Shown here one piece after another: positions 1 to 52,692 of a DNA stretch of 52,692 nucleotides. Location: the NCBI GenBank assembly GCA_003159795.1, contig PLPK01000048.1, positions 1 through 52,692 of the forward strand, written 5' to 3'. Both the position numbers and the translations under genes were made by a program. Within the stretch, counting starts at the first letter, position 1. Every line of letters starts with the position of its first letter. The notes beneath the pieces are model-generated. The model did not search any database. It saw only the letters and a list, made by a program, of their open reading frames with translations, and had not been told where the DNA came from. The stretch is from Acidimicrobiaceae bacterium (GTDB taxonomy: Bacteria > Actinomycetota > Acidimicrobiia > Acidimicrobiales > Bog-793).

Positions 1-539
1 TGGGAGTGGCCGGAGTCGCCTTCGTAATACCCGCCGGCGGCGCAGTTGCCGTGCGAAGAGCAGGAGACCGAATCAATCGCCGCAACACCATCTGTGTTGA
101 GCGATGCAGCCAGCTCGCTCGGCGTTCTCCAAACGCCCGCGACCTCGCTGACGACGAAGGCTTGGGAGTGGCCGGAGCCGTCTCTATACTGCCCGCCGGC
201 GGCGCAGTTGCGAGCCGAGGAGCACGAGACGGAGTCGATTTGCGCGTCGTCGCCGACCTCGCTCGGCGTTCCCCAAACGCCCGCGACCTCGCTGACGATC
301 AAGGCCTGGGGGTTCCCAGAGCTGTCTTTGTAGTACCCACCGGCGGCGCAGTTGCCGTCCGACGAGCACGAGACCGAATTGATCACCGCGTTGCCACCGG
401 TATTGAGCGATCCGGCGACCTCGCTCCGCGTTCGCCAGGCGATGTCGGCACCTGCTGGTCCTGCCGAGCAGACGACCGCCGCCGCGAACGCACCGACGGC
501 GAGGAACGCGCCCAACAGCGGAGCGAGGATCCGACGCAT
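1..539 (-). CDS. Partial secreted protein with CSSxGNCAAGG repeats
   Basis: An open minus-strand frame runs from an ATG at 537-539 off the left edge, so it is missing from the ORF track; the C-terminus is not in the window. The N-terminus (MRRILAPLLGAFLAVGAFAA, then more Ala/Val and an AGPAGA-like site) is a clear signal peptide, so the product is exported. The rest is about three copies of a unit of roughly 50 residues containing SVSCSS.GNCAAGGYY and SEVAGVWGTP. The paired cysteines in each unit may form a disulfide. Such repeats are known from many actinobacterial exported proteins of unknown function and look beta-propeller-like, which is inference. No catalytic motif is visible. Confidence 0.75.
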   Translation of the reverse strand, partial: MRRILAPLLGAFLAVGAFAAAVVCSAGPAGADIAWRTRSEVAGSLNTGGNAVINSVSCSSDGNCAAGGYYKDSSGNPQALIVSEVAGVWGTPSEVGDDAQIDSVSCSSARNCAAGGQYRDGSGHSQAFVVSEVAGVWRTPSELAASLNTDGVAAIDSVSCSSHGNCAAGGYYEGDSGHS

Positions 540-1082
540 GACTACCCCCGACAAATGAAGATGATGTGTTGATCGTCGGACAACGGGCCTGCGAGTCAGG
601 TGCGGGCTGGCGACAAAATGTGCCCGGCAGCCGCAATCACGTGGCACGTCGTCGCCAGACGGAATCGTAATCCGGAGGATGCTGATTCGACAGCTCCGCT
701 TCTCTCGTGAGTCCATCTGTGACGGCAAGAAGACCGTCCCGTCGACGTGACGTCCTCAGCGAATGATGCCATGGTCAGCAAGGGGACAGGTCACTTCGGG
801 CCGACGGCGGCGGGGCTGGTCTTCTCCGTCAGCGTCGCGGGGTTCGGGGAGGAGTAACTCCCAGGTCCAGGCGGACGTTGGGTGGCACGTGCCGAGGTTT
901 GTCGCGCCGTGATCGCAGCAACGGCGGTGTTCAAAGAGGCACATGGCGGGCGGAGCATCAACACGACCCGGAGCTCTCTTAAGGAGTGGACCGAAGATCG
1001 GGGTCCGGTCATCTGCAGCAACCGCAAAGTCGTCTGGAAGCGCATCGAGAGCTCTGGTCAGTAGCTCTCAGCGGTGATCCAG
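540..1082. other. Gene-poor stretch upstream of tRNA remnant
   Basis: Only short frames occur on both strands and none has a convincing ribosome binding site plus protein-like composition. A 60-residue plus-strand frame (882-1064) ends next to the tRNA remnant but is not recognisable. It probably contains the promoter of the leftward repeat-protein gene just above position 540. I see nothing else. Confidence 0.4.
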
Positions 1083-1130
1083 CCACTCTCTCAAGGTGGA
1101 GACACGGGTTCGAATCCCGTTGGACTGCCA
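1083..1130 (+). pseudogene. tRNA-Glu(CTC)-like remnant, anticodon arm to 3' end
   Basis: Positions 1083-1099 fold as a five-pair anticodon arm (CCACT/GGTGG, one G-T pair) with loop CTCTCAA, giving anticodon CTC (Glu). A four-base variable loop follows, then a perfect T arm ACGGG-TTCGAAT-CCCGT and a tail ending CCA. The upstream sequence does not make a proper D arm, the 5' acceptor strand matches only in part, and the acceptor is one base short if the final CCA is the encoded tail. It therefore looks like the 3' part of a tRNA left by recombination or decay rather than a working gene. tRNA 3' halves are common integrase targets, which is why this could mark an old insertion end. Confidence 0.55.
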
Positions 1131-1633
1131 ACGCTGCGTACCTGGTGGAGGCACGATTTCGGCCCCATCCTCGCTCGGTTCGGGACCTTCCGCGAGGCGC
1201 TCCACCGCGCGTCCAATGCACGGGCCGAGGCCGATCACGTTCGCTGCGGAGGCAAGTTCAGACAGCGCGACCGCGATCTCCCGGTCGCGATTTGTGAATG
1301 CCGATCGGTGTGTCCTGAAAGGAAAGTGAGGCCGATGTAGAAGATCGCCAGCACAGTCCGTGCTGTCCCAGTGATGGAGGTAGGCCCTCCGGGTTCGCCG
1401 TGCAGGCGGAGATCCCAAACCGCCGCAGTGTCATGTCGGTCAAGAGCCGGGGTGGGAAGCGACTGCGGAAAAGGCTTGCGACCAGCGGGCCAGGTAGGCG
1501 ACGAGAAGACGAACGTGTGTGAACCACTGCTGACGCATCGAAAATTCATAAGACGACATCGAAACCGCAGGAGCGATCAGCCAGCGGGAAGAGGGCGTGC
1601 GCAACGAGCACGTCCGAAGTCAGGGAGCGGCCT
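1131..1633. other. Gene-poor DNA between tRNA remnant and intron
   Basis: No frame is convincing. Minus-strand frames here read short protein-like pieces that switch frame, for example SELASAANVIGLGPCIG around 1210-1280, as a decayed gene would. I could not assign a family. It serves as the 5' flank of the intron. Confidence 0.3.
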
Positions 1634-1929
1634 GTGTGCTGCCCTGGCGGTGTCCGGTGTATAGGTGGCGTGAGCTCGTCGCAGGCGCCGGGATGGAACA
1701 GGAGAACCTGTCGTCTCGATACGAACGGCCAGATGAAACGGGCGATGTTTGCCTGCTGGTCGCCGAGAGGGAGAAGCCCACGGGAGAAGTGTCCTGTGGG
1801 TGAGAGTACCGATGCGAGGCACGGGGGCGGACTGGCCCGTAGTAGCGAGGAAGGCCCGGCAATCGGACCCGAGCGAAGGGGCCAGGCAGGTCAGGTCAAC
1901 TTGATGCCAACCCTGCGGGGGAGGAGCTG

Positions 1930-3204
1930 ATGGAAAGACCAAAGTTGAAGGCGAAGTCGTTTGAGATTCGAAAGCTCCTCGTTTACGAGGCGTGGAAGAG
2001 GGTCCAGGCGAACGCCGGGGCGCCGGGAGTGGACGCCGTGAGCATCGACCGGTTCGAAGCCGAAGAGACCGACAATCTCTACAAGCTCTGGAACCGGATG
2101 AGTGCGGGCAGTTACATGCCCGCAGCGGTGCGAGCGGTCGAGATACCGAAGGATCACGGGCGAGGGGTGAGGGTGCTCGGGGTGCCGAATGTGGCAGACC
2201 GAATAGCCCAGACCGCAGCAGCGATGCTGCTGGAGGAGAAGGTTGAACCGATCTTCCACCCAGACAGTTACGGCTATCGTCCGGGGCGCTCCGCCCATGA
2301 CGCACTGGCCGTGACTCGAAAACGGTGTTGGGCGAAGAACTGGGTGATCGATCTCGACATCCGGGCCTTCTTCGACAGCGTTGACCATGATCTGTTGTTG
2401 AAAGCGGTCGCTCACCACACCGACGAGCGATGGGTGCTGCTCTACATCGAACGGTGGTTGAAAGCCCCCATGCAGATGCCGGACGGCACCCTGGTCGAAA
2501 GAGTGAAGGGAACCCCACAGGGTTCTCCGATCTCACCCCTGCTGGCCAACGTGTTCATGCATTATGCGTTCGATCGCTGGATGGACCGGGAACATCCCGA
2601 TTCCCCCTTTGCTCGCTACGCCGATGACATCGTTGTCCACTGCAACACCGAGAACCAGGCCCGGAGCCTTCTGGCTTCGATTGCCGAGCGACTTGAGGCC
2701 CTCGGCCTTGAGTTGCATTCCGACAAGACGAAGATCGTGTACTGCAAGGACACGAAGCGCCGAGGGACGTCGCAGCACACCAGCTTCGACTTTCTCGGCT
2801 ACACCTTTCGGGCACGCCGCGTCTATGGCCGAAACGGACTCTTCATGGGGTTCTTGCCGGCCATCAGCAGATCGGCGAGAAAGGCAATCGGCCAAGAGAT
2901 CAGGGAATGGCATCTCAAACGTCGCAGCGACACAGACCTGTCCGGTCTCGCCTGGGCGATCAACGCCCAGGTCCGGGGCTGGATCAACTACTACGGGGCC
3001 TTCTACCGCTCCGAGTTGTACTTCCTGGCAAAGCGCATCGACGAGCACCTCGTCCGGTGGGCCATGCAGAAGTTCAAACGATTGAAGGGAAAGCCGGAAC
3101 TCGCATGGGCTCGGCTGCACGCTGCTCGTCAGCGCCAGCCTCGCCTGTTCGTTCACTGGCATCTCATCGTGCGCGCTAACAACCGACCCGCAAGAGCCGG
3201 ATGA
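1930..3204 (+). CDS. ltrA: Group II intron reverse transcriptase/maturase
   Basis: This 424-residue protein is an intron-encoded reverse transcriptase. It assists splicing of its own RNA and copies it during retrohoming. Visible landmarks in order are the RT-0/1 region (GAPGVDAVSIDRF), the finger block ending YGYRPGRSAHDAL (about 110-122), DIRAFFDSVDHDLL with the first catalytic Asp, GTPQGSPISPLLANV, the YADD active-site box (FARYADDIVVHC), FDFLGYTF, and a thumb/maturase X region with GWINYYG. There is no HNH endonuclease domain after domain X, so it belongs to the En-minus group. The start is ATG after a GGGGGAGGAG Shine-Dalgarno. The frame is uninterrupted and the active-site residues are intact, so it may still be active. 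Confidence 0.95.
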   Translation: MERPKLKAKSFEIRKLLVYEAWKRVQANAGAPGVDAVSIDRFEAEETDNLYKLWNRMSAGSYMPAAVRAVEIPKDHGRGVRVLGVPNVADRIAQTAAAMLLEEKVEPIFHPDSYGYRPGRSAHDALAVTRKRCWAKNWVIDLDIRAFFDSVDHDLLLKAVAHHTDERWVLLYIERWLKAPMQMPDGTLVERVKGTPQGSPISPLLANVFMHYAFDRWMDREHPDSPFARYADDIVVHCNTENQARSLLASIAERLEALGLELHSDKTKIVYCKDTKRRGTSQHTSFDFLGYTFRARRVYGRNGLFMGFLPAISRSARKAIGQEIREWHLKRRSDTDLSGLAWAINAQVRGWINYYGAFYRSELYFLAKRIDEHLVRWAMQKFKRLKGKPELAWARLHAARQRQPRLFVHWHLIVRANNRPARAG

Positions 3205-3267
3205 CGGGAGACTGTCACGTACGGTTCTGTGAGAGCCGGGGGGTGAGATTCCCCCCGGCTACTCGAC
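3194..3267 (+). ncRNA. Group II intron domains V and VI
   Basis: Domain V is the 34-nt hairpin at 3194-3227, beginning GAGCCGGATGA and ending CGTACGGTTC, with the catalytic AGC and the conserved closing helix. Domain VI follows: GAGCCGGGGGG pairs with CCCCCCGGCT around a short loop, leaving an unpaired A near the base that would serve as branch point. The intron ends at ...CTCGAC. These two domains are the strongest RNA evidence for the element. Confidence 0.85.
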
Positions 3268-3463
3268 AAAAGGGGAGCGCGCTGGTCACGACACTGCTGG
3301 TAAGCCGGCTGCCGCGACCTCGCCGTCCCCGGTGACACCGGTGTGATCTGCCGCGTCATCGAAAGCAACGGGTTCGGCCGCATCGAGCTCGCCGAGGAAG
3401 TTCCCCGGCATCACCACCACGCCGAGTGCAGCTCGGGAACAGATTCGTTGTTTGAACCCGTCC

Positions 3464-4480
3464 TCAGCTGGGACGCACCGAAAAAGCGACACCCACCTCA
3501 TCGAGGTGGCCGCGCAACTCGTCCTCGTGCAGAAGACCGGCCTGCGAGCCGAGTTCGTGCGAGACGCTCATGAAGTTCACCGGCGGCCACCGCAGAGCCT
3601 CGGCGAACGGCATGCCCCGGACGAGCGCCGCGGCCAACGCCGCCGCGAAGGCGTCCTCCGCCCCGGTGCGGTCGAGCGGAGCGCTCGAGTCAGGGAATGG
3701 CGGGACGAGATAGCGCTTCGCGCCATCGGCCGCGACGGCGCCGCCCGTCTCGTCCAGAACGACCACCTGACGGGGGCCGAGCTTCAACAATGGGTCGAGC
3801 AGCTCGGCGGGATCGCCGAGGCTCCCACCCGTCATCGCGGCGGCCTGGGTGCGGCTACAGACGAGGACCTCCGCGTGCTGGTACAGGCGCGCGAGCCGCT
3901 CGACTCCCTCTTCGACCTGAAACGTGCCAGGTTGGAACACCACCCGGACCGCGGAGTTCTCGTCTAGCCAGTCGGCGATCTGGTCCTGGTAGTCGAGCGC
4001 GTACGGCCCGAGCGAGGTGAGGTAAAGCCAGCTCGGAACCTCGCTCGGCCGTAGGTGCGGCCAGTGGTAGTCGAACTCCCCGTGCCAGACGAGGATCGTC
4101 CGTTCCCCGTTCAATGACAGCACGAAGTTGCGATTTGTGTGTGCGGGCGAGTCGATGTGGACAAGACGCGTGTCGACGCGCTCGGTGTGGAGCGCTCCAA
4201 GCAGGTCGCGGCCGATTTCGTCGTGGGCGAGGAAACTAGCCAGAGCGACGCGCAGGCCGAGACGCGCAAGCGCCACGGCCGCGTTGGCGGCACTCCCGCC
4301 GGCTTCGACAGTCGTGGCCTTCTCGTAGGGGATCTTGGCGCCGAGCGGGAACTCGAGCCACGTCCCGCGCTCGTCGACGCGCCTTTCGACCTGGCTGTCG
4401 GACAGCCGGATGAACAGGTCGGTCGCCACGTCGCCGACGCTGATCACGTCGTAGCACTGGGCCGGGGTCACAAAGCCCAT
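3464..4480 (-). CDS. PfkB-family carbohydrate kinase
   Basis: This 338-residue ribokinase/PfkB-fold enzyme probably phosphorylates a sugar or nucleoside at a primary alcohol using ATP. The first strand (YDVISVGDVATDLFIRL) and the substrate-binding GGSAANAAVALARLG region match family signature 1. DRTGAEDAF (about 270-278) is signature 2 with the catalytic Asp kept, although the usual GAGD reads GAED. The start ATG at 4480 follows GGGAGGTGGGAG. It is transcribed away from the phosphofructokinase gene about 0.7 kb to the right. The exact substrate (ribose, fructose 1-phosphate, adenosine and so on) cannot be read from the sequence. The last 35 residues are not diagnostic. Confidence 0.85.
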   Translation of the reverse strand: MGFVTPAQCYDVISVGDVATDLFIRLSDSQVERRVDERGTWLEFPLGAKIPYEKATTVEAGGSAANAAVALARLGLRVALASFLAHDEIGRDLLGALHTERVDTRLVHIDSPAHTNRNFVLSLNGERTILVWHGEFDYHWPHLRPSEVPSWLYLTSLGPYALDYQDQIADWLDENSAVRVVFQPGTFQVEEGVERLARLYQHAEVLVCSRTQAAAMTGGSLGDPAELLDPLLKLGPRQVVVLDETGGAVAADGAKRYLVPPFPDSSAPLDRTGAEDAFAAALAAALVRGMPFAEALRWPPVNFMSVSHELGSQAGLLHEDELRGHLDEVGVAFSVRPS

Positions 4481-4857
4481 CTCCCACCTCCCGCCGGCAG
4501 ATCGATCCTCCCGACTTCGCGGACCGATCTGGTCGACGAATCACTAGGTACCGGTCGTCATCGGCTTGAGCAAACTCTAGGTGTGCCGGAGGGTAAAGGG
4601 CCGATGGCCCTTCCGAGACCGGAGCATCCACCCCGAGCCGGCTCAGATCCCCGACCCGTCGTGCCCAACGGGAGTCAGAGAACGGGAACGGATTCCCAGG
4701 TATCTCGCGGCACTTTGATCTGTCAACCCCTGATCAATCGGCCACCGCTCTTGGTGGATACTCCGAGAGGGCTGCCTTCGCCGGGGCAGGCCCGCTCCGG
4801 GTCCTGGCCGGGCCGGCTCGAGGACCTCCCCGGCCGGTGCGCTCTCCGGAAGGTCGG
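4481..4857. other. Intergenic DNA, part of divergent region
   Basis: This stretch lies upstream of the PfkB-family gene and should hold its promoter. Open frames on both strands are low-complexity GC-rich reading and have no recognisable protein content. I see no strong repeat or riboswitch. Confidence 0.35.
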
Positions 4858-4998
4858 TCATGAGCCCTGGAGAAGAACGACCCGGAACTCGTCGTCCGTG
4901 CAGTGCATCCTGACGAGCCCCACGACTTCGTCTCCGAGGTCCGAAAGCCTCGGGCCGACCCGTCCGCATCCGATGACGGCGACGTGCACCACGCCCAT
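4858..4998 (-). CDS. Tiny Rossmann-like ORF resembling TrkA-N start
   Basis: A 46-codon frame, below the ORF-track cut-off, runs from ATG 4996-4998 to TGA 4858-4860. Its first 20 residues (MGVVHVAVIGCGRVGPRLSD) resemble the first beta-strand and dinucleotide-binding loop of TrkA-type proteins, and closely resemble the start of the TrkA protein at 22740 (MVVVHIIVVGCGRVGAELS). After that it diverges (LGDEVVGLVRMHC) and ends far short of a full 120-residue nucleotide-binding domain. It may be a truncated relic of a trkA gene or a genuine micro-protein. A chance resemblance is possible. No good ribosome binding site is seen. Confidence 0.35.
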   Translation of the reverse strand: MGVVHVAVIGCGRVGPRLSDLGDEVVGLVRMHCTDDEFRVVLLQGS

Positions 4999-5205
4999 GA
5001 AGCACGTTTGCAGTGCCGGTCACATTCCGGTCCCGGCGTCGAGTCGCCGGATCTTCGGCGTGTGGGCACGGGGCCTCCCGTCTCGCCATGGCTTCGAAGG
5101 AGACAACTACTCTTGTCAGTTGCGCCTGGCGAAGCCGCCGAGGATCTCGGCGTGGCTGCAGTCGAAGAGGCGAGCCGCCGGGAACCACGATCTGAGGAGG
5201 ACACG

Positions 5206-6255
5206 ATGGCGAAGAGGGTCGGGATCCTGACGGGTGGCGGCGACTGCCCCGGCCTGAATGCGGTCATCCGTGCGGTCGTACGAGCCTCGGACGTCGCCGG
5301 TTGGGATTGCCTCGGCGTGCTGGAGGGCTGGCGTGGGCTCGTCGACGGGCTCTTCCGTGACCTCGGTCCGGTCCAGGTCTCCGAAATTCTCCAGCGTGGG
5401 GGCACGATCATCGGCACGAGCCGTACAAACCCCTACAAGATCGAGGGCGGCGTGGAGAAGTTGCTTCAGAACGCACGCGAGTGCGAGCTGGACGCGCTCA
5501 TCGCCATTGGCGGCGAGGACACGCTCGGTGTGGCCGCCAGGCTCTACCGTGAGCACGGGTTTCCGGTCGTCGGCGTGCCGAAGACGATCGACAACGACCT
5601 CTCCGGCACCGACTACACCTTCGGCTTCGATACGGCGGTGAACACCGCGACCGAAGCGATAGACCGTCTGCGCTCCCCGGCCGAGTCACGCCACCGAGTC
5701 ATGGTCGTCGAGGTGATGGGCCGCCACGCCGGTTGGATCGCGCTGATGAGCGGCATTGCAGGCGGCGCCGACCTGGTCCTGATCCCCGAGCAGAAGATGA
5801 CCGTCGAGGCCGTCTGCGAAGACCTCCGCCGAGGTCACGCACGCGGCAGGACCTTCTCGATGGTCGTCGTCAGCGAAGGCTACGAGCTCTCACACGAGAG
5901 CGGTGAGAGTCAGCTGGTGGGCCAGAATGCGCCCACGACAGACCAGTTCGGCCATGTCCTCCTCGGCGGTGTGGGCGAGGAGCTGGGGCGGGAGATCGAG
6001 CGGCGCACGGGGTTCGAGGCGCGAGTGGTCGTGCTCGGCTTCATCCAGCGTGGAGGCACCCCCACGCCGCGCGACCGCATCCTCGCGACGCGTTTCGGTC
6101 TGAAAGCGGCAGAGCTCGCGCACAACGGCGTCTTCGGTCAGATGGTGGCGCTGCGCGGCGACGACATCGCCGTCGTATCGCTGGACGAGGCGACGGCGGA
6201 GCTGAAGACGGTGACACCAGAGTGGTACGCCGTCGCGCAGGCGTTCTTCGGCTGA
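5206..6255 (+). CDS. pfp: Pyrophosphate-dependent 6-phosphofructokinase
   Basis: This 349-residue protein interconverts fructose 6-phosphate and fructose 1,6-bisphosphate. Two residues known to separate PPi from ATP users both point to pyrophosphate: the Asp in GGEDTLG where ATP enzymes have Gly, and the Lys in PKTIDNDL where ATP enzymes have Gly. Other family motifs are LTGGGDCPGLNA (phosphate loop, about 8-19), VEVMGRHAGWIA, and GFIQRGGTPTPRDR near the C-terminus. It resembles the Amycolatopsis methanolica PPi enzyme. The start is the ATG at 5206 with a perfect AGGAGG six bases upstream; the ORF-track start 100 codons earlier is an open-frame artefact. Because the reaction is reversible, the enzyme could serve glycolysis and gluconeogenesis. 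Confidence 0.93.
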   Translation: MAKRVGILTGGGDCPGLNAVIRAVVRASDVAGWDCLGVLEGWRGLVDGLFRDLGPVQVSEILQRGGTIIGTSRTNPYKIEGGVEKLLQNARECELDALIAIGGEDTLGVAARLYREHGFPVVGVPKTIDNDLSGTDYTFGFDTAVNTATEAIDRLRSPAESRHRVMVVEVMGRHAGWIALMSGIAGGADLVLIPEQKMTVEAVCEDLRRGHARGRTFSMVVVSEGYELSHESGESQLVGQNAPTTDQFGHVLLGGVGEELGREIERRTGFEARVVVLGFIQRGGTPTPRDRILATRFGLKAAELAHNGVFGQMVALRGDDIAVVSLDEATAELKTVTPEWYAVAQAFFG

Positions 6256-6609
6256 GTCCGTCGCGCTCGCGGCGCGCTGGCCCGCTGTGACGAGCAGCGA
6301 GGTGCTCCGTCCCCTGCATGAGGCGACAGGACGGAGGCGACCAGGCGCCATTGTCAAGACGGGCCCATCCGATGAGGCGGCGCCGGCTCTTCGGGGTCCC
6401 AGCGGACCGGATCGGCAGGAGTGAGGTCGAATTCTCCCGGGCGTCTGAAGGGGGAGTAGGTAAACTATCGCCTTCAGGCGATACGATCCGGTTGGAAAGC
6501 CCGCAGGCCGTGCGCGAACCTGGATGGTGAGATCCGGGGAGCGTTCGTGGCCCGCACCGTCCGCTCCAGCAGTCGCTTGGCTGAGTGCGCCGATAGAAGG
6601 AGAAATACC
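6256..6609. other. Leader region of aldolase gene
   Basis: No credible gene lies in this 354-base gap. It contains a perfect inverted repeat at 6466-6483 (listed separately) and GAAGGAG just before the aldolase start. A TAAACT hexamer beside the repeat could be a -10 element, but no matching -35 is convincing. Confidence 0.4.
6466..6483. promoter_or_regulatory. Perfect inverted repeat, possible operator
   Basis: TATCGCC-TTCA-GGCGATA is a seven-base perfect dyad with a four-base spacer, about 125 bases upstream of the aldolase start. It could be a repressor operator or a small RNA hairpin in the leader. There is no T-tract, so a terminator for the phosphofructokinase gene is less likely. Confidence 0.45.
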
Positions 6610-7665
6610 GTGGGGATCGACATCCGCGAGGTGCTCGGGGACGAGGCGGACTTCCTCCTCGACCACGAGTGCAAGACGATCGCGCGCGAGCAGCTCAGCC
6701 TGCCCGGCCCGGACTACATCGACCGAGTCCTTGTCGCAAGCGACCGGCCGATCGCGGTCCTGCGCAACCTGCAGCAGCTCTTTAGCCATGGCCGCCTCTC
6801 TGGCACGGGCTATCTCTCCATCCTCCCCGTCGACCAGGGCATCGAGCACTCGGGGGCGGCGAGCTTTGCCAAGAACCCGATCTACTTCGACCCCATGAAG
6901 CTCGCCGAGCTTGCCGTTGCCGCCGAATGCAGCGGCTTTGCCACCACGCTCGGGGTGCTCGGCATGATCTCGAGGCGCTATGCCCACAAGATCCCGCTCA
7001 TCTTGAAGCTCAACCACAGCGAGCTGCTCACCTATCCCAACCGCGGCGACCAGGTGCCCTTCGCCTCTGTCCGCCAGGCCGTCGACCTCGGGGCGCTTGG
7101 TGTGGGGGCCACGATCTATTTCGGTTCGGACGAGAGCTCGCGCCAGTTGCGTGAGGTGACCGAGATGTTTGCCGAGGCACACCGCTACGGGCTGTTCACG
7201 ATCCTTTGGTGTTACCTGCGCAACCCGGCCTTTAAGACCAAAGAGGCCGATTACCACGTGGCGGCCGATCTCACTGGGCAGGCCAACCACCTCGGAGTGA
7301 CCATCGAGGCCGACATCATCAAGCAGAAGCTGCCCGAGAACAACGGCGGCTACACCGCCTTGAACTTCGGCCGCACCGACCCGCTCGTCTACGAGAAGCT
7401 GACAAGCGATCACCCGATCGACTTGACGAGATGGCAGGTCGTGAACTGCTATGCGGGGCGCGTCGGGCTCATCAACTCCGGCGGGGAGTCAAAAGGCGCC
7501 GGCGACCTCGCCCAGGCCGTGCGGACCGCTGTCATAAACAAGCGGGCCGGCGGCATGGGCCTCATCGTGGGACGCAAGGCCTTCCAGCGACCCTTGGCCG
7601 AGGGGGTCGGGATCATACGGGCCATCCAGGACGTCTACCTCGACGATTCGGTCAGCATCGCTTAG
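6610..7665 (+). CDS. Class I fructose-bisphosphate aldolase (DhnA type)
   Basis: This 351-residue enzyme should split fructose 1,6-bisphosphate into triose phosphates through a lysine Schiff base, with no metal. It matches the DhnA/FbaB-like archaeal-bacterial class I family: [13 protein letters not shown] near 70-85, [27 protein letters not shown], and [12 protein letters not shown] near the C-terminus. I chose GTG 6610 because GAAGGAG lies about eight bases before it. The upstream GTG at 6547 adds a basic stretch that looks non-coding. It follows the PPi-phosphofructokinase gene on the same strand, so the two consecutive steps are linked in place, though the 354-base gap and dyad suggest separate control. 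Confidence 0.93.
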
Positions 7666-7680
7666 CTGTCGGCAGCCGGT

Positions 7681-7720
7681 GGAGGTCGCCGAAGTCGCGG
7701 CGAGCCGCTACGCGACCTCC
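7681..7720 (+). terminator. Hairpin downstream of aldolase
   Basis: GGAGGTCGC (7681-7689) pairs perfectly with GCGACCTCC (7712-7720) around an inner GCGG/CCGC helix, 16 bases after the aldolase stop. It lacks a T-tract, as many high-GC terminators do. Confidence 0.5.
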
Positions 7721-8057
7721 GACACCGCCGTGTACGAAAACGCCGGACCGGGTGTACGGAATCGCCGAAATGCGCGGCTGCGGATTTCGGATCTGAATAC
7801 AGCCGCCCTCGTGGCGGAGGTCCTCTCATCGTCACAGTCGCCCTGGGGCCCCGGCCCAGTCATGCCCCACGGCTGTCAGACAAGGGGAACGAGTTCCTTA
7901 GGAGCAAGAGAGCCCTCCTGCCGGAACTGAGGGCGCGCGCCCGAGCCCCGTTCGACCACCCCGCTCCAGACCAGGTCCCCCGGCGGCCGGGCGCCCTGCG
8001 AGGGAGCTACCGGGCTGGGGAAATCTCGCAAGCCGTGGCGCCTGCTCGCGCCGCTCG
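7721..8057. other. Convergent gap with nothing recognised
   Basis: This gap separates the aldolase and KdpD-like genes, which point at each other. Frames here are short and unlike proteins. I see no tRNA, repeat or gene. Confidence 0.4.
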
Positions 8058-9389
8058 CTAGCCGTCCTCGGGGGCGCTCGCTTCGCTGGGCGGCGCCTCG
8101 GCGCCATAGCGGGCGATGACGTGCACGTCGACACCGGCCTGGCCAGCGAAGCGCAGCACCCGCTGCACGACCGACGTCCCGCTCATGACCTGCTCCCATC
8201 TCGACCGGCGTGCGGCGCCGAGCACGATCAGGGTGATCTGGTGATCCTTTGCGAACTGCACCAAGGCAGTGGCGGGGTCGTCCGCGACTATCTCGTGCCA
8301 GCTCGCGCCGAGGTCCTCGGCCAGGTGCTTGACGGACGCGAGCTCCTCTTTGGACGCCACCCGCGAGCTGTCGTCCGCGACGACGCGGACCACCTGTAGG
8401 TCGGAGTGCACACGGGACGCGATGCGCGCCGCGCGCCGCAGCACCCTGTCGGTGCCCGTCGAACCCGTCACCGCCACCATGATGCGCTCCGCGGTGTCCC
8501 AGACAATGTCCGGATGCTGGGTGACCAGGTACGCCAGCAGCTCCTCCTCGGTCTCGTCCGCCACGAACCTCAGCGCGAGCTCGCGTAGTGCCGAGATGTT
8601 CTGGTGGCGGAAGAAGCTGTTGAGGGCTTGGGGGATCTTCTCGGGGGGATATATGTGGCCGTGCAGCATGCGCCTGCGCAGCTGCTCGGGCGACGAGTCG
8701 ATCAGCTCCAGCTGGTCGGCCTTTCGCACGACCCAGTCGGGCACGCGCTCGCGCACGCCTACGCCGGTGATCGCCTGGACGGCGTCCGCGACGCTTTCGA
8801 GGTGCTGAATGTTAACCGTGCTGATGACGCTGATGCCCGCTTCCAAGATCTCCAGCACGTCTTCCCACCTCTTGGCGTGAGGCCCCGAGCCGGGCACGTT
8901 GGTATGGGCGAGCTCGTCGATGAGCGTCACCTCGGCCTTGCGGGCGAGTACCGCCTCCAGGTCCATCTCCTCAAAGTGCGTGCCCCGGTACTCCACGGAC
9001 TTGCGCGGAACGACGGGCACGTCGCGTATCTGTTGGGCGGTGAGCTGCCGGCCGTGTGTCTCGACGAAGCCGATCACGACGTCGGCACCGCGCTTGTAAC
9101 GGCGCCAACCCTCATCGAGCATCGCCCAGGTCTTTCCGACGCCGGCCACCGCCCCGAGGTAGACGCGGAACTTGCCGGTCGGCTCGACCAGATCGTTGTC
9201 CGCTTCCCTCGACTCAGATGTAGCGACCACCGTCTGTCCCTGCTCCTCGATCCCCGTCGCGTCCCGATCGGTGCCGGAGACGACGCTAGTTCCTTCGCGT
9301 AAAGGGCCGTTTGCACCTGGCGAGCAGGTGACGACGGGGATGGCGTCCCGTAAGAGGTGTGAATCGGCCGATCCGCTCGGTTGACTCAT
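8058..9389 (-). CDS. Orphan KdpD sensor domain plus UspA domain
   Basis: This 443-residue soluble protein has the KdpD N-terminal domain and a universal-stress-protein domain but stops before the four membrane helices, GAF and histidine-kinase parts of full KdpD (about 850-900 residues). The Walker A motif GAVAGVGKT is near 79-87, followed by GFVETHGR, YRGTHFEEMD and the Walker B-like DELAHTN. The Usp domain covers about 305-430 with VAVTGSTGTDRVL and VLGAARRSRWEQVMSG. In KdpD the Usp domain binds cyclic di-AMP and the N-domain senses K+/ATP state, so a regulator of potassium transport is likely. No kdpFABC or kdpE lies in the window. About 70 poorly structured residues precede the domain, so the true start may be downstream. 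Confidence 0.85.
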   Translation of the reverse strand: MSQPSGSADSHLLRDAIPVVTCSPGANGPLREGTSVVSGTDRDATGIEEQGQTVVATSESREADNDLVEPTGKFRVYLGAVAGVGKTWAMLDEGWRRYKRGADVVIGFVETHGRQLTAQQIRDVPVVPRKSVEYRGTHFEEMDLEAVLARKAEVTLIDELAHTNVPGSGPHAKRWEDVLEILEAGISVISTVNIQHLESVADAVQAITGVGVRERVPDWVVRKADQLELIDSSPEQLRRRMLHGHIYPPEKIPQALNSFFRHQNISALRELALRFVADETEEELLAYLVTQHPDIVWDTAERIMVAVTGSTGTDRVLRRAARIASRVHSDLQVVRVVADDSSRVASKEELASVKHLAEDLGASWHEIVADDPATALVQFAKDHQITLIVLGAARRSRWEQVMSGTSVVQRVLRFAGQAGVDVHVIARYGAEAPPSEASAPEDG

Positions 9390-9898
9390 CCTCGATGAGC
9401 GCCTGATGGGGATCGACCACCTCGCCTTATCGACGAGCGAGGCTGCTCAACCGAGCCACCGACGGGTGAGCGCTGCGAGCGCGACGGTTCTCGCACGCGT
9501 CGAATCGCGGCGTGACGCGATCGCTCGTCTGGCACGTGAGCTTTCCTTGGAAGATCCCCGGGGCCGCGCGGCCATGGAGGTTGTCCGCTACTTCAATGAC
9601 GACGGGGCGAGGAGGATAAGACCCGCGGGGCCATCGTTGACGGTATGCACCTGGAGAAGGTTCCGAGACAGCACCAGCTGTTGGGGTGGCGCCTCGGAAC
9701 CGATGCCCTGGACTTCCTGAGGTCGTCGGAGCCGACCTTGACGTCGACGAATACGGATAACAGTCAGCGCCGGTTCCATGCCGTCGCCTGGCGCGGGGCA
9801 AGCTCCCGCGTGTGATCGTCCCGCGTGGACGGAGAGGATCGTTCAGGGCGCCATCGAGTCGGCCGCGCCACAACTGTCACGACCGGCCGACGGACGCG
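9390..9898. other. Region without a supported gene
   Basis: A 104-residue plus-strand frame (9406-9720) and a minus-strand frame (9427-9873) overlap, but neither has a good ribosome binding site or recognisable content. Part of the plus frame (RDAIARLARELSLEDPRG, about 9512-9565) looks protein-like and could be a relic. The promoter of the KdpD-like gene should lie in its left end. A six-base dyad CTCATC-CTC-GATGAG sits over that gene's start codon. Confidence 0.3.
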
Positions 9899-9967
9899 AA
9901 AAAGACCGCCGGGCACCGCCCGCCGCCTCTCGGATGTCCGAGCGGTGGGCGATGCCGTGGCGGTCTT
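9899..9967 (-). terminator. Long hairpin terminator with T-tract
   Basis: Read on the minus strand, AAGACCGCC pairs with GGCGGTCTT across a long imperfect stem whose tip is CTCGGA/TCCGAG, and five T residues follow the 3' arm. It lies about 40 bases beyond the stop of the membrane-protein gene at 10005, so it should end that transcript. It is one of the few textbook intrinsic terminators here. Confidence 0.75.
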
Positions 9968-10004
9968 CTAGTCGGTCTCTATCCGGTTCGACTCCGCGCC
10001 TCGG

Positions 10005-10556
10005 CTAAGCGTGCCGCCGTCCGAGGAGCAGACCAAAGCCCGCGAACAGCACGAGCAGGATGCCGGGGATGACGAAGAACCAGGTGAGCAGGTTGAAGTT
10101 CGGCAGGGCGTCGACGGCCGCGTAGTTCTTCTGCTGGGCCTGCATCGTGTTCACGATCGGCTTGTACCAGGCGAGTCCCGGCGGGACGTTCTTGAAGATC
10201 GGAACCACCTGCGCGAAGTGGGTGAGGATCCCGCTCAGGTACGGGGTCTGATGCGAGAGGAGTGCGGGCACCTGGGCGGCAGGGATGTGCAGCGCCGCGG
10301 CGAGCGTCGCGATCAGCACGGGCACTTCGGGTGCGGCCGCCACGGCCCCGGTGGCGAACGGGCCGAGCGGAGTGAATGTTTGCACGTCGTAGTTGACCGT
10401 CTTCTGAACGGCGGCAGGTTGCATGATCGGGTGGAAGGCGCTCAAGAGCTTCTGACCCGCGCTCGCCCTGCTCGGCATGGAGACCGCGAACGGCAACACG
10501 ATCAGCAGAACACCGATGACAAGCACCGGCCAATGGAACATCCGGCTGTGTTTCAT
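10005..10556 (-). CDS. Small membrane protein with two helices
   Basis: I do not recognise this 183-residue protein. One hydrophobic helix near residues 8-27 (WPVLVIGVLLIVLPFAVSM) and another near 155-178 (WFFVIPGILLVLFAGFGLLL) flank an extracytoplasmic-looking stretch of about 125 residues, with a short basic tail GRRHA. The middle contains several aromatic/proline segments (TVNYDVQTFTPLGPFATG) and no cysteine. The ORF track begins 52 codons upstream, but the ATG at 10556 has AAGGAG at good spacing and begins MKHSRMF, as expected for a membrane start. The gene is monocistronic, closed by the terminator at 9899-9967. Function unknown. Confidence 0.7.
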   Translation of the reverse strand: MKHSRMFHWPVLVIGVLLIVLPFAVSMPSRASAGQKLLSAFHPIMQPAAVQKTVNYDVQTFTPLGPFATGAVAAAPEVPVLIATLAAALHIPAAQVPALLSHQTPYLSGILTHFAQVVPIFKNVPPGLAWYKPIVNTMQAQQKNYAAVDALPNFNLLTWFFVIPGILLVLFAGFGLLLGRRHA

Positions 10557-11129
10557 GACGTCACTCCTTACTGAGAGCTGATGGGTTGGGGTTGGGACAC
10601 TATGTCCAGGACGTCGTCGATGCGGTGGTGCATGTGTTGTGCGCAGGGTAGCCGAGTGGCTCTCCTCGTGACGGCATTCCTGCTGCCAGTGCTGGGAGCG
10701 TCGTCGACACACTGACCTGCCCAGAGGCGAATGTTACGAGCCGCCGGTCGGTCGCCAGCGCCTGGGGCGGGACCCGGGTGGCGTCGATGATGCCGTGCGA
10801 CCCGCGGTGCCACCCCTGGCGGGGGAACCCGAGGGGCCTGTCCATCCCAACCGGACGGAGGCTGACCCGCCCAGGCCGCCCGCGACCCTTCGGTCCGCAG
10901 CACGCCCTCGGGCCGGCGTCGCCCGGCGGTCGCCGTCGTCCGTCGCAGACGGCGCGTTCAGCATTCCGGCGGCCCTGAGCCGTCGTCGCCGGTGTCATGA
11001 AATGTTGTGTCGCGGGTCTCATGACGTGCCCGTTCCGTCGGCTGCCGCCCCAGAGGGCCGGAGACTCGTGCAACGACGAACGACAAGTAGAGTGCGCCGG
11101 TGAGTTTCGTGATGACGCCTGCCTGACCC
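10557..11129. other. Divergent intergenic region
   Basis: These 573 bases separate the leftward membrane-protein gene from the rightward GT-C-like gene, so at least two promoters are expected. Overlapping frames on both strands are GC-driven. No repeat, tRNA or riboswitch fold is recognised. Confidence 0.4.
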
Positions 11130-13085
11130 GTGGGACTGCAAGAGGATCACGTCACGTCACGCACCGAATCGGATCCTGCCCACGCCTCGCGCGACCCGAG
11201 GGAGATCCCAGCGAGGCGTGAGCGGCTCTCGCGGAGGTCGCTGGCGTGGGTGCTCGCGGCCCTGGTCGCGTACCTCGCGATCGCGTGCCTTGCGTACTGG
11301 CCGGTCGGGCCGCTCAGCGAGACGCAGATCGTCGGGTGCGCCTGCTCCGACCGGATCCAGGAGGTGTGGTTCCTCGGCTGGACGTTCCACGCGCTGAGCC
11401 ACGCGATCAACCCGTTCATGACCTCGGCGATGAACTACCCCTACGGGATCAATCTCGCCGACAACACGTCGATGCCGTTGCTCGGGGTGCTCGCGTCGCC
11501 GATCACCGCGATCTTCGGTCCCATCGCCGCATTCAACCTCTTCATGCGGCTTGCCTTTTTCGCGTCGGCGGCCTCGATGATGTTCGTCCTGCGGCGCTAC
11601 ACGAAGTGGTTCCCGGCTGCGTTCCTCGGTGGTCTGCTCTACGGGTTCTCGCCCTACGTCGTCAGCCAGGCGGTAGGCCACCTGTTCGTCGCGTTCGTGC
11701 CGATCCCGCCGCTCGTCGTCCTCGTCCTCGACGAGCTCCTCAGGCGGCAGGAGAGAAGCGCGCGCCGGTACGGGGTGATCCTCGGGCTGTTGCTCGCGGC
11801 CCAGTTCTTCATCTCGGTCGAGGTTCTCGTGACGACGGTGATCTGTGCCGTCGGCGGGATCGTCTTCGCCGTCGCGGTCTCGCACGCAGCGGTGCGACAA
11901 CGAATGGCCCACGCGCTGGAGGGTGCCAAGTGGGCCCTCGTCACGCTCGCCGTGCTGGTCGCCTACCCCCTGTACCTCTACTTCCTCGGTCCGTGGCACG
12001 TGAAGGGCCCGCAGCACAAGGTGGTGAACCTCTCCAAGCTGAAAGTCGACCTGTTCGGGACGATCACTCCGACCGTCAGTCAGTACTTCGCGCCGCATCA
12101 CATCGCGGCGATCGGCACGAGCTACGTCGACGACGACATCGCCGAGAACGGTTCCTACCTCGGGATCCCGCTCGTCGTTCTGCTGCCCTATCTGCTCTAT
12201 CGGATCCGGCGTGACCGGTTCGTCATGACGGTGGCCTTCATGGGATTGGTCGCCTACGTGCTTTCGCTCGGGTCGTCGCTCAATGTCGGCGGCCACACCA
12301 CCGGCGTCCCGCTGCCGTTTGCAATCATGACCAAGCTCCCCGTGATCGACAATCTGATCGCGTCGAGGTTCTCGCTCTATGTGGCTCTGGCCGCGGCGTT
12401 CGTCTTCGCGATCGGCCTGGATCACTGGAAACGGGGCGTCGGGGCCCTCTCCCGGGTCGAACGTGCACCCGTCCGCCGCCGCGGCAACTGGGCCACGACG
12501 GCCTGGCGACGCGTTCCAGTCACGGGTCTCGTCGCGCTGGTCGGCGCCGGCGTGCTGATCCCCCTCGTCCCGCAGATGCCGCTCCGTGAGCAGGCGGCGA
12601 ACGTTCCGGCCTACTTCACCTCCGCCTCGGTCAGGGCGATTCCAGAGGGAAGCGTCGTCCTTCCGTATCCCTACGACATCGGCGCGGTCAACTACGGGAT
12701 GCTCTGGCAGGCGGTCTCGGGCTTTCGGTTCAAGATCGTCGGCGGCGAGGCGTCCAAGCCGCCGCCGAGCGCGCCGGGGGCCACCCGTGCCGACCCGGTG
12801 CCGCCCGTCGTGGTGCTGAATCTGTTCCAGGCCGGGTACCTGGGGCTCATCCAGAAGCTGGCACCGAACTACGTCCCGATTCGGGAGGCGCAGGTGCGCC
12901 TCTACTTCAGGCGATGGCACGTCGGCACGGTCATCTTCTATCCGGCGGGTGCCGACCCGGCACTCGTGCTCCGCTACCTGACTTTCGCCTTCGGACGAAC
13001 GCCGGTGAAGGTCGGGGGAATCGACATCTGGTACCACACGGACACGGTCGATGCCTGGCTCCCCGCGAGGTCCGGTCGTTCGTGA
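11130..13085 (+). CDS. GT-C-like polytopic membrane protein
   Basis: This 651-residue protein has about 10-12 membrane helices followed by a soluble C-terminal domain of about 170 residues. The first helix (VLAALVAYLAIACLAYWP) is followed by a large loop with DRIQEVWFLGW and MNYPYGINLADNTS, which resembles the acidic first loop of GT-C glycosyltransferases that use polyprenyl-phosphate sugars. The C-terminal part (PEGSVVLPYPYD, RLYFRRWHVGTVIFYP) has the look of an extracytoplasmic domain. The start is GTG 11130 with a weak upstream signal; the in-frame upstream sequence is not protein-like. A role in surface glycosylation is inferred from topology only, and the sugar and acceptor are unknown. 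Confidence 0.7.
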   Translation: MGLQEDHVTSRTESDPAHASRDPREIPARRERLSRRSLAWVLAALVAYLAIACLAYWPVGPLSETQIVGCACSDRIQEVWFLGWTFHALSHAINPFMTSAMNYPYGINLADNTSMPLLGVLASPITAIFGPIAAFNLFMRLAFFASAASMMFVLRRYTKWFPAAFLGGLLYGFSPYVVSQAVGHLFVAFVPIPPLVVLVLDELLRRQERSARRYGVILGLLLAAQFFISVEVLVTTVICAVGGIVFAVAVSHAAVRQRMAHALEGAKWALVTLAVLVAYPLYLYFLGPWHVKGPQHKVVNLSKLKVDLFGTITPTVSQYFAPHHIAAIGTSYVDDDIAENGSYLGIPLVVLLPYLLYRIRRDRFVMTVAFMGLVAYVLSLGSSLNVGGHTTGVPLPFAIMTKLPVIDNLIASRFSLYVALAAAFVFAIGLDHWKRGVGALSRVERAPVRRRGNWATTAWRRVPVTGLVALVGAGVLIPLVPQMPLREQAANVPAYFTSASVRAIPEGSVVLPYPYDIGAVNYGMLWQAVSGFRFKIVGGEASKPPPSAPGATRADPVPPVVVLNLFQAGYLGLIQKLAPNYVPIREAQVRLYFRRWHVGTVIFYPAGADPALVLRYLTFAFGRTPVKVGGIDIWYHTDTVDAWLPARSGRS

Positions 13086-13285
13086 TGCGGCGCGGGCCCG
13101 CCTCGTCTCGTGCTGGCGACCGGGGACTCCGGGGGGTCGACCGTGGCGGCCCGGAGAACACCCGGTCCGTCGTCGGGATGGCCCCGATGCCCACTGACCC
13201 GGTGGTCACGTCGCCGGGCTCGTGACGGGGGATCGACGCGCACGGAGCCGTGTCCGGGACGGTCACCCGGGAAGGGAGTGACGCG

Positions 13286-14314
13286 ATGAAAGCCTGTGTC
13301 TATCGCCGTTACGGCGGTCCAGAGGTGCTCGAGATCGTCGAGCGTCCGCGGCCCGTCCCCGGCCCGGGGGAGGTGCTCGTCAAGGTCGCCGTGTCCGGCG
13401 TGAACCCGACGGACTGGAAGATGCGTCGCGGTGCGACGGCGCCGCGGGCGCTCCCGTACCCGGAGATCGTCCCGGCACAGGACGGAGCCGGGGTTGTCGT
13501 CGAGGTCGGCGAGGGCGTGGATCCGGCCCGGTCGGGCGAGCGCGTCTGGCTCTGGGAGTGCGCATGGCGGCGTGCCGGGGGAACCGCGCAGGAGTTCGTC
13601 ACGCTCCCCGCCGACCACGCCGTGTTCCTCCCCGCGCCCGCGTCGTTCGACCTCGGGGCGGCGCTCGGCATTCCGGCGCTCACGGCGCACCGTTGTCTCA
13701 CGGTCAGTGCGGACTCGTCGGGCAGGCTCGGGCCGGGGGCGCTTTCCGGCTGCACCGTGCTCGTCGCGGGCGGAGCCGGCGCCGTCGGCCACGCCGCGAT
13801 CGAGCTCGCCCGGTGGTCGGGCGCGGTGGTCGTCACGACGGTGAGCTCCGAGGAGAAGGCGGCGCTGGCGCGGGCCGCCGGCGCGGACGTCGTGATCAAC
13901 TACCGGACCGAGGATGTCGTGGCCAGGACCAGGGAATTCGTTCCCGAAGGAGTCGGTTGCATCGTCGAGGTCGACTCGGTCACCAACGCCGGGATCGACC
14001 AGGACGTCCTCGCGGCCAACGGCATCGTCGCCGTCTACGCCAGTGACGAGCGGGACCTGTCGATGCCGGTGCGACCGGTGATGACGCTGAACGCCCGCTA
14101 TCAGTTCGTCCTCGTCTACACGGTCCCCCCGGCCGCCAAGTCCGCCGCCGTCGAGGACGTCGCCGCGGCTGTCGCCGACGAGGCGCTCCGGGTGGGCGAG
14201 GAGACCGGTCTCCCGCTCCACCGCTTCCCGCTGGCACGGATCCGTGAGGCGCAGAGCGCCGTGGAGGAGGGGGTCACCGGCAAGGTCCTGGTCGACGTTT
14301 CCGAACCGTCCTAG
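13286..14314 (+). CDS. Zinc-free MDR oxidoreductase (quinone reductase-like)
   Basis: This 342-residue medium-chain dehydrogenase/reductase probably uses NADPH to reduce a quinone or activated alkene. It starts MKACVYRRYGGPEVLEIVE, typical of the Qor group, followed by VKVAVSGVNPTDWKMRRG and the nucleotide-binding loop VLVAGGAGAVGHAAIELA (about 157-174). The structural and catalytic zinc cysteines of alcohol dehydrogenases are absent. ATG 13286 is chosen over the track start because GAAGGGAG lies seven bases before it. It ends about 70 bases from the convergent secreted protein gene. No neighbour indicates a specific substrate. Confidence 0.88.
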   Translation: MKACVYRRYGGPEVLEIVERPRPVPGPGEVLVKVAVSGVNPTDWKMRRGATAPRALPYPEIVPAQDGAGVVVEVGEGVDPARSGERVWLWECAWRRAGGTAQEFVTLPADHAVFLPAPASFDLGAALGIPALTAHRCLTVSADSSGRLGPGALSGCTVLVAGGAGAVGHAAIELARWSGAVVVTTVSSEEKAALARAAGADVVINYRTEDVVARTREFVPEGVGCIVEVDSVTNAGIDQDVLAANGIVAVYASDERDLSMPVRPVMTLNARYQFVLVYTVPPAAKSAAVEDVAAAVADEALRVGEETGLPLHRFPLARIREAQSAVEEGVTGKVLVDVSEPS

Positions 14315-14381
14315 ACGCCGACCCTCGCGCGTGCCACATCGCGAGGCTCGCGGGCCGGTCCGGCGCAGCCGCGGCCACACC

Positions 14382-16040
14382 TCAGGCGTTCGGGCCGTAG
14401 ACCTGTCGCCAGTTGGGGACCGAGGGCCTGAAACGCCCCGCCGGACCCCGTCCGAAAAGAGCGAAGAGGTTGCCGGTGATCCGCCGGGTGATCGTGGCCG
14501 GACAGTCGCGCGTGCCTCGCGGACAGGGCGTGAGGGACCCGATCCACGAGGTCGCGCCGCTGTCGAAGATCCCGGCACGGCTTGTCGGGTCGGTCCAGTA
14601 GGTCATGTCGGAGTAAATGAACCCCTGCGAGGCACCCGTCTCGCTCACCGCGTCCGAGAGGCTGACCGGCGAGTGGGCGAGTATCTCGAGGTCGGCGGGA
14701 TGGTCCCCGGGGTCGAACTCGTCGAGGTCGCCGGTGACGATCCCCGGCACCTGCGAGCCGCGGCGGAGCCCGGTGCCGCGGAAGATCCACGGGGAGGCGT
14801 CGCGCGCGACGACGAGTCGCCCGGGCCTCGCGCCCGGCAGCAGGTAGCCGACGTACTGCTCGCCGACGAATCCGATCTCCGGCCAGTTGGCCGGCGGCGA
14901 GCTCCAGGTGTTCTCGGTCACCTCGAGTGGGTCGCCCTTGTTGTAGAGGGGGTCCTCCGCCGGGTCGCGGTAGTCGACTTCCTCGCGGTCGGCTCCCAGG
15001 GGAGAGGCCTGGAGCCGCACGTGGCGGAGAATGGCGCTCGCCCCGAAGAAGATCATGTTGACGCCGTGGGCCTCGGCCCGGTCCGCCGCTCGGCGCTCGG
15101 TGAGCGACCAGCATTCGTCGTGGCCGAGGGACAGCATCGCCCGATGCTCTCCCAGCAGGGCGGGATGCTGCTCGACGGTGACATCCGTGACGTAGGTGAC
15201 GTCGAGGCCCTCCTGCTCGACGAAGCGGATGAGCGGGTACTCGCTGCCGAGGAAGTCACCGGCCCCGTCGCCGTAGTCGTAGGGGCGGTCGAACGAGACG
15301 ACCCGGGCGCGGTTGCACGGCGGATACCCGCCGGCCGGACAGGTGCCCTCGCCGCCGTAGAAGTCGTAGCCCCCGTACTGGTTCCAGGCCTGCCAGGTGT
15401 AGACGTCGTTCTTCACGACGTAGGCGGCCGTGCTGGTCGGGTCCCAGACGGTCAGCGGGACGTAGCTTGCCTGTCCGCCGCTCCCGACGAGCTTGAGCAG
15501 GTAGTCACCCTGGACAAAGGCGCGGGTGACTGTGAAGTCGAGTGTCGGGGTCCAGTTGTCGCAGGCGACCATGTTCGTCACCGTCGTCCGCGGGCAGGGC
15601 GGCTGTTGACGCCCGGCGACCTCGGGCGACCGCCAGACGAGGCGGCCACCCCTTCCCTGGTAGTAGCCCATCCGGTAGGCGTCGACGTGCAGCCGCGACG
15701 CGGTCGTGGTCACGTAGAGCGTGACGTGGTCGCCGTGCGCCGCATACGTCGTGGAGGCGAACCCCGCGATCGACCCCGGTGTGCCCGGGCGGATCTCCCA
15801 GTCCCGGGTCCCGGGTCGCTTGTTCTCCTCGATCACCCAGCGCGTCTGCATCCCGTCCCGGCCAGGGGACGTCGTCGGATGGTGGCCCGCTCCCAGAGTT
15901 GGCTTGTGCCGGCCGTTCCGTGGCGCGGCCGCGTCCCGGCTCCTCGTCGCCGTGGCGCTGGACCCGGGCGTGGCGAATGCCAGCCCGGCGGTGACGGTGA
16001 CGGCGACGGCGATGTAGGTGACACGACGCTTCGAGATCAC
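14382..16040 (-). CDS. Secreted dimethylformamidase-like protein
   Basis: The mature part of this 552-residue protein resembles the large (beta) subunit C-terminal region of N,N-dimethylformamidase, with LSLGHDECWSLTERRAADRA and VNMIFFGASAILRHVRLQ as the core. The GTG at 16040, with GGAAGGATT before it, gives an N-terminus VISKRRVTYIAVAVTVTAG that is a signal peptide, so the enzyme is exported; the track start 164 codons earlier is spurious. Several Cys pairs (GGEGTCPAGGYPPCNRAR; TPCPRGTRDCPA) fit an extracytoplasmic protein with disulfides. Such proteins are widespread in actinobacteria with unproven activity, so the substrate need not be dimethylformamide. It is divergently transcribed from the cyclic-di-GMP gene. 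Confidence 0.75.
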   Translation of the reverse strand: MISKRRVTYIAVAVTVTAGLAFATPGSSATATRSRDAAAPRNGRHKPTLGAGHHPTTSPGRDGMQTRWVIEENKRPGTRDWEIRPGTPGSIAGFASTTYAAHGDHVTLYVTTTASRLHVDAYRMGYYQGRGGRLVWRSPEVAGRQQPPCPRTTVTNMVACDNWTPTLDFTVTRAFVQGDYLLKLVGSGGQASYVPLTVWDPTSTAAYVVKNDVYTWQAWNQYGGYDFYGGEGTCPAGGYPPCNRARVVSFDRPYDYGDGAGDFLGSEYPLIRFVEQEGLDVTYVTDVTVEQHPALLGEHRAMLSLGHDECWSLTERRAADRAEAHGVNMIFFGASAILRHVRLQASPLGADREEVDYRDPAEDPLYNKGDPLEVTENTWSSPPANWPEIGFVGEQYVGYLLPGARPGRLVVARDASPWIFRGTGLRRGSQVPGIVTGDLDEFDPGDHPADLEILAHSPVSLSDAVSETGASQGFIYSDMTYWTDPTSRAGIFDSGATSWIGSLTPCPRGTRDCPATITRRITGNLFALFGRGPAGRFRPSVPNWRQVYGPNA

Positions 16041-16550
16041 ATTGCCAATCCTTCCCGGTCCACGAAAATTCCCCGCCGGCGGGGGGGACCTGCGAGGAGC
16101 CGGACCAGGCCCCCGTGGGAGGCGGGGTTGATCCCGGCGCGCCGGGCGGAATGGTGGCACCAGGTCATGACATCTCCCCGCATCGGGCACTCGCGTGGGT
16201 GGAGGGTCCCCATATGACGGGAACGACTGTATGTCGCCGGGGTCCGGGCCCGGCGTCGCTGGCCAGCCCGTCCGTCGTCGCCCCAGCCCGTCGCTCGCCC
16301 GTTCGATCGATCCCACGGGCTCAGGCGATCGACGCGTGTTGACGGCATTCAACCTCGGGTTCCGCACCGTGACGGGGCCATGGCGCATGATCACGCCACG
16401 GTGGGGCCCTTGGTAAGATCTACAAACTAGTCTGATTTTCTCGCTGGCAATCCTGAGGTTTGTCGCGAGTTCGGCGGGATATGGGGCCAGCTCGAGGCCC
16501 TCGCACAGTCGGGAATTCAAGCCACCGCACATTGTTCCGTGAGGATCTCG
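16041..16550. other. Divergent promoter region with imperfect dyad
   Basis: No gene is supported in these 510 bases between the secreted protein and the PAS-GGDEF-EAL gene. At 16375-16409 an imperfect inverted repeat pairs GGGCC and TGGCG with CGCCA and GGCCC around an eight-base loop. A less GC-rich stretch after it (about 16410-16450) is the best promoter candidate for the rightward gene. I found no cyclic-di-GMP riboswitch fold. Confidence 0.35.
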
Positions 16551-18311
16551 ATGGCAAAACGGCCGAAGTCGAATCCCGGGGGCCTGGGTTCAAAGCTTTC
16601 ACCCGGCGAGATCGAGCGCCTCTGCATGCGCAACCTGCTCGACCTGCCAGGCGAGCGCATCTTTTTCAAGGATCTCGAGAGCCGTTTCCTCGTCGTCAGC
16701 CGGGGACTGCTCGAGGACCAGCTGCCGGGATGGTCGTCGGCGGACGTCATCGGCAAGACCGACTTCGACATCTTCAGCGAGCCGCACGCCGTCGCCGCCT
16801 TCGAGGACGAGCAGCGGATCATCCGGACCGGTGAGCCGATCGTCGGCAAGATCGAGCGGGAGACCTTCCGCAACCGCCCCGACGTCTGGGTGTCGACGAC
16901 GAAGTTCCCGTTGCGGGACGACGAGGGGCGGATCATCGGCAGCTTCGGCATCTCGCGGGACGTCACCGCCCAGATGGTGGCGGAGCAGGCCCTCACCTAC
17001 CAGTCGCTCCACGATACGGTGACGGGCCTCGTCAACCGCGTCGCGCTGCGGGACCGGCTCTCCCAGTCCCTCGCGCTGCTCGAGCGCCAGCCCGGGCAGG
17101 TCGCGCTGCTGTTCATCGACCTCGACAACTTCAAGACGATCAACGACTCGTTCGGCCACGAGACGGGCGACAAGGTGCTCGTCGAGGTGGCACGGCGCCT
17201 GACGAGCGTGGCGCGGCGCGCCGACACCGTCGCCCGCCTCGGCGGCGACGAGTTCGTCATGCTCTGCACGGCGCTGCGCGCCGACGACGACCCGCGCCTG
17301 CTCGGCGAGCGGGTCGTGCGCACCGTCGCCAAGCCCTTCATCGAGGGCGGGCTCGACCTGTCGATCACGGCGAGCGTCGGGATCGTCCTCACCGACGACC
17401 CGATCGCCGACCCGGGCCAGCTCTTCCAGGACGCCGACATCGCGATGTACCGCGCCAAGGACACCGGCAAGAACTGCTTCCAGATCTTCTCGCCTTCGCA
17501 GCGGGCCCGGGCCGTCGCCAGCCACGTCCTCGAGCGGGAACTGCGGGAGGCCCTCGACGCTTCCCAGCTCTTCCTCCTCTACCAACCGCTCTTCTCGATC
17601 GAGGACCGCAGCCTGCGTGGCGTGGAGGCCCTCGTGCGCTGGAACCACCCCACCCGGGGGATCGTGCTGCCGCTCGAGTTCATTTCGCTCGCCGAGGAGC
17701 GCGGCCTCATTACCCGGATCGACAGCTACGTCCTCGACGAGGCCTGTCGCCAGCTCAGCGTCTGGCTTCGAGAGGGGGGCTGGTCGAGCGAGTTCACGGT
17801 GGCGGTGAACATCTCCGGGCGCCAGCTCGTCGACCCGGGCTTCGCGGCCTATGTCGCGAAGACCCTCGCGCTGCACGGGCTCGAGCCCTCCCGGCTCTGC
17901 CTCGAGATCACCGAGACGACCCTCAACGGCGAGGCCGGCGACGTCGAGACGACGCTGGCGGCGCTCTCCGGACAGGGCGTCCGCCTCGCCATCGACGACT
18001 ACGGGACTGGCTACTCGACGCTCGCCCACCTCCACCGGTTGCGGGTTGACATCTTGAAGATCGACCGCAGCTTCATCGAGCAGATCGGCCGCACCGAACG
18101 TGACTCCGAGATCATCGCTGCCGTCACGGCGATGTCCCACGCGCTGGGCATGTCGGTCGTCGGCGAGGGGATCGCGACGAGCGAGCAGCTCGACGAGCTC
18201 GCCTCGCTCGACTGCGACCAAGTCCAGGGCTTCCTCTTCGCCCACCCGCTCCCGGCCGAGGGCATCGCCGAGTTCCGGCGCGGCGCGACACCGCGACCCG
18301 CTTCCCCCTAG
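16551..18311 (+). CDS. PAS-GGDEF-EAL cyclic-di-GMP protein
   Basis: This 586-residue cytoplasmic protein has a PAS domain (about 25-140, containing LPGERIFFKDLESRFL and GISRDVTAQ), a GGDEF diguanylate-cyclase domain (about 155-315) and an EAL phosphodiesterase domain (about 330-575). Both active sites look intact: RLGGDEFVML in the cyclase, and EALVRW, NISGRQL, TETTLNG, DDYGTGYSTL and KIDRSFI in the phosphodiesterase. Either direction of turnover, or both, is possible. No membrane helix is seen, so the PAS domain probably senses a cytoplasmic or diffusible signal. I chose ATG 16551, which has GTGAGGA before it; the track's GTG at 16539 adds only four residues. Confidence 0.93.
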   Translation: MAKRPKSNPGGLGSKLSPGEIERLCMRNLLDLPGERIFFKDLESRFLVVSRGLLEDQLPGWSSADVIGKTDFDIFSEPHAVAAFEDEQRIIRTGEPIVGKIERETFRNRPDVWVSTTKFPLRDDEGRIIGSFGISRDVTAQMVAEQALTYQSLHDTVTGLVNRVALRDRLSQSLALLERQPGQVALLFIDLDNFKTINDSFGHETGDKVLVEVARRLTSVARRADTVARLGGDEFVMLCTALRADDDPRLLGERVVRTVAKPFIEGGLDLSITASVGIVLTDDPIADPGQLFQDADIAMYRAKDTGKNCFQIFSPSQRARAVASHVLERELREALDASQLFLLYQPLFSIEDRSLRGVEALVRWNHPTRGIVLPLEFISLAEERGLITRIDSYVLDEACRQLSVWLREGGWSSEFTVAVNISGRQLVDPGFAAYVAKTLALHGLEPSRLCLEITETTLNGEAGDVETTLAALSGQGVRLAIDDYGTGYSTLAHLHRLRVDILKIDRSFIEQIGRTERDSEIIAAVTAMSHALGMSVVGEGIATSEQLDELASLDCDQVQGFLFAHPLPAEGIAEFRRGATPRPASP

Positions 18312-18528
18312 ACCGGTCCCACCTCCCAGGAACGAACGGCCGTCCGCGCCTCCCTCGTCGCCGCAGGCGCCGTACCTGGGCCGCCGGGGTGTCGGGGCTG
18401 TCCGGCCGGTACTCGCCCGGGACCTTGGTCCCTGGTCACTCGGCGAGCCGCTCCTAAGACTTGCCCGGAGTGCGACCGGAACCGTTGAGCGGCGACATGG
18501 CGCGCCTCCAGGGGACGGGACCGGCGCG

Positions 18529-20154
18529 ATGAGATGGCCCGGGCGGGGCCAGGCGACCGCCGGGACCGGACTCGGGTTCGGCGGTCGCCTGGCCGACGGC
18601 GCCCAGCGGCAGGAACGGTCGCCTATCGACCGGATCCCCCGGTCGTTACCGGCTTCCGGGTTCGATCCCGACACCCCGCGACGTGACCGGCACCGCGAGC
18701 TCGTCGTCGTGGTCGTCGTCGTGGGCGTCTTGATGGCCGCGGTTGACACGACGATCGTCGTCCTGGCGCTTCCAGCGATGGAACGGTCCCTCCACATCGC
18801 GCTCTCGGCCGTCGTCTGGGTGATCGTCTCCTACATCCTCGTCGTCACGATCCTGGCGACCCAGGTCGGCCGTCTTGGCGACATGTTCGGCCGGACACGC
18901 ATGTACGAGCTCGGCTTCCTCATCTTCGTCATCGGTTCGGCCCTGTGCGCGACGGCCACGAGCGAGGCGACGATCATTGCCTTCCGCATTGTCCAGGGTG
19001 TCGGCGGCGCGTTCCTCACCGCCAACAGTGGCGCGGTCCTGGCCGACGCCTTCCCCAGGCAGGAACGGGGGAAGGCCTTCGGTTACAACGCGATCGGTTG
19101 GAACGCGGGCGCCATCCTCGGGATCCTGCTCGGTGGGTTCATCATCACCTATGCGTCCTGGCGGTGGATCTTCTGGATCAACGTGCCCGTGGGGTTGCTG
19201 GCGCTGGCACTCGCGCGCAAGGTCTTGCGCGGAGATGCCCCGCGCCAGCGGCAGCGCCTCGATCTCGTCGGCATGGCTCTCTTCGGCACGGGGCTGTTCG
19301 GTGTGCTCTGGGCGATGACGAAGCTCGCGACGTCGAGACTTTCCGGCCCGCTCCTCGCCGCCCTCGTCGGTGGCGCATTCGTCCTCGTCGCCTTCGTCGT
19401 CGTCGAGCGACACCGGGCCGCGCCGATGGTCAACCTGCGGCTGTTCCGGATACCGACGCTCGCTCCGACGCTGCTCGCCGCGCTCTTCCAGGGGCTAGCC
19501 AACTTCGCCGTGCTGTTCCTCGTCCTCATGTATCTCCAGGGTGTGCGCCGCCTCACCCCCCTCGACGCGTCGTTGCTGCTGGTGCCGGGGTATCTCGTCG
19601 GGGGCGTCATCGGGCCGATCTGCGGCAGGCTGGCGGACCGGTTCGGCGCGGTCTGGCCGGCGACGATCGGCCTCGGCGTCGAGGTCCTCGCGCTCGGCGT
19701 CTACTCCCAGCTGACGACCACGACCCCCCTCGCGGTGGTCACCCTGGCGGCGGTGCTGAACGGGCTCGGCGCCGGTGCCTTCATGCCGGCGAACAACTCG
19801 GCGGTGATGAAGGTGGCTCCGGGGCGGGACTTCGGGATCGCCTCGGGGATGACGCGGACGTTCGCCAACGTCGGGATGGTGTTCTCGTTCTCCATCGCGG
19901 TCCTCGTGGCCGCGCGCTCAATCTCGCGCGGGCTCGCCTTCGCGATCTTCGTCGGCACGACGAGCCTGCCCCGCCGGCTGGGACCAGCGTTCACCACGGG
20001 TCTCCACGCCGCCTTCTTCTCCTCGATCGGCTTCATGGCGCTCGCCGCCGTGCTTTCCGCGACGCGGATGCTCGGGTCGCGCCGGAGGTCCGCCCTGGTT
20101 CACGCCGACGGGACCCCCCTTGACGGCCGGTCCCGCGAGCCGGGCGATGGTTAG
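18529..20154 (+). CDS. DHA2-type MFS drug exporter
   Basis: About 14 hydrophobic helices fit the EmrB/QacA (DHA2) group of proton-coupled drug exporters. Landmarks are VDTTIVVLALPAMERSL in helix 1, motif A GRLGDMFGRTRMY between helices 2 and 3, RIVQGVGGAFLTANSGAVLAD (motif B/C region), and SWRWIFWINVPVG near helix 6. From the ATG at 18529 the product has 541 residues; the much longer track frame reads through the preceding gene. The start is uncertain because no strong Shine-Dalgarno precedes 18529 and the first 60 residues are poorly structured. A later start just before the Val-rich helix near 18700 is possible. No regulator gene adjoins it. Confidence 0.85.
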   Translation: MRWPGRGQATAGTGLGFGGRLADGAQRQERSPIDRIPRSLPASGFDPDTPRRDRHRELVVVVVVVGVLMAAVDTTIVVLALPAMERSLHIALSAVVWVIVSYILVVTILATQVGRLGDMFGRTRMYELGFLIFVIGSALCATATSEATIIAFRIVQGVGGAFLTANSGAVLADAFPRQERGKAFGYNAIGWNAGAILGILLGGFIITYASWRWIFWINVPVGLLALALARKVLRGDAPRQRQRLDLVGMALFGTGLFGVLWAMTKLATSRLSGPLLAALVGGAFVLVAFVVVERHRAAPMVNLRLFRIPTLAPTLLAALFQGLANFAVLFLVLMYLQGVRRLTPLDASLLLVPGYLVGGVIGPICGRLADRFGAVWPATIGLGVEVLALGVYSQLTTTTPLAVVTLAAVLNGLGAGAFMPANNSAVMKVAPGRDFGIASGMTRTFANVGMVFSFSIAVLVAARSISRGLAFAIFVGTTSLPRRLGPAFTTGLHAAFFSSIGFMALAAVLSATRMLGSRRRSALVHADGTPLDGRSREPGDG

Positions 20155-20259
20155 GCGATCCCGGCGACGGCGCCGGGGCCGACCCGTCGGGCGCCGGATC
20201 CGGGCTCCCGGCCGGACGGCGGGGTTCATTCCCTCCCCGGGCCGGGGAATTGTGGTTAG

Positions 20260-22671
20260 GTGAGGCCCGTGCAGAGGCCGCCCCAAGACGCCACCGCCCG
20301 CGTCGGGAAGACCCCGTCGCCGGCGCCCGCCGGCGCCGGCCGGCCGTTTGCACCTGAGGCGCTGCCGGGACCGGACATCAGGCCGCTGCCCGAGACGCTG
20401 CGCTACCGGCTGAAGAACGCCCTCCTCGGGCCGCCACTGGCGACGGAGCGCCAGACGACCGAGAGGTTGGGCAAGGTGGCCGGCCTCGGAGTCCTCGCAC
20501 CGGACATGATCTCGTCCTCCGCCTACGGCACGGAGGAGATGCTCACCCAGCTCGTGCCGTTCTTCGGCGTCGCGGCGTTCGCGCTCCTCATCCCGGTGAC
20601 GCTCGTCATCCTCGGGATCCTGCTCTTCGTCACGCTGTCGTACCTGGAGGTGATCAAGGCCTACACGAAGGCGGGCGGCTCGTACGTCGTCGCGCGGGAC
20701 AACTTCGGCCCACGCACCGCCCAGGTGGCGGCGGTCGCGCTGCTTATCGACTACACGGTTACCGTCGCCGTGCAGTGCACGGCGGGTACGGACTCGCTCA
20801 CCTCCCTCGTGCCGAGGCTCGTCCCCTACACGGTGCCCATCACAGTCGCCGTGATCGTGATCCTCTGCTACGGGAACCTGCGCGGGATCCGGGAGGGGGC
20901 CAAGGTATTCGCGCTGCCGACCTACCTGTTCATCCTCGGGCTGGGCTCGGTCGTCGTCGTGGGTCTCGTGCGCGAGGCGATCGGCGACGCCCCGGCCCAG
21001 ATCTCGCGCCATTCCGGCATGCTCCCCTTCGGGGCGCACAGCGGGCTGATCGCCTTCGCCGCGATCACGGTGATCCTGCGCGGCGTCGCCAACGGGGGAT
21101 CGTCGCTCACCGGCCTCGAGGCCATCTCGAACTCGGTGGGGGCGTTCCGACGGCCCGAGGCGCGCAACGGCCGGATCACCCTCGTGATCATGAGCTGTGT
21201 GCTCGGCTTCCTGGTCCTCGGGGTGACCTTGCTCGCCCACTGGTCGCACGCCTCGCCCTACGCGGCGGGTTCCCCCACGGTCGTTGCCCAGGTGGCGGGG
21301 TGGGTGTGCGGGGCGCAGGGGGTGGGTCTCGCGCTGAAGGACCTCGTCGTGATCGCGACGATGCTGATCCTGTTCACCGGCGGCAACACGAGCTTCAACG
21401 GCTTCCCATACCTGGCGAGCTTCGTCGCCGCCGACTCGTTCCTGCCGCGGCAGCTGACGAGGCGGGGGCACCGGCTGGCGTTCTCCAACGGCATCATCGT
21501 GCTCGCCGTCGTCGGGGTCGCCCTGGTGGTGGGGACGCACGCCAGCCTCACGAGCCTCGTCGCGCTCTACGCGATCGGCGTGTTCACGGGCTTCACGATG
21601 GCCGGGGCCGGGATGGTGAAACACCACCGCACCCATCATGAGCCGGGCTGGAAGTACCGCCAGGTGATCAACGGCTTCGCCGCCGTGCTTTCGGCGGTCG
21701 TCGTGCTCATCTTCGCCGTGTTCAAGTTCACCGAGGGCGCCTGGCTCGTCGTCGTGCTCGGGCCGGTGCTCTACTTCCTGCTGCTGCGGCTCCACCGCCA
21801 GTACACGACCGAGTCCAAGGAGCTGGAGGAGGGGGCGGAGCAGGCCTGCGAGGCGCCGGTGCTCCGGCGCCACGTCGTGCTCGTCTTCGTCGACCGGCTC
21901 GACCTCGCCGCCGCCCGGGCGGTGCAGTACGCGCGCACGCTCAACCCGGACGAGTTGCGGGCGGTGCACTTCGCGGTCGACCCGCGTGAGGCCGCCAAGC
22001 TCGAGACCGAGTGGAGCCGGCTGGGGCTCTCGCGGCTGCCGCTCGACATTTTCGACTGCCCGGACCGGCGCCTGTCGCGTGCCGCCCTGGAGCTCGCCGC
22101 CCAGATCCTCGCCCAGGACGACACCGAGCTGTCGATCGTCATGCCCCGGCGCGCCTTCGCGACGGCCTGGCAACGGATCCTTCACGACCGCTCGGCCGAC
22201 CGGATCGCCGAGGCGGTCTCCCAGCTGCCCCACGCCAACGCGACGATCGTCCCCTTCCAGCTCTCCAGCGCCCGCGTGCAGACCCGGGCGCGGGCGCTCC
22301 TCGAGCGCACGGCGACCCGCCACTCGCGGCCTGCCGCGCCCGCGACCGACGAGCTGACCCCGAGGGTCTCCGGCACGACGCCGATCGGCGAGGCGCGCTG
22401 GCGCGCCCGGGTCCGCGTCGCCGGGCGGATCCACTCGGTGCGCGTGCCCGCCGGTGGGGCGACGGCCAACCTCGAGTGCACGCTCGTCGACCCGTCCGGG
22501 GCGATCCTCCTCGTCTTCCAGGGCCGCCGGCACATCCCCGGGGTCCAGCAGGGCGCCCGGCTTGTCGCCCGCGGGATGGTCGGCGCGTGGCAGGGCCAGC
22601 TCGCGATCCTCAACCCCATGTACGAGCTCGTCGCGGGGCCGGAGGGGGCCGGGGCCGAGACCCCGGGCTGA
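20260..22671 (+). CDS. KimA-like APC permease fused to OB fold
   Basis: This 803-residue protein has an APC-superfamily permease core of about 12 helices (about 65-500) with the KimA-type motif APDMISSSAYGTEEMLTQLV, then a cytoplasmic Usp-like domain (about 545-690; VLVFVDRLDLAAARAVQYAR). It ends in a compact beta-rich domain (about 705-790; WRARVRVAGRIHSVRV, GAILLVFQGRRHIPGV) that reads as an OB fold. KimA proteins import K+ with protons and are inhibited by cyclic di-AMP. In Streptomyces-type genomes the permease, two TrkA proteins and a separate small OB-fold protein are neighbours; here the OB fold appears joined to the permease. The start is GTG 20260, or GTG three codons later. Potassium as substrate is inferred from family and neighbours. 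Confidence 0.8.
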   Translation: MRPVQRPPQDATARVGKTPSPAPAGAGRPFAPEALPGPDIRPLPETLRYRLKNALLGPPLATERQTTERLGKVAGLGVLAPDMISSSAYGTEEMLTQLVPFFGVAAFALLIPVTLVILGILLFVTLSYLEVIKAYTKAGGSYVVARDNFGPRTAQVAAVALLIDYTVTVAVQCTAGTDSLTSLVPRLVPYTVPITVAVIVILCYGNLRGIREGAKVFALPTYLFILGLGSVVVVGLVREAIGDAPAQISRHSGMLPFGAHSGLIAFAAITVILRGVANGGSSLTGLEAISNSVGAFRRPEARNGRITLVIMSCVLGFLVLGVTLLAHWSHASPYAAGSPTVVAQVAGWVCGAQGVGLALKDLVVIATMLILFTGGNTSFNGFPYLASFVAADSFLPRQLTRRGHRLAFSNGIIVLAVVGVALVVGTHASLTSLVALYAIGVFTGFTMAGAGMVKHHRTHHEPGWKYRQVINGFAAVLSAVVVLIFAVFKFTEGAWLVVVLGPVLYFLLLRLHRQYTTESKELEEGAEQACEAPVLRRHVVLVFVDRLDLAAARAVQYARTLNPDELRAVHFAVDPREAAKLETEWSRLGLSRLPLDIFDCPDRRLSRAALELAAQILAQDDTELSIVMPRRAFATAWQRILHDRSADRIAEAVSQLPHANATIVPFQLSSARVQTRARALLERTATRHSRPAAPATDELTPRVSGTTPIGEARWRARVRVAGRIHSVRVPAGGATANLECTLVDPSGAILLVFQGRRHIPGVQQGARLVARGMVGAWQGQLAILNPMYELVAGPEGAGAETPG

Positions 22672-22739
22672 GCGCGCCCCGGGCCCGGCCGCCGGCGCGA
22701 TCGCGTCAGGGGTTGTCCCGGTCGCCCGGCCGGTGTTGC

Positions 22740-23438
22740 ATGGTGGTCGTGCACATCATCGTCGTCGGCTGTGGGAGGGTCGGGGCCGAGCTCTCGATCC
22801 GCCTCACCGACCGGGGCCACTCCGTCTCCGTCATGGACCGCGTGCCGCGGGCGTTCCACCGGCTCCCGGAGGACTGGCCGGGCGAGATGATCATCGGCTC
22901 CGGGTTCAGCCTCGAGGACCTCGACGCGGCGGGGGCGTCCAAGGCCGGCGGGCTCGTCGCTGTGACGAACGGGGACAACACGAACATCCTCACCGCCCGC
23001 ATCGCCCGAGAGCACTACGGCATCGTGAACGTCGTCGCGCGCATCTACGACCCGCGTCGCGCCATCATCTACCAACGGCTGGGGATACCGACCGTGGCCA
23101 CTGTCACCTGGACGGTCGAGCACGTGCTGCAGCGTCTCGCGCCCGACATGGAGGAGTGCGCGTGGACGGACCCGTCGGGGCGCCTCGTGCTCGTCGAGCG
23201 CGTCCTCCCCGAGTCGTGGGCCGGCAGGCCGCTGCGCGACCTGCTGATCGGGAAACGGGCGAAGCTCGCGGCGGTGATCCGCGCCGGCGAGCCGCGGCTC
23301 GACACCGAGGGGCTCGTCGGTCAGGAGGGCGACGTGCTGCACCTCGTCGCGCTGAGGGGCGCGGTTGCCGAGCTCGAGAGCCTCCTCGGGGCGCCGGAGC
23401 CGCCGCCGGTCGCCGAGGACGGGAAGGACCGGCCATGA
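22740..23438 (+). CDS. TrkA-type K+ uptake regulator (first copy)
   Basis: This 232-residue peripheral protein has an N-terminal RCK/TrkA-N Rossmann domain (HIIVVGCGRVGAELSIRL, about 5-22, and an acidic MDRVPRAF segment for NAD binding) and a C-terminal TrkA-C-like domain (about 145-215; GRPLRDLLIGKRAKLAAVIR). Such proteins bind nucleotides or cyclic di-AMP and gate K+ transporters. The ATG at 22740 is 68 bases after the permease stop and has no strong Shine-Dalgarno; GTG codons at 22743 and 22749 are alternatives. Its stop overlaps the next start (ATGA), so the pair are translationally coupled. No TrkH/KtrB channel is in the window, so the fused KimA-like permease is the likely partner. Confidence 0.9.
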   Translation: MVVVHIIVVGCGRVGAELSIRLTDRGHSVSVMDRVPRAFHRLPEDWPGEMIIGSGFSLEDLDAAGASKAGGLVAVTNGDNTNILTARIAREHYGIVNVVARIYDPRRAIIYQRLGIPTVATVTWTVEHVLQRLAPDMEECAWTDPSGRLVLVERVLPESWAGRPLRDLLIGKRAKLAAVIRAGEPRLDTEGLVGQEGDVLHLVALRGAVAELESLLGAPEPPPVAEDGKDRP

Positions 23439-24097
23439 AGGTCGCGATCGCGGGTGCGGGGACGGTCGGCCGGGCGATCGCCCGGGACCTCCGCACGAAC
23501 GGCCACGAGATCCTGCTCATCGAAAAGAACCGCGAGGTCATCGCGCTCTTGCAGCCGACCCTCGATGTCACCTGGGTCGAGGCCGACGCCTGCGAGATGA
23601 GCTCGCTCGACGCCGCCGGCATGGCGGAGGTCGACGTCGCCGTCGCCGTCACGGGCGACGACGAGGACAACCTTGTGATCTCGCTGCTCGCCAAGCAGGA
23701 GTTCGCCGTGCCCCGCGTCATCGCCCGCGTGAACGCCCCGGAGAACCAGTGGCTCTTCAACGACTCGTGGGGTGTCGACGTGGCGGTCTCGACGCCGGCG
23801 CTGCTCACCTCGCTCGTCGAGGAGGCCGTCTCGGTCGGCTCGCTCGTGCCGCTGCTCGAGCTCGGCGACGGCGGCACCCATCTTGTCGAGGTGACGCTCG
23901 CCCCCGGCTCGCCGGTGGCGGGGATGGCGCTCGCCAACCTCGACCTCCCGCGGGATGCGGCGGTCGTGGCGGTGATGCGCAAGAGCCATGTCGTGCCGCC
24001 GCGGGCCGAGACGGTGCTCGCCGCCGGCGACGAGATCCTGCTGCTGGCGACCAAGGACGTGGAGGACGCCGTCTACCAGCTGCTCGTCGGCCCGTAG
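23435..24097 (+). CDS. TrkA-type K+ uptake regulator (second copy)
   Basis: This 220-residue RCK-family protein is coupled to the first copy by a four-base overlap. The Rossmann loop MKVAIAGAGTVGRAIARDL is at the very start, followed by LLIEKNREVIALL with the acidic ribose-binding residue and VTGDDEDNLVISLLAKQ. The C-terminal TrkA-C domain covers about 135-218 (VEVTLAPGSPVAGMALANLDLP). Two different RCK subunits made from adjacent genes suggest a heteromeric ring. The start has GGGAAGGA upstream. The product is normal length for a single-repeat TrkA. Confidence 0.92.
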   Translation: MKVAIAGAGTVGRAIARDLRTNGHEILLIEKNREVIALLQPTLDVTWVEADACEMSSLDAAGMAEVDVAVAVTGDDEDNLVISLLAKQEFAVPRVIARVNAPENQWLFNDSWGVDVAVSTPALLTSLVEEAVSVGSLVPLLELGDGGTHLVEVTLAPGSPVAGMALANLDLPRDAAVVAVMRKSHVVPPRAETVLAAGDEILLLATKDVEDAVYQLLVGP

Positions 24098-24287
24098 CGG
24101 AGCCCAGGTGCCGGCCGGTGCGACGGGGGCCACGGCCCCGGTCCGCGGCCACGGGTCCCCGGTCAACGGGTGACCGCCGGAGGGTGCCCCGCGACGGTCC
24201 GGTCGGCGTCGTAGCGTGTCGAGAGGACAGGACTTCATGCCGGTCCAGGCCGCATCGGCCGCTGCCGGCGGAGAGATCGGGAGCGTG

Positions 24288-24716
24288 ATGAGACCCACAA
24301 TGCGGTTGCTTGCGGCTTCGACCCTGACGGCGGTCCTCGTCACGGGCGGGGTGCTCGCCACGGCCGGCGCGGCCGTCGCGCCGGTGGCCCGTGCCACGGT
24401 CATCGTGCGGGCCCCGGTGGCGTCGGTGACGGCCCGCGTCGGCGACGACGTCCGGGTCGAGCTCACCGCGTGCTCGGCGAGCTGCGGCTACACGTGGCGG
24501 GTGTCGGCCGGGCCGCGGGCCGCCGTCGCCAAGTACGTGTCGACCACCTATCGCCAGTCCCCCGGTTCGAAGGGCCTCGTCGGCGGGAACCAGATCGAGA
24601 GCGTCAAGTTCCTCGTCGTCGGCAAGGGGTCGACGTCGATCGTGTTCCGGTACTTCCCGCCGGGCAAGGACCGCAAGCCGACGCAGCGGTACCGGTTGAC
24701 GTTGCGGGTCGCGTAG
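24288..24716 (+). CDS. Secreted chagasin-like (I42) protease inhibitor
   Basis: This 142-residue protein has a signal peptide from MRPTMRLLAASTLTAVLVTG to AGAAVA and a mature domain of about 110 residues. Loops expected in the chagasin/I42 family are present in order: SCGYTWRV (for NPTTGYxW), GLVGGNQIESVKFLV (for the GxGG..F loop) and VFRYFPPGK (for the RPW loop, here weakened). Family members inhibit papain-like cysteine proteases. ATG 24288 is chosen because GGAGAG precedes it and the signal peptide starts there; the track's earlier start adds 24 residues before it. The family motifs are partial, so function is tentative. Confidence 0.65.
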   Translation: MRPTMRLLAASTLTAVLVTGGVLATAGAAVAPVARATVIVRAPVASVTARVGDDVRVELTACSASCGYTWRVSAGPRAAVAKYVSTTYRQSPGSKGLVGGNQIESVKFLVVGKGSTSIVFRYFPPGKDRKPTQRYRLTLRVA

Positions 24717-24736
24717 ACGACCGTCCCTGCGCCGGG

Positions 24737-25549
24737 TCAGGGGAGCAGCAGCCTCGCGAGCCGTCGCGAGGTTACGACCAGCCCGGCGAGCCCGAGGACG
24801 GCGAGGTAGGCGGCGTGGCCGACGAGCGAGGCGGAGAGCGCCCCGGCGTCGAGGCCCCGTTCGAGCGCGACGGCCTGGTAGAGGGGCGTCGCGCGCACGA
24901 CGAGCTGCAACCACCCCGGGTAGACGCTCAACGGGTAGAAGGTCGCCGAGAAGAGGAACATCGGGATGATGGCGAGGGAGACCTTGTCGAAGTCCTGCCA
25001 GGTCCGCATGAACGAGGTCGCTGCCAGTCCCACGCCCGCGAAGGCGAAACCGATGAGCACCGCGGCCGGCAGGCACAGGATCGCCCACGGTGACAGCACG
25101 TAGCCGAACAGCGCCATGACGACGATGAACACCCCGGAATAGGTTGACCCCCTGATCAGCGACCAGCCCAGCTCGCCCAGTGCCACGTCGTTCGGCCCGA
25201 GCGGCGTGGAGAGGATCGCGTCGTAGGTCTTGGCGATCTTCAGCCGGAAGAACATGTTGAACGTGGCGTCGAAAAGCGCCCCGTTCATCGCCGAGGAGGC
25301 CAGCAGTCCCGGGGCCACATAGGCCGTGTAGGCGACGAGGCGGTTCCCGATGTGGAGGGCCCCGACGAGCTTGTTGAGTCCCACGCCGATCGAGAGCAGG
25401 TAGAAGAACGGTTCGAAGAACCCCGAGACGAAGATGATCCAGCTCCGGCGGTAGACGTAGATGTTGCGCTCGATGAGGCGGAGCGCCCGGCGGGAGCCGA
25501 GGATGCTGAGCGGCGTGATCCGCAGGGGGGTGGTGACCGTGGCGGTCAT
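24737..25549 (-). CDS. ABC-2 exporter permease (distal gene)
   Basis: This 270-residue protein has six predicted helices of the ABC-2 permease family (DrrB/NodJ-like), with RNIYVYRRSWIIFVSG at the start, a YVAPGLLASSAMNGALFDAT segment and SATFYPLSVYPGWLQLVV in the usual conserved loop. It begins at ATG 25549, which overlaps the stop of the previous gene (ATGA); the track's 438-residue frame is an upstream extension. With the second permease and the ATPase it forms a three-gene exporter operon. The two permeases are similar to each other and would make a heterodimer. The substrate (drug, lipid or polysaccharide) is not evident. Confidence 0.9.
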   Translation of the reverse strand: MTATVTTPLRITPLSILGSRRALRLIERNIYVYRRSWIIFVSGFFEPFFYLLSIGVGLNKLVGALHIGNRLVAYTAYVAPGLLASSAMNGALFDATFNMFFRLKIAKTYDAILSTPLGPNDVALGELGWSLIRGSTYSGVFIVVMALFGYVLSPWAILCLPAAVLIGFAFAGVGLAATSFMRTWQDFDKVSLAIIPMFLFSATFYPLSVYPGWLQLVVRATPLYQAVALERGLDAGALSASLVGHAAYLAVLGLAGLVVTSRRLARLLLP

Positions 25550-26370
25550 ATCTCGAGTCTCTTCGCGTAACTCCGGGTCGCGAGCCAGTAGCCGATCCCG
25601 ACGACGACTACGAGGTAGGCCGTGTGGACGACGGCCGGCCCGACGCCCAGACCGCCGAGGGCGAGCCCGCGGCACAGCGCCACGCCGTGGTAGAGGGGTG
25701 TCGCCCAGGCGACGAACTGAAGCCAACGGGGCAGCTGGGAGATCGGGAAGAACGTCCCCGAGAACAGGAAGAGCGGGATGAGGCCGAACCGGTAGAGGGC
25801 CGAGAACCCCCGGTCGTTCTGCTGGGCGCCGGCGAAGGCCATGATCGGCGCGACGAAGGCGAGGCCCGCGAGTACGCCGGCGGGGATCGCGAGGACGGCG
25901 AGCCCCGAGCGCAGGGTGCCGAACGCCTCCATGATCGCGAGGTAGATCGCGCACACGGTGACGAGGCGGAAGGTGATCCAGGCGAGGTGGCCGCGCAGCA
26001 CGTCTCTCACCGTGAGCGGCGTCGCCAGCATCGCGAGATACGTGCGCCCCCACTTGATCGCGTCCATCACCGGGTACATGGCCTCGTCGGCGCCGACCTG
26101 CATTGCCGTCGACGCGAGCAGCCCCGGCGCGAGGAACTCGAGGTAGCCCACGCCCGACACGGTGTGGACGTGATGGTTGACGAGCGAGCCGAGGCCGACG
26201 CCGAGCGCGGCGAGGTAGATCACCGGGTACAGGAAGCTCGTCGTGATCGAGCCCCGCCAGGTCCGCTTGTACCGGTACGCCCAGTACGCCAGCGAGCGCA
26301 GCCAGCGCGGCCGGCCGAGGTGGGACGGTGCGCGCGCCGCCGCCGTGACGGTGCCGCCGAGGGCGCTCAC
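25546..26370 (-). CDS. ABC-2 exporter permease (middle gene)
   Basis: This 274-residue six-helix ABC-2 permease is paralogous to the next gene: compare YLEFLAPGLLASTAMQVGADE with YVAPGLLASSAMNGALFDAT, and FLFSGTFFPISQLPRWLQFV with FLFSATFYPLSVYPGWLQLV. The start GTG 26370 overlaps the ATPase stop (GTGA), and its own stop overlaps the next ATG, so all three genes are translationally coupled. The N-terminal RSLAYWAYRYKRTWRGS is the amphipathic connector that usually contacts the ATPase. Confidence 0.9.
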   Translation of the reverse strand: MSALGGTVTAAARAPSHLGRPRWLRSLAYWAYRYKRTWRGSITTSFLYPVIYLAALGVGLGSLVNHHVHTVSGVGYLEFLAPGLLASTAMQVGADEAMYPVMDAIKWGRTYLAMLATPLTVRDVLRGHLAWITFRLVTVCAIYLAIMEAFGTLRSGLAVLAIPAGVLAGLAFVAPIMAFAGAQQNDRGFSALYRFGLIPLFLFSGTFFPISQLPRWLQFVAWATPLYHGVALCRGLALGGLGVGPAVVHTAYLVVVVGIGYWLATRSYAKRLEI

Positions 26371-27341
26371 TCGACGAGCGTGCGGCCCGTGAGGTGCAGG
26401 AACACGTCCTCCAGGCTCGAACGCCGCACGAGGGTGCTTTCCGGGGTGAGGCCGAGCCGGTGGACCTCCCCGAGGGTCGCGTCCCCGTCGTCGGAGTACA
26501 AAAGGACCCGGTCCGGGAGCACCTCGCGGCGCTGGGCGAGCCCCTCGAGCGCCGCGGCGACCCCGGCCGGTTCGGTGGCGCCGAAGCGCAGCTCGACGAC
26601 CTCGCGCGTCGAGTACTTGGCGATGAGGTCCCGGGGGGCGCCCTCGGCGGCGAAGCGCCCGCGGTCCATGACGGCGAGCCGCTCGCAGAGCTGCTCGGCC
26701 TCGTCCATGTAGTGGGTCGTGATGACGAGGGTGACGCCCCGGCGGCGCAGGCGGTAGAGGCGGTCCCACAGCAGGTGACGGGCCTGGGGGTCGAGCCCCG
26801 TCGTCGGCTCGTCGAGGATGAGGAGCTCCGGGTCCGAGACGAGCGAGCGCGCGATCGTGAGGCGGCGCTTCATGCCCCCCGAGAGCGACTCGACCCGGTC
26901 GCGGGCGCGCTCGGTGAGCTGGACGAAGTCGAGCAGCTCCTCCGCCCGTTCCCGGATCACACGGCGCGGCAGGTCGAAGTAGCGCCCGTAGACGAGGAGG
27001 TTGTCGAGCACCGTGAGCTCGAGGTCGAGCGTGTCCTCCTGGGGGACGACGCCGATCCGGCTGCGGATCTCGGGCCCGTCACGGTCCGGGTCGCGGCCGA
27101 GCACCCGGAGCGTCCCGGCCGAGACCGGCGACATGCAGGCGATCATGCGCATCGTCGAGGTCTTGCCGGCCCCGTTCGGGCCGAGGAACCCGTAGGACTC
27201 GCCGCGTCCGATCGAGAAGTCGACGCCGTCGACGGCGACGAACTCGCCGAACCGCTTGACGAGCCCGGAGGCGACGACGAGCGGCTCGCCGTCCGCCGCC
27301 GGGACGCGTGACGTGGCACCGAAGGCGTCGGATGGGTCCAC
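26367..27341 (-). CDS. ABC exporter ATPase (DrrA/NodI-like)
   Basis: This 324-residue nucleotide-binding subunit has Walker A GPNGAGKT, Q-loop VVPQEDTLD, signature LSGGM, Walker B LLILDEPTTGLDP and switch His ITTHYMDEA, all intact, plus a C-terminal extension of about 90 residues (VVELRFGATEPAGVAAALEG) typical of DrrA/NodI exporters. It should power the two permeases downstream. The track starts at GTG 27380, but those first 13 codons look non-coding, so GTG 27341 (VDPSDAFGAT) is preferred. Neither has a clear Shine-Dalgarno, so a leaderless transcript is possible. Confidence 0.92.
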   Translation of the reverse strand: MDPSDAFGATSRVPAADGEPLVVASGLVKRFGEFVAVDGVDFSIGRGESYGFLGPNGAGKTSTMRMIACMSPVSAGTLRVLGRDPDRDGPEIRSRIGVVPQEDTLDLELTVLDNLLVYGRYFDLPRRVIRERAEELLDFVQLTERARDRVESLSGGMKRRLTIARSLVSDPELLILDEPTTGLDPQARHLLWDRLYRLRRRGVTLVITTHYMDEAEQLCERLAVMDRGRFAAEGAPRDLIAKYSTREVVELRFGATEPAGVAAALEGLAQRREVLPDRVLLYSDDGDATLGEVHRLGLTPESTLVRRSSLEDVFLHLTGRTLVE

Positions 27342-27398
27342 GGTGCGCCAAGCTAGTCGCCGGGAAAAAGGCCGCGACACGACACAGCGGGTCGATTG

Positions 27399-28004
27399 CT
27401 ACGTCGGCAGCGAACGTCCTTGTCGGCCGGCCCCGACGAGCCGCCAGGTGGCGGGGAGCAGGGCCGCCGCCAGCGCGATCTTGATCCCCTCGCCGGCGAG
27501 GAACGGCGTCAGCCCGCCCTCGAGCGCCCTGGCCGCGGTGAGGTGGTAGGAGACGGCGAGCCAGGGGACGCCGATCGCGAAGATGATCACCTCGCCGAGC
27601 AGCATTGTTGCGACGGAGCTTGCGACCCGCCGGTCTGCCCGCCGCTCCGCGAGCCGCCCGCAGACGGCGGCGGCGGCGACGAAGCCGATGACGTAGCCGA
27701 ACAGGGCACCGGGCCACCCCGAGGCGTGGCCGGCGAACCAGGGCACGCCGGCGAGCCCGGCGATGGCGTAGAGGGAGAGGGCCGCCGTCGCGCGTCGCAT
27801 GCCGAGGGCGCTGCCCGCGAGCACGACCCCGAGTGTCTGGCCGGTGATCGGCACCGGCGTCAACGGGATCGAGACCTGTGCGAGCAGGCCGACGAAACAG
27901 GCAGCCCCGACGACGATGGTGGCATCGCGGACCCGCACGTCCGGGATGAGGTCGGCGAGGACGACCGGACGTGGCCGGGGAAGCGTCGCGGCGTCTGTCG
28001 GCAT
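27399..28004 (-). CDS. bioY: BioY biotin transporter S component
   Basis: This 201-residue membrane protein of about six helices captures biotin for energy-coupling-factor transport. Typical family segments are QVSIPLTPVPITGQTLGVVLAG near the start, YAIAGLAGVPWFAG, GYVIGFVAAA, and GLTPFLAGEGIKIALAAALLP near the C-terminus. The ATG at 28004 is preferred because AAGGTGA lies just before it; the track starts three codons earlier. BioM/BioN (ATPase and T component) are not adjacent, so it must work alone or with a shared ECF module elsewhere. The neighbouring ABC operon is an exporter and not its energiser. Confidence 0.93.
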   Translation of the reverse strand: MPTDAATLPRPRPVVLADLIPDVRVRDATIVVGAACFVGLLAQVSIPLTPVPITGQTLGVVLAGSALGMRRATAALSLYAIAGLAGVPWFAGHASGWPGALFGYVIGFVAAAAVCGRLAERRADRRVASSVATMLLGEVIIFAIGVPWLAVSYHLTAARALEGGLTPFLAGEGIKIALAAALLPATWRLVGAGRQGRSLPT

Positions 28005-28058
28005 GGCGGTCACCTTATCGAGCCCCGCGGCTGCGCTGAGTTGGGAGCCGCCGGCGTG

Positions 28059-28077
28059 CGGCCGGCGACACCGGCCG
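28059..28077 (-). terminator. Hairpin downstream of glnII
   Basis: CGGCCGG-CGACA-CCGGCCG is a perfect seven-base stem with a five-base loop, about 36 bases past the glnII stop. It lacks a T-tract. It could also shape the leader of bioY. Confidence 0.45.
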
Positions 28078-28112
28078 GTCCCCCCGCGCCGGCGGCCCCG
28101 GTGCCGGGACGC

Positions 28113-29117
28113 TCACCCCTTGGCGGCGGCCTCGCAGACCGTCTCGGTGATGAGACGGGTGACGAGGTACGGGTCGGCGTTGGCGTTCGGCCGCCGGTCC
28201 TCGATCCAACCCTTCTGTTCCTTCTCGACGTTCCACGGGATCCGGACCGAGGCGCCGCGGTCCCACGGGGCGTAGTGGAACTGGCTCCAGTGGGCGGTCT
28301 CGTGGGCGCCGGTGAGGCGGTCCTTGATGCCGGCGCCGTAGTTCTCGATGTGGTCCTCGACGCGGGTGGCAAGCGCCTCGCAGGCGGCGAGGATCGGCTT
28401 GTAACCCTCGCGCATGGCCTTGGTCGAGAAGTTCGTGTGCCCTCCGGCGCCGTTCCAGTCACCCGGCACCGGCTTGGCGGCGAAGCTCACGTCGGCCCCG
28501 AAGTCCTCGGCGATGCGGCCCAGCAGCCAGCGGCTCAGCCAGAGCTGGTCGCCGATGAGCGGGGGCGGCAGGACGCCGATTTGGAACTCCCACTGCGCCT
28601 TCATTACCTCGGCGTTCGTGCCCTCGATCGACAGGCCCGCCTCCAAGCAGGCGACCGTGTGGTGCTCGACGATGTCGCGGCCGACGATGTTCTCGGCACC
28701 GATGCTGCAGTAGTAGGGGCCCTGGGGGGCGGGGAAGCCGACTTCGGGCCAGCCGAGCGGCCGGCCGTCCTGGAAGAACGTGTATTCCTGCTCGATGCCG
28801 AACATCGGCTCCTGATCAGCGAAGCGCTCGGCGACCTCGGCGCACGGCGCCCGCGTGTTCGTGGGGTGCGGTGTGAAGTCGGTGAGCAGCACCTCGCAGA
28901 GCACGAGCTTGTTCTTGCCGCCCCGGAGCGGGTCGGGCGTGACGAGGACCGGCCGCAGGACGCAGTCCGAGAGGTTCCCCGGCGCCTGGTTCGTGCTGGA
29001 GCCGTCAAAGCCCCAGATCGGCGGCTCCTTCCCGTCGGCGACGATCTTCGTCTTGCAACGGATCATCGGGGTCGGCTTCCCACCGTCGATCCAGATGTAC
29101 TCAGCCTGGTAGCTCAC
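28113..29117 (-). CDS. glnII: Glutamine synthetase type II
   Basis: This 334-residue enzyme makes glutamine from glutamate, ammonia and ATP in the cytoplasm. The length and motifs are those of the eukaryote-like GSII family rather than the 450-470-residue GSI: YIWIDGG at the start, WGFDGSSTNQAPG, GIEQEYTFF, VMKAQWEFQIG, GDWNGAGGHTNFSTKAMRE, and KDRLTGAHETA. There is no adenylylation-site region as in GlnA. GTG 29117 follows AAGGGAG. It is monocistronic. Actinobacterial glnII is commonly controlled by GlnR, but I could not find a convincing GlnR box upstream. Confidence 0.96.
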   Translation of the reverse strand: MSYQAEYIWIDGGKPTPMIRCKTKIVADGKEPPIWGFDGSSTNQAPGNLSDCVLRPVLVTPDPLRGGKNKLVLCEVLLTDFTPHPTNTRAPCAEVAERFADQEPMFGIEQEYTFFQDGRPLGWPEVGFPAPQGPYYCSIGAENIVGRDIVEHHTVACLEAGLSIEGTNAEVMKAQWEFQIGVLPPPLIGDQLWLSRWLLGRIAEDFGADVSFAAKPVPGDWNGAGGHTNFSTKAMREGYKPILAACEALATRVEDHIENYGAGIKDRLTGAHETAHWSQFHYAPWDRGASVRIPWNVEKEQKGWIEDRRPNANADPYLVTRLITETVCEAAAKG

Positions 29118-29349
29118 GAACCACTCCCTTGGGTGCTCGCCGGTTCGGCACAGCCCTGCGTCGGAGGCTCGCGCGCGACGCGTCCACCTCCGACGAAGGA
29201 CCTATCCGCGTCTGACGTGCTCAGGGTGCCAGGCCGTCGTTTCGCGGCGGTATCGGCCGGATGAACTCCGTGTGAACTGGCACGCCCAGTCGTTTCAGGC
29301 GCCCGCCGCGGCTGCCGCCCGGAGTTCGCGGGACCCGGCGGCCGGCCCG

Positions 29350-30309
29350 TCAGGAGTAGGTGGTGTCGAGCCGGGCCATCACCTCGGGGGTGAGCAGCGG
29401 GACCACGTCGAGCGCGCGCAGGTTCTCCTCGACCTGCTCGACCCGGCTCGCGCCGGTGATCACCGTCGAGACGTGCGGGTTCATCGTGCACCAGGCGATC
29501 GCGAGCTGGGCGGCGGTGCAGCCGAACTCGTCGGCCATCTTGAGCAGGGCGGGCACGCGGGCGTTCGTTTCCGGCGCGACGACGATGTCACGCAGCCACT
29601 CGAACCCCGGGACGGTCGCCCGGGAGCCCTCGGGGACGCCGTCGACGTACTTGCCGGTGAGGACGCCCCAGGCAAGCGGGCTGTAGGTCGTGAGGCCGAG
29701 TCCCCAGTCCTCGTAGAGGCGGGCGTACTCGACCTCAACCCGCTTGCGTTCGAGCAGGTTGTACTGCGACTGTTCCATCACCGGCTTGTGGAGGTGGTGG
29801 CGTTCGGCGATCTCGAAGGCCGCCCGCAGGTCGTCCGCCGGCCACTCCGACGTCCCCCAGTAGGTCGCCCGGCCGGAGCTGACGATGTCGTGCATCGCCC
29901 AGACCGTCTCCTCGATCGGCGTGAGCGGGTCCGAGCGGTGGCAGAAGAGCAGGTCGACGAAGTCAAGGCCCATCCGCTCGAGCGAGCCGTCGATCGCCTG
30001 GAGCAGGTACTTGCGGTTGAGCGTGTTCTGCATGTTGACGCCCTCGTGGATGCCCCAGAACAGCTTCGTCGACACGACGTAGCTGTAGCGGGGCCAGCCG
30101 AGTTCGGCGAGGGCCCGGCCCATGATCCGCTCGGACTCGCCGCCGGCATACTGCTCGGCGTTGTCGAAGAAGTTCACGCCGCCCTCCCGGGCCGCCGTGA
30201 GGCACGCCTTGGCGAGCCCGGTGTCGAGCTGGGAGCCGAACGTCACCCACGAGCCGAACGAGAGCACGCCTACCTGCAGTCCCGATCCTCCGAGCCGTCG
30301 GTACTCCAT
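29350..30309 (-). CDS. Aldo/keto reductase, Kv-beta-like group
   Basis: This 319-residue (alpha/beta)8 NADPH-dependent oxidoreductase has the catalytic tetrad in place: Asp and Tyr in [15 protein letters not shown], Lys in VVSTKLFWG, and His in LLFCHRSDP. The C-terminal [15 protein letters not shown] matches the NADPH-binding helix. It most resembles the potassium-channel beta-subunit/YghZ-like group, which reduces aldehydes such as methylglyoxal. ATG 30309 is preferred over the TTG one codon upstream because AGGAGAT precedes it. It is divergent from the idi gene, with 153 bases between them. Confidence 0.92.
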
Positions 30310-30462
30310 CAATCGCCCCGATCTCCTGTCGTTTGCCGGTGTGTCGCGCCACCCGCGGGGTCGGCACGCCCCACAGTCTCGCGAGGTCTGTCATAGCATG
30401 CGCGCGGGCCGGCGGGACGGGACGGGTCGCCCCCGGCGAGCACGTCCGAAGGAGCGAACGAG

Positions 30463-31032
30463 GTGGACAACGGGCCGACGGACGACTCGTCCCCTGCCGC
30501 GGGGCGCGACACCGTCGTGCTCGTGAACAAGGCGGGGGAGCCGACGGGGACCGTCGCGAAGCTGGAGGCCCACGCGCCGCCCGGCCTTCTCCACCTGGCC
30601 TTCTCCGTCGTCCTCTACCGGCCGGATGGGCTCGTGCTGCTCCAGCAGCGCGCCGGCACGAAGTACCACTTTCCGCTGGCCTGGGCCAACTCGTGCTGCA
30701 GCCACCCGCGGCCCGGCGAGGGCGTCGTCGGCTCCGCCGAGCGACGCGTCCGGGACGAGCTCGGCCTGGACTGCCGGCTCGCCGAGGTCGGCACGTTCAC
30801 GTACCGCGCGACCTGCCCGGTCTCGGGGCTCGTCGAGCACGAGTTCGACCACGTCCTCGTCGGTGTGGTGGACGGCGACCCCGTCCCCGACCCCACCGAG
30901 GTCACCGCCGTGCGCTGGGCTGTCCCGGCCGAGGTGATCGCGGCACCGCCGGCGGACGGCGCCCCCTGGCTGGTGCCGGTGCTGCGCCTGGCCGAGCGGT
31001 CACGCGGCGCCGGTGCCGAACCCCCCGGCTGA
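30463..31032 (+). CDS. idi: Isopentenyl-diphosphate isomerase type I
   Basis: This 189-residue Nudix-fold enzyme interconverts isopentenyl and dimethylallyl diphosphate for isoprenoid synthesis, including polyprenyl carriers. The catalytic Cys lies in WANSCCSHPRPGE, the Nudix-like helix is ERRVRDELGL, and the metal-binding EHEFDHV follows. GTG 30463 has CGAAGGAG upstream. It is monocistronic and followed by a strong hairpin. Confidence 0.95.
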   Translation: MDNGPTDDSSPAAGRDTVVLVNKAGEPTGTVAKLEAHAPPGLLHLAFSVVLYRPDGLVLLQQRAGTKYHFPLAWANSCCSHPRPGEGVVGSAERRVRDELGLDCRLAEVGTFTYRATCPVSGLVEHEFDHVLVGVVDGDPVPDPTEVTAVRWAVPAEVIAAPPADGAPWLVPVLRLAERSRGAGAEPPG

Positions 31033-31034
31033 GG

Positions 31035-31059
31035 GGCCCGGCCGTGGCGCGGCCGGGCC
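31035..31059 (+). terminator. Perfect 10-bp hairpin after idi
   Basis: GGCCCGGCCG-TGGCG-CGGCCGGGCC begins three bases past the idi stop. The stem is perfect and very stable. There is no T-tract, so termination is inferred from position and strength. Confidence 0.65.
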
Positions 31060-31362
31060 GTTCCGGCAGCGTCCCCGAAGGTGAGGACGACCTTGCCGAG
31101 CTTGGAAGGGCCGCGAAGTCTGCATGGGCGGCGGCCGCGGTTGGAAGCGGGACGTCGCGTCGACCAGCGCTACAACCGACGTCGGGCGATGAGCGCGTTC
31201 AGGCCCGCGGCGACGACCTGCACGAGAAGCTGACGTCCGCGTGGCGTCGGTTCGGTTCGCGCGCCGACCCCGACCGCGCCACCGGTGAACACGACCCGCG
31301 CCCGGGGTCCAGGCTCGATCAACCGACCCTCGTCGCGCGGCGCTGGGCAGGGCGATCTCGGG
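31060..31362. other. Convergent gap, nothing recognised
   Basis: This gap of about 300 bases lies between idi and the NlpC/P60 gene. Open frames are remnants of longer shadow reading. I see no gene, repeat or RNA. Confidence 0.4.
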
Positions 31363-32463
31363 TCAGGGGCGTCCCGCGGCGTAGGCGCCGGGCCACATCG
31401 TGGTGATCTGGATGAGCGTGCCGGTCTGCTCGGCCTGGACCACCTTCCCGTCGCCGATGTACATGACGACGTGGTAGACGTAGCCGCCGGAGGCGTAGAA
31501 GACCAGGTCGCCGGGCTGCAAGTCCGAGAACGGGATGTGCTCGATCGAGAGGTACTGGTCCTCGGCGCTGTGGGGGAGGCTGACCCCCGCCTGACCCCAC
31601 GACCACATCGCGAGACCGGAGCAGTCGAAGCCGTAGCCGGGCGAGGCGCCGCCCCAGACGTAGGGCACGCCGATCTGTGACTCCGCCGCCCTCACGGCGA
31701 CGAGGCCGGGCCCGTCCCCGCTCGGCGTCGTCGTCGCGGCGCTGGGGGCCGTCGACGGCGAGGCTTCGGACTGCTGCTTGGCCTCCTCGATGGTCTTCTT
31801 CGCCGCGGCCTGTGCCGCCGCCTGGGCTGCCTGCTGCTGCTCCTCGCGGGCGACGGCGGCGGCGAGCGAGCCGTTTATCCCGGCCAGCGTCGCGGTGAGC
31901 TGGGTGTCGAGCTTGTTGGCGTGGTCGCGCGCCGCGCCGAGCGTCTTGAGCGCGAGGCGCGACTGGGCGCCGTCATGGCGGAGCTGCGTCGTGCGCGCGA
32001 TGAGGGCGTGCTCGGAGACGCGCAGCGTGCTGACCGCCGCCGAGAGCTTCCCCGCCGCGGCCTCGACGTAGGTCTGCTGCGCGGGGTAGGCGTCTTCCTT
32101 TCCGGTGAGCACCGACAGGGCGCCCGAGGAGGTGCCGTCGTTCACATAGGCGTCGATCACCTCGCGTTCAAGCGACTGCCGGTCCGTGCCGACGGTCGCG
32201 CGTGTCGTCGCGATCGAGCGGAGGTCCTTGTGGATGTCACGCTTCAGGAGCGCCTCGCGGGTGGCCGCCTGGTCGTACTCCTCACCGAGGACCTGGAGCT
32301 TCACCTGGATGGTGGCGATCTTCGCCGCGAGGACCGAGGACTTGGACTGCAGCGTCGAGACGGGCTGCGAGGCACTGGCGACGCCGCAAAGCGTCGCGAG
32401 CAGCATTCCGGCGGTCACCAAAAGGGCCGCACCGACCGGGAGACGTCGGGGTCGGCGCGACAT
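31363..32463 (-). CDS. Secreted NlpC/P60 peptidoglycan hydrolase
   Basis: This 366-residue exported protein has a signal peptide ([20 protein letters not shown] to GVASAS), a long alpha-helical coiled-coil region of about 190 residues rich in Ala/Gln, a Ser/Pro/Thr linker ([18 protein letters not shown]), and a C-terminal NlpC/P60 domain. The catalytic Cys is in [11 protein letters not shown] and the His in [10 protein letters not shown]. The layout is that of RipA-like endopeptidases that cut the stem peptide during cell separation, with the coiled coil likely docking or autoinhibiting. ATG 32463 with GGAG upstream is the true start; the track frame begins 274 codons too early. It is divergent from fumC. 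Confidence 0.93.
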
Positions 32464-32692
32464 ACGCTCCGGGCCGCATCCAGTGGGGTGGAGCATCACT
32501 GGCTCACCGCCCGCGACAGAACCCTCGCCGGGTTGCGCATTATCGTCCACCGTACCGGCGACCCCTGGCGCGATGCAAGAAAACCGTCCTGGTCTGGTGC
32601 TCCGTCGCCGCCGATGGCGCCCCGCTACGGTGAGACCGCCCTTCGGCGCGGCGCAGGCGGGTGGGCGTCTGTGCGGCAGAAAGGAAGACGAC

Positions 32693-34099
32693 ATGGGCGA
32701 GATGAGGCCCGTCTCGGCGGACGGGTTCCGCATTGAACACGATTCGATGGGTGAGGTGCGTGTGCCGTCCGACGCCCGCTGGGGGGCACAGACCCAGCGT
32801 GCCGTCGAGAACTTCCCGATCTCGGGGCGTCCCGTCGAGCGCTCGATCCTTGAGGCGCTCGCGATCATCAAGGGCACGTGCGCGGCAGTGAACGCTGAGC
32901 TCGGCACGATCGACGCCGCCGTCGCGGAGGCGATCCGGTCCGCCGCCGACGAGGTCGCCTCGGGCCAGCACCTCGAGCAGTTCCCGGTGGACGTCTTCCA
33001 GACCGGCTCCGGAACCTCGACGAACATGAACATGAACGAGGTGCTCGCCCAGCTCGCTGGCGAGCGGCTGGGGCGGAGGGTGAACCCGAACGACGAGGTG
33101 AACGCCTCCCAGTCCTCGAACGACACGTTCCCGGCAGCGATCCATCTCGCCTGCGTCCGCGAGATCCGGGCCGATCTCGTGCCGGCGCTTGACCAGCTCG
33201 CCACGGCGCTGCGCGACAAGGCGGCGGAGTTCGCGGACATCGTCAAGGCGGGCCGCACCCACCTCATGGACGCGACGCCGGTCACGCTGGGCCAGGAGTT
33301 CGCCGGCTACGCCGCCGCGATCGAGCACGGCATCGAGCGCCTCGCCTCGAGCCTGGGGCGGGTCGGCGAGCTCCCGCTCGGCGGCACGGCCGTCGGCACC
33401 GGCCTCAACGCCCAACCCGGTTTCGCCGCCGAGGTGATCGAACGCCTGCGCCGCGCGACCGGGCTCGAGGTCACCGAGGCCCGGGACCATTTCGAGGCCC
33501 AGGGGGCGCGTGACGGCCTGGTCGAGGCCTCGGGTGTCGTGCGGACGCTCGCCGTGTCGCTGTTCAAGATCGCCAACGACCTGCGCTGGATGTCGTCGGG
33601 CCCGCGCTGCGGGCTCGGGGAGATCCATCTTCCCGACCTCCAGCCGGGTTCCTCGATCATGCCGGGCAAGGTCAACCCTGTCGTGCCGGAGGCGGTATGC
33701 CAGGTCGTCGCCCAGGTGATCGGCAACGATGCCGCCGTCGCCTTCGGCGGGGCCTCGGGGAACTTCGAACTGAACATCATGTTGCCGGTCATGGGGAGGA
33801 ACCTGCTCGAATCGATCCGCCTCGTCGCCGCGGCGAGCCGCTGCCTCGCCACGAAGTGCGTGGCCGGGATCGAGGCGGACGCCGGGCGCTGTCGCGACTA
33901 CGCGCTCTCCTCGGCCTCGATCGCCACCGCCCTCAACCCATACATCGGCTACGAGAACGCGGCGAAGGTCGTGAAGCGCGCGCTGGCCGAGGGCAAGGAC
34001 CTGCGTTCCGTCGTCCTCGAGATGGGCCTGCTCGGAGAGGAGGAGGTCGACCGGGCCCTCGACGTCCTCGCGATGACCCGCGGCGGGATCATCGGCTGA
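32693..34099 (+). CDS. fumC: Class II fumarate hydratase
   Basis: This 468-residue TCA-cycle enzyme interconverts fumarate and L-malate. It belongs to the iron-independent aspartase/fumarase superfamily, with the signature [11 protein letters not shown], substrate-site segments [12 protein letters not shown] and [11 protein letters not shown], and the catalytic region [11 protein letters not shown]. Length and start ([20 protein letters not shown]) are normal. AGAAAGGAAG precedes ATG 32693. A glycosyltransferase gene begins only ten bases after its stop, so the two may share a transcript despite unrelated roles. Confidence 0.96.
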
Positions 34100-34109
34100 C
34101 GGGCCGGGC

Positions 34110-36086
34110 GTGAGCACGGTTCCCCGGTCTGTTGCGGTGCAGTTGGCGACTGGTGGGAGCGGTGTCGTGGATGCGCCCGGTGAGATGGCCTTCAGCGCGC
34201 CGCGCGACCCGGCCGTCTCGGTGATCGTCGTCGCCTGGGGATCCTCGCCGCACCTGTTCGGCTGCTTGGCCTCGATCGCCGCCCAACGCGCGGCCCCGCC
34301 GTTCGAGGTCGTGCTCGTGCTGAACCACGTCGAGCAGAAGGTCGTCGGCGCGGTCGCGAGCCGGGTCCGCGGGGCGACAGTCGTTGCCTCCCGTTCGGAC
34401 CTCGGGTTCGCCGGTTCGGTGAACGCGGGGGTCGGGTCGGCCCGCGCCGCGCTCTTCGCCGTTCTTCACGACGACGTCGAGGTGCCTCCCGACTGGCTGG
34501 AACGGCTCGCCGGTTCGGCAGCGTCGCACCCCGAGGCCGAGATCACCGGCTGCCGGGTCCTCGGGGGCCCGGACGAGTCGGCGACGTCACCGTCCGCCGC
34601 CCCGGGGGCGACGGTCGACGGCCCGGTCGACGTGTCCGATTGCGCCTTCCTCGTTCGGCGCACGGTTTGGGACCGCCTCGGCGGCCTCGACGAGATCTAT
34701 TACCCGTTCGGGTTCGTGACCACCGACCTGTGCGCCCGGGTCGTGGGGAGCGGCGGGCACGTGCGCGTCGAGCGCCGGGCGACGGTGCGCCGGAAGCGCT
34801 CGGGCCGCATGAACGACCGCTTCAAGTCGGTGGTCATGGGCCTCAACGGGGAACTGTTCGCCACCCGCCACGCCGTCGTTCCGGAGACCAGCGCCCCGGC
34901 GGCGCTCGCGCCGTCGGGGGCCCGCGCCCCGCGCCGGGGCGGCGGGGAGTCCCGCCTCCTCGTCATCGACGACGCGGTGCCCGATCCGTCGTTCGGTGCG
35001 GGATCCGGGCGCATGGCGGAGGTGCTGCGCGAGCTGGCGGCGGGCGGCCGCTTCACGATCGACCTCCTGCCGCTCGTCGCGCGCTGCGACGCCGATCCCG
35101 CGCGGGCCGCGGCCCTCGGCGTGGACGTCGTCGAGGGCGACCTCGAGGACCTGGTGGGCCGGGGTGGACGGCGCTACGGGGCGGTCATCGTCTCGCGGCC
35201 GCACAACTGGGTGGCGTCGATCGGGACGCTGCGCCGTCGCGCGCCGGCCGTCCCCGTCGTCTACGACGCGGAGGCGCTGTTCTCGCGCCGTCTCGCGCGA
35301 CAGGCCGCCTACGTCACCGACGCACCGACGGCGATCCGGGTGGCGCACGATGCAGCGCGTCTCGACGCAGTCGAGCGGGAGATCGCCCGCGAGGCGGACT
35401 ACGTCGTCACGATCTGCGAGGACGAGGCGGACTTCTTCCGGGACGGTTCGCCGGACCCGGGCAACGTCGTCGTGCGGCTGCCCTACCTCGCCGGGGTGAG
35501 ACCGTCCCCGGCGCAGCTTGCCGTGCGTCACGACCTGGGTTTCGTCGCAGGATGGTCCGCCGGGCCGGACTCACCGAACGCCGACGCCCTGGAATGGTTC
35601 GCGCGCAAGATCCTGCCGGGGGTGCGCGCCCGGGTGCCCGGGGCGCGTGTGCGGGTGACCGGCATCGACCCGCCGGCGAACGTGCGGCGCCTCGCCACCC
35701 CGGCGGTCGAGTTCGTCGGGCAGGTCGAGAGCCTCCCGGACTTCTACGCCTCGGTGCGCGTCGTTGTCGTCCCCATCCGCTACGGGTCGGGGGTGAAGTT
35801 GAAGACCGTCGAGGCGGTCCAGTTCGGCGTGCCGACCGTGGCGACGCAAGTGGGCGCCGAGGGGATCTCCCTCGACGACCGGGGTGCGATCGTCGTTGTC
35901 GACGATCCCGAACGCTTCGCGCGGGCCGTGGCGGCGCTCCTCGCCGACGACGAAGCCTGGCAGGCGCAGCGCGCGCGGGTACTCGCCCAGCAGGCCCGCT
36001 GGGTGGCGGGGGCGGCGGGCCCCGTCTGGGTCCCGCTCCTCGAACGGCTCACCGGTTCGCCGCCGGCCGGGCGATCAGCGCGGTGA
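34110..36086 (+). CDS. Two-domain GT2-GT4 glycosyltransferase
   Basis: This 658-residue cytoplasmic protein joins two glycosyltransferase folds. The N-terminal GT-A/GT2 domain (about 35-250) shows VSVIVVAWGSSPHLFGCL, DLGFAGSVNAGV and the metal-binding HDDVEVP. The C-terminal GT-B/GT4-like domain (about 290-645) shows VIVSRPHNWV, a FVGQVESLPDFYASV segment, and the nucleotide-sugar E/GxP region VKLKTVEAVQFGVPTVAT. One protein could therefore add two sugars in sequence. It lies just upstream of the nucleotide-heptose operon, so a surface glycan is the likely product (inference). GTG 34110 has only a weak upstream signal. Confidence 0.88.
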   Translation: MSTVPRSVAVQLATGGSGVVDAPGEMAFSAPRDPAVSVIVVAWGSSPHLFGCLASIAAQRAAPPFEVVLVLNHVEQKVVGAVASRVRGATVVASRSDLGFAGSVNAGVGSARAALFAVLHDDVEVPPDWLERLAGSAASHPEAEITGCRVLGGPDESATSPSAAPGATVDGPVDVSDCAFLVRRTVWDRLGGLDEIYYPFGFVTTDLCARVVGSGGHVRVERRATVRRKRSGRMNDRFKSVVMGLNGELFATRHAVVPETSAPAALAPSGARAPRRGGGESRLLVIDDAVPDPSFGAGSGRMAEVLRELAAGGRFTIDLLPLVARCDADPARAAALGVDVVEGDLEDLVGRGGRRYGAVIVSRPHNWVASIGTLRRRAPAVPVVYDAEALFSRRLARQAAYVTDAPTAIRVAHDAARLDAVEREIAREADYVVTICEDEADFFRDGSPDPGNVVVRLPYLAGVRPSPAQLAVRHDLGFVAGWSAGPDSPNADALEWFARKILPGVRARVPGARVRVTGIDPPANVRRLATPAVEFVGQVESLPDFYASVRVVVVPIRYGSGVKLKTVEAVQFGVPTVATQVGAEGISLDDRGAIVVVDDPERFARAVAALLADDEAWQAQRARVLAQQARWVAGAAGPVWVPLLERLTGSPPAGRSAR

Positions 36087-36114
36087 ACTGGGTGTATCGG
36101 GAGGGTCGAGTACC

Positions 36115-36519
36115 GTGAACCCCGTGGAGCGACCGACCCCGGACGAGGGGCCCGACTCGCCGGCGCAGCTCGCCGCACGCGAGCTCGCCGAGGCCGACCA
36201 CGTGCGCGAGATCGAGTACCAGGCGGTGCTGCGCGAGCTCGCTGTGAAGGACCTCTGCGTGGAGGCGACCGAGGCCGAGCTCGCCCGGGTCGCGTCCGCC
36301 GAGGCCAACGCCCGCGCCGAGCTCGCCCAGGTCCGGGCCCGTGCCGAGGAGCTGTTCGGCGACCTCGGGCGGGCGGAGGCGGCGATCGTCGAGGCGAACG
36401 GACGGATCGAGGCCATCACCTCGACCCGTGGCTACCGCTGGTCGTCGGCCACGGTGTCGTTCCTCGGCCGACTCGCCCCGCCGTGGCGCCGGGCGCGGCC
36501 GGGCCCGGCGGCGGGCTGA
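36115..36519 (+). CDS. Small coiled-coil protein next to glycosyltransferase
   Basis: This 134-residue acidic, Ala/Glu-rich protein is predicted to be one long helix (about 20-105; ELAEADHVREIEYQAVLREL, ARAELAQVRARAEELFGDLG), ending in a segment RGYRWSSATVSFLGRLAPPW. RGYRW-like tails are seen at the ends of helical segments attached to glycosyltransferases and methyltransferases of surface-glycan loci. The GTG at 36115 with GGAGGG upstream is chosen; the track start lies inside the previous gene. The 28-base gap suggests co-transcription with the glycosyltransferase. It could be a chain-length or scaffold subunit (inference). No catalytic residues. Confidence 0.65.
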   Translation: MNPVERPTPDEGPDSPAQLAARELAEADHVREIEYQAVLRELAVKDLCVEATEAELARVASAEANARAELAQVRARAEELFGDLGRAEAAIVEANGRIEAITSTRGYRWSSATVSFLGRLAPPWRRARPGPAAG

Positions 36520-36533
36520 CCGGCCGGCGCCCC

Positions 36534-37295
36534 TTAGCCTGGCTCCGCCCAGAAGCGGCGCAGGAACTCGTCGGTCTCGGCGAGCGAACCGGCCCGGCCG
36601 ATCTCATAGAAGCGCTCCGTCGCCTCGTAGCCAAAGAGGAGGGAGCGCTCGGCGAGCGTGGCGTACAGCTCCGACAACTCGGTCACGCCGGCTCCGGCGA
36701 GGTCGATCGCCGGGGCGGTGAGACCGCCGAGGCCGTAGTCGACCCAGGCCATCTCCGGCGTCGGGTGCACCTTGTTGTAGCGGGTGACCCGGCCGGCCTC
36801 CAGCACTGCGTTCGAGGCGTCCCAGAGGTTCTCGTTGCGCAGCACGGTCATTGCCGCCGGCAGGCCGCTTGCCTCCCAGCGGGCGGCGACATCGGCGTAG
36901 TCGACGCGCAGGAACGTGTCGCCGTACAGGACGAGGAAGCGCCCGCCCAACAGGGCCGACGCCCGGCGGATCGCCCCGAGCGTCCCGTCGAGCCCCGGCG
37001 AGTCGTAGCTGTAGGCGATCTCGACCCCGTGGCAGGAGGGGCCGATCCTCTCCTCGATCATTTCGCCCAGGTAGCCGACGCACAGCACCGCGCGCGAGAC
37101 CCCGTAACCCGCGAGGAGGCGCAACTGGTGGACGAGGAACGGCTGGCCGGCGACCTCGATCAGCCCCTTCGGCTTTTGGCGGGTCGCCTCCCCGAGACGG
37201 GTCCCCCTGCCCCCCGCGAGGACACATACCGTCAGCGGCGCCGGCGCGCCCTTGCCGGTGCCTCCGGTTCTAGCGGTCAGCGTCGTCCCAGCCAT
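36534..37295 (-). CDS. hddC: Nucleotide-sugar pyrophosphorylase, HddC-like
   Basis: This 253-residue GT-A fold nucleotidyltransferase probably joins D-glycero-alpha-D-manno-heptose 1-phosphate to GMP from GTP. The N-terminal signature LAGGRGTRLGEATRQKPKG is intact, with YDSPGLDGTLGAIRRAS and VLYGDTF (metal-binding Asp) following. The family also contains mannose- and glucose-1-phosphate enzymes. The heptose assignment rests on hddA and gmhB in the same operon. It is the last gene of the operon. ATG 37295 lies inside the end of the preceding gene (26-base overlap) and no alternative start keeps the LAGG loop, so the overlap is probably real. Confidence 0.8.
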   Translation of the reverse strand: MAGTTLTARTGGTGKGAPAPLTVCVLAGGRGTRLGEATRQKPKGLIEVAGQPFLVHQLRLLAGYGVSRAVLCVGYLGEMIEERIGPSCHGVEIAYSYDSPGLDGTLGAIRRASALLGGRFLVLYGDTFLRVDYADVAARWEASGLPAAMTVLRNENLWDASNAVLEAGRVTRYNKVHPTPEMAWVDYGLGGLTAPAIDLAGAGVTELSELYATLAERSLLFGYEATERFYEIGRAGSLAETDEFLRRFWAEPG

Positions 37296-38268
37296 AGCGG
37301 GATTCGACGAAGTAGCGCGGGCGGTGGCGCACCTCGTCGTATATCCGCCCGACGTATTCGCCGATGATGCCGAGGGACAGCAGTTGGATGCCGCCGAAGA
37401 AGCAGATGAGGATGACGATCGTCGGGTTGCCGACGGGGAAGTGCACGCCCGCCAGCTTGCACGAGAAGTACGTCGTGCCCAGCAGGAAGGCGAGGCTCGC
37501 CAGCGCGATGCCGATCATCGAAATGAGCTCCAGAGGGTAGCGCGAGAAGCCGATCACGCCGTTGAGGCCGATGAGCACGGAGCCGGTGAAGCGGTTGTAC
37601 TTGCTGCGCCCCTCGACGCGGACCTGCCGGTCGTAGAGCACGCTCGTCTGGCGGAACCCGACGTAGCCGACCAGGCCGCGCAAGAACCCGTGCTGCTCGG
37701 GCAGCGACACGACGGCGTCGACGGCCCGGCGGCTCATCAACCGGAAGTCGCCCGTGTTCGGCGGGATGTCGACGTTGGCAATGCGCCGCAGGAGGCGGTA
37801 TCCGACCGCCGCCACGATCCGCTTCACGAGGGTCTCGCCGGCCCGGGTACGGCGCTGCGCGTAGACGATGTCGTAGCCGTCGCGCCATTTTTCGACAAGC
37901 TCGCCGATGAGCTCGGGAGGGTCCTGCAGGTCGCAGTCGATGACGACGACGGCATCGCCCGACGCCACCTCGAGCCCGGCGATCGTCGCTGTCGGCTGGC
38001 CGAAACGCCGCGAGAAGCGCAGCATCCGGACGCGTGGGTCCCGCTCCCGCAACTCGAGGATGACCTGCTCGGTGCGGTCGGTCGACGGGTCGACGCTGAA
38101 GATGATCTCCCAGTCGCAGTCGAGCCCGTCGAGCGTCGGGGCGAGCCGCGCGTAGATCCCGGGGACATTGTCCTCTTCGTTGTAGGTGGGGATCACGACG
38201 CTCAGCATCTTGCGCTCCGGCGCGGCCGGAGTGATCGCGCGCCCCACTTCCGCCCCGGAGGCGGTCAT
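37270..38268 (-). CDS. Polyprenol-phosphate glycosyltransferase (GtrB/DPM1-like)
   Basis: This 332-residue GT2 enzyme transfers a sugar from a nucleotide donor to polyprenyl phosphate at the inner membrane face. Landmarks are LSVVIPTYNEEDNVPGIYAR, the DXD-like DCDLQDPPELI, RRTRAGETLVKR, and NTGDFRLMSRRAVDAV. Two C-terminal helices (about 255-275 and 290-312) anchor it, as in GtrB and DPM1-like enzymes. ATG 38268 follows GAAGGAAAA and overlaps the SDR stop (ATGA). The track's longer start is rejected. It would supply lipid-linked sugar to a GT-C enzyme, such as the one at 11130 or another. Confidence 0.88.
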   Translation of the reverse strand: MTASGAEVGRAITPAAPERKMLSVVIPTYNEEDNVPGIYARLAPTLDGLDCDWEIIFSVDPSTDRTEQVILELRERDPRVRMLRFSRRFGQPTATIAGLEVASGDAVVVIDCDLQDPPELIGELVEKWRDGYDIVYAQRRTRAGETLVKRIVAAVGYRLLRRIANVDIPPNTGDFRLMSRRAVDAVVSLPEQHGFLRGLVGYVGFRQTSVLYDRQVRVEGRSKYNRFTGSVLIGLNGVIGFSRYPLELISMIGIALASLAFLLGTTYFSCKLAGVHFPVGNPTIVILICFFGGIQLLSLGIIGEYVGRIYDEVRHRPRYFVESRYGWDDADR

Positions 38269-39119
38269 CCGTTTTCCTTCTGCACCGTCGAGAAGAACTG
38301 GTCGTCGATCCGCCGCAGTGTCGCGAGGTCGCGCTCGGTCCGCAGGCGTTCGCGGAACGCCTCGTCTTTCCAGGGGTCCCATTGCGCGCTGATGACCCGC
38401 CCCGTGATCCCGGCGGATTCCTCGGAGAGCAGGAAGGCGACGAGCTCGTAGACGAGCTCGGGGGGATCCCCCGAGCCGCGTTCGTGGGCGCTGTGGGTCC
38501 GCTCGAAGAACTGGGAGCCGACGGCGTCGGGACCGGCGGCGAGGATGTTGGCGTGCATCGGCGTGACGATGAAGCCGGGTGCGATCGCGTTGACCCGGAT
38601 GTTGTCGGGCGCGAGCTCGACGGCGAGGTTCTCCGTCAACCGCACCACCGCGGCTTTCGAGGTGGCGTAGCTGTCAAAGCGCGGGAAGGGTGCGGTCGCC
38701 CCGCCACCGGAGAACGTAACCACGGACCCGCCGCCGCGCAGCGGTTCCAGGCATGTCGTCACGGCGAGGAGCGTTCCGGCGACGTTGACGTCGAACGTGC
38801 GCCGGAAGTCGTCGACGCGCCACTCCCCGACCCGGCCGATGGGACCGATGACCGCCGCGGCGGTGACGGCCCCGTCGAGGCGCCCCGTGGGCGCGATTCT
38901 CGGGCGCGCCGCCAGCCAGGCCTGCTCGTCGGTGACGTCGAAGGCGATCGCGTCGTGCGGTCCGCCCGGCAACCCGCCGACCAGGCCGTCGAGGACGGCG
39001 GCGTCGCGGGCCACGAGGGCGAGGCTGGCGCCGAGCTCGGCGAGGGCCGTGGCGACGCCGCGGCCGATGCCCTTGCTGGCGCCCGTCACGAGGATCCGCC
39101 GGCCCGCAAGGTCGTCCAT
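38265..39119 (-). CDS. Short-chain dehydrogenase/reductase
   Basis: This 284-residue classical SDR has a Rossmann glycine motif TGASKGIGRG (about 12-21), NVAGT in helix 4 and active-site YATSK with an upstream Ser region (VVTFSGGG). It keeps an extended C-terminal tail of about 40 residues (WDPWKDEAFRERLRTERDLA). The substrate is unknown. Coupling to the polyprenol glycosyltransferase suggests it oxidises or reduces a nucleotide- or lipid-linked sugar. I start at ATG 39119, eight bases after GGGGA; ATG 39131 four codons upstream is equally possible. The track start at 39758 is a read-through. Confidence 0.85.
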   Translation of the reverse strand: MDDLAGRRILVTGASKGIGRGVATALAELGASLALVARDAAVLDGLVGGLPGGPHDAIAFDVTDEQAWLAARPRIAPTGRLDGAVTAAAVIGPIGRVGEWRVDDFRRTFDVNVAGTLLAVTTCLEPLRGGGSVVTFSGGGATAPFPRFDSYATSKAAVVRLTENLAVELAPDNIRVNAIAPGFIVTPMHANILAAGPDAVGSQFFERTHSAHERGSGDPPELVYELVAFLLSEESAGITGRVISAQWDPWKDEAFRERLRTERDLATLRRIDDQFFSTVQKENG

Positions 39120-39216
39120 CACGGTCCCCATACTGGCCGTTGTCCCGGTGGCGCGCACGGTATGCGCCCTCGAGCCGAGCGCCCGATCATCGGGCGGCGG
39201 GCCGGCCCGCAACTGG

Positions 39217-40221
39217 CTACCGGCGTTGGGCGGCCTCGACGCAGGACCACGCGTAGCGCGCCGAGGCAAGGTCGCCGAGGAGCTCGCGTCCGTCAGCGGC
39301 CTGAATCGCCGCGGTGAAGTGCCGCCACTCGAGATCCCACGAGACGTCGTCATCCGGGTAGCGCTCGGTCTCGACCTCGGGTGGCCCGAGTTCCGGTCGC
39401 ATCCGGAAGATCCGCAGCTCCTGCGGCCCGTAACTGCGCACGAGGCCGTCGACGGCGAGCTTCGCATCGTGGCAGGCGATCTCGAGGGAGAAAGTGTTCT
39501 TCCACTCGGTCCAGCTGACGTGGAAGATGGCGAACGGCGAGGGGTCGCCGACACCCCCCGGCCCCCCGAGGATGATGACGGCGTTGTCGTCGACGGGCGC
39601 CCGCCAGAACTGCGTCCGCAACAGCGCGCTGTGCAGCGGCAGCTCGCCAAGGAGCCAGTAGCTGAGGTCGAGCAGGTGCATGCCCTGGTCAACGATCTCG
39701 CCACCCCCCGAGCGATGCGGGTCGGCCCGCCACTCCCGCTCGTAGCCGAGGCGTCCACCGTGGCCGTACCGGGCCCGCAGGTAGAGGACCTCCCCGTAGC
39801 GGCCGGAGCGGGCCTCGCCGATCGCCCGGGAGATCCCCGGGTGGAAGCGGTGGTTGAACCCGACCTTCACGAGGCGGCCGGCGGCGCGGGCCGCGGCGGC
39901 CACCCGCTCGATCTCGGCGACGCCGATCCCGGCGGGCTTCTCGACGAGGACGTGGGCGCCCGCCTCGAGCGCCCGGCACGAAATCCCGGCCAGCTGGTCG
40001 TGGACGGTCGCGACGATGACGACGTCGGGCCGCAGCGCGAGCACCTCGTCGAGGGTCCCGCACGCCCGGCCCCCGAAATCGGCGGCGAGGCCCGCGGACG
40101 CCGCCGCGACGACGTCGTGGCAGGCGACCAGCGTGTCGGCACCGAGCGCTTCGGCCCGCTTGCGGCCGATGAGCCCGCAGCCGACGATCCCGACCCGCAG
40201 CGGCCGGGGCGGCTCGGGCAT
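39217..40221 (-). CDS. Gfo/Idh/MocA oxidoreductase
   Basis: This 334-residue NAD(P)-dependent sugar oxidoreductase has a Rossmann N-domain with VGIVGCGLIGRKRAEAL and the family EKP motif (VLVEKPAGIG, about 92-101), followed by the alpha/beta substrate domain. The HRFHPGI segment and the catalytic DQGMHLLDL region (Asp/His, about 180-190) are intact. The start ATG overlaps the hddA stop by one base (TGATG), so the two are coupled. It could oxidise a nucleotide-heptose or a related sugar. The family is broad and the substrate is not determined by sequence. Confidence 0.88.
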   Translation of the reverse strand: MPEPPRPLRVGIVGCGLIGRKRAEALGADTLVACHDVVAAASAGLAADFGGRACGTLDEVLALRPDVVIVATVHDQLAGISCRALEAGAHVLVEKPAGIGVAEIERVAAAARAAGRLVKVGFNHRFHPGISRAIGEARSGRYGEVLYLRARYGHGGRLGYEREWRADPHRSGGGEIVDQGMHLLDLSYWLLGELPLHSALLRTQFWRAPVDDNAVIILGGPGGVGDPSPFAIFHVSWTEWKNTFSLEIACHDAKLAVDGLVRSYGPQELRIFRMRPELGPPEVETERYPDDDVSWDLEWRHFTAAIQAADGRELLGDLASARYAWSCVEAAQRR

Positions 40222-41207
40222 CAGTTGTTCTCGGTCGCGTAGGCGCCGCTGCAGTCGAAGTCGAACGTCAGCTCCTGGGCGTTCTCCTCGGCGAGCGCCT
40301 GCCGCGTGTCCTCGGGGTGGGACGAGTACACGAGGAGGAAGCCCCCGCCCCCCGCACCGACGAGCTTGCCGCCGATCGTGCCGGCCTCGCGGGCGACCTC
40401 GTAGAGGTGGTCGATGTGCGCGTTCGCCATACCGGGCGACCGCTTGCGCTTGTTCTCCCAGTGCTCGTGCATCAGGGCCGCGAACCCGTCGAGGTCACCG
40501 CTCTCGAGCATCACGCGGCTCTCGTGGCCGAGCTCCTTCGTGTGGTGGAGGTTCTCGAGCATCTCCGGGTCGTGGCTTCTCGACCGGTTGTCCTGGTCGG
40601 CGAGGATCACCGACGCCGAGCGCGCGTCACCCGTGTAGAAGAGCAGCAGGCGCTCCCGTAGGCGGCGCAGCGTCTCCGTTTCGAGGTCGAGGGGCACGAC
40701 CTCGACGCGGTCGTCCGATAAGAACGTGTAGGCGCAGATCCCGCCGTGCGCCGCGACGTACTGGTCCTGCTTGCCGACCGGCTCACCGAGCACGTCGATC
40801 TCGATGTGGCACGCCGCCTCGGCGAGCGCGTGGGGCGTGATCGAGCGCCGCCGCGCGTGGGCGAGCGCCTTCAGCAGACACACGGCGAACGACCCCGAGG
40901 AGCCCATGCCCGTCCCCGCCGGGACGTCGGCGACGGAGGCGATCTCCAACGGGCTCCCCTGCCAGTGGCGCAGCAGCGCCTCCCGCAGGATCGGGTGCCG
41001 GATCTCCGAGATCTCGTCGACCTCCTCGGACTCGGAGTACTTCATCCGGTAGCGCTTCTGGAAGGCGGCGTGGACGAACATGTGGACGTACTTGTCGATC
41101 GCGCCGGCGACGAGGAACCCACCGAATTCCCTGTAGTACGACGGGAGGTCCGTCCCGCCTCCCCCCAAGGGCAGTCGCAGCGGTGCCCTGCTGTAGACGA
41201 CGCTCAT
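40221..41207 (-). CDS. hddA: D-glycero-D-manno-heptose 7-phosphate kinase
   Basis: This 328-residue GHMP-family kinase should phosphorylate heptose 7-phosphate at O-1 to give the alpha-1,7-bisphosphate. The start YSRAPLRLPLGGGGTDLPSY matches HddA proteins, the ATP loop is VPAGTGMGSSGSFAVCLLKA (about 95-115) and GGKLVGAGGGGFLLV is GHMP motif 3. GmhB, HddC and GmhA-like genes nearby support a heptose role over fucose or mevalonate kinases of the same superfamily. ATG 41207 overlaps the stop of the upstream epimerase (ATGA). Confidence 0.88.
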   Translation of the reverse strand: MSVVYSRAPLRLPLGGGGTDLPSYYREFGGFLVAGAIDKYVHMFVHAAFQKRYRMKYSESEEVDEISEIRHPILREALLRHWQGSPLEIASVADVPAGTGMGSSGSFAVCLLKALAHARRRSITPHALAEAACHIEIDVLGEPVGKQDQYVAAHGGICAYTFLSDDRVEVVPLDLETETLRRLRERLLLFYTGDARSASVILADQDNRSRSHDPEMLENLHHTKELGHESRVMLESGDLDGFAALMHEHWENKRKRSPGMANAHIDHLYEVAREAGTIGGKLVGAGGGGFLLVYSSHPEDTRQALAEENAQELTFDFDCSGAYATENN

Positions 41208-42217
41208 CTCGAGGACCCCCTCTGTTCTTGGTACCTGGTTCCCTGGTCGCGCCAGGCGTACTCGTTGTCGTCGAGCCAGTCGAGCGTGTGCCCGATCGCC
41301 TGCGCGATCGTCACCCGCGGTGACCAGCCGAGGCTGCGGATCCGGCTCGTGTCGAGGTGGATCAACGGCGAGTCGCCGATCCAGCCACGGATCCCCCCGG
41401 AATGCTCGATCTCGGGCGCCACGCCGAGATGGGAGGTGATGATCCTGACCGACTCGTCGACGAGGATCGTCTCGTTTGTACCGAGGTTGTAGACGAAGCA
41501 GCCGCTCTCGCCGGCGTGCCGGTCGACGCAGGCGAGCATCGCGTCAACGCAGTCGACGACGTACAGGTACGACTTTGTCTGCTTCCCGTCGCCGAGGATC
41601 CCGAGGTGGGTGGGATCGCGTTTCAGCTGCCGGTAGAAGTCGACGACGTGTCCGTGCGTGTAGCGCTCACCGAGGATCGAGACGAAACGGCAGACGACGC
41701 CCGTCATCCCGAAGCCCGTCGAGTACGCCTCGATGAGTCCCTCACAGGCGAGCTTCGAGGCGCCGTAGAACGAGGTCTGCTGCGGGAAGGGCGCGTCCTC
41801 CGGCGTCGGGAAGACCTCCGGCTCGCCGTAGACGGAGCCGGTCGACGAGAACAGGATCTGCCGCACCCCGGTCGCCCGCATCACCTCGAGGACGCCCGAC
41901 GTCGAGAGCGTGTTCTGTTCGAGGTCCAGTCTTGGGTGCTCGGTCCCGTGGCGGACGTCGGCGTTCGCCTGGAGATGGAAGACCCAGTCGCAGCCGGTGA
42001 AGGCCTGCTCGAGGACGCCCGGGTCGAGCACGTCCCCCTCGACGAGGCTGAAACGCGGATGGTCACGTAGCGAGGCGAGGAACTCGTGTCTGCCGGTGCG
42101 GAAGTCGTCGACGACCACGACCTCGGCGCCGGCGGCGATGAGCCGGTCCGCCAGGTTGCTGCCGATGAAGCCAGCCCCGCCCGTGATGCAGGCGCGGGCG
42201 ACGGCGAGCGGGCTCAC
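41204..42217 (-). CDS. NAD-dependent nucleotide-sugar epimerase/dehydratase
   Basis: This 337-residue extended SDR has the NAD loop ITGGAGFIGSNLADRL (about 10-25), VVDDFRTGR, the active-site Ser in FSSTGSVYGEP and YGASK with the catalytic Tyr and Lys. GalE-like residues such as NLGTNETILVDE follow. Position between transaldolase and hddA suggests a step on heptose or GDP-heptose, such as epimerisation or dehydration to a 6-deoxyheptose (inference). GTG 42217 has GGAAG upstream. Confidence 0.88.
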   Translation of the reverse strand: MSPLAVARACITGGAGFIGSNLADRLIAAGAEVVVVDDFRTGRHEFLASLRDHPRFSLVEGDVLDPGVLEQAFTGCDWVFHLQANADVRHGTEHPRLDLEQNTLSTSGVLEVMRATGVRQILFSSTGSVYGEPEVFPTPEDAPFPQQTSFYGASKLACEGLIEAYSTGFGMTGVVCRFVSILGERYTHGHVVDFYRQLKRDPTHLGILGDGKQTKSYLYVVDCVDAMLACVDRHAGESGCFVYNLGTNETILVDESVRIITSHLGVAPEIEHSGGIRGWIGDSPLIHLDTSRIRSLGWSPRVTIAQAIGHTLDWLDDNEYAWRDQGTRYQEQRGSSR

Positions 42218-42284
42218 CCGGGCATCTTCCGTGAAGCAGGGCCCGTCCAGCCGATGGCGCGCGGTCGCCCGGTGCGGGACACGG

Positions 42285-42995
42285 CTAAAGCGAGTAGCCG
42301 GCGGCTGTCGCGTCCCGGAAGAACATCTGGACGGTCTCGAGCGAGAACTGCGAGAGGTCCTTGCCGAGGCAGTCGAGCTTGCGGAGCAGGTCTGGCGTCA
42401 TCGTGATGATGTGGCAGCCGGCGCTGTTCGCCTGGACGAGGTTCAGCACCTCACGCGGCGAAGCCCAGATGCACTCGGCGGCCGGCGCCGCGGCCATGAT
42501 CTCGACGGCGCGACGTACGAGGGGGACGGGATCGACACCGGCGTCGGCAATCCGTCCGGCGAAGATCGAAAGATAGGAGGGCGCGCCGCCGGCCACCGCG
42601 GCGGTGGCCGCCTCGACCTGTTCGAGCAAGCACATCGCGGTGACGTTGACCTTCACCCCGTCGTGGGAGAGGTCGCGCACGAGCTCGGTCATCGGCTCGC
42701 CCGCCGTCGTCGTCACCGGGATCTTCACGTAGACGTTCTCGCCCCACGAGGCGATGAGCCTCGCCTGGCGGCGCATCTCCTCGCGTTCGTCGGCGAACAC
42801 CTCGAAAGAGACGGGATGCGTCGTGACGTGGCCGAGGAGTTCGGCGGCGAACTCCGCGTAGTCCGTCACACCTGCCTGGCGCATCAGCGTCGGGTTCGTC
42901 GTGAATCCCGAGATTCGCGGGTCGCGAGCGAGCTCCAGAATGGCCGGCAGGCTGGCGCCGTCGGCGAAGATCCGCGTCGTGATCTTGTCCAGCAC
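42285..42995 (-). CDS. Transaldolase (short, FSA/TalC-like)
   Basis: This 236-residue (alpha/beta)8 class I aldolase carries the Schiff-base Lys in VYVKIPVT (about 92-99). The family pattern FADGASLPAIL and GFTTNPTLMRQAG (about 30-42) is at the start, and the region around VQANSAGCHIITMTPDLL replaces the usual GAHVVTV-like phosphate site. It could make sedoheptulose 7-phosphate from fructose 6-phosphate and erythrose 4-phosphate, which is the entry substrate of the heptose pathway encoded around it. Fructose-6-phosphate aldolase is the alternative. The GTG start lies 11 bases after the gmhB stop without a strong Shine-Dalgarno. Confidence 0.88.
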   Translation of the reverse strand: MLDKITTRIFADGASLPAILELARDPRISGFTTNPTLMRQAGVTDYAEFAAELLGHVTTHPVSFEVFADEREEMRRQARLIASWGENVYVKIPVTTTAGEPMTELVRDLSHDGVKVNVTAMCLLEQVEAATAAVAGGAPSYLSIFAGRIADAGVDPVPLVRRAVEIMAAAPAAECIWASPREVLNLVQANSAGCHIITMTPDLLRKLDCLGKDLSQFSLETVQMFFRDATAAGYSL

Positions 42996-43006
42996 CGCGG
43001 TCGATG

Positions 43007-43597
43007 CTAGCAGTCGGCACCTCCGCTGAGCAGGACCGTTACTGCCTGCGCGAGGTCCGGCGCGCGCCGATCCGGCGTCACGAGTGCCGTTCTCTTGTGC
43101 GCACTTCGCGCCACTTCGATGAGGAACGTCCGGCAGCCGGCCGCCTTCCCGGCCTGCACGTCGGAATCGGTGTCGCCGATCATCCAGGAGCTCGCGAGGT
43201 CGATGTCGAGGTCGCGCGCGGCATCGAGCAGCAGGCCGGGTGCCGGCTTGCGGCAGTCACAGGCCCTTCCGAGTTCCGGGTCGGTCCCCTCGGGGTGGTG
43301 CAGGCAGATCCGCCAGCTGTCGAGCACGACGCCGTCGGCGGCGAGCAGGGCGACGACGCGGGCCTGCACGGCCTCGACCACGGCGAGGGGGACGGTCCTT
43401 TTTGCCGCGGCCGGTTGGTTCGTGACGCCGACGAGCAGGTACCCGGCCCGGGCGAGCTGCCCCGCGGCCGCGGCCACCCCGGGCACGAGCGCGACGTCCT
43501 CCGGGTGCAGGGGCGACTCGAACGTCCCCGTCGACGGGTCCGGGACGAGCTCGGTGAGCACACCGTCCCGGTCGAGGAACACAGCTGGGCGGGTCAC
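43007..43597 (-). CDS. gmhB: D,D-heptose 1,7-bisphosphate phosphatase
   Basis: This 196-residue HAD-superfamily phosphatase removes the 7-phosphate of heptose 1,7-bisphosphate. The nucleophile motif is FLDRDGVL (about 7-14), motif 3 Lys is in DCRKPAPGLL and motif 4 is GDTDSDVQAG. The zinc loop expected in GmhB (Cys and His in CLHHPE, then two Cys in CDC) is complete. Histidinol-phosphate phosphatases share it, but the hddA/hddC neighbours favour heptose. GTG 43597 overlaps the stop of the methyltransferase gene (GTGA). The longer track frame reads through that gene. Confidence 0.9.
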   Translation of the reverse strand: MTRPAVFLDRDGVLTELVPDPSTGTFESPLHPEDVALVPGVAAAAGQLARAGYLLVGVTNQPAAAKRTVPLAVVEAVQARVVALLAADGVVLDSWRICLHHPEGTDPELGRACDCRKPAPGLLLDAARDLDIDLASSWMIGDTDSDVQAGKAAGCRTFLIEVARSAHKRTALVTPDRRAPDLAQAVTVLLSGGADC

Positions 43598-44250
43598 GAC
43601 GCCGCCGGCCTCTGGGCGATGACGGTCACCAGCACCGGGAGGACGATCGGGTCGTCGCCGGGGTCGACCCCGGACAGCTCGGCGAGATACGAGGCCACGG
43701 GACCGGGCCCCGCGCCGGCCGGGGCCACGGCCCACGCCGAGACGAGGGCGCAACCGCTGGCGGCGGGGAACGCGGGCAGCGAGGCGCCGATGTCGGGGTG
43801 CCGGGCGTCGGGCATCGACAAGGGCGCGCCACCGACGCGGCCGGCGGTCGTGATCGGCTCCTGGGCGACGATGAAACCACCGGGGCGGGTCGCCGCCACC
43901 ATCCGCCGCCACACCGCGAAGGGCTCGGCGACGTGCATGAGGAGGAAACGGCACCAGGCGAGGTCGACCTGGACGGGCAGGGCAAACTCCTCCGCGGACT
44001 GGACGAGCGGGACGAGCTGGGGCGTACCGGTCTCGCGCGCCACCGCGGCGAGCTCGTCACCGGTATCCGGCGAGTGGTCGACCGCCCAGACGCGACCGGC
44101 GGGGCCGACGAGCGCGGCGAGCGCCAACGACACGCTGCCCGTGCCGGTCCCGATGTCGGCGCAGCGCCAGTCGGGCCCGACCGGGATGCGCGCGAGCGCG
44201 TCGACGAGGGCAGCGCGGTAGGGGTCGGCGTCGAACGGTGGAGTCGCCAT
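43594..44250 (-). CDS. Class I SAM-dependent methyltransferase
   Basis: This 218-residue Rossmann-fold methyltransferase is the first gene of the heptose operon. SAM motif I is CADIGTGTGSVSLAL (about 30-44), motif II contains VWAVDHSPDTGDEL and a motif III-like LAWCRFLLMHVAEP follows. The rest (ATRPGGFIVAQEP) matches the UbiE/small-molecule group. It may O-methylate a sugar of the glycan, or be unrelated. Overlap with gmhB shows the genes are co-translated. Confidence 0.82.
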   Translation of the reverse strand: MATPPFDADPYRAALVDALARIPVGPDWRCADIGTGTGSVSLALAALVGPAGRVWAVDHSPDTGDELAAVARETGTPQLVPLVQSAEEFALPVQVDLAWCRFLLMHVAEPFAVWRRMVAATRPGGFIVAQEPITTAGRVGGAPLSMPDARHPDIGASLPAFPAASGCALVSAWAVAPAGAGPGPVASYLAELSGVDPGDDPIVLPVLVTVIAQRPAAS

Positions 44251-44344
44251 CCACGGTCCAACTTACCGGTGCGCCCCGCGCGCCCTCGGCCAGTCGGGGG
44301 GGAGTCTTCGCGGACGTCACCGACGAGCCGCTACGGTAAGCGCG

Positions 44345-44770
44345 ATGCGGGTGACCCTGCTCCTGTGCGACGCGGCCCAGGTCGCCGACGGCAAGCTCTA
44401 CGTCCTCGGTGGCGGGTGGAGCCTCATCGGGCCGGATCCGACGCCCTCGGCCGTGGCGATGAAGATCGACGTCGACTGGACCGAGGTCGACCGGACCCAC
44501 CACTGGGAGCTGTTCCTCGTCGACGAGGATGGGCAGGCGGTCGTGGCCGAGACGCCGGACGGGCCACAGCCGATCGAGGTGCGGGGGGATTTCGAGGTGT
44601 CCCGGCCCGAGTCCGTCCCCGAGGGCAGCCCGGTCGATGTCGCCCTCGCGCTGAACTTCGGTCCGCTGCCGATCGCCCCGTCCTCGCGCTACAACTGGCG
44701 GCTCTCGATCGACGGTGAGACGCAGGAGGACTGGGTGTTGCCGTTCTCCACCCGCGCGCCTCGCGATTGA
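44345..44770 (+). CDS. DUF6941 family protein
   Basis: This 141-residue conserved soluble protein of unknown function starts MRVTLLLCDAAQVADGKLYV and continues LGGGWSLIGPDPTPSAVAMK, as in the actinobacterial DUF6941 family. The sequence alternates beta strands and probably folds as a beta sandwich. It has no catalytic motif. Its stop overlaps the TTG start of mutY by four bases (TTGA), so the two are translated together. Confidence 0.8.
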   Translation: MRVTLLLCDAAQVADGKLYVLGGGWSLIGPDPTPSAVAMKIDVDWTEVDRTHHWELFLVDEDGQAVVAETPDGPQPIEVRGDFEVSRPESVPEGSPVDVALALNFGPLPIAPSSRYNWRLSIDGETQEDWVLPFSTRAPRD

Positions 44771-45699
44771 CTTCGCCTGATCGCACCGCTCCACCCGTCG
44801 CGGCCGGGGCTTCTCCGGTCCAGGGCCTGGTCGACCCGATCCGCCGGTGGTGGGCGGGGGCCCGCGTCGCCCGGGACGGGCTGCCATGGCGGGCGACGCG
44901 CGACCCGTGGGCGGTGCTTGTCGCCGAGACGATGCTCGCCCAGACCCAGGTCGCCAGGGTCGCGCCGCGCTACCGCGAGTTCGTCGCGCGCTTCCCCACG
45001 CCGGCGTCATGCGCCGTCGCACCGGTGGGGGAGGTGGTCCGCGCTTGGGTCGGCCTCGGTTACAACCGTCGAGCTCTCGCCCTGCACTCGGCCGCCGAGA
45101 CGATCGTCGCCCGCCACGGCGGACGCGTCCCGGCCGCCCTCGCCGATCTTCTCGGCCTCGCGGGGGTGGGCCCGTATACGGCGCGCGCCGTGCTGGCATT
45201 CGCCTTCGACGCGGAGGCCGCTGTGGTCGACACGAACGTCGGACGGGTGCTCGCCCGCGCCGCGGCGGGCCGGAGGTTGCGACCCAGGGAGGCCCAGGCG
45301 CTGGCGGACGGCCATGTCCCGCCGGGGTCGGCCCGTGAGTGGAACCTCGCGCTGATGGACTTCGGCAGCGTCGTCTGCGCGTCGCGCGACCCGGCGTGCG
45401 GCACGTGCCCGGTGCGTGCCGCCGGTGCCTGCGCCTGGCGCTCGGGCCGGGAGGGTGTTCCCGACCCCGCCGTCGGTTCCGCGCGGGTGACCGCCCGCCA
45501 GGCTCCGTTCGAGGGGTCGGACCGGCAGGGTCGCGGTCGACTCGTGCGTGCCGCCTGTGCCGGGCCGATCCCGGCGGCGGACGTCGCCCGGATCGCCGGC
45601 TGGCCGTCGCACGCCGCCCGCGCCCGCCGGGTCGCGGAGACGCTCGTCGCCGAGGGGATCCTCGTCGCGGGAGCGGCGGGGGAGCTGTCGCTCGCCTGA
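44767..45699 (+). CDS. mutY: A/G-specific adenine glycosylase
   Basis: This 310-residue repair enzyme removes adenine mispaired with 8-oxoguanine. It has the catalytic Glu in VLVAETMLAQTQVARV (about 49-64), the helix-hairpin-helix LLGLAGVGPYTARAVLAF (about 128-145) and the catalytic Asp in AAVVDTNVGRVLAR. A 4Fe-4S cluster is formed by CASRDPACGTC and a fourth Cys (CPVRAAGACAW); the last spacing is seven residues rather than the usual five. The C-terminal NUDIX-like 8-oxoG-reading domain is absent, which is common in short actinobacterial MutY. Start is TTG, overlapping the DUF6941 stop. Confidence 0.93.
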   Translation: MTSPDRTAPPVAAGASPVQGLVDPIRRWWAGARVARDGLPWRATRDPWAVLVAETMLAQTQVARVAPRYREFVARFPTPASCAVAPVGEVVRAWVGLGYNRRALALHSAAETIVARHGGRVPAALADLLGLAGVGPYTARAVLAFAFDAEAAVVDTNVGRVLARAAAGRRLRPREAQALADGHVPPGSAREWNLALMDFGSVVCASRDPACGTCPVRAAGACAWRSGREGVPDPAVGSARVTARQAPFEGSDRQGRGRLVRAACAGPIPAADVARIAGWPSHAARARRVAETLVAEGILVAGAAGELSLA

Positions 45700-45783
45700 G
45701 CGTTTCAGCGGCCCGGGTCGCCGGTGCGTACCGAACGGCGTCAGAGTTTCTTGCGTAACGTCATGGGACTGGTTGGGGAAAGG

Positions 45784-46338
45784 ATGTCTGTGGCCGAGAT
45801 CGCTGAGTCGAAGATCATCCGTGATGTCATCCACGTCGCACCGGACGTCCACGGTGACGATCGCGGCCGGTTCATCGAGACCTACCGCCGGTCCTGGTTC
45901 CCTCTCGGGCGCGAGATGGTGCAGGCCAACCGGTCGGACAAGGCCCAGGGAGCGGTCGTCGGTCTCCACTACCACCTGCACCAGGCCGACTACTGGTACT
46001 CGACTCGTGGCCGGTCGCGCGTCGTGCTGTACGACCTGAGGATCGGGTCTGCGACACAAGGGGCGCTCGAGCTCATCGATCTCGGCGCGGACGATCGCGG
46101 GGTGTTCATCCCGCCCGGCGTCGCGCACGGTTTCGCCTCGTTGACGGACATGACGCTCATCTACCTCGTCGACTCGTACTACAACGAGCAAGACGAGCTG
46201 GGTGTGGCCTGGGACGACCCCGACATCGCCGCCGACTGGGGGGTGACGGACCCGGTGCTCTCGGTTCGTGACCGGAGCAACCCACGTATTTCGCAGATCC
46301 CGGAGGCGCTCATGCCGCGGACCGGGATGCGGACGTGA
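45784..46338 (+). CDS. RmlC-like dTDP-sugar 3,5-epimerase
   Basis: This 184-residue cupin of the dTDP-4-dehydrorhamnose 3,5-epimerase family has DDRGRFIETYRR near the start, the catalytic-His region VVGLHYHLHQADYW, RSRVVLYDLRIGSATQG, and the IPPGVAHGFASLTD segment. Divergence around LHQADYW from the usual LHYQ.P..Q leaves the exact sugar open. ATG 45784 directly abuts GGGGAAAGG, so GTG 45790 with better spacing may be the real start; the track start at 45724 is upstream of both. No other rml genes are here. Confidence 0.82.
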   Translation: MSVAEIAESKIIRDVIHVAPDVHGDDRGRFIETYRRSWFPLGREMVQANRSDKAQGAVVGLHYHLHQADYWYSTRGRSRVVLYDLRIGSATQGALELIDLGADDRGVFIPPGVAHGFASLTDMTLIYLVDSYYNEQDELGVAWDDPDIAADWGVTDPVLSVRDRSNPRISQIPEALMPRTGMRT

Positions 46339-46419
46339 ACATTCGATAGCCGCGATGCGTCTTCCCGGGAGGCGCGCTTGAATGGTGCACGTGTTCGATG
46401 ATGCTGGGAGTCGTGCGCC

Positions 46420-47424
46420 TTGATCGCGGGCATCGTTATCGGCGCGCTCGTGCTCGTCGCGGGCTTCGCGACCTGGTCCAGTCACTCGCGGGCCAGGACC
46501 GAGCGGCGTTCGGTCACGACCCACCAGCGCGCGCTCGACGTGCTCGGGACCGTCTCCCGGCGCTGGGAGGGCGTCGCTCCGGTGCGCGCCCCGAAGCCCG
46601 ACGAGGTCGCGCGGACACACGTCCAACCGACGGGTGAGACGCCGAGAGCGCGGCACGAGGGCGACGAACTCTTGCCGAACCGCCGCGCGGGGGTACGCCT
46701 CGTCCCCCCGTCGGGGCCGACACCCGTCAGGCTCCCGATGTTCGTCGACGAGGGTCTCGCCCCGACGGGCGTCCCCGGCGAGTCGGGGCCCGACGAATCC
46801 GCGACCGGGGCCGTCGCCGGCCCGCCAAGTCGGCGTGGACGGGCGGCCCTTTTCGACCACGAATCGCTCAGCCCGGGCGCCGAGGTGGCGGCTCGCTCGT
46901 CCCGTCGCGCCCGCCACCGCTACCGGGGCGGCCGATCCGCCCGACGCGCCACCTCCGTCGCCGCGACGGTCGTCGCCCTCGCCGCGATCGGCGTCGCGGG
47001 CTGGCAGCTGGCGTCGGGGAGCACACCGACGCACCACGCAAACAAGACGGCTCCGTCGGGGTCGAAGGGCAAGAAGCACCACCACCCCGGTGGTCACAAG
47101 CCGGCGCAGGACGTCGTGCCGACCTCGGTCACGGCGAGCGTCGTCACGTACCAGACCTCGAGCCGGACCTACACGCTCACGTTCTCGACTTCGGGTACGT
47201 GCTGGCTCGGCGTGCAGCAGGGGGTGAACGGCAAGTACCTCTGGATGACCACGCTCTCGGCGGGAGGGAAGGCCTCGTACAAGGCGAGCGGGTCGATCGC
47301 GGTCCGGCTCGGTGCGCCGCCGTACCTGAAGGTGCAGCTGAACGGGGTCAACGTCGAGCTGCCCGTCAAGAACGTCCAGCCGTACGACATCACCTTCTCA
47401 CCCCCGCGCGACAGCACCGCCTGA
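46420..47424 (+). CDS. Membrane protein with DUF4115-like C-terminal domain
   Basis: This 334-residue protein has an N-terminal helix (MIAGIVIGALVLVAGFATW), a basic, Arg/Pro-rich cytoplasmic stretch, a second helix near 193-210 (VAATVVALAAIGVAGWQL), a His/Lys/Gly linker, and a C-terminal beta domain (about 245-325). That domain, with CWLGVQQGVNGKYLWMTTLS and VRLGAPPYLKVQLNGVNVEL, matches DUF4115, usually found at the end of RodZ/HTH cytoskeletal proteins. Here the helix-turn-helix is absent. A role in cell shape or wall synthesis is inferred. Start is TTG. Confidence 0.75.
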   Translation: MIAGIVIGALVLVAGFATWSSHSRARTERRSVTTHQRALDVLGTVSRRWEGVAPVRAPKPDEVARTHVQPTGETPRARHEGDELLPNRRAGVRLVPPSGPTPVRLPMFVDEGLAPTGVPGESGPDESATGAVAGPPSRRGRAALFDHESLSPGAEVAARSSRRARHRYRGGRSARRATSVAATVVALAAIGVAGWQLASGSTPTHHANKTAPSGSKGKKHHHPGGHKPAQDVVPTSVTASVVTYQTSSRTYTLTFSTSGTCWLGVQQGVNGKYLWMTTLSAGGKASYKASGSIAVRLGAPPYLKVQLNGVNVELPVKNVQPYDITFSPPRDSTA

Positions 47425-47427
47425 TCC

Positions 47428-47446
47428 CGCGCCGGGCGGCGGCGCG
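47428..47446. terminator. Hairpin between convergent genes
   Basis: CGCGCCG-GGCGG-CGGCGCG lies four bases past the stop of the DUF4115 gene and about 30 bases past that of the leftward TIM-barrel gene. A seven-base perfect stem with no T-tract could serve both. Confidence 0.5.
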
Positions 47447-47474
47447 GCGTGCGTCTGCGCCGACATCTCCCAGG

Positions 47475-48527
47475 TCAGGCAGCGGCGAAGTGCCGCGCCA
47501 CCGCGGCGAATGCCTCCTTGGGCTCCCAGGGCATGTCCGGGTAGGTCGTCCCGTGGTGCCCGTGGGGCAGCGACTTCACGAGGGACATCGAGTCCATGTC
47601 GAGGTCGTAGCGAGGATTGTCGTCGGTGTGGGCCTCGGGTGTCACAAAGGTCGACACCAGGGCGCCAGCCACTCCTGAGCGTTCGAGTTCGTCGAGGGTT
47701 TCGGCGAGCTCGCGGGCCTGCATGGCTTCGTCACGCTCGAACGTCCCCTTCAGGCGGGTCCGGATGAAACGCCCGATCACCGGTCGCGTGTGGAGCCACA
47801 GCCGGGTGGTGTCGGTGACCCCGAACCCCAGGGCGCCCGAGCTCTCGGCACCACCGTAGGTGCGCATCCCGAACTCGGTGACGATCACCGGCTTGCCCGT
47901 TGACAGGAACGGTTCGAGCATCTCGATGTAGCGGTCCTTGGTCCGCGCCTCGCGGTAGTGATCGACTCCCACGTAGTCGAAAGGCCCCCAGTCCACCGGC
48001 TCGAAGACGAGCGAGCCGTAGGTGAGCGGGCCCTCGAATACGGCGCGCAGTCTGGGCACCAGCGCGGCCAGGAACGCATCGAGCTTCCCGTTGCCGAGCA
48101 GCGCCCAGTCTCCCTTGAGGTGTTGCAGGCGCTCGGTCACGCTCTTGCCGGGGACCAGCCCCGGCGTGAAGAGCGTAAGTTCGCCGCCGGCGACGAAGAT
48201 CACGCGGCCGGGGTGGGCCGCCGCCAGCGGTGCTGCCGCCTCGGCTGCTGCGACCAGTCGGGACGTGGTCTCCTCCGGCGAGTACTCGATGAAGGCCGGG
48301 CAGAACCACACCTCGAGTCCGAGTCTGAGCGCGATCTCGGCGACGGCCGTGATCCGTCCCACGGCACTACCCCCGATGCGCACGGCGTTGGCGTGCAGGT
48401 CGTCCCGGATGATCTCAAGTTCGCGCCGCACCAATGACAGGTCGAGTGCCTTCGGACGTGTCGAGATGGCATATCCAGGGCCCCGGAACACAGTGCCCGT
48501 GTCGTAGTGGACTCCCTGGTGCTGCAT
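47475..48527 (-). CDS. TIM-barrel glycoside-hydrolase-like protein
   Basis: This 350-residue cytoplasmic protein has a (beta/alpha)8 pattern: VRIGGSAVGRITAVAEIA, LGLEVWFCPAF, VIFVAGGELTLF (possible acid/base Glu), DYVGVDHYR, and KPVIVTEFGMRT (possible nucleophile Glu at strand 7). These resemble clan-A hydrolases. Related actinobacterial proteins are often database-labelled abortive infection protein without proof of such a role, and no such function is assumed here. The ATG at 48527 is only weakly supported by an AGGCGAG sequence. No signal peptide. The substrate is unknown. Confidence 0.7.
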   Translation of the reverse strand: MQHQGVHYDTGTVFRGPGYAISTRPKALDLSLVRRELEIIRDDLHANAVRIGGSAVGRITAVAEIALRLGLEVWFCPAFIEYSPEETTSRLVAAAEAAAPLAAAHPGRVIFVAGGELTLFTPGLVPGKSVTERLQHLKGDWALLGNGKLDAFLAALVPRLRAVFEGPLTYGSLVFEPVDWGPFDYVGVDHYREARTKDRYIEMLEPFLSTGKPVIVTEFGMRTYGGAESSGALGFGVTDTTRLWLHTRPVIGRFIRTRLKGTFERDEAMQARELAETLDELERSGVAGALVSTFVTPEAHTDDNPRYDLDMDSMSLVKSLPHGHHGTTYPDMPWEPKEAFAAVARHFAAA

Positions 48528-49127
48528 CTCGCCTGGATCCTCGCGCGTACCCGCCTAGGCCATGTGGATGACGTCGCAGTGATCCGCCGGAATCGCCCGA
48601 TCGTTCCCCACTCGGCGTCGGGTGCAGTCGTCCGCGGAGGCCACCTTTTCCGAACGGTAGGGTGCCCAGATCGGGCCGATCCAGGACGGATAACAGTCGC
48701 GAGCAGCGGTTCCCCTGAAACGCCATCCGGAGGCGCTGGTCATCACGCCGGTGGCCGCCAGATAGCTACGGACGTAATGACTTACGTCGACGACTTGCGA
48801 TGCCAGCGTTCCCATCGAGGCGTCCCACTTTGACGTCGTCATATCCAAATGGGGCCCGAGTTGAACCGGCGTCACGGCTCTGAGGGAAGCCGAACCGGAA
48901 GCGAGGATCGCCCTGGACGTTGACGGTCTCTTCCTGACCGACCAGCGCTTCGAGTGAGCGCCCGAGCCGGGTCTGACTTCATCGTGAACCGGCTGACGTC
49001 TCTTCGGACTGTCCCGAGGACGAGCCGCCGGCCCGGCGGTCTGGGCACTTCGCGGTCGTGGCTCTGCTTACGTTCGGGAAGACCTCTGGTGTCCGAAAGG
49101 GTGGGTCGATATCAGCCGGAGAGACCT
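48528..49127. other. Region with decayed reading frames
   Basis: A 106-residue minus-strand frame (48555-48875; MTTSKWDASMGTLASQ near its start) is the only sizeable candidate, without recognisable family. A 30-codon plus-strand piece ending ALDVDGLFLTDQRFE at about 48957 looks like the tail of a lost gene. Base composition is lower in GC than the regions to the left. I do not support a complete gene here. Confidence 0.3.
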
Positions 49128-49544
49128 TCAGCCCTTTGGTAGTAGCTCCACAACCGGAATCAGGCGCTCCGTCTTTTGCTGGTATTCGGCGAAGCCCGGG
49201 TAACGCCGGCCCTGTTCTTCGTAGATGCGGTCACGATCCTCACCGCTGACCGGCAACGCGTGCGCCGCATAGGTGTCGGTGCCGACTTCCACGGTCACGT
49301 CTGGGTGCGCAACCAGGTTGTGGTACCAGTCCGGGTGCGTGTCGGCTCCAGCCTTGGAGGCGAAGACGTACCGGTGCCCGTCGAGGTCCAAGAACATCAT
49401 CGGGTTGACCCGCTCTTGACCGGTCCTTGCTCCAGTCGTGTGCAGCAGGAGCACAGGGGCTCCCTCGAACTGGCCGCCGACGCGGCCCTCGTTGGCATGG
49501 AATTCTTCGATTATCTTCCGGTTCCAGTCCTGGACGTCGCTCAT
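49128..49544 (-). CDS. DDN-family F420-dependent nitroreductase-like protein
   Basis: This 138-residue split-beta-barrel protein of the deazaflavin (F420)-dependent nitroreductase family contains VLLLHTTGARTGQERVNPMM, YVFASKAGADTHPDWYHNL and VEVGTDTYAAHALPV. Members use reduced F420 to reduce quinones or nitro compounds. F420 use fits an actinobacterium. ATG 49544 matches the family start. It is single on the minus strand. Confidence 0.92.
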   Translation of the reverse strand: MSDVQDWNRKIIEEFHANEGRVGGQFEGAPVLLLHTTGARTGQERVNPMMFLDLDGHRYVFASKAGADTHPDWYHNLVAHPDVTVEVGTDTYAAHALPVSGEDRDRIYEEQGRRYPGFAEYQQKTERLIPVVELLPKG

Positions 49545-49678
49545 CGTTGACCTCGACTATTCGGGCAGCATGTTGTTGGGTCGAGCGTATCCTCGACGTG
49601 CCGTACTGCCCCACCTTCCCGGCGATCCGGGGCGATCTCCGCGCCAATCCGGGCGAGCGAGATGGGACGCACGTCGAA

Positions 49679-49987
49679 TCAACCGGGGACCTGCTGCATC
49701 ATCACTCCCCGGGTCGTGTTCGGAGCGCCCGCCCGCAGCTGGATCTCGACCAGGAACGAACTGGCCGTGATTTCCTGCACCACGAACCCGCCCGAGGTGG
49801 CCGCCGCGCTGGCGTTGGTGGTGCAGTTCCCGACGGCTGGACTGTTCGTCCCGAGCGTTTCCTCGTAGCCGCCGCCCGGGACGGTACTCGTGGTCGGTGG
49901 GAGCGGAACCGGCGTGGTCGTGGACGTTGACGTTGTCTTCGCGTTGAGGCTCATCGAACGGGCCGACACGAAGGTCAGGCTGGCCAC
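49679..49987 (-). CDS. Small secreted or anchored protein, start unclear
   Basis: I do not recognise this product. From GTG 49987 it has 102 residues: VASLTFVSARS, then a Thr/Ser/Pro-rich stretch (TTSTSTTTPVPLPPTTSTVP) and a C-terminal domain with FVVQEITASSFLVEIQLRAG. The frame stays open upstream to a stop at about 50090 and reads a basic stretch plus the hydrophobic SAVPAASVLVASLTF, i.e. a signal peptide or anchor begins before the GTG, yet no ATG/GTG/TTG occurs there. An unusual start, a sequence difference or truncation is possible. It follows gmhA on the same strand within 100 bases. Confidence 0.5.
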   Translation of the reverse strand: MASLTFVSARSMSLNAKTTSTSTTTPVPLPPTTSTVPGGGYEETLGTNSPAVGNCTTNASAAATSGGFVVQEITASSFLVEIQLRAGAPNTTRGVMMQQVPG

Positions 49988-50081
49988 CAGTACCGAGGCG
50001 GCCGGGACTGCTGACAGGTCGCGCTGGAGGCTGCGTGGGGCTTCCCGCAGACCCTGCGGTAGTTCTGTTCCCGGAATCCAG

Positions 50082-50681
50082 TCAGCGACCTACCGATTCC
50101 CACTTTGTCGAGGCGCGGGCGAGCTTGGGATGACTGACCAGCAGGTGCCAGATGACTGCACACAGACCCTCGGTGTGCGGCGTGACGTGGTCATCGAAGA
50201 GGGGGGGGATCACGACACAGGCGTTCGCGACCTTGGCGGTGTACCCGCCGTCGCGGCCGACGACGCCGAAGATGGCGCTTCCTCTTTCCCTGGCGAGTTC
50301 GAGCGCGGCGACGAGGTTCGCAGAGACGCCGCGTTCGGCGTCGCCCCCCCCGACGCTGAAGACGAGCACGGCGTCGTCCGAGGAGAGCCGCGATCCCTTG
50401 AGCCACTCCGAGAACGTCGAGCTCCACCCGTCGTCGTTGACACGGGCGGTGAGCTCGGAGACGTTGTCGACCGGAGTGTAGGACTCAACGTCACAGATCT
50501 TCCGGAAGTCGTTGACGGCGTGGGAGGCGTGCCCCGCCGAGCCGCCCACGCCGAGGATGAACAGTCGTCCATCGCGTTCCCGCACCTCGGCGATGCCGGC
50601 CGCGCAGCGCTCGACGGATTCCGGGTCTATCGCGCCGAGCACACGAGTCGACTCGGCGATGTAGCTCTCGCTGAACGACAT
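50082..50681 (-). CDS. gmhA: GmhA-like sedoheptulose 7-phosphate isomerase
   Basis: This 199-residue single SIS-domain protein is close to the 190-200 residues of GmhA, which converts sedoheptulose 7-phosphate to D-glycero-D-manno-heptose 7-phosphate. The phosphate-binding loop ILGVGGSAGHASHAVNDFRK (about 42-61), AVLVFSVGGGDAERGVSANL, and the C-terminal HTEGLCAVIWHLL with the His expected in the active site are present. ATG 50681 follows GGAAAGGAGAACG. It is 6.5 kb from the rest of the pathway. A different SIS-domain sugar isomerase is the alternative. Confidence 0.85.
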   Translation of the reverse strand: MSFSESYIAESTRVLGAIDPESVERCAAGIAEVRERDGRLFILGVGGSAGHASHAVNDFRKICDVESYTPVDNVSELTARVNDDGWSSTFSEWLKGSRLSSDDAVLVFSVGGGDAERGVSANLVAALELARERGSAIFGVVGRDGGYTAKVANACVVIPPLFDDHVTPHTEGLCAVIWHLLVSHPKLARASTKWESVGR

Positions 50682-50903
50682 GGCGGCGTTCTCCTTTCCG
50701 GACTGGCGCCCGGCGGAGGCCGCGGGCGATCCCCATCCAGCGCCAACCAGCCAAGCACACCGGGCATGCCGCGGGCGCCTCGCCTGCTGGAAGGGCTGCT
50801 CGGGGGTGTCGGTACTGGCCTAGTTTCGATCAAGGGATTCTGCCTACTGAAATCACGCGAGTGCCAACCAGCCTCATGGCGATACCACCTCGCCACTACG
50901 CAA

Positions 50904-51521
50904 TCATGGATACCCCGCTGTTCCGAAGTACTGATTACCGTGCGTCGGAGGCGGCGGATGAATCGCCCCGGCAGGGCATCCCTGTGTTGCAGATGCAACG
51001 GCGTCGAAGTAATGGGGGCCGGATTCTCTCGAACTCGCGTAGGCGCGAAACACGGGCAACTTCTGTGGGGTCATAAGAACCAGCACTGCCCAGCAGGTTG
51101 CAGACCCTCCAACGACGATGGTTCCCTTGTAAGTCGGCGTGTACCCCCAACCAGCTAGCACCGCTACGGAACTGCTGAGAACGTCGACGCTGACTGTACT
51201 TTCACTCTTGGACCCCGTAGAGCTTGACACAATTTCCTTGACCGGACCCCGATTTGCTGGCGTGTTGATCGCGGCCCGAAGAAAGGGGATTAGGCCATGG
51301 AAATCATGTCTTTGTGACCAGAACGTTTCGCTCAATTCCGTCGCCTTGTTTAGAGCGCCCGAGGTCTCGAGGTCGTAATACGGCCTGTCGTAGGAGGGAA
51401 GCGTCCGAAGCTGCTCACCTGACGTTCCTGCTCCATTACCCGTGACACAGCCCATCAACAGCACGCCGAGGAGGACCGCCACGATCCAGCGATGACTTCC
51501 GACCTTATGAGACGAACGCAC
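50904..51521 (-). CDS. Lipoprotein of unknown function
   Basis: This 205-residue protein has a lipoprotein signal: basic start (MRSSHKVGSHRW), hydrophobic IVAVLLGVLL and lipobox LMGC with the lipidated Cys at about 25. The mature part has no recognised domain; two further Cys (ATCWAV, QGCPAG) may pair. There is a DLETSGALNKATELSETFW segment near residue 50. GC content is clearly lower than in neighbouring operons. Function unknown. Confidence 0.7.
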   Translation of the reverse strand: MRSSHKVGSHRWIVAVLLGVLLMGCVTGNGAGTSGEQLRTLPSYDRPYYDLETSGALNKATELSETFWSQRHDFHGLIPFLRAAINTPANRGPVKEIVSSSTGSKSESTVSVDVLSSSVAVLAGWGYTPTYKGTIVVGGSATCWAVLVLMTPQKLPVFRAYASSRESGPHYFDAVASATQGCPAGAIHPPPPTHGNQYFGTAGYP

Positions 51522-51596
51522 TATCTCCAGGTCTTCCTTCCTCTCAGCTCAGCGCGCGAACACGTGCTTCCCCTCTACCTGTCCGCCACGAACACC

Positions 51597-52109
51597 CTAT
51601 GAGTTCAAGGTTGTCGAGGGCCCCAGAGTCCCGATGTCGGGTGCCGTTGTGTTCAAATTCCAGTCCTCCACCTGGTAGGTGGCAGCATCTACGATGACTG
51701 TCAACACCGTACCCGGAACCGCTTGCAACCCCGCAGGTACCTTTTCAAGTGCACCGGAAAAACTGCCACGGAGTTGAATCACGTACGAGTCAGGGTTCGG
51801 TCCATTGACGTAATCACCAGGTGTGACCACCCCGAGCGCCTGGAAACGTGTACAACCCACCACCAACACGGGAGCGGTAGCAGCGACCGGGTCACCATTT
51901 CCACTGGCCATCATTTGGGCGACATTCAGCAGGGAACTCGTCTGATCAGACGTCAAAACAAGCGGCGAAACCGAACTTTCGCTTGGTGATGACGTCAGAA
52001 CCATGGGCAGAACGACCGCCAGAGCGCCCACCATTGCGACGCCTGCGAACCGCCAAGTTTGCACCCAGCCTTTCGTTCCTCTAGTCCCAAAGACACCCTT
52101 TCCTGTCAT
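51597..52109 (-). CDS. Exported or anchored protein of unknown function
   Basis: This 170-residue protein has an N-terminal basic segment (MTGKGVFGTRGTKGWVQTW) followed by a hydrophobic helix FAGVAMVGALAVVLPMVLTSS, i.e. a signal peptide or anchor. The rest is Ser/Thr/Val-rich with a single Cys (VVGCTRF) and no known motif. It lies 12 bases downstream of the right-edge gene on the same strand, so the two are probably co-transcribed. Function unknown. Confidence 0.65.
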   Translation of the reverse strand: MTGKGVFGTRGTKGWVQTWRFAGVAMVGALAVVLPMVLTSSPSESSVSPLVLTSDQTSSLLNVAQMMASGNGDPVAATAPVLVVGCTRFQALGVVTPGDYVNGPNPDSYVIQLRGSFSGALEKVPAGLQAVPGTVLTVIVDAATYQVEDWNLNTTAPDIGTLGPSTTLNS

Positions 52110-52121
52110 TGTTCGTCCCCC

Positions 52122-52692
52122 TCAACAACTCGTGGCCCATTGGACCTGCGAATAAGGTTCAACCCAGGAGGTTGTGGTCACCGCGCCAGTGGGTAGACCA
52201 CCAGCCCCCACATCCTCCGTATAGGAGTACGAATTCGTCGGTTCATTGTCCCATGGATAGTACCCGTCGCCTGTACCTTGGCCTTGCCACCCCAAGAAGC
52301 TAGCACTTCCGACTGATCGAGCACCCGAAGCCGCAGTAATCTCGGTTCCCACATTAAGGAACCACGAATCCGGACCATTGTCAACGGACTCCATCACCTG
52401 GTTGCCATTGACGGTTCCGATCCAGTCATTGTTGCCCGCGTAGTAAATGACGACATCATAGTCGGTGTTGAGCTTGGCAGTTTGGCTCAGATGGACATGT
52501 TCCGTGTAGCCATAACCCATTCTATTGTCGGCCCAGAACCAGTACCGAGTGTTCCCGTTAGGGTACCCATACGCCCCGCCAGTCTCTACCCAATAACCCT
52601 CGAGTAGGCCTAATGAGCCAGCTGTACCCTCCCAGAGTTCCTCGTTGGTAAAATTGCTGCTAGTATTTGGACTGTAAAGGCACGTGAAATCT
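52122..52692 (-). CDS. Partial secreted-type protein at right edge
   Basis: The minus-strand frame is open from the right edge to the stop at 52122; the track shows only the part from an internal ATG at 52520. At least 189 residues are visible. They are rich in Gly, Tyr, Trp and Asn (GYWVETGGAYGYPNGNTRYW, YYAGNNDWIGTVNGNQV) and read as a beta-sandwich extracellular protein. It ends in a Cys (QVQWATSC). No family is recognised; a lectin- or neprosin-like fold is speculation. The N-terminus, likely a signal peptide, lies outside the window. Confidence 0.65.
   Translation of the reverse strand, partial: DFTCLYSPNTSSNFTNEELWEGTAGSLGLLEGYWVETGGAYGYPNGNTRYWFWADNRMGYGYTEHVHLSQTAKLNTDYDVVIYYAGNNDWIGTVNGNQVMESVDNGPDSWFLNVGTEITAASGARSVGSASFLGWQGQGTGDGYYPWDNEPTNSYSYTEDVGAGGLPTGAVTTTSWVEPYSQVQWATSC

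Follow-up and report, generated by a model that had tools for sequence, protein, structure and literature searches.

An in-frame fusion points to the OB-fold protein encoded beside actinobacterial trkA genes as a probable part of a KimA-type potassium uptake system

Results

A permease with a predicted OB barrel at its C terminus precedes two trkA genes

The DNA analysed, hereafter the window, comprises positions 1–52,692 (52,692 nucleotides) of contig PLPK01000048.1 from an Acidimicrobiaceae bacterium (assembly GCA_003159795.1). On its + strand, an open reading frame free of internal stops (20260..22671) encodes an 803-residue KimA/KUP-type permease extended at its C terminus by an OB domain. 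The GTG start codon assigned at 20260 is uncertain. No clear ribosome site is seen upstream of it, and the true start possibly lies downstream since the first 41 residues of the permease are disordered and unconserved. The protein divides into a transmembrane domain (residues 47–530; 20398..21849), delimited by the predicted model and residue mapping, a KimA-like cytosolic alpha/beta domain with a remodelled c-di-AMP pocket (residues 537–687; 21868..22320), a flexible, low-confidence linker whose length varies among relatives (residues 688–704; 22321..22371) and the OB-fold domain (residues 705–792; 22372..22635), recognized by profile and predicted structure; all lie on the + strand.

Residues 83–487 match the Pfam family AA_permease_2 (E=7e-30) and residues 49–647 match Bacillus subtilis KimA (PDB 6s3k, E=1.1e-91). 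AlphaFold2, run with 41 sequences, predicts a KimA fold for the 803-residue protein, which Foldseek aligns to 8b71 with a TM score of 0.89 by target length. In the model the permease thus has the KUP/KimA architecture, an APC-fold membrane domain followed by a KimA-like cytosolic domain, as in B. subtilis KimA itself (KUP family; 6s3k, 8b70, 8b71). Unlike the window protein, KimA (607 residues) has no OB domain. Escherichia coli Kup has no c-di-AMP pocket, and hence the pocket does not define KUP.

The full-length model places a six-stranded barrel (residues 717–792) apart from the permease, after a linker whose low-confidence stretch covers residues 688–699. Modelled alone, the tail again forms six strands with a core pLDDT of 97–98, and the solved folds closest to it contain OB domains (Lys- and Asp-tRNA synthetases, RPA, SSB and CST). 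A search with the whole protein matched PF01336 to residues 718–789 (E=1.8e-4); the isolated tail scores 26.2 bits against a cut-off of 27, just below the Pfam threshold for this one sequence, and all 43 aligned tail homologues match at E≤0.01 (best E=3e-9). Profile and model together support the tail being an OB barrel. The preliminary description had read the end of the permease as an OB fold and proposed a domain search and structure prediction of the tail as the check; both return an OB match and bear the reading out.

Two RCK genes follow in the same direction, 68 bases beyond the permease-OB gene. trkA1 (22740..23438, + strand; Rossmann motif GCGRVG) and trkA2 (23435..24097, + strand; GAGTVG) overlap through ATGA. 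TrkA_N, with its GxGxxG Rossmann motif, is strong in both (3.5e-20 and 3.7e-27), as the earlier assignment of two TrkA-type genes after the permease had anticipated; TrkA_C is strong only in trkA2 (7.3e-17), being weak and below cut-off in trkA1. The three genes possibly form one transcription unit in the window. Neither a promoter nor a riboswitch, ydaO or another known type, was recognized at the locus. Among the 79 loci that have trkA1 nearby, 74 place the trkA pair upstream of the permease in divergent orientation, and the co-directional order of the window looks like a lineage-specific rearrangement.

The fusion is conserved in one large clade

A permease match was found in 54 of 60 relatives. 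Pooling the permeases from relatives, a scan of named genomes and fetched neighbourhoods gave 161 records, or 155 once duplicates were removed. The OB domain is in the same frame in 79 of these; a separate OB gene follows closely on the same strand in 7 and lies elsewhere in the locus in 41; 25 have no OB and 3 are cut by contig ends. Fused cases include Ca. Planktophila lacus (complete genome), Streptomyces sp. ICBB 8177, Kitasatospora sp. GAS204B, Acidimicrobiaceae MAGs and several Mycobacterium. They form essentially one clade spanning Acidimicrobiia, Nanopelagicales and some Streptomycetaceae, with eroded forms in mycobacteria. The hint from a first phylum sample that the fusion is limited to the order of the window was ruled out by the Nanopelagicales and Streptomycetaceae cases. 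Weak profile matches in frames of 716–792 residues were considered as further fusions; all six tested are RecG.

Occurrence in many independent assemblies, one of them a complete genome, rules out a frameshift or assembly artefact, and 79 distinct related permeases with an in-frame OB exclude a chance fusion. These data confirm that the fusion is real and conserved. Nor is the tail a standard part of KimA, a possibility that the preliminary description had raised against its own reading: it is missing from B. subtilis KimA, from Chloroflexota and Nitrospirota homologues and from the separate-OB permeases of actinobacteria.

In a maximum-likelihood tree of the permeases rooted with KimA (quick search, SH-aLRT support only), Nitrospirota and Chloroflexota homologues without OB branch early, followed by separate-OB permeases, permeases with an abutting OB gene and then the single large fused clade. 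Later losses of OB within this clade affect a branch of Streptomyces and the tandem copies of mycobacteria, and the fused and non-fused states require at least four changes on the tree. Permease and OB genes abut or overlap in the basal relatives. In two loci from two families (L032 and L033), the OB gene, read in a different frame, starts from an ATG that lies inside the permease 3′ end behind a Shine–Dalgarno sequence (GAGGAG and AAGGAG, respectively), implying that the two genes were tightly coupled before or at fusion. The tree thus favours a passage from separate through adjacent to fused genes, some of its basal forks being weak.

The potassium site is kept and the c-di-AMP pocket is changed

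The seven K+ and proton residues of KimA (PMC6994465), D36, Y43, D117, T121, T230, E233 and Y377, are all conserved in the transmembrane domain of the window protein, as D82, Y89, D164, T168, T284, E287 and Y437. E233 is the proton-coupling glutamate among them. Residues important in KimA are present except for S125, which is Gln here and in most fused permeases. The K+/H+ residues are about 99% kept in the 79 fused permeases and likewise in separate-OB permeases. By analogy with KimA, the fused permease would transport K+.

KimA is inhibited by c-di-AMP through a pocket whose positions have been defined (PMC10284832). Pocket identity to KimA is 27% in the fused clade and 66% in separate-OB permeases. 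The rest of the cytosolic domain is similarly distant from KimA in both (22% and 24%), which rules out mere divergence as the cause of pocket loss. For the eight pocket positions in the cytosolic domain of separate-OB permeases, the observed value was reached by 0.5% of random-set draws. Typical changes in the fused clade are V457 to Glu, A481 to Asp or Glu, V506 to Phe, F568 to Arg, N580 to Asp and Q581 to Arg; R337 and H579 are mostly kept. The remodelled residues of the window protein are D545, F571, R631, D643 and R644 in the cytosolic domain, with E518 just upstream. We conclude that c-di-AMP probably does not inhibit the fused permeases as it does KimA. Two loci, L115 and L117, have separate OB genes yet a changed pocket, which places the pocket change before the fusion.

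No diadenylate cyclase (DAC) was detected in the 95%-complete genome of the window, and the domain was not found in 19 of 34 other searched members of its family. Its presence or absence agrees among all members of a genus in eight of the nine genera represented more than once. Loss of c-di-AMP synthesis is nevertheless unsupported as the cause of pocket loss, since DAC-positive genomes share the changed pocket. Two observations go beyond the preliminary description: within a large clade fusion is the norm, and that clade has also lost the KimA c-di-AMP pocket.

Separate OB genes lie beside permease and trkA genes

We examined 34 separate OB genes from 20 families across Actinomycetota, hand-picked from strong matches for family coverage rather than at random. 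Each of the 34 has a permease and/or a trkA pair no more than about 4 kb away. trkA genes are beside 33, the exception (L170) having an abutting permease, and a permease is likewise beside 33. None of six weaker matches, taken as controls, was near a permease or trkA; all six are RecG helicases. The preliminary description had given as background that, in Streptomyces-type loci, a permease and two trkA genes are accompanied by an OB-fold gene of its own, and comparison of neighbouring genes confirms this arrangement across Actinomycetota. Synteny of the OB gene with trkA in Streptomyces has been noted before (PMC13118837). The OB match was absent from all six relatives lacking a permease match. 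Permease and OB distances correlate (r=0.67; none of 500 permutations as high), as expected from joint descent, although the correlation alone is no proof of interaction. For about half of the fused permeases, trkA is not found in the neighbourhood.

Fused and separate OB members have in common R715, G722, D744, G755-R756, G761, G765 and N785-P786 (window numbering; the signature of the window protein also includes R757), and the invariant residues hold across 43 members at 30–60% identity to the window. The fused tails of mycobacteria have lost R715 and the GRR motif; their permeases have no nearby trkA, and a mycobacterial species with such an eroded tail also has a complete separate system (L101 and L178 in one genome). 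Loss of the signature in fused copies unlinked to trkA suggests that it serves partnership with TrkA.

Published genetics is in line with this. In M. smegmatis, the OB gene MSMEI_2699 acquired 11 mutations under rifampicin and 1 without the drug, and trkB 4 and 0, respectively (PMC10433840). The assignment of MSMEI_2699 to this OB family is an indirect one, based on how the gene is annotated, on the spacing of locus tags and on the order of genes in another Mycobacterium (L178). M. tuberculosis transposon mutants of ceoB (TrkA) and Rv2690 (permease) have a common phenotype (PMC12216072). A search of open-access literature found no experiment on a fused protein, no direct study of an OB member and no paper linking KimA to this OB protein or describing the fusion.

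Minimal genomes have the permease and TrkA pair but no TrkH

The genome of the window (2.08 Mb, 95% complete) encodes one such permease, one such OB domain and two TrkA_N proteins above cut-off. No TrkH (PF02386) was found in it or in nine other genomes with a fused permease. A second, separate OB gene was looked for in the window's genome and none was found. KdpA is present there. Ca. Planktophila lacus, whose genome is complete, likewise encodes a single fused permease; its one trkA1-trkA2 pair lies about 0.5 Mb from that gene, beside neither a permease nor OB, and TrkH is again absent. The TrkH/KtrB pore subunit expected of a Trk/Ktr channel is missing from these genomes. Since the TrkA pair has no Trk channel in such genomes, gene content suggests the KimA-type permease as its natural partner. 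S. venezuelae, too, is reported to have KimA-like permeases and no TrkH (PMC10117811). The actinobacterial TrkA pair (CeoB/CeoC in M. tuberculosis) is described as a K+ uptake system in literature passages that name no membrane partner.

Discussion

The identity of the transporter as a KimA-type K+ permease is well supported, as is the grouping of OB and TrkA within a single system. We favour, with some reserve, the view that the locus is a Trk-like K+ uptake system made of a KimA/KUP-type K+/H+ symporter, two TrkA RCK regulators and OB as a third regulatory part or adaptor. The activity of the symporter would be set from the cytosol by the two TrkA-type RCK proteins. The OB part, a separate protein in most Actinomycetota, is joined in the window to the permease by what is predicted to be a flexible linker, and would act as an adaptor docking a TrkA1/TrkA2 assembly onto the permease cytosolic domain, such that the nucleotide state of TrkA would control K+ uptake. 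The OB domain is most likely a regulatory subunit linking the KimA-type symporter to TrkA, with a putative partner or ligand. Fusion, linkage and published mutations point to complex formation; the adaptor role is a working hypothesis and the least certain of these points. Evidence against a need for OB comes from the Streptomyces branch that lost it and keeps the permease. With about half of the fused permeases also having no nearby trkA, not every permease in this clade needs OB.

Several other readings have to be weighed. The OB domain might be a sensor of a nucleotide or other small molecule, taking over from the c-di-AMP control that the permease has lost. Such a role would fit the fused-clade pocket being near background (27% against 22% for the rest of the domain) where separate-OB permeases keep 66%, and DAC was not found in the window's genome and more than half of its family. 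We nonetheless consider it unlikely: separate-OB systems combine the OB protein with an intact pocket, so that the OB family arose beside c-di-AMP control and not as its substitute, and the pocket had changed before the fusion in L115 and L117. That the domain binds RNA or DNA, tethering nucleic acid to the transporter and linking K+ uptake with translation or gene expression, is suggested by PF01336 and the closest folds being nucleic-acid-binding OB domains, by its conserved Arg residues and by RecG, whose OB/wedge region is the nearest OB relative found by sequence (tail-profile E values between about 1e-6 and 1e-12). The RecG region differs in being part of a helicase, and neither trkA nor permease was nearby in any of six cases. 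Many OB folds bind proteins, and fusion to a membrane protein together with RCK linkage points to a transport role, making a nucleic-acid function quite improbable.

It is very doubtful that the permease carries amino acids or some solute other than K+. Its Pfam family is, in general terms, one of amino acid permeases, but the near-complete retention of the KimA K+/proton residues in the 79 fused permeases, the TrkA linkage and the absence of TrkH from the genome all argue for K+. Scarcely credible is a passive tail without transport function; loss or erosion of OB in Streptomyces and Mycobacterium branches would be explained, but not the invariant residues across 43 members, the linkage in 34 of 34 loci or the mutation hot spot in M. 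smegmatis (PMC10433840).

The window shares its four modules, its OB signature and its two TrkA types with the separate-OB locus of permease, trkA1-trkA2 and OB (Streptomyces; the mycobacterial Rv2690c, ceoB, ceoC, Rv2694c type). That locus differs in that OB is its own gene, the permease is about 34–38% identical, the c-di-AMP pocket is kept, and permease and trkA are divergent. TM1088A/TM1088B of Thermotoga maritima (PMC4380455), a two-subunit TrkA octameric gating ring, resembles the window in comprising two different proteins from one locus. That ring has been assigned to a putative Trk transporter as its cytosolic part, whereas the genome of the window has no TrkH and the locus has an added OB part. 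A bolder proposal, which we hold tentatively and regard as possible, is that a branch of actinobacterial KimA dropped c-di-AMP inhibition and built in OB, a TrkA ring then governing uptake through the fused OB; RCK proteins would here gate a KUP symporter and not a channel.

Together, the fusion, the linkage found throughout the phylum and the gene content of minimal genomes suggest that actinobacterial TrkA has the KimA-type permease as its membrane partner and that the OB protein, annotated only as nucleic-acid binding, is a subunit. Pocket loss in the fused branch offers a natural experiment on changing the control of K+ uptake. In M. smegmatis, the presumed member of this OB family is a hot spot for mutations selected by rifampicin. 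Through the fusion, an OB protein that has received little study can be placed among the working parts of a potassium uptake machine.

The KimA-type permease gene, trkA1 and trkA2 (20260-24097) all lie on the same strand in the window; among 79 related loci with trkA1 nearby, the permease is divergent from the trkA pair in 74. The gene that comes shortly after trkA2 (24216-24716, + strand) codes for a small protein that looks secreted and matches the chagasin family of peptidase inhibitors (PF09394, E=3e-11) in one domain. The 5' side holds a 716-aa ORF (14382-16532, - strand) with a C-terminal N,N-dimethylformamidase beta-subunit-like domain (PF20254, E=5e-98) and, from its domain content, a PAS-GGDEF-EAL protein of c-di-GMP turnover (16539-18311, + strand), downstream of which lie an MFS transporter and the permease.

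At L121, a locus from a Candidatus Aquidulcis MAG, two TrkA-type genes adjoin a KimA-like permease and no OB match was found; the permease-TrkA association may therefore be older than the OB part. KimA-type permeases also occur in tandem, two or three per array, at two Mycobacterium loci (L110 and L095), and in the L110 array only the last permease carries an OB tail, which is eroded.

Domain searches found no diadenylate cyclase (DAC) domain in the window's genome, an assembly 95% complete, nor in 19 of the 34 further family genomes searched. DAC presence or absence is mostly uniform inside each genus, and c-di-AMP synthesis seems, on genome sequence, to have been lost repeatedly within the family.
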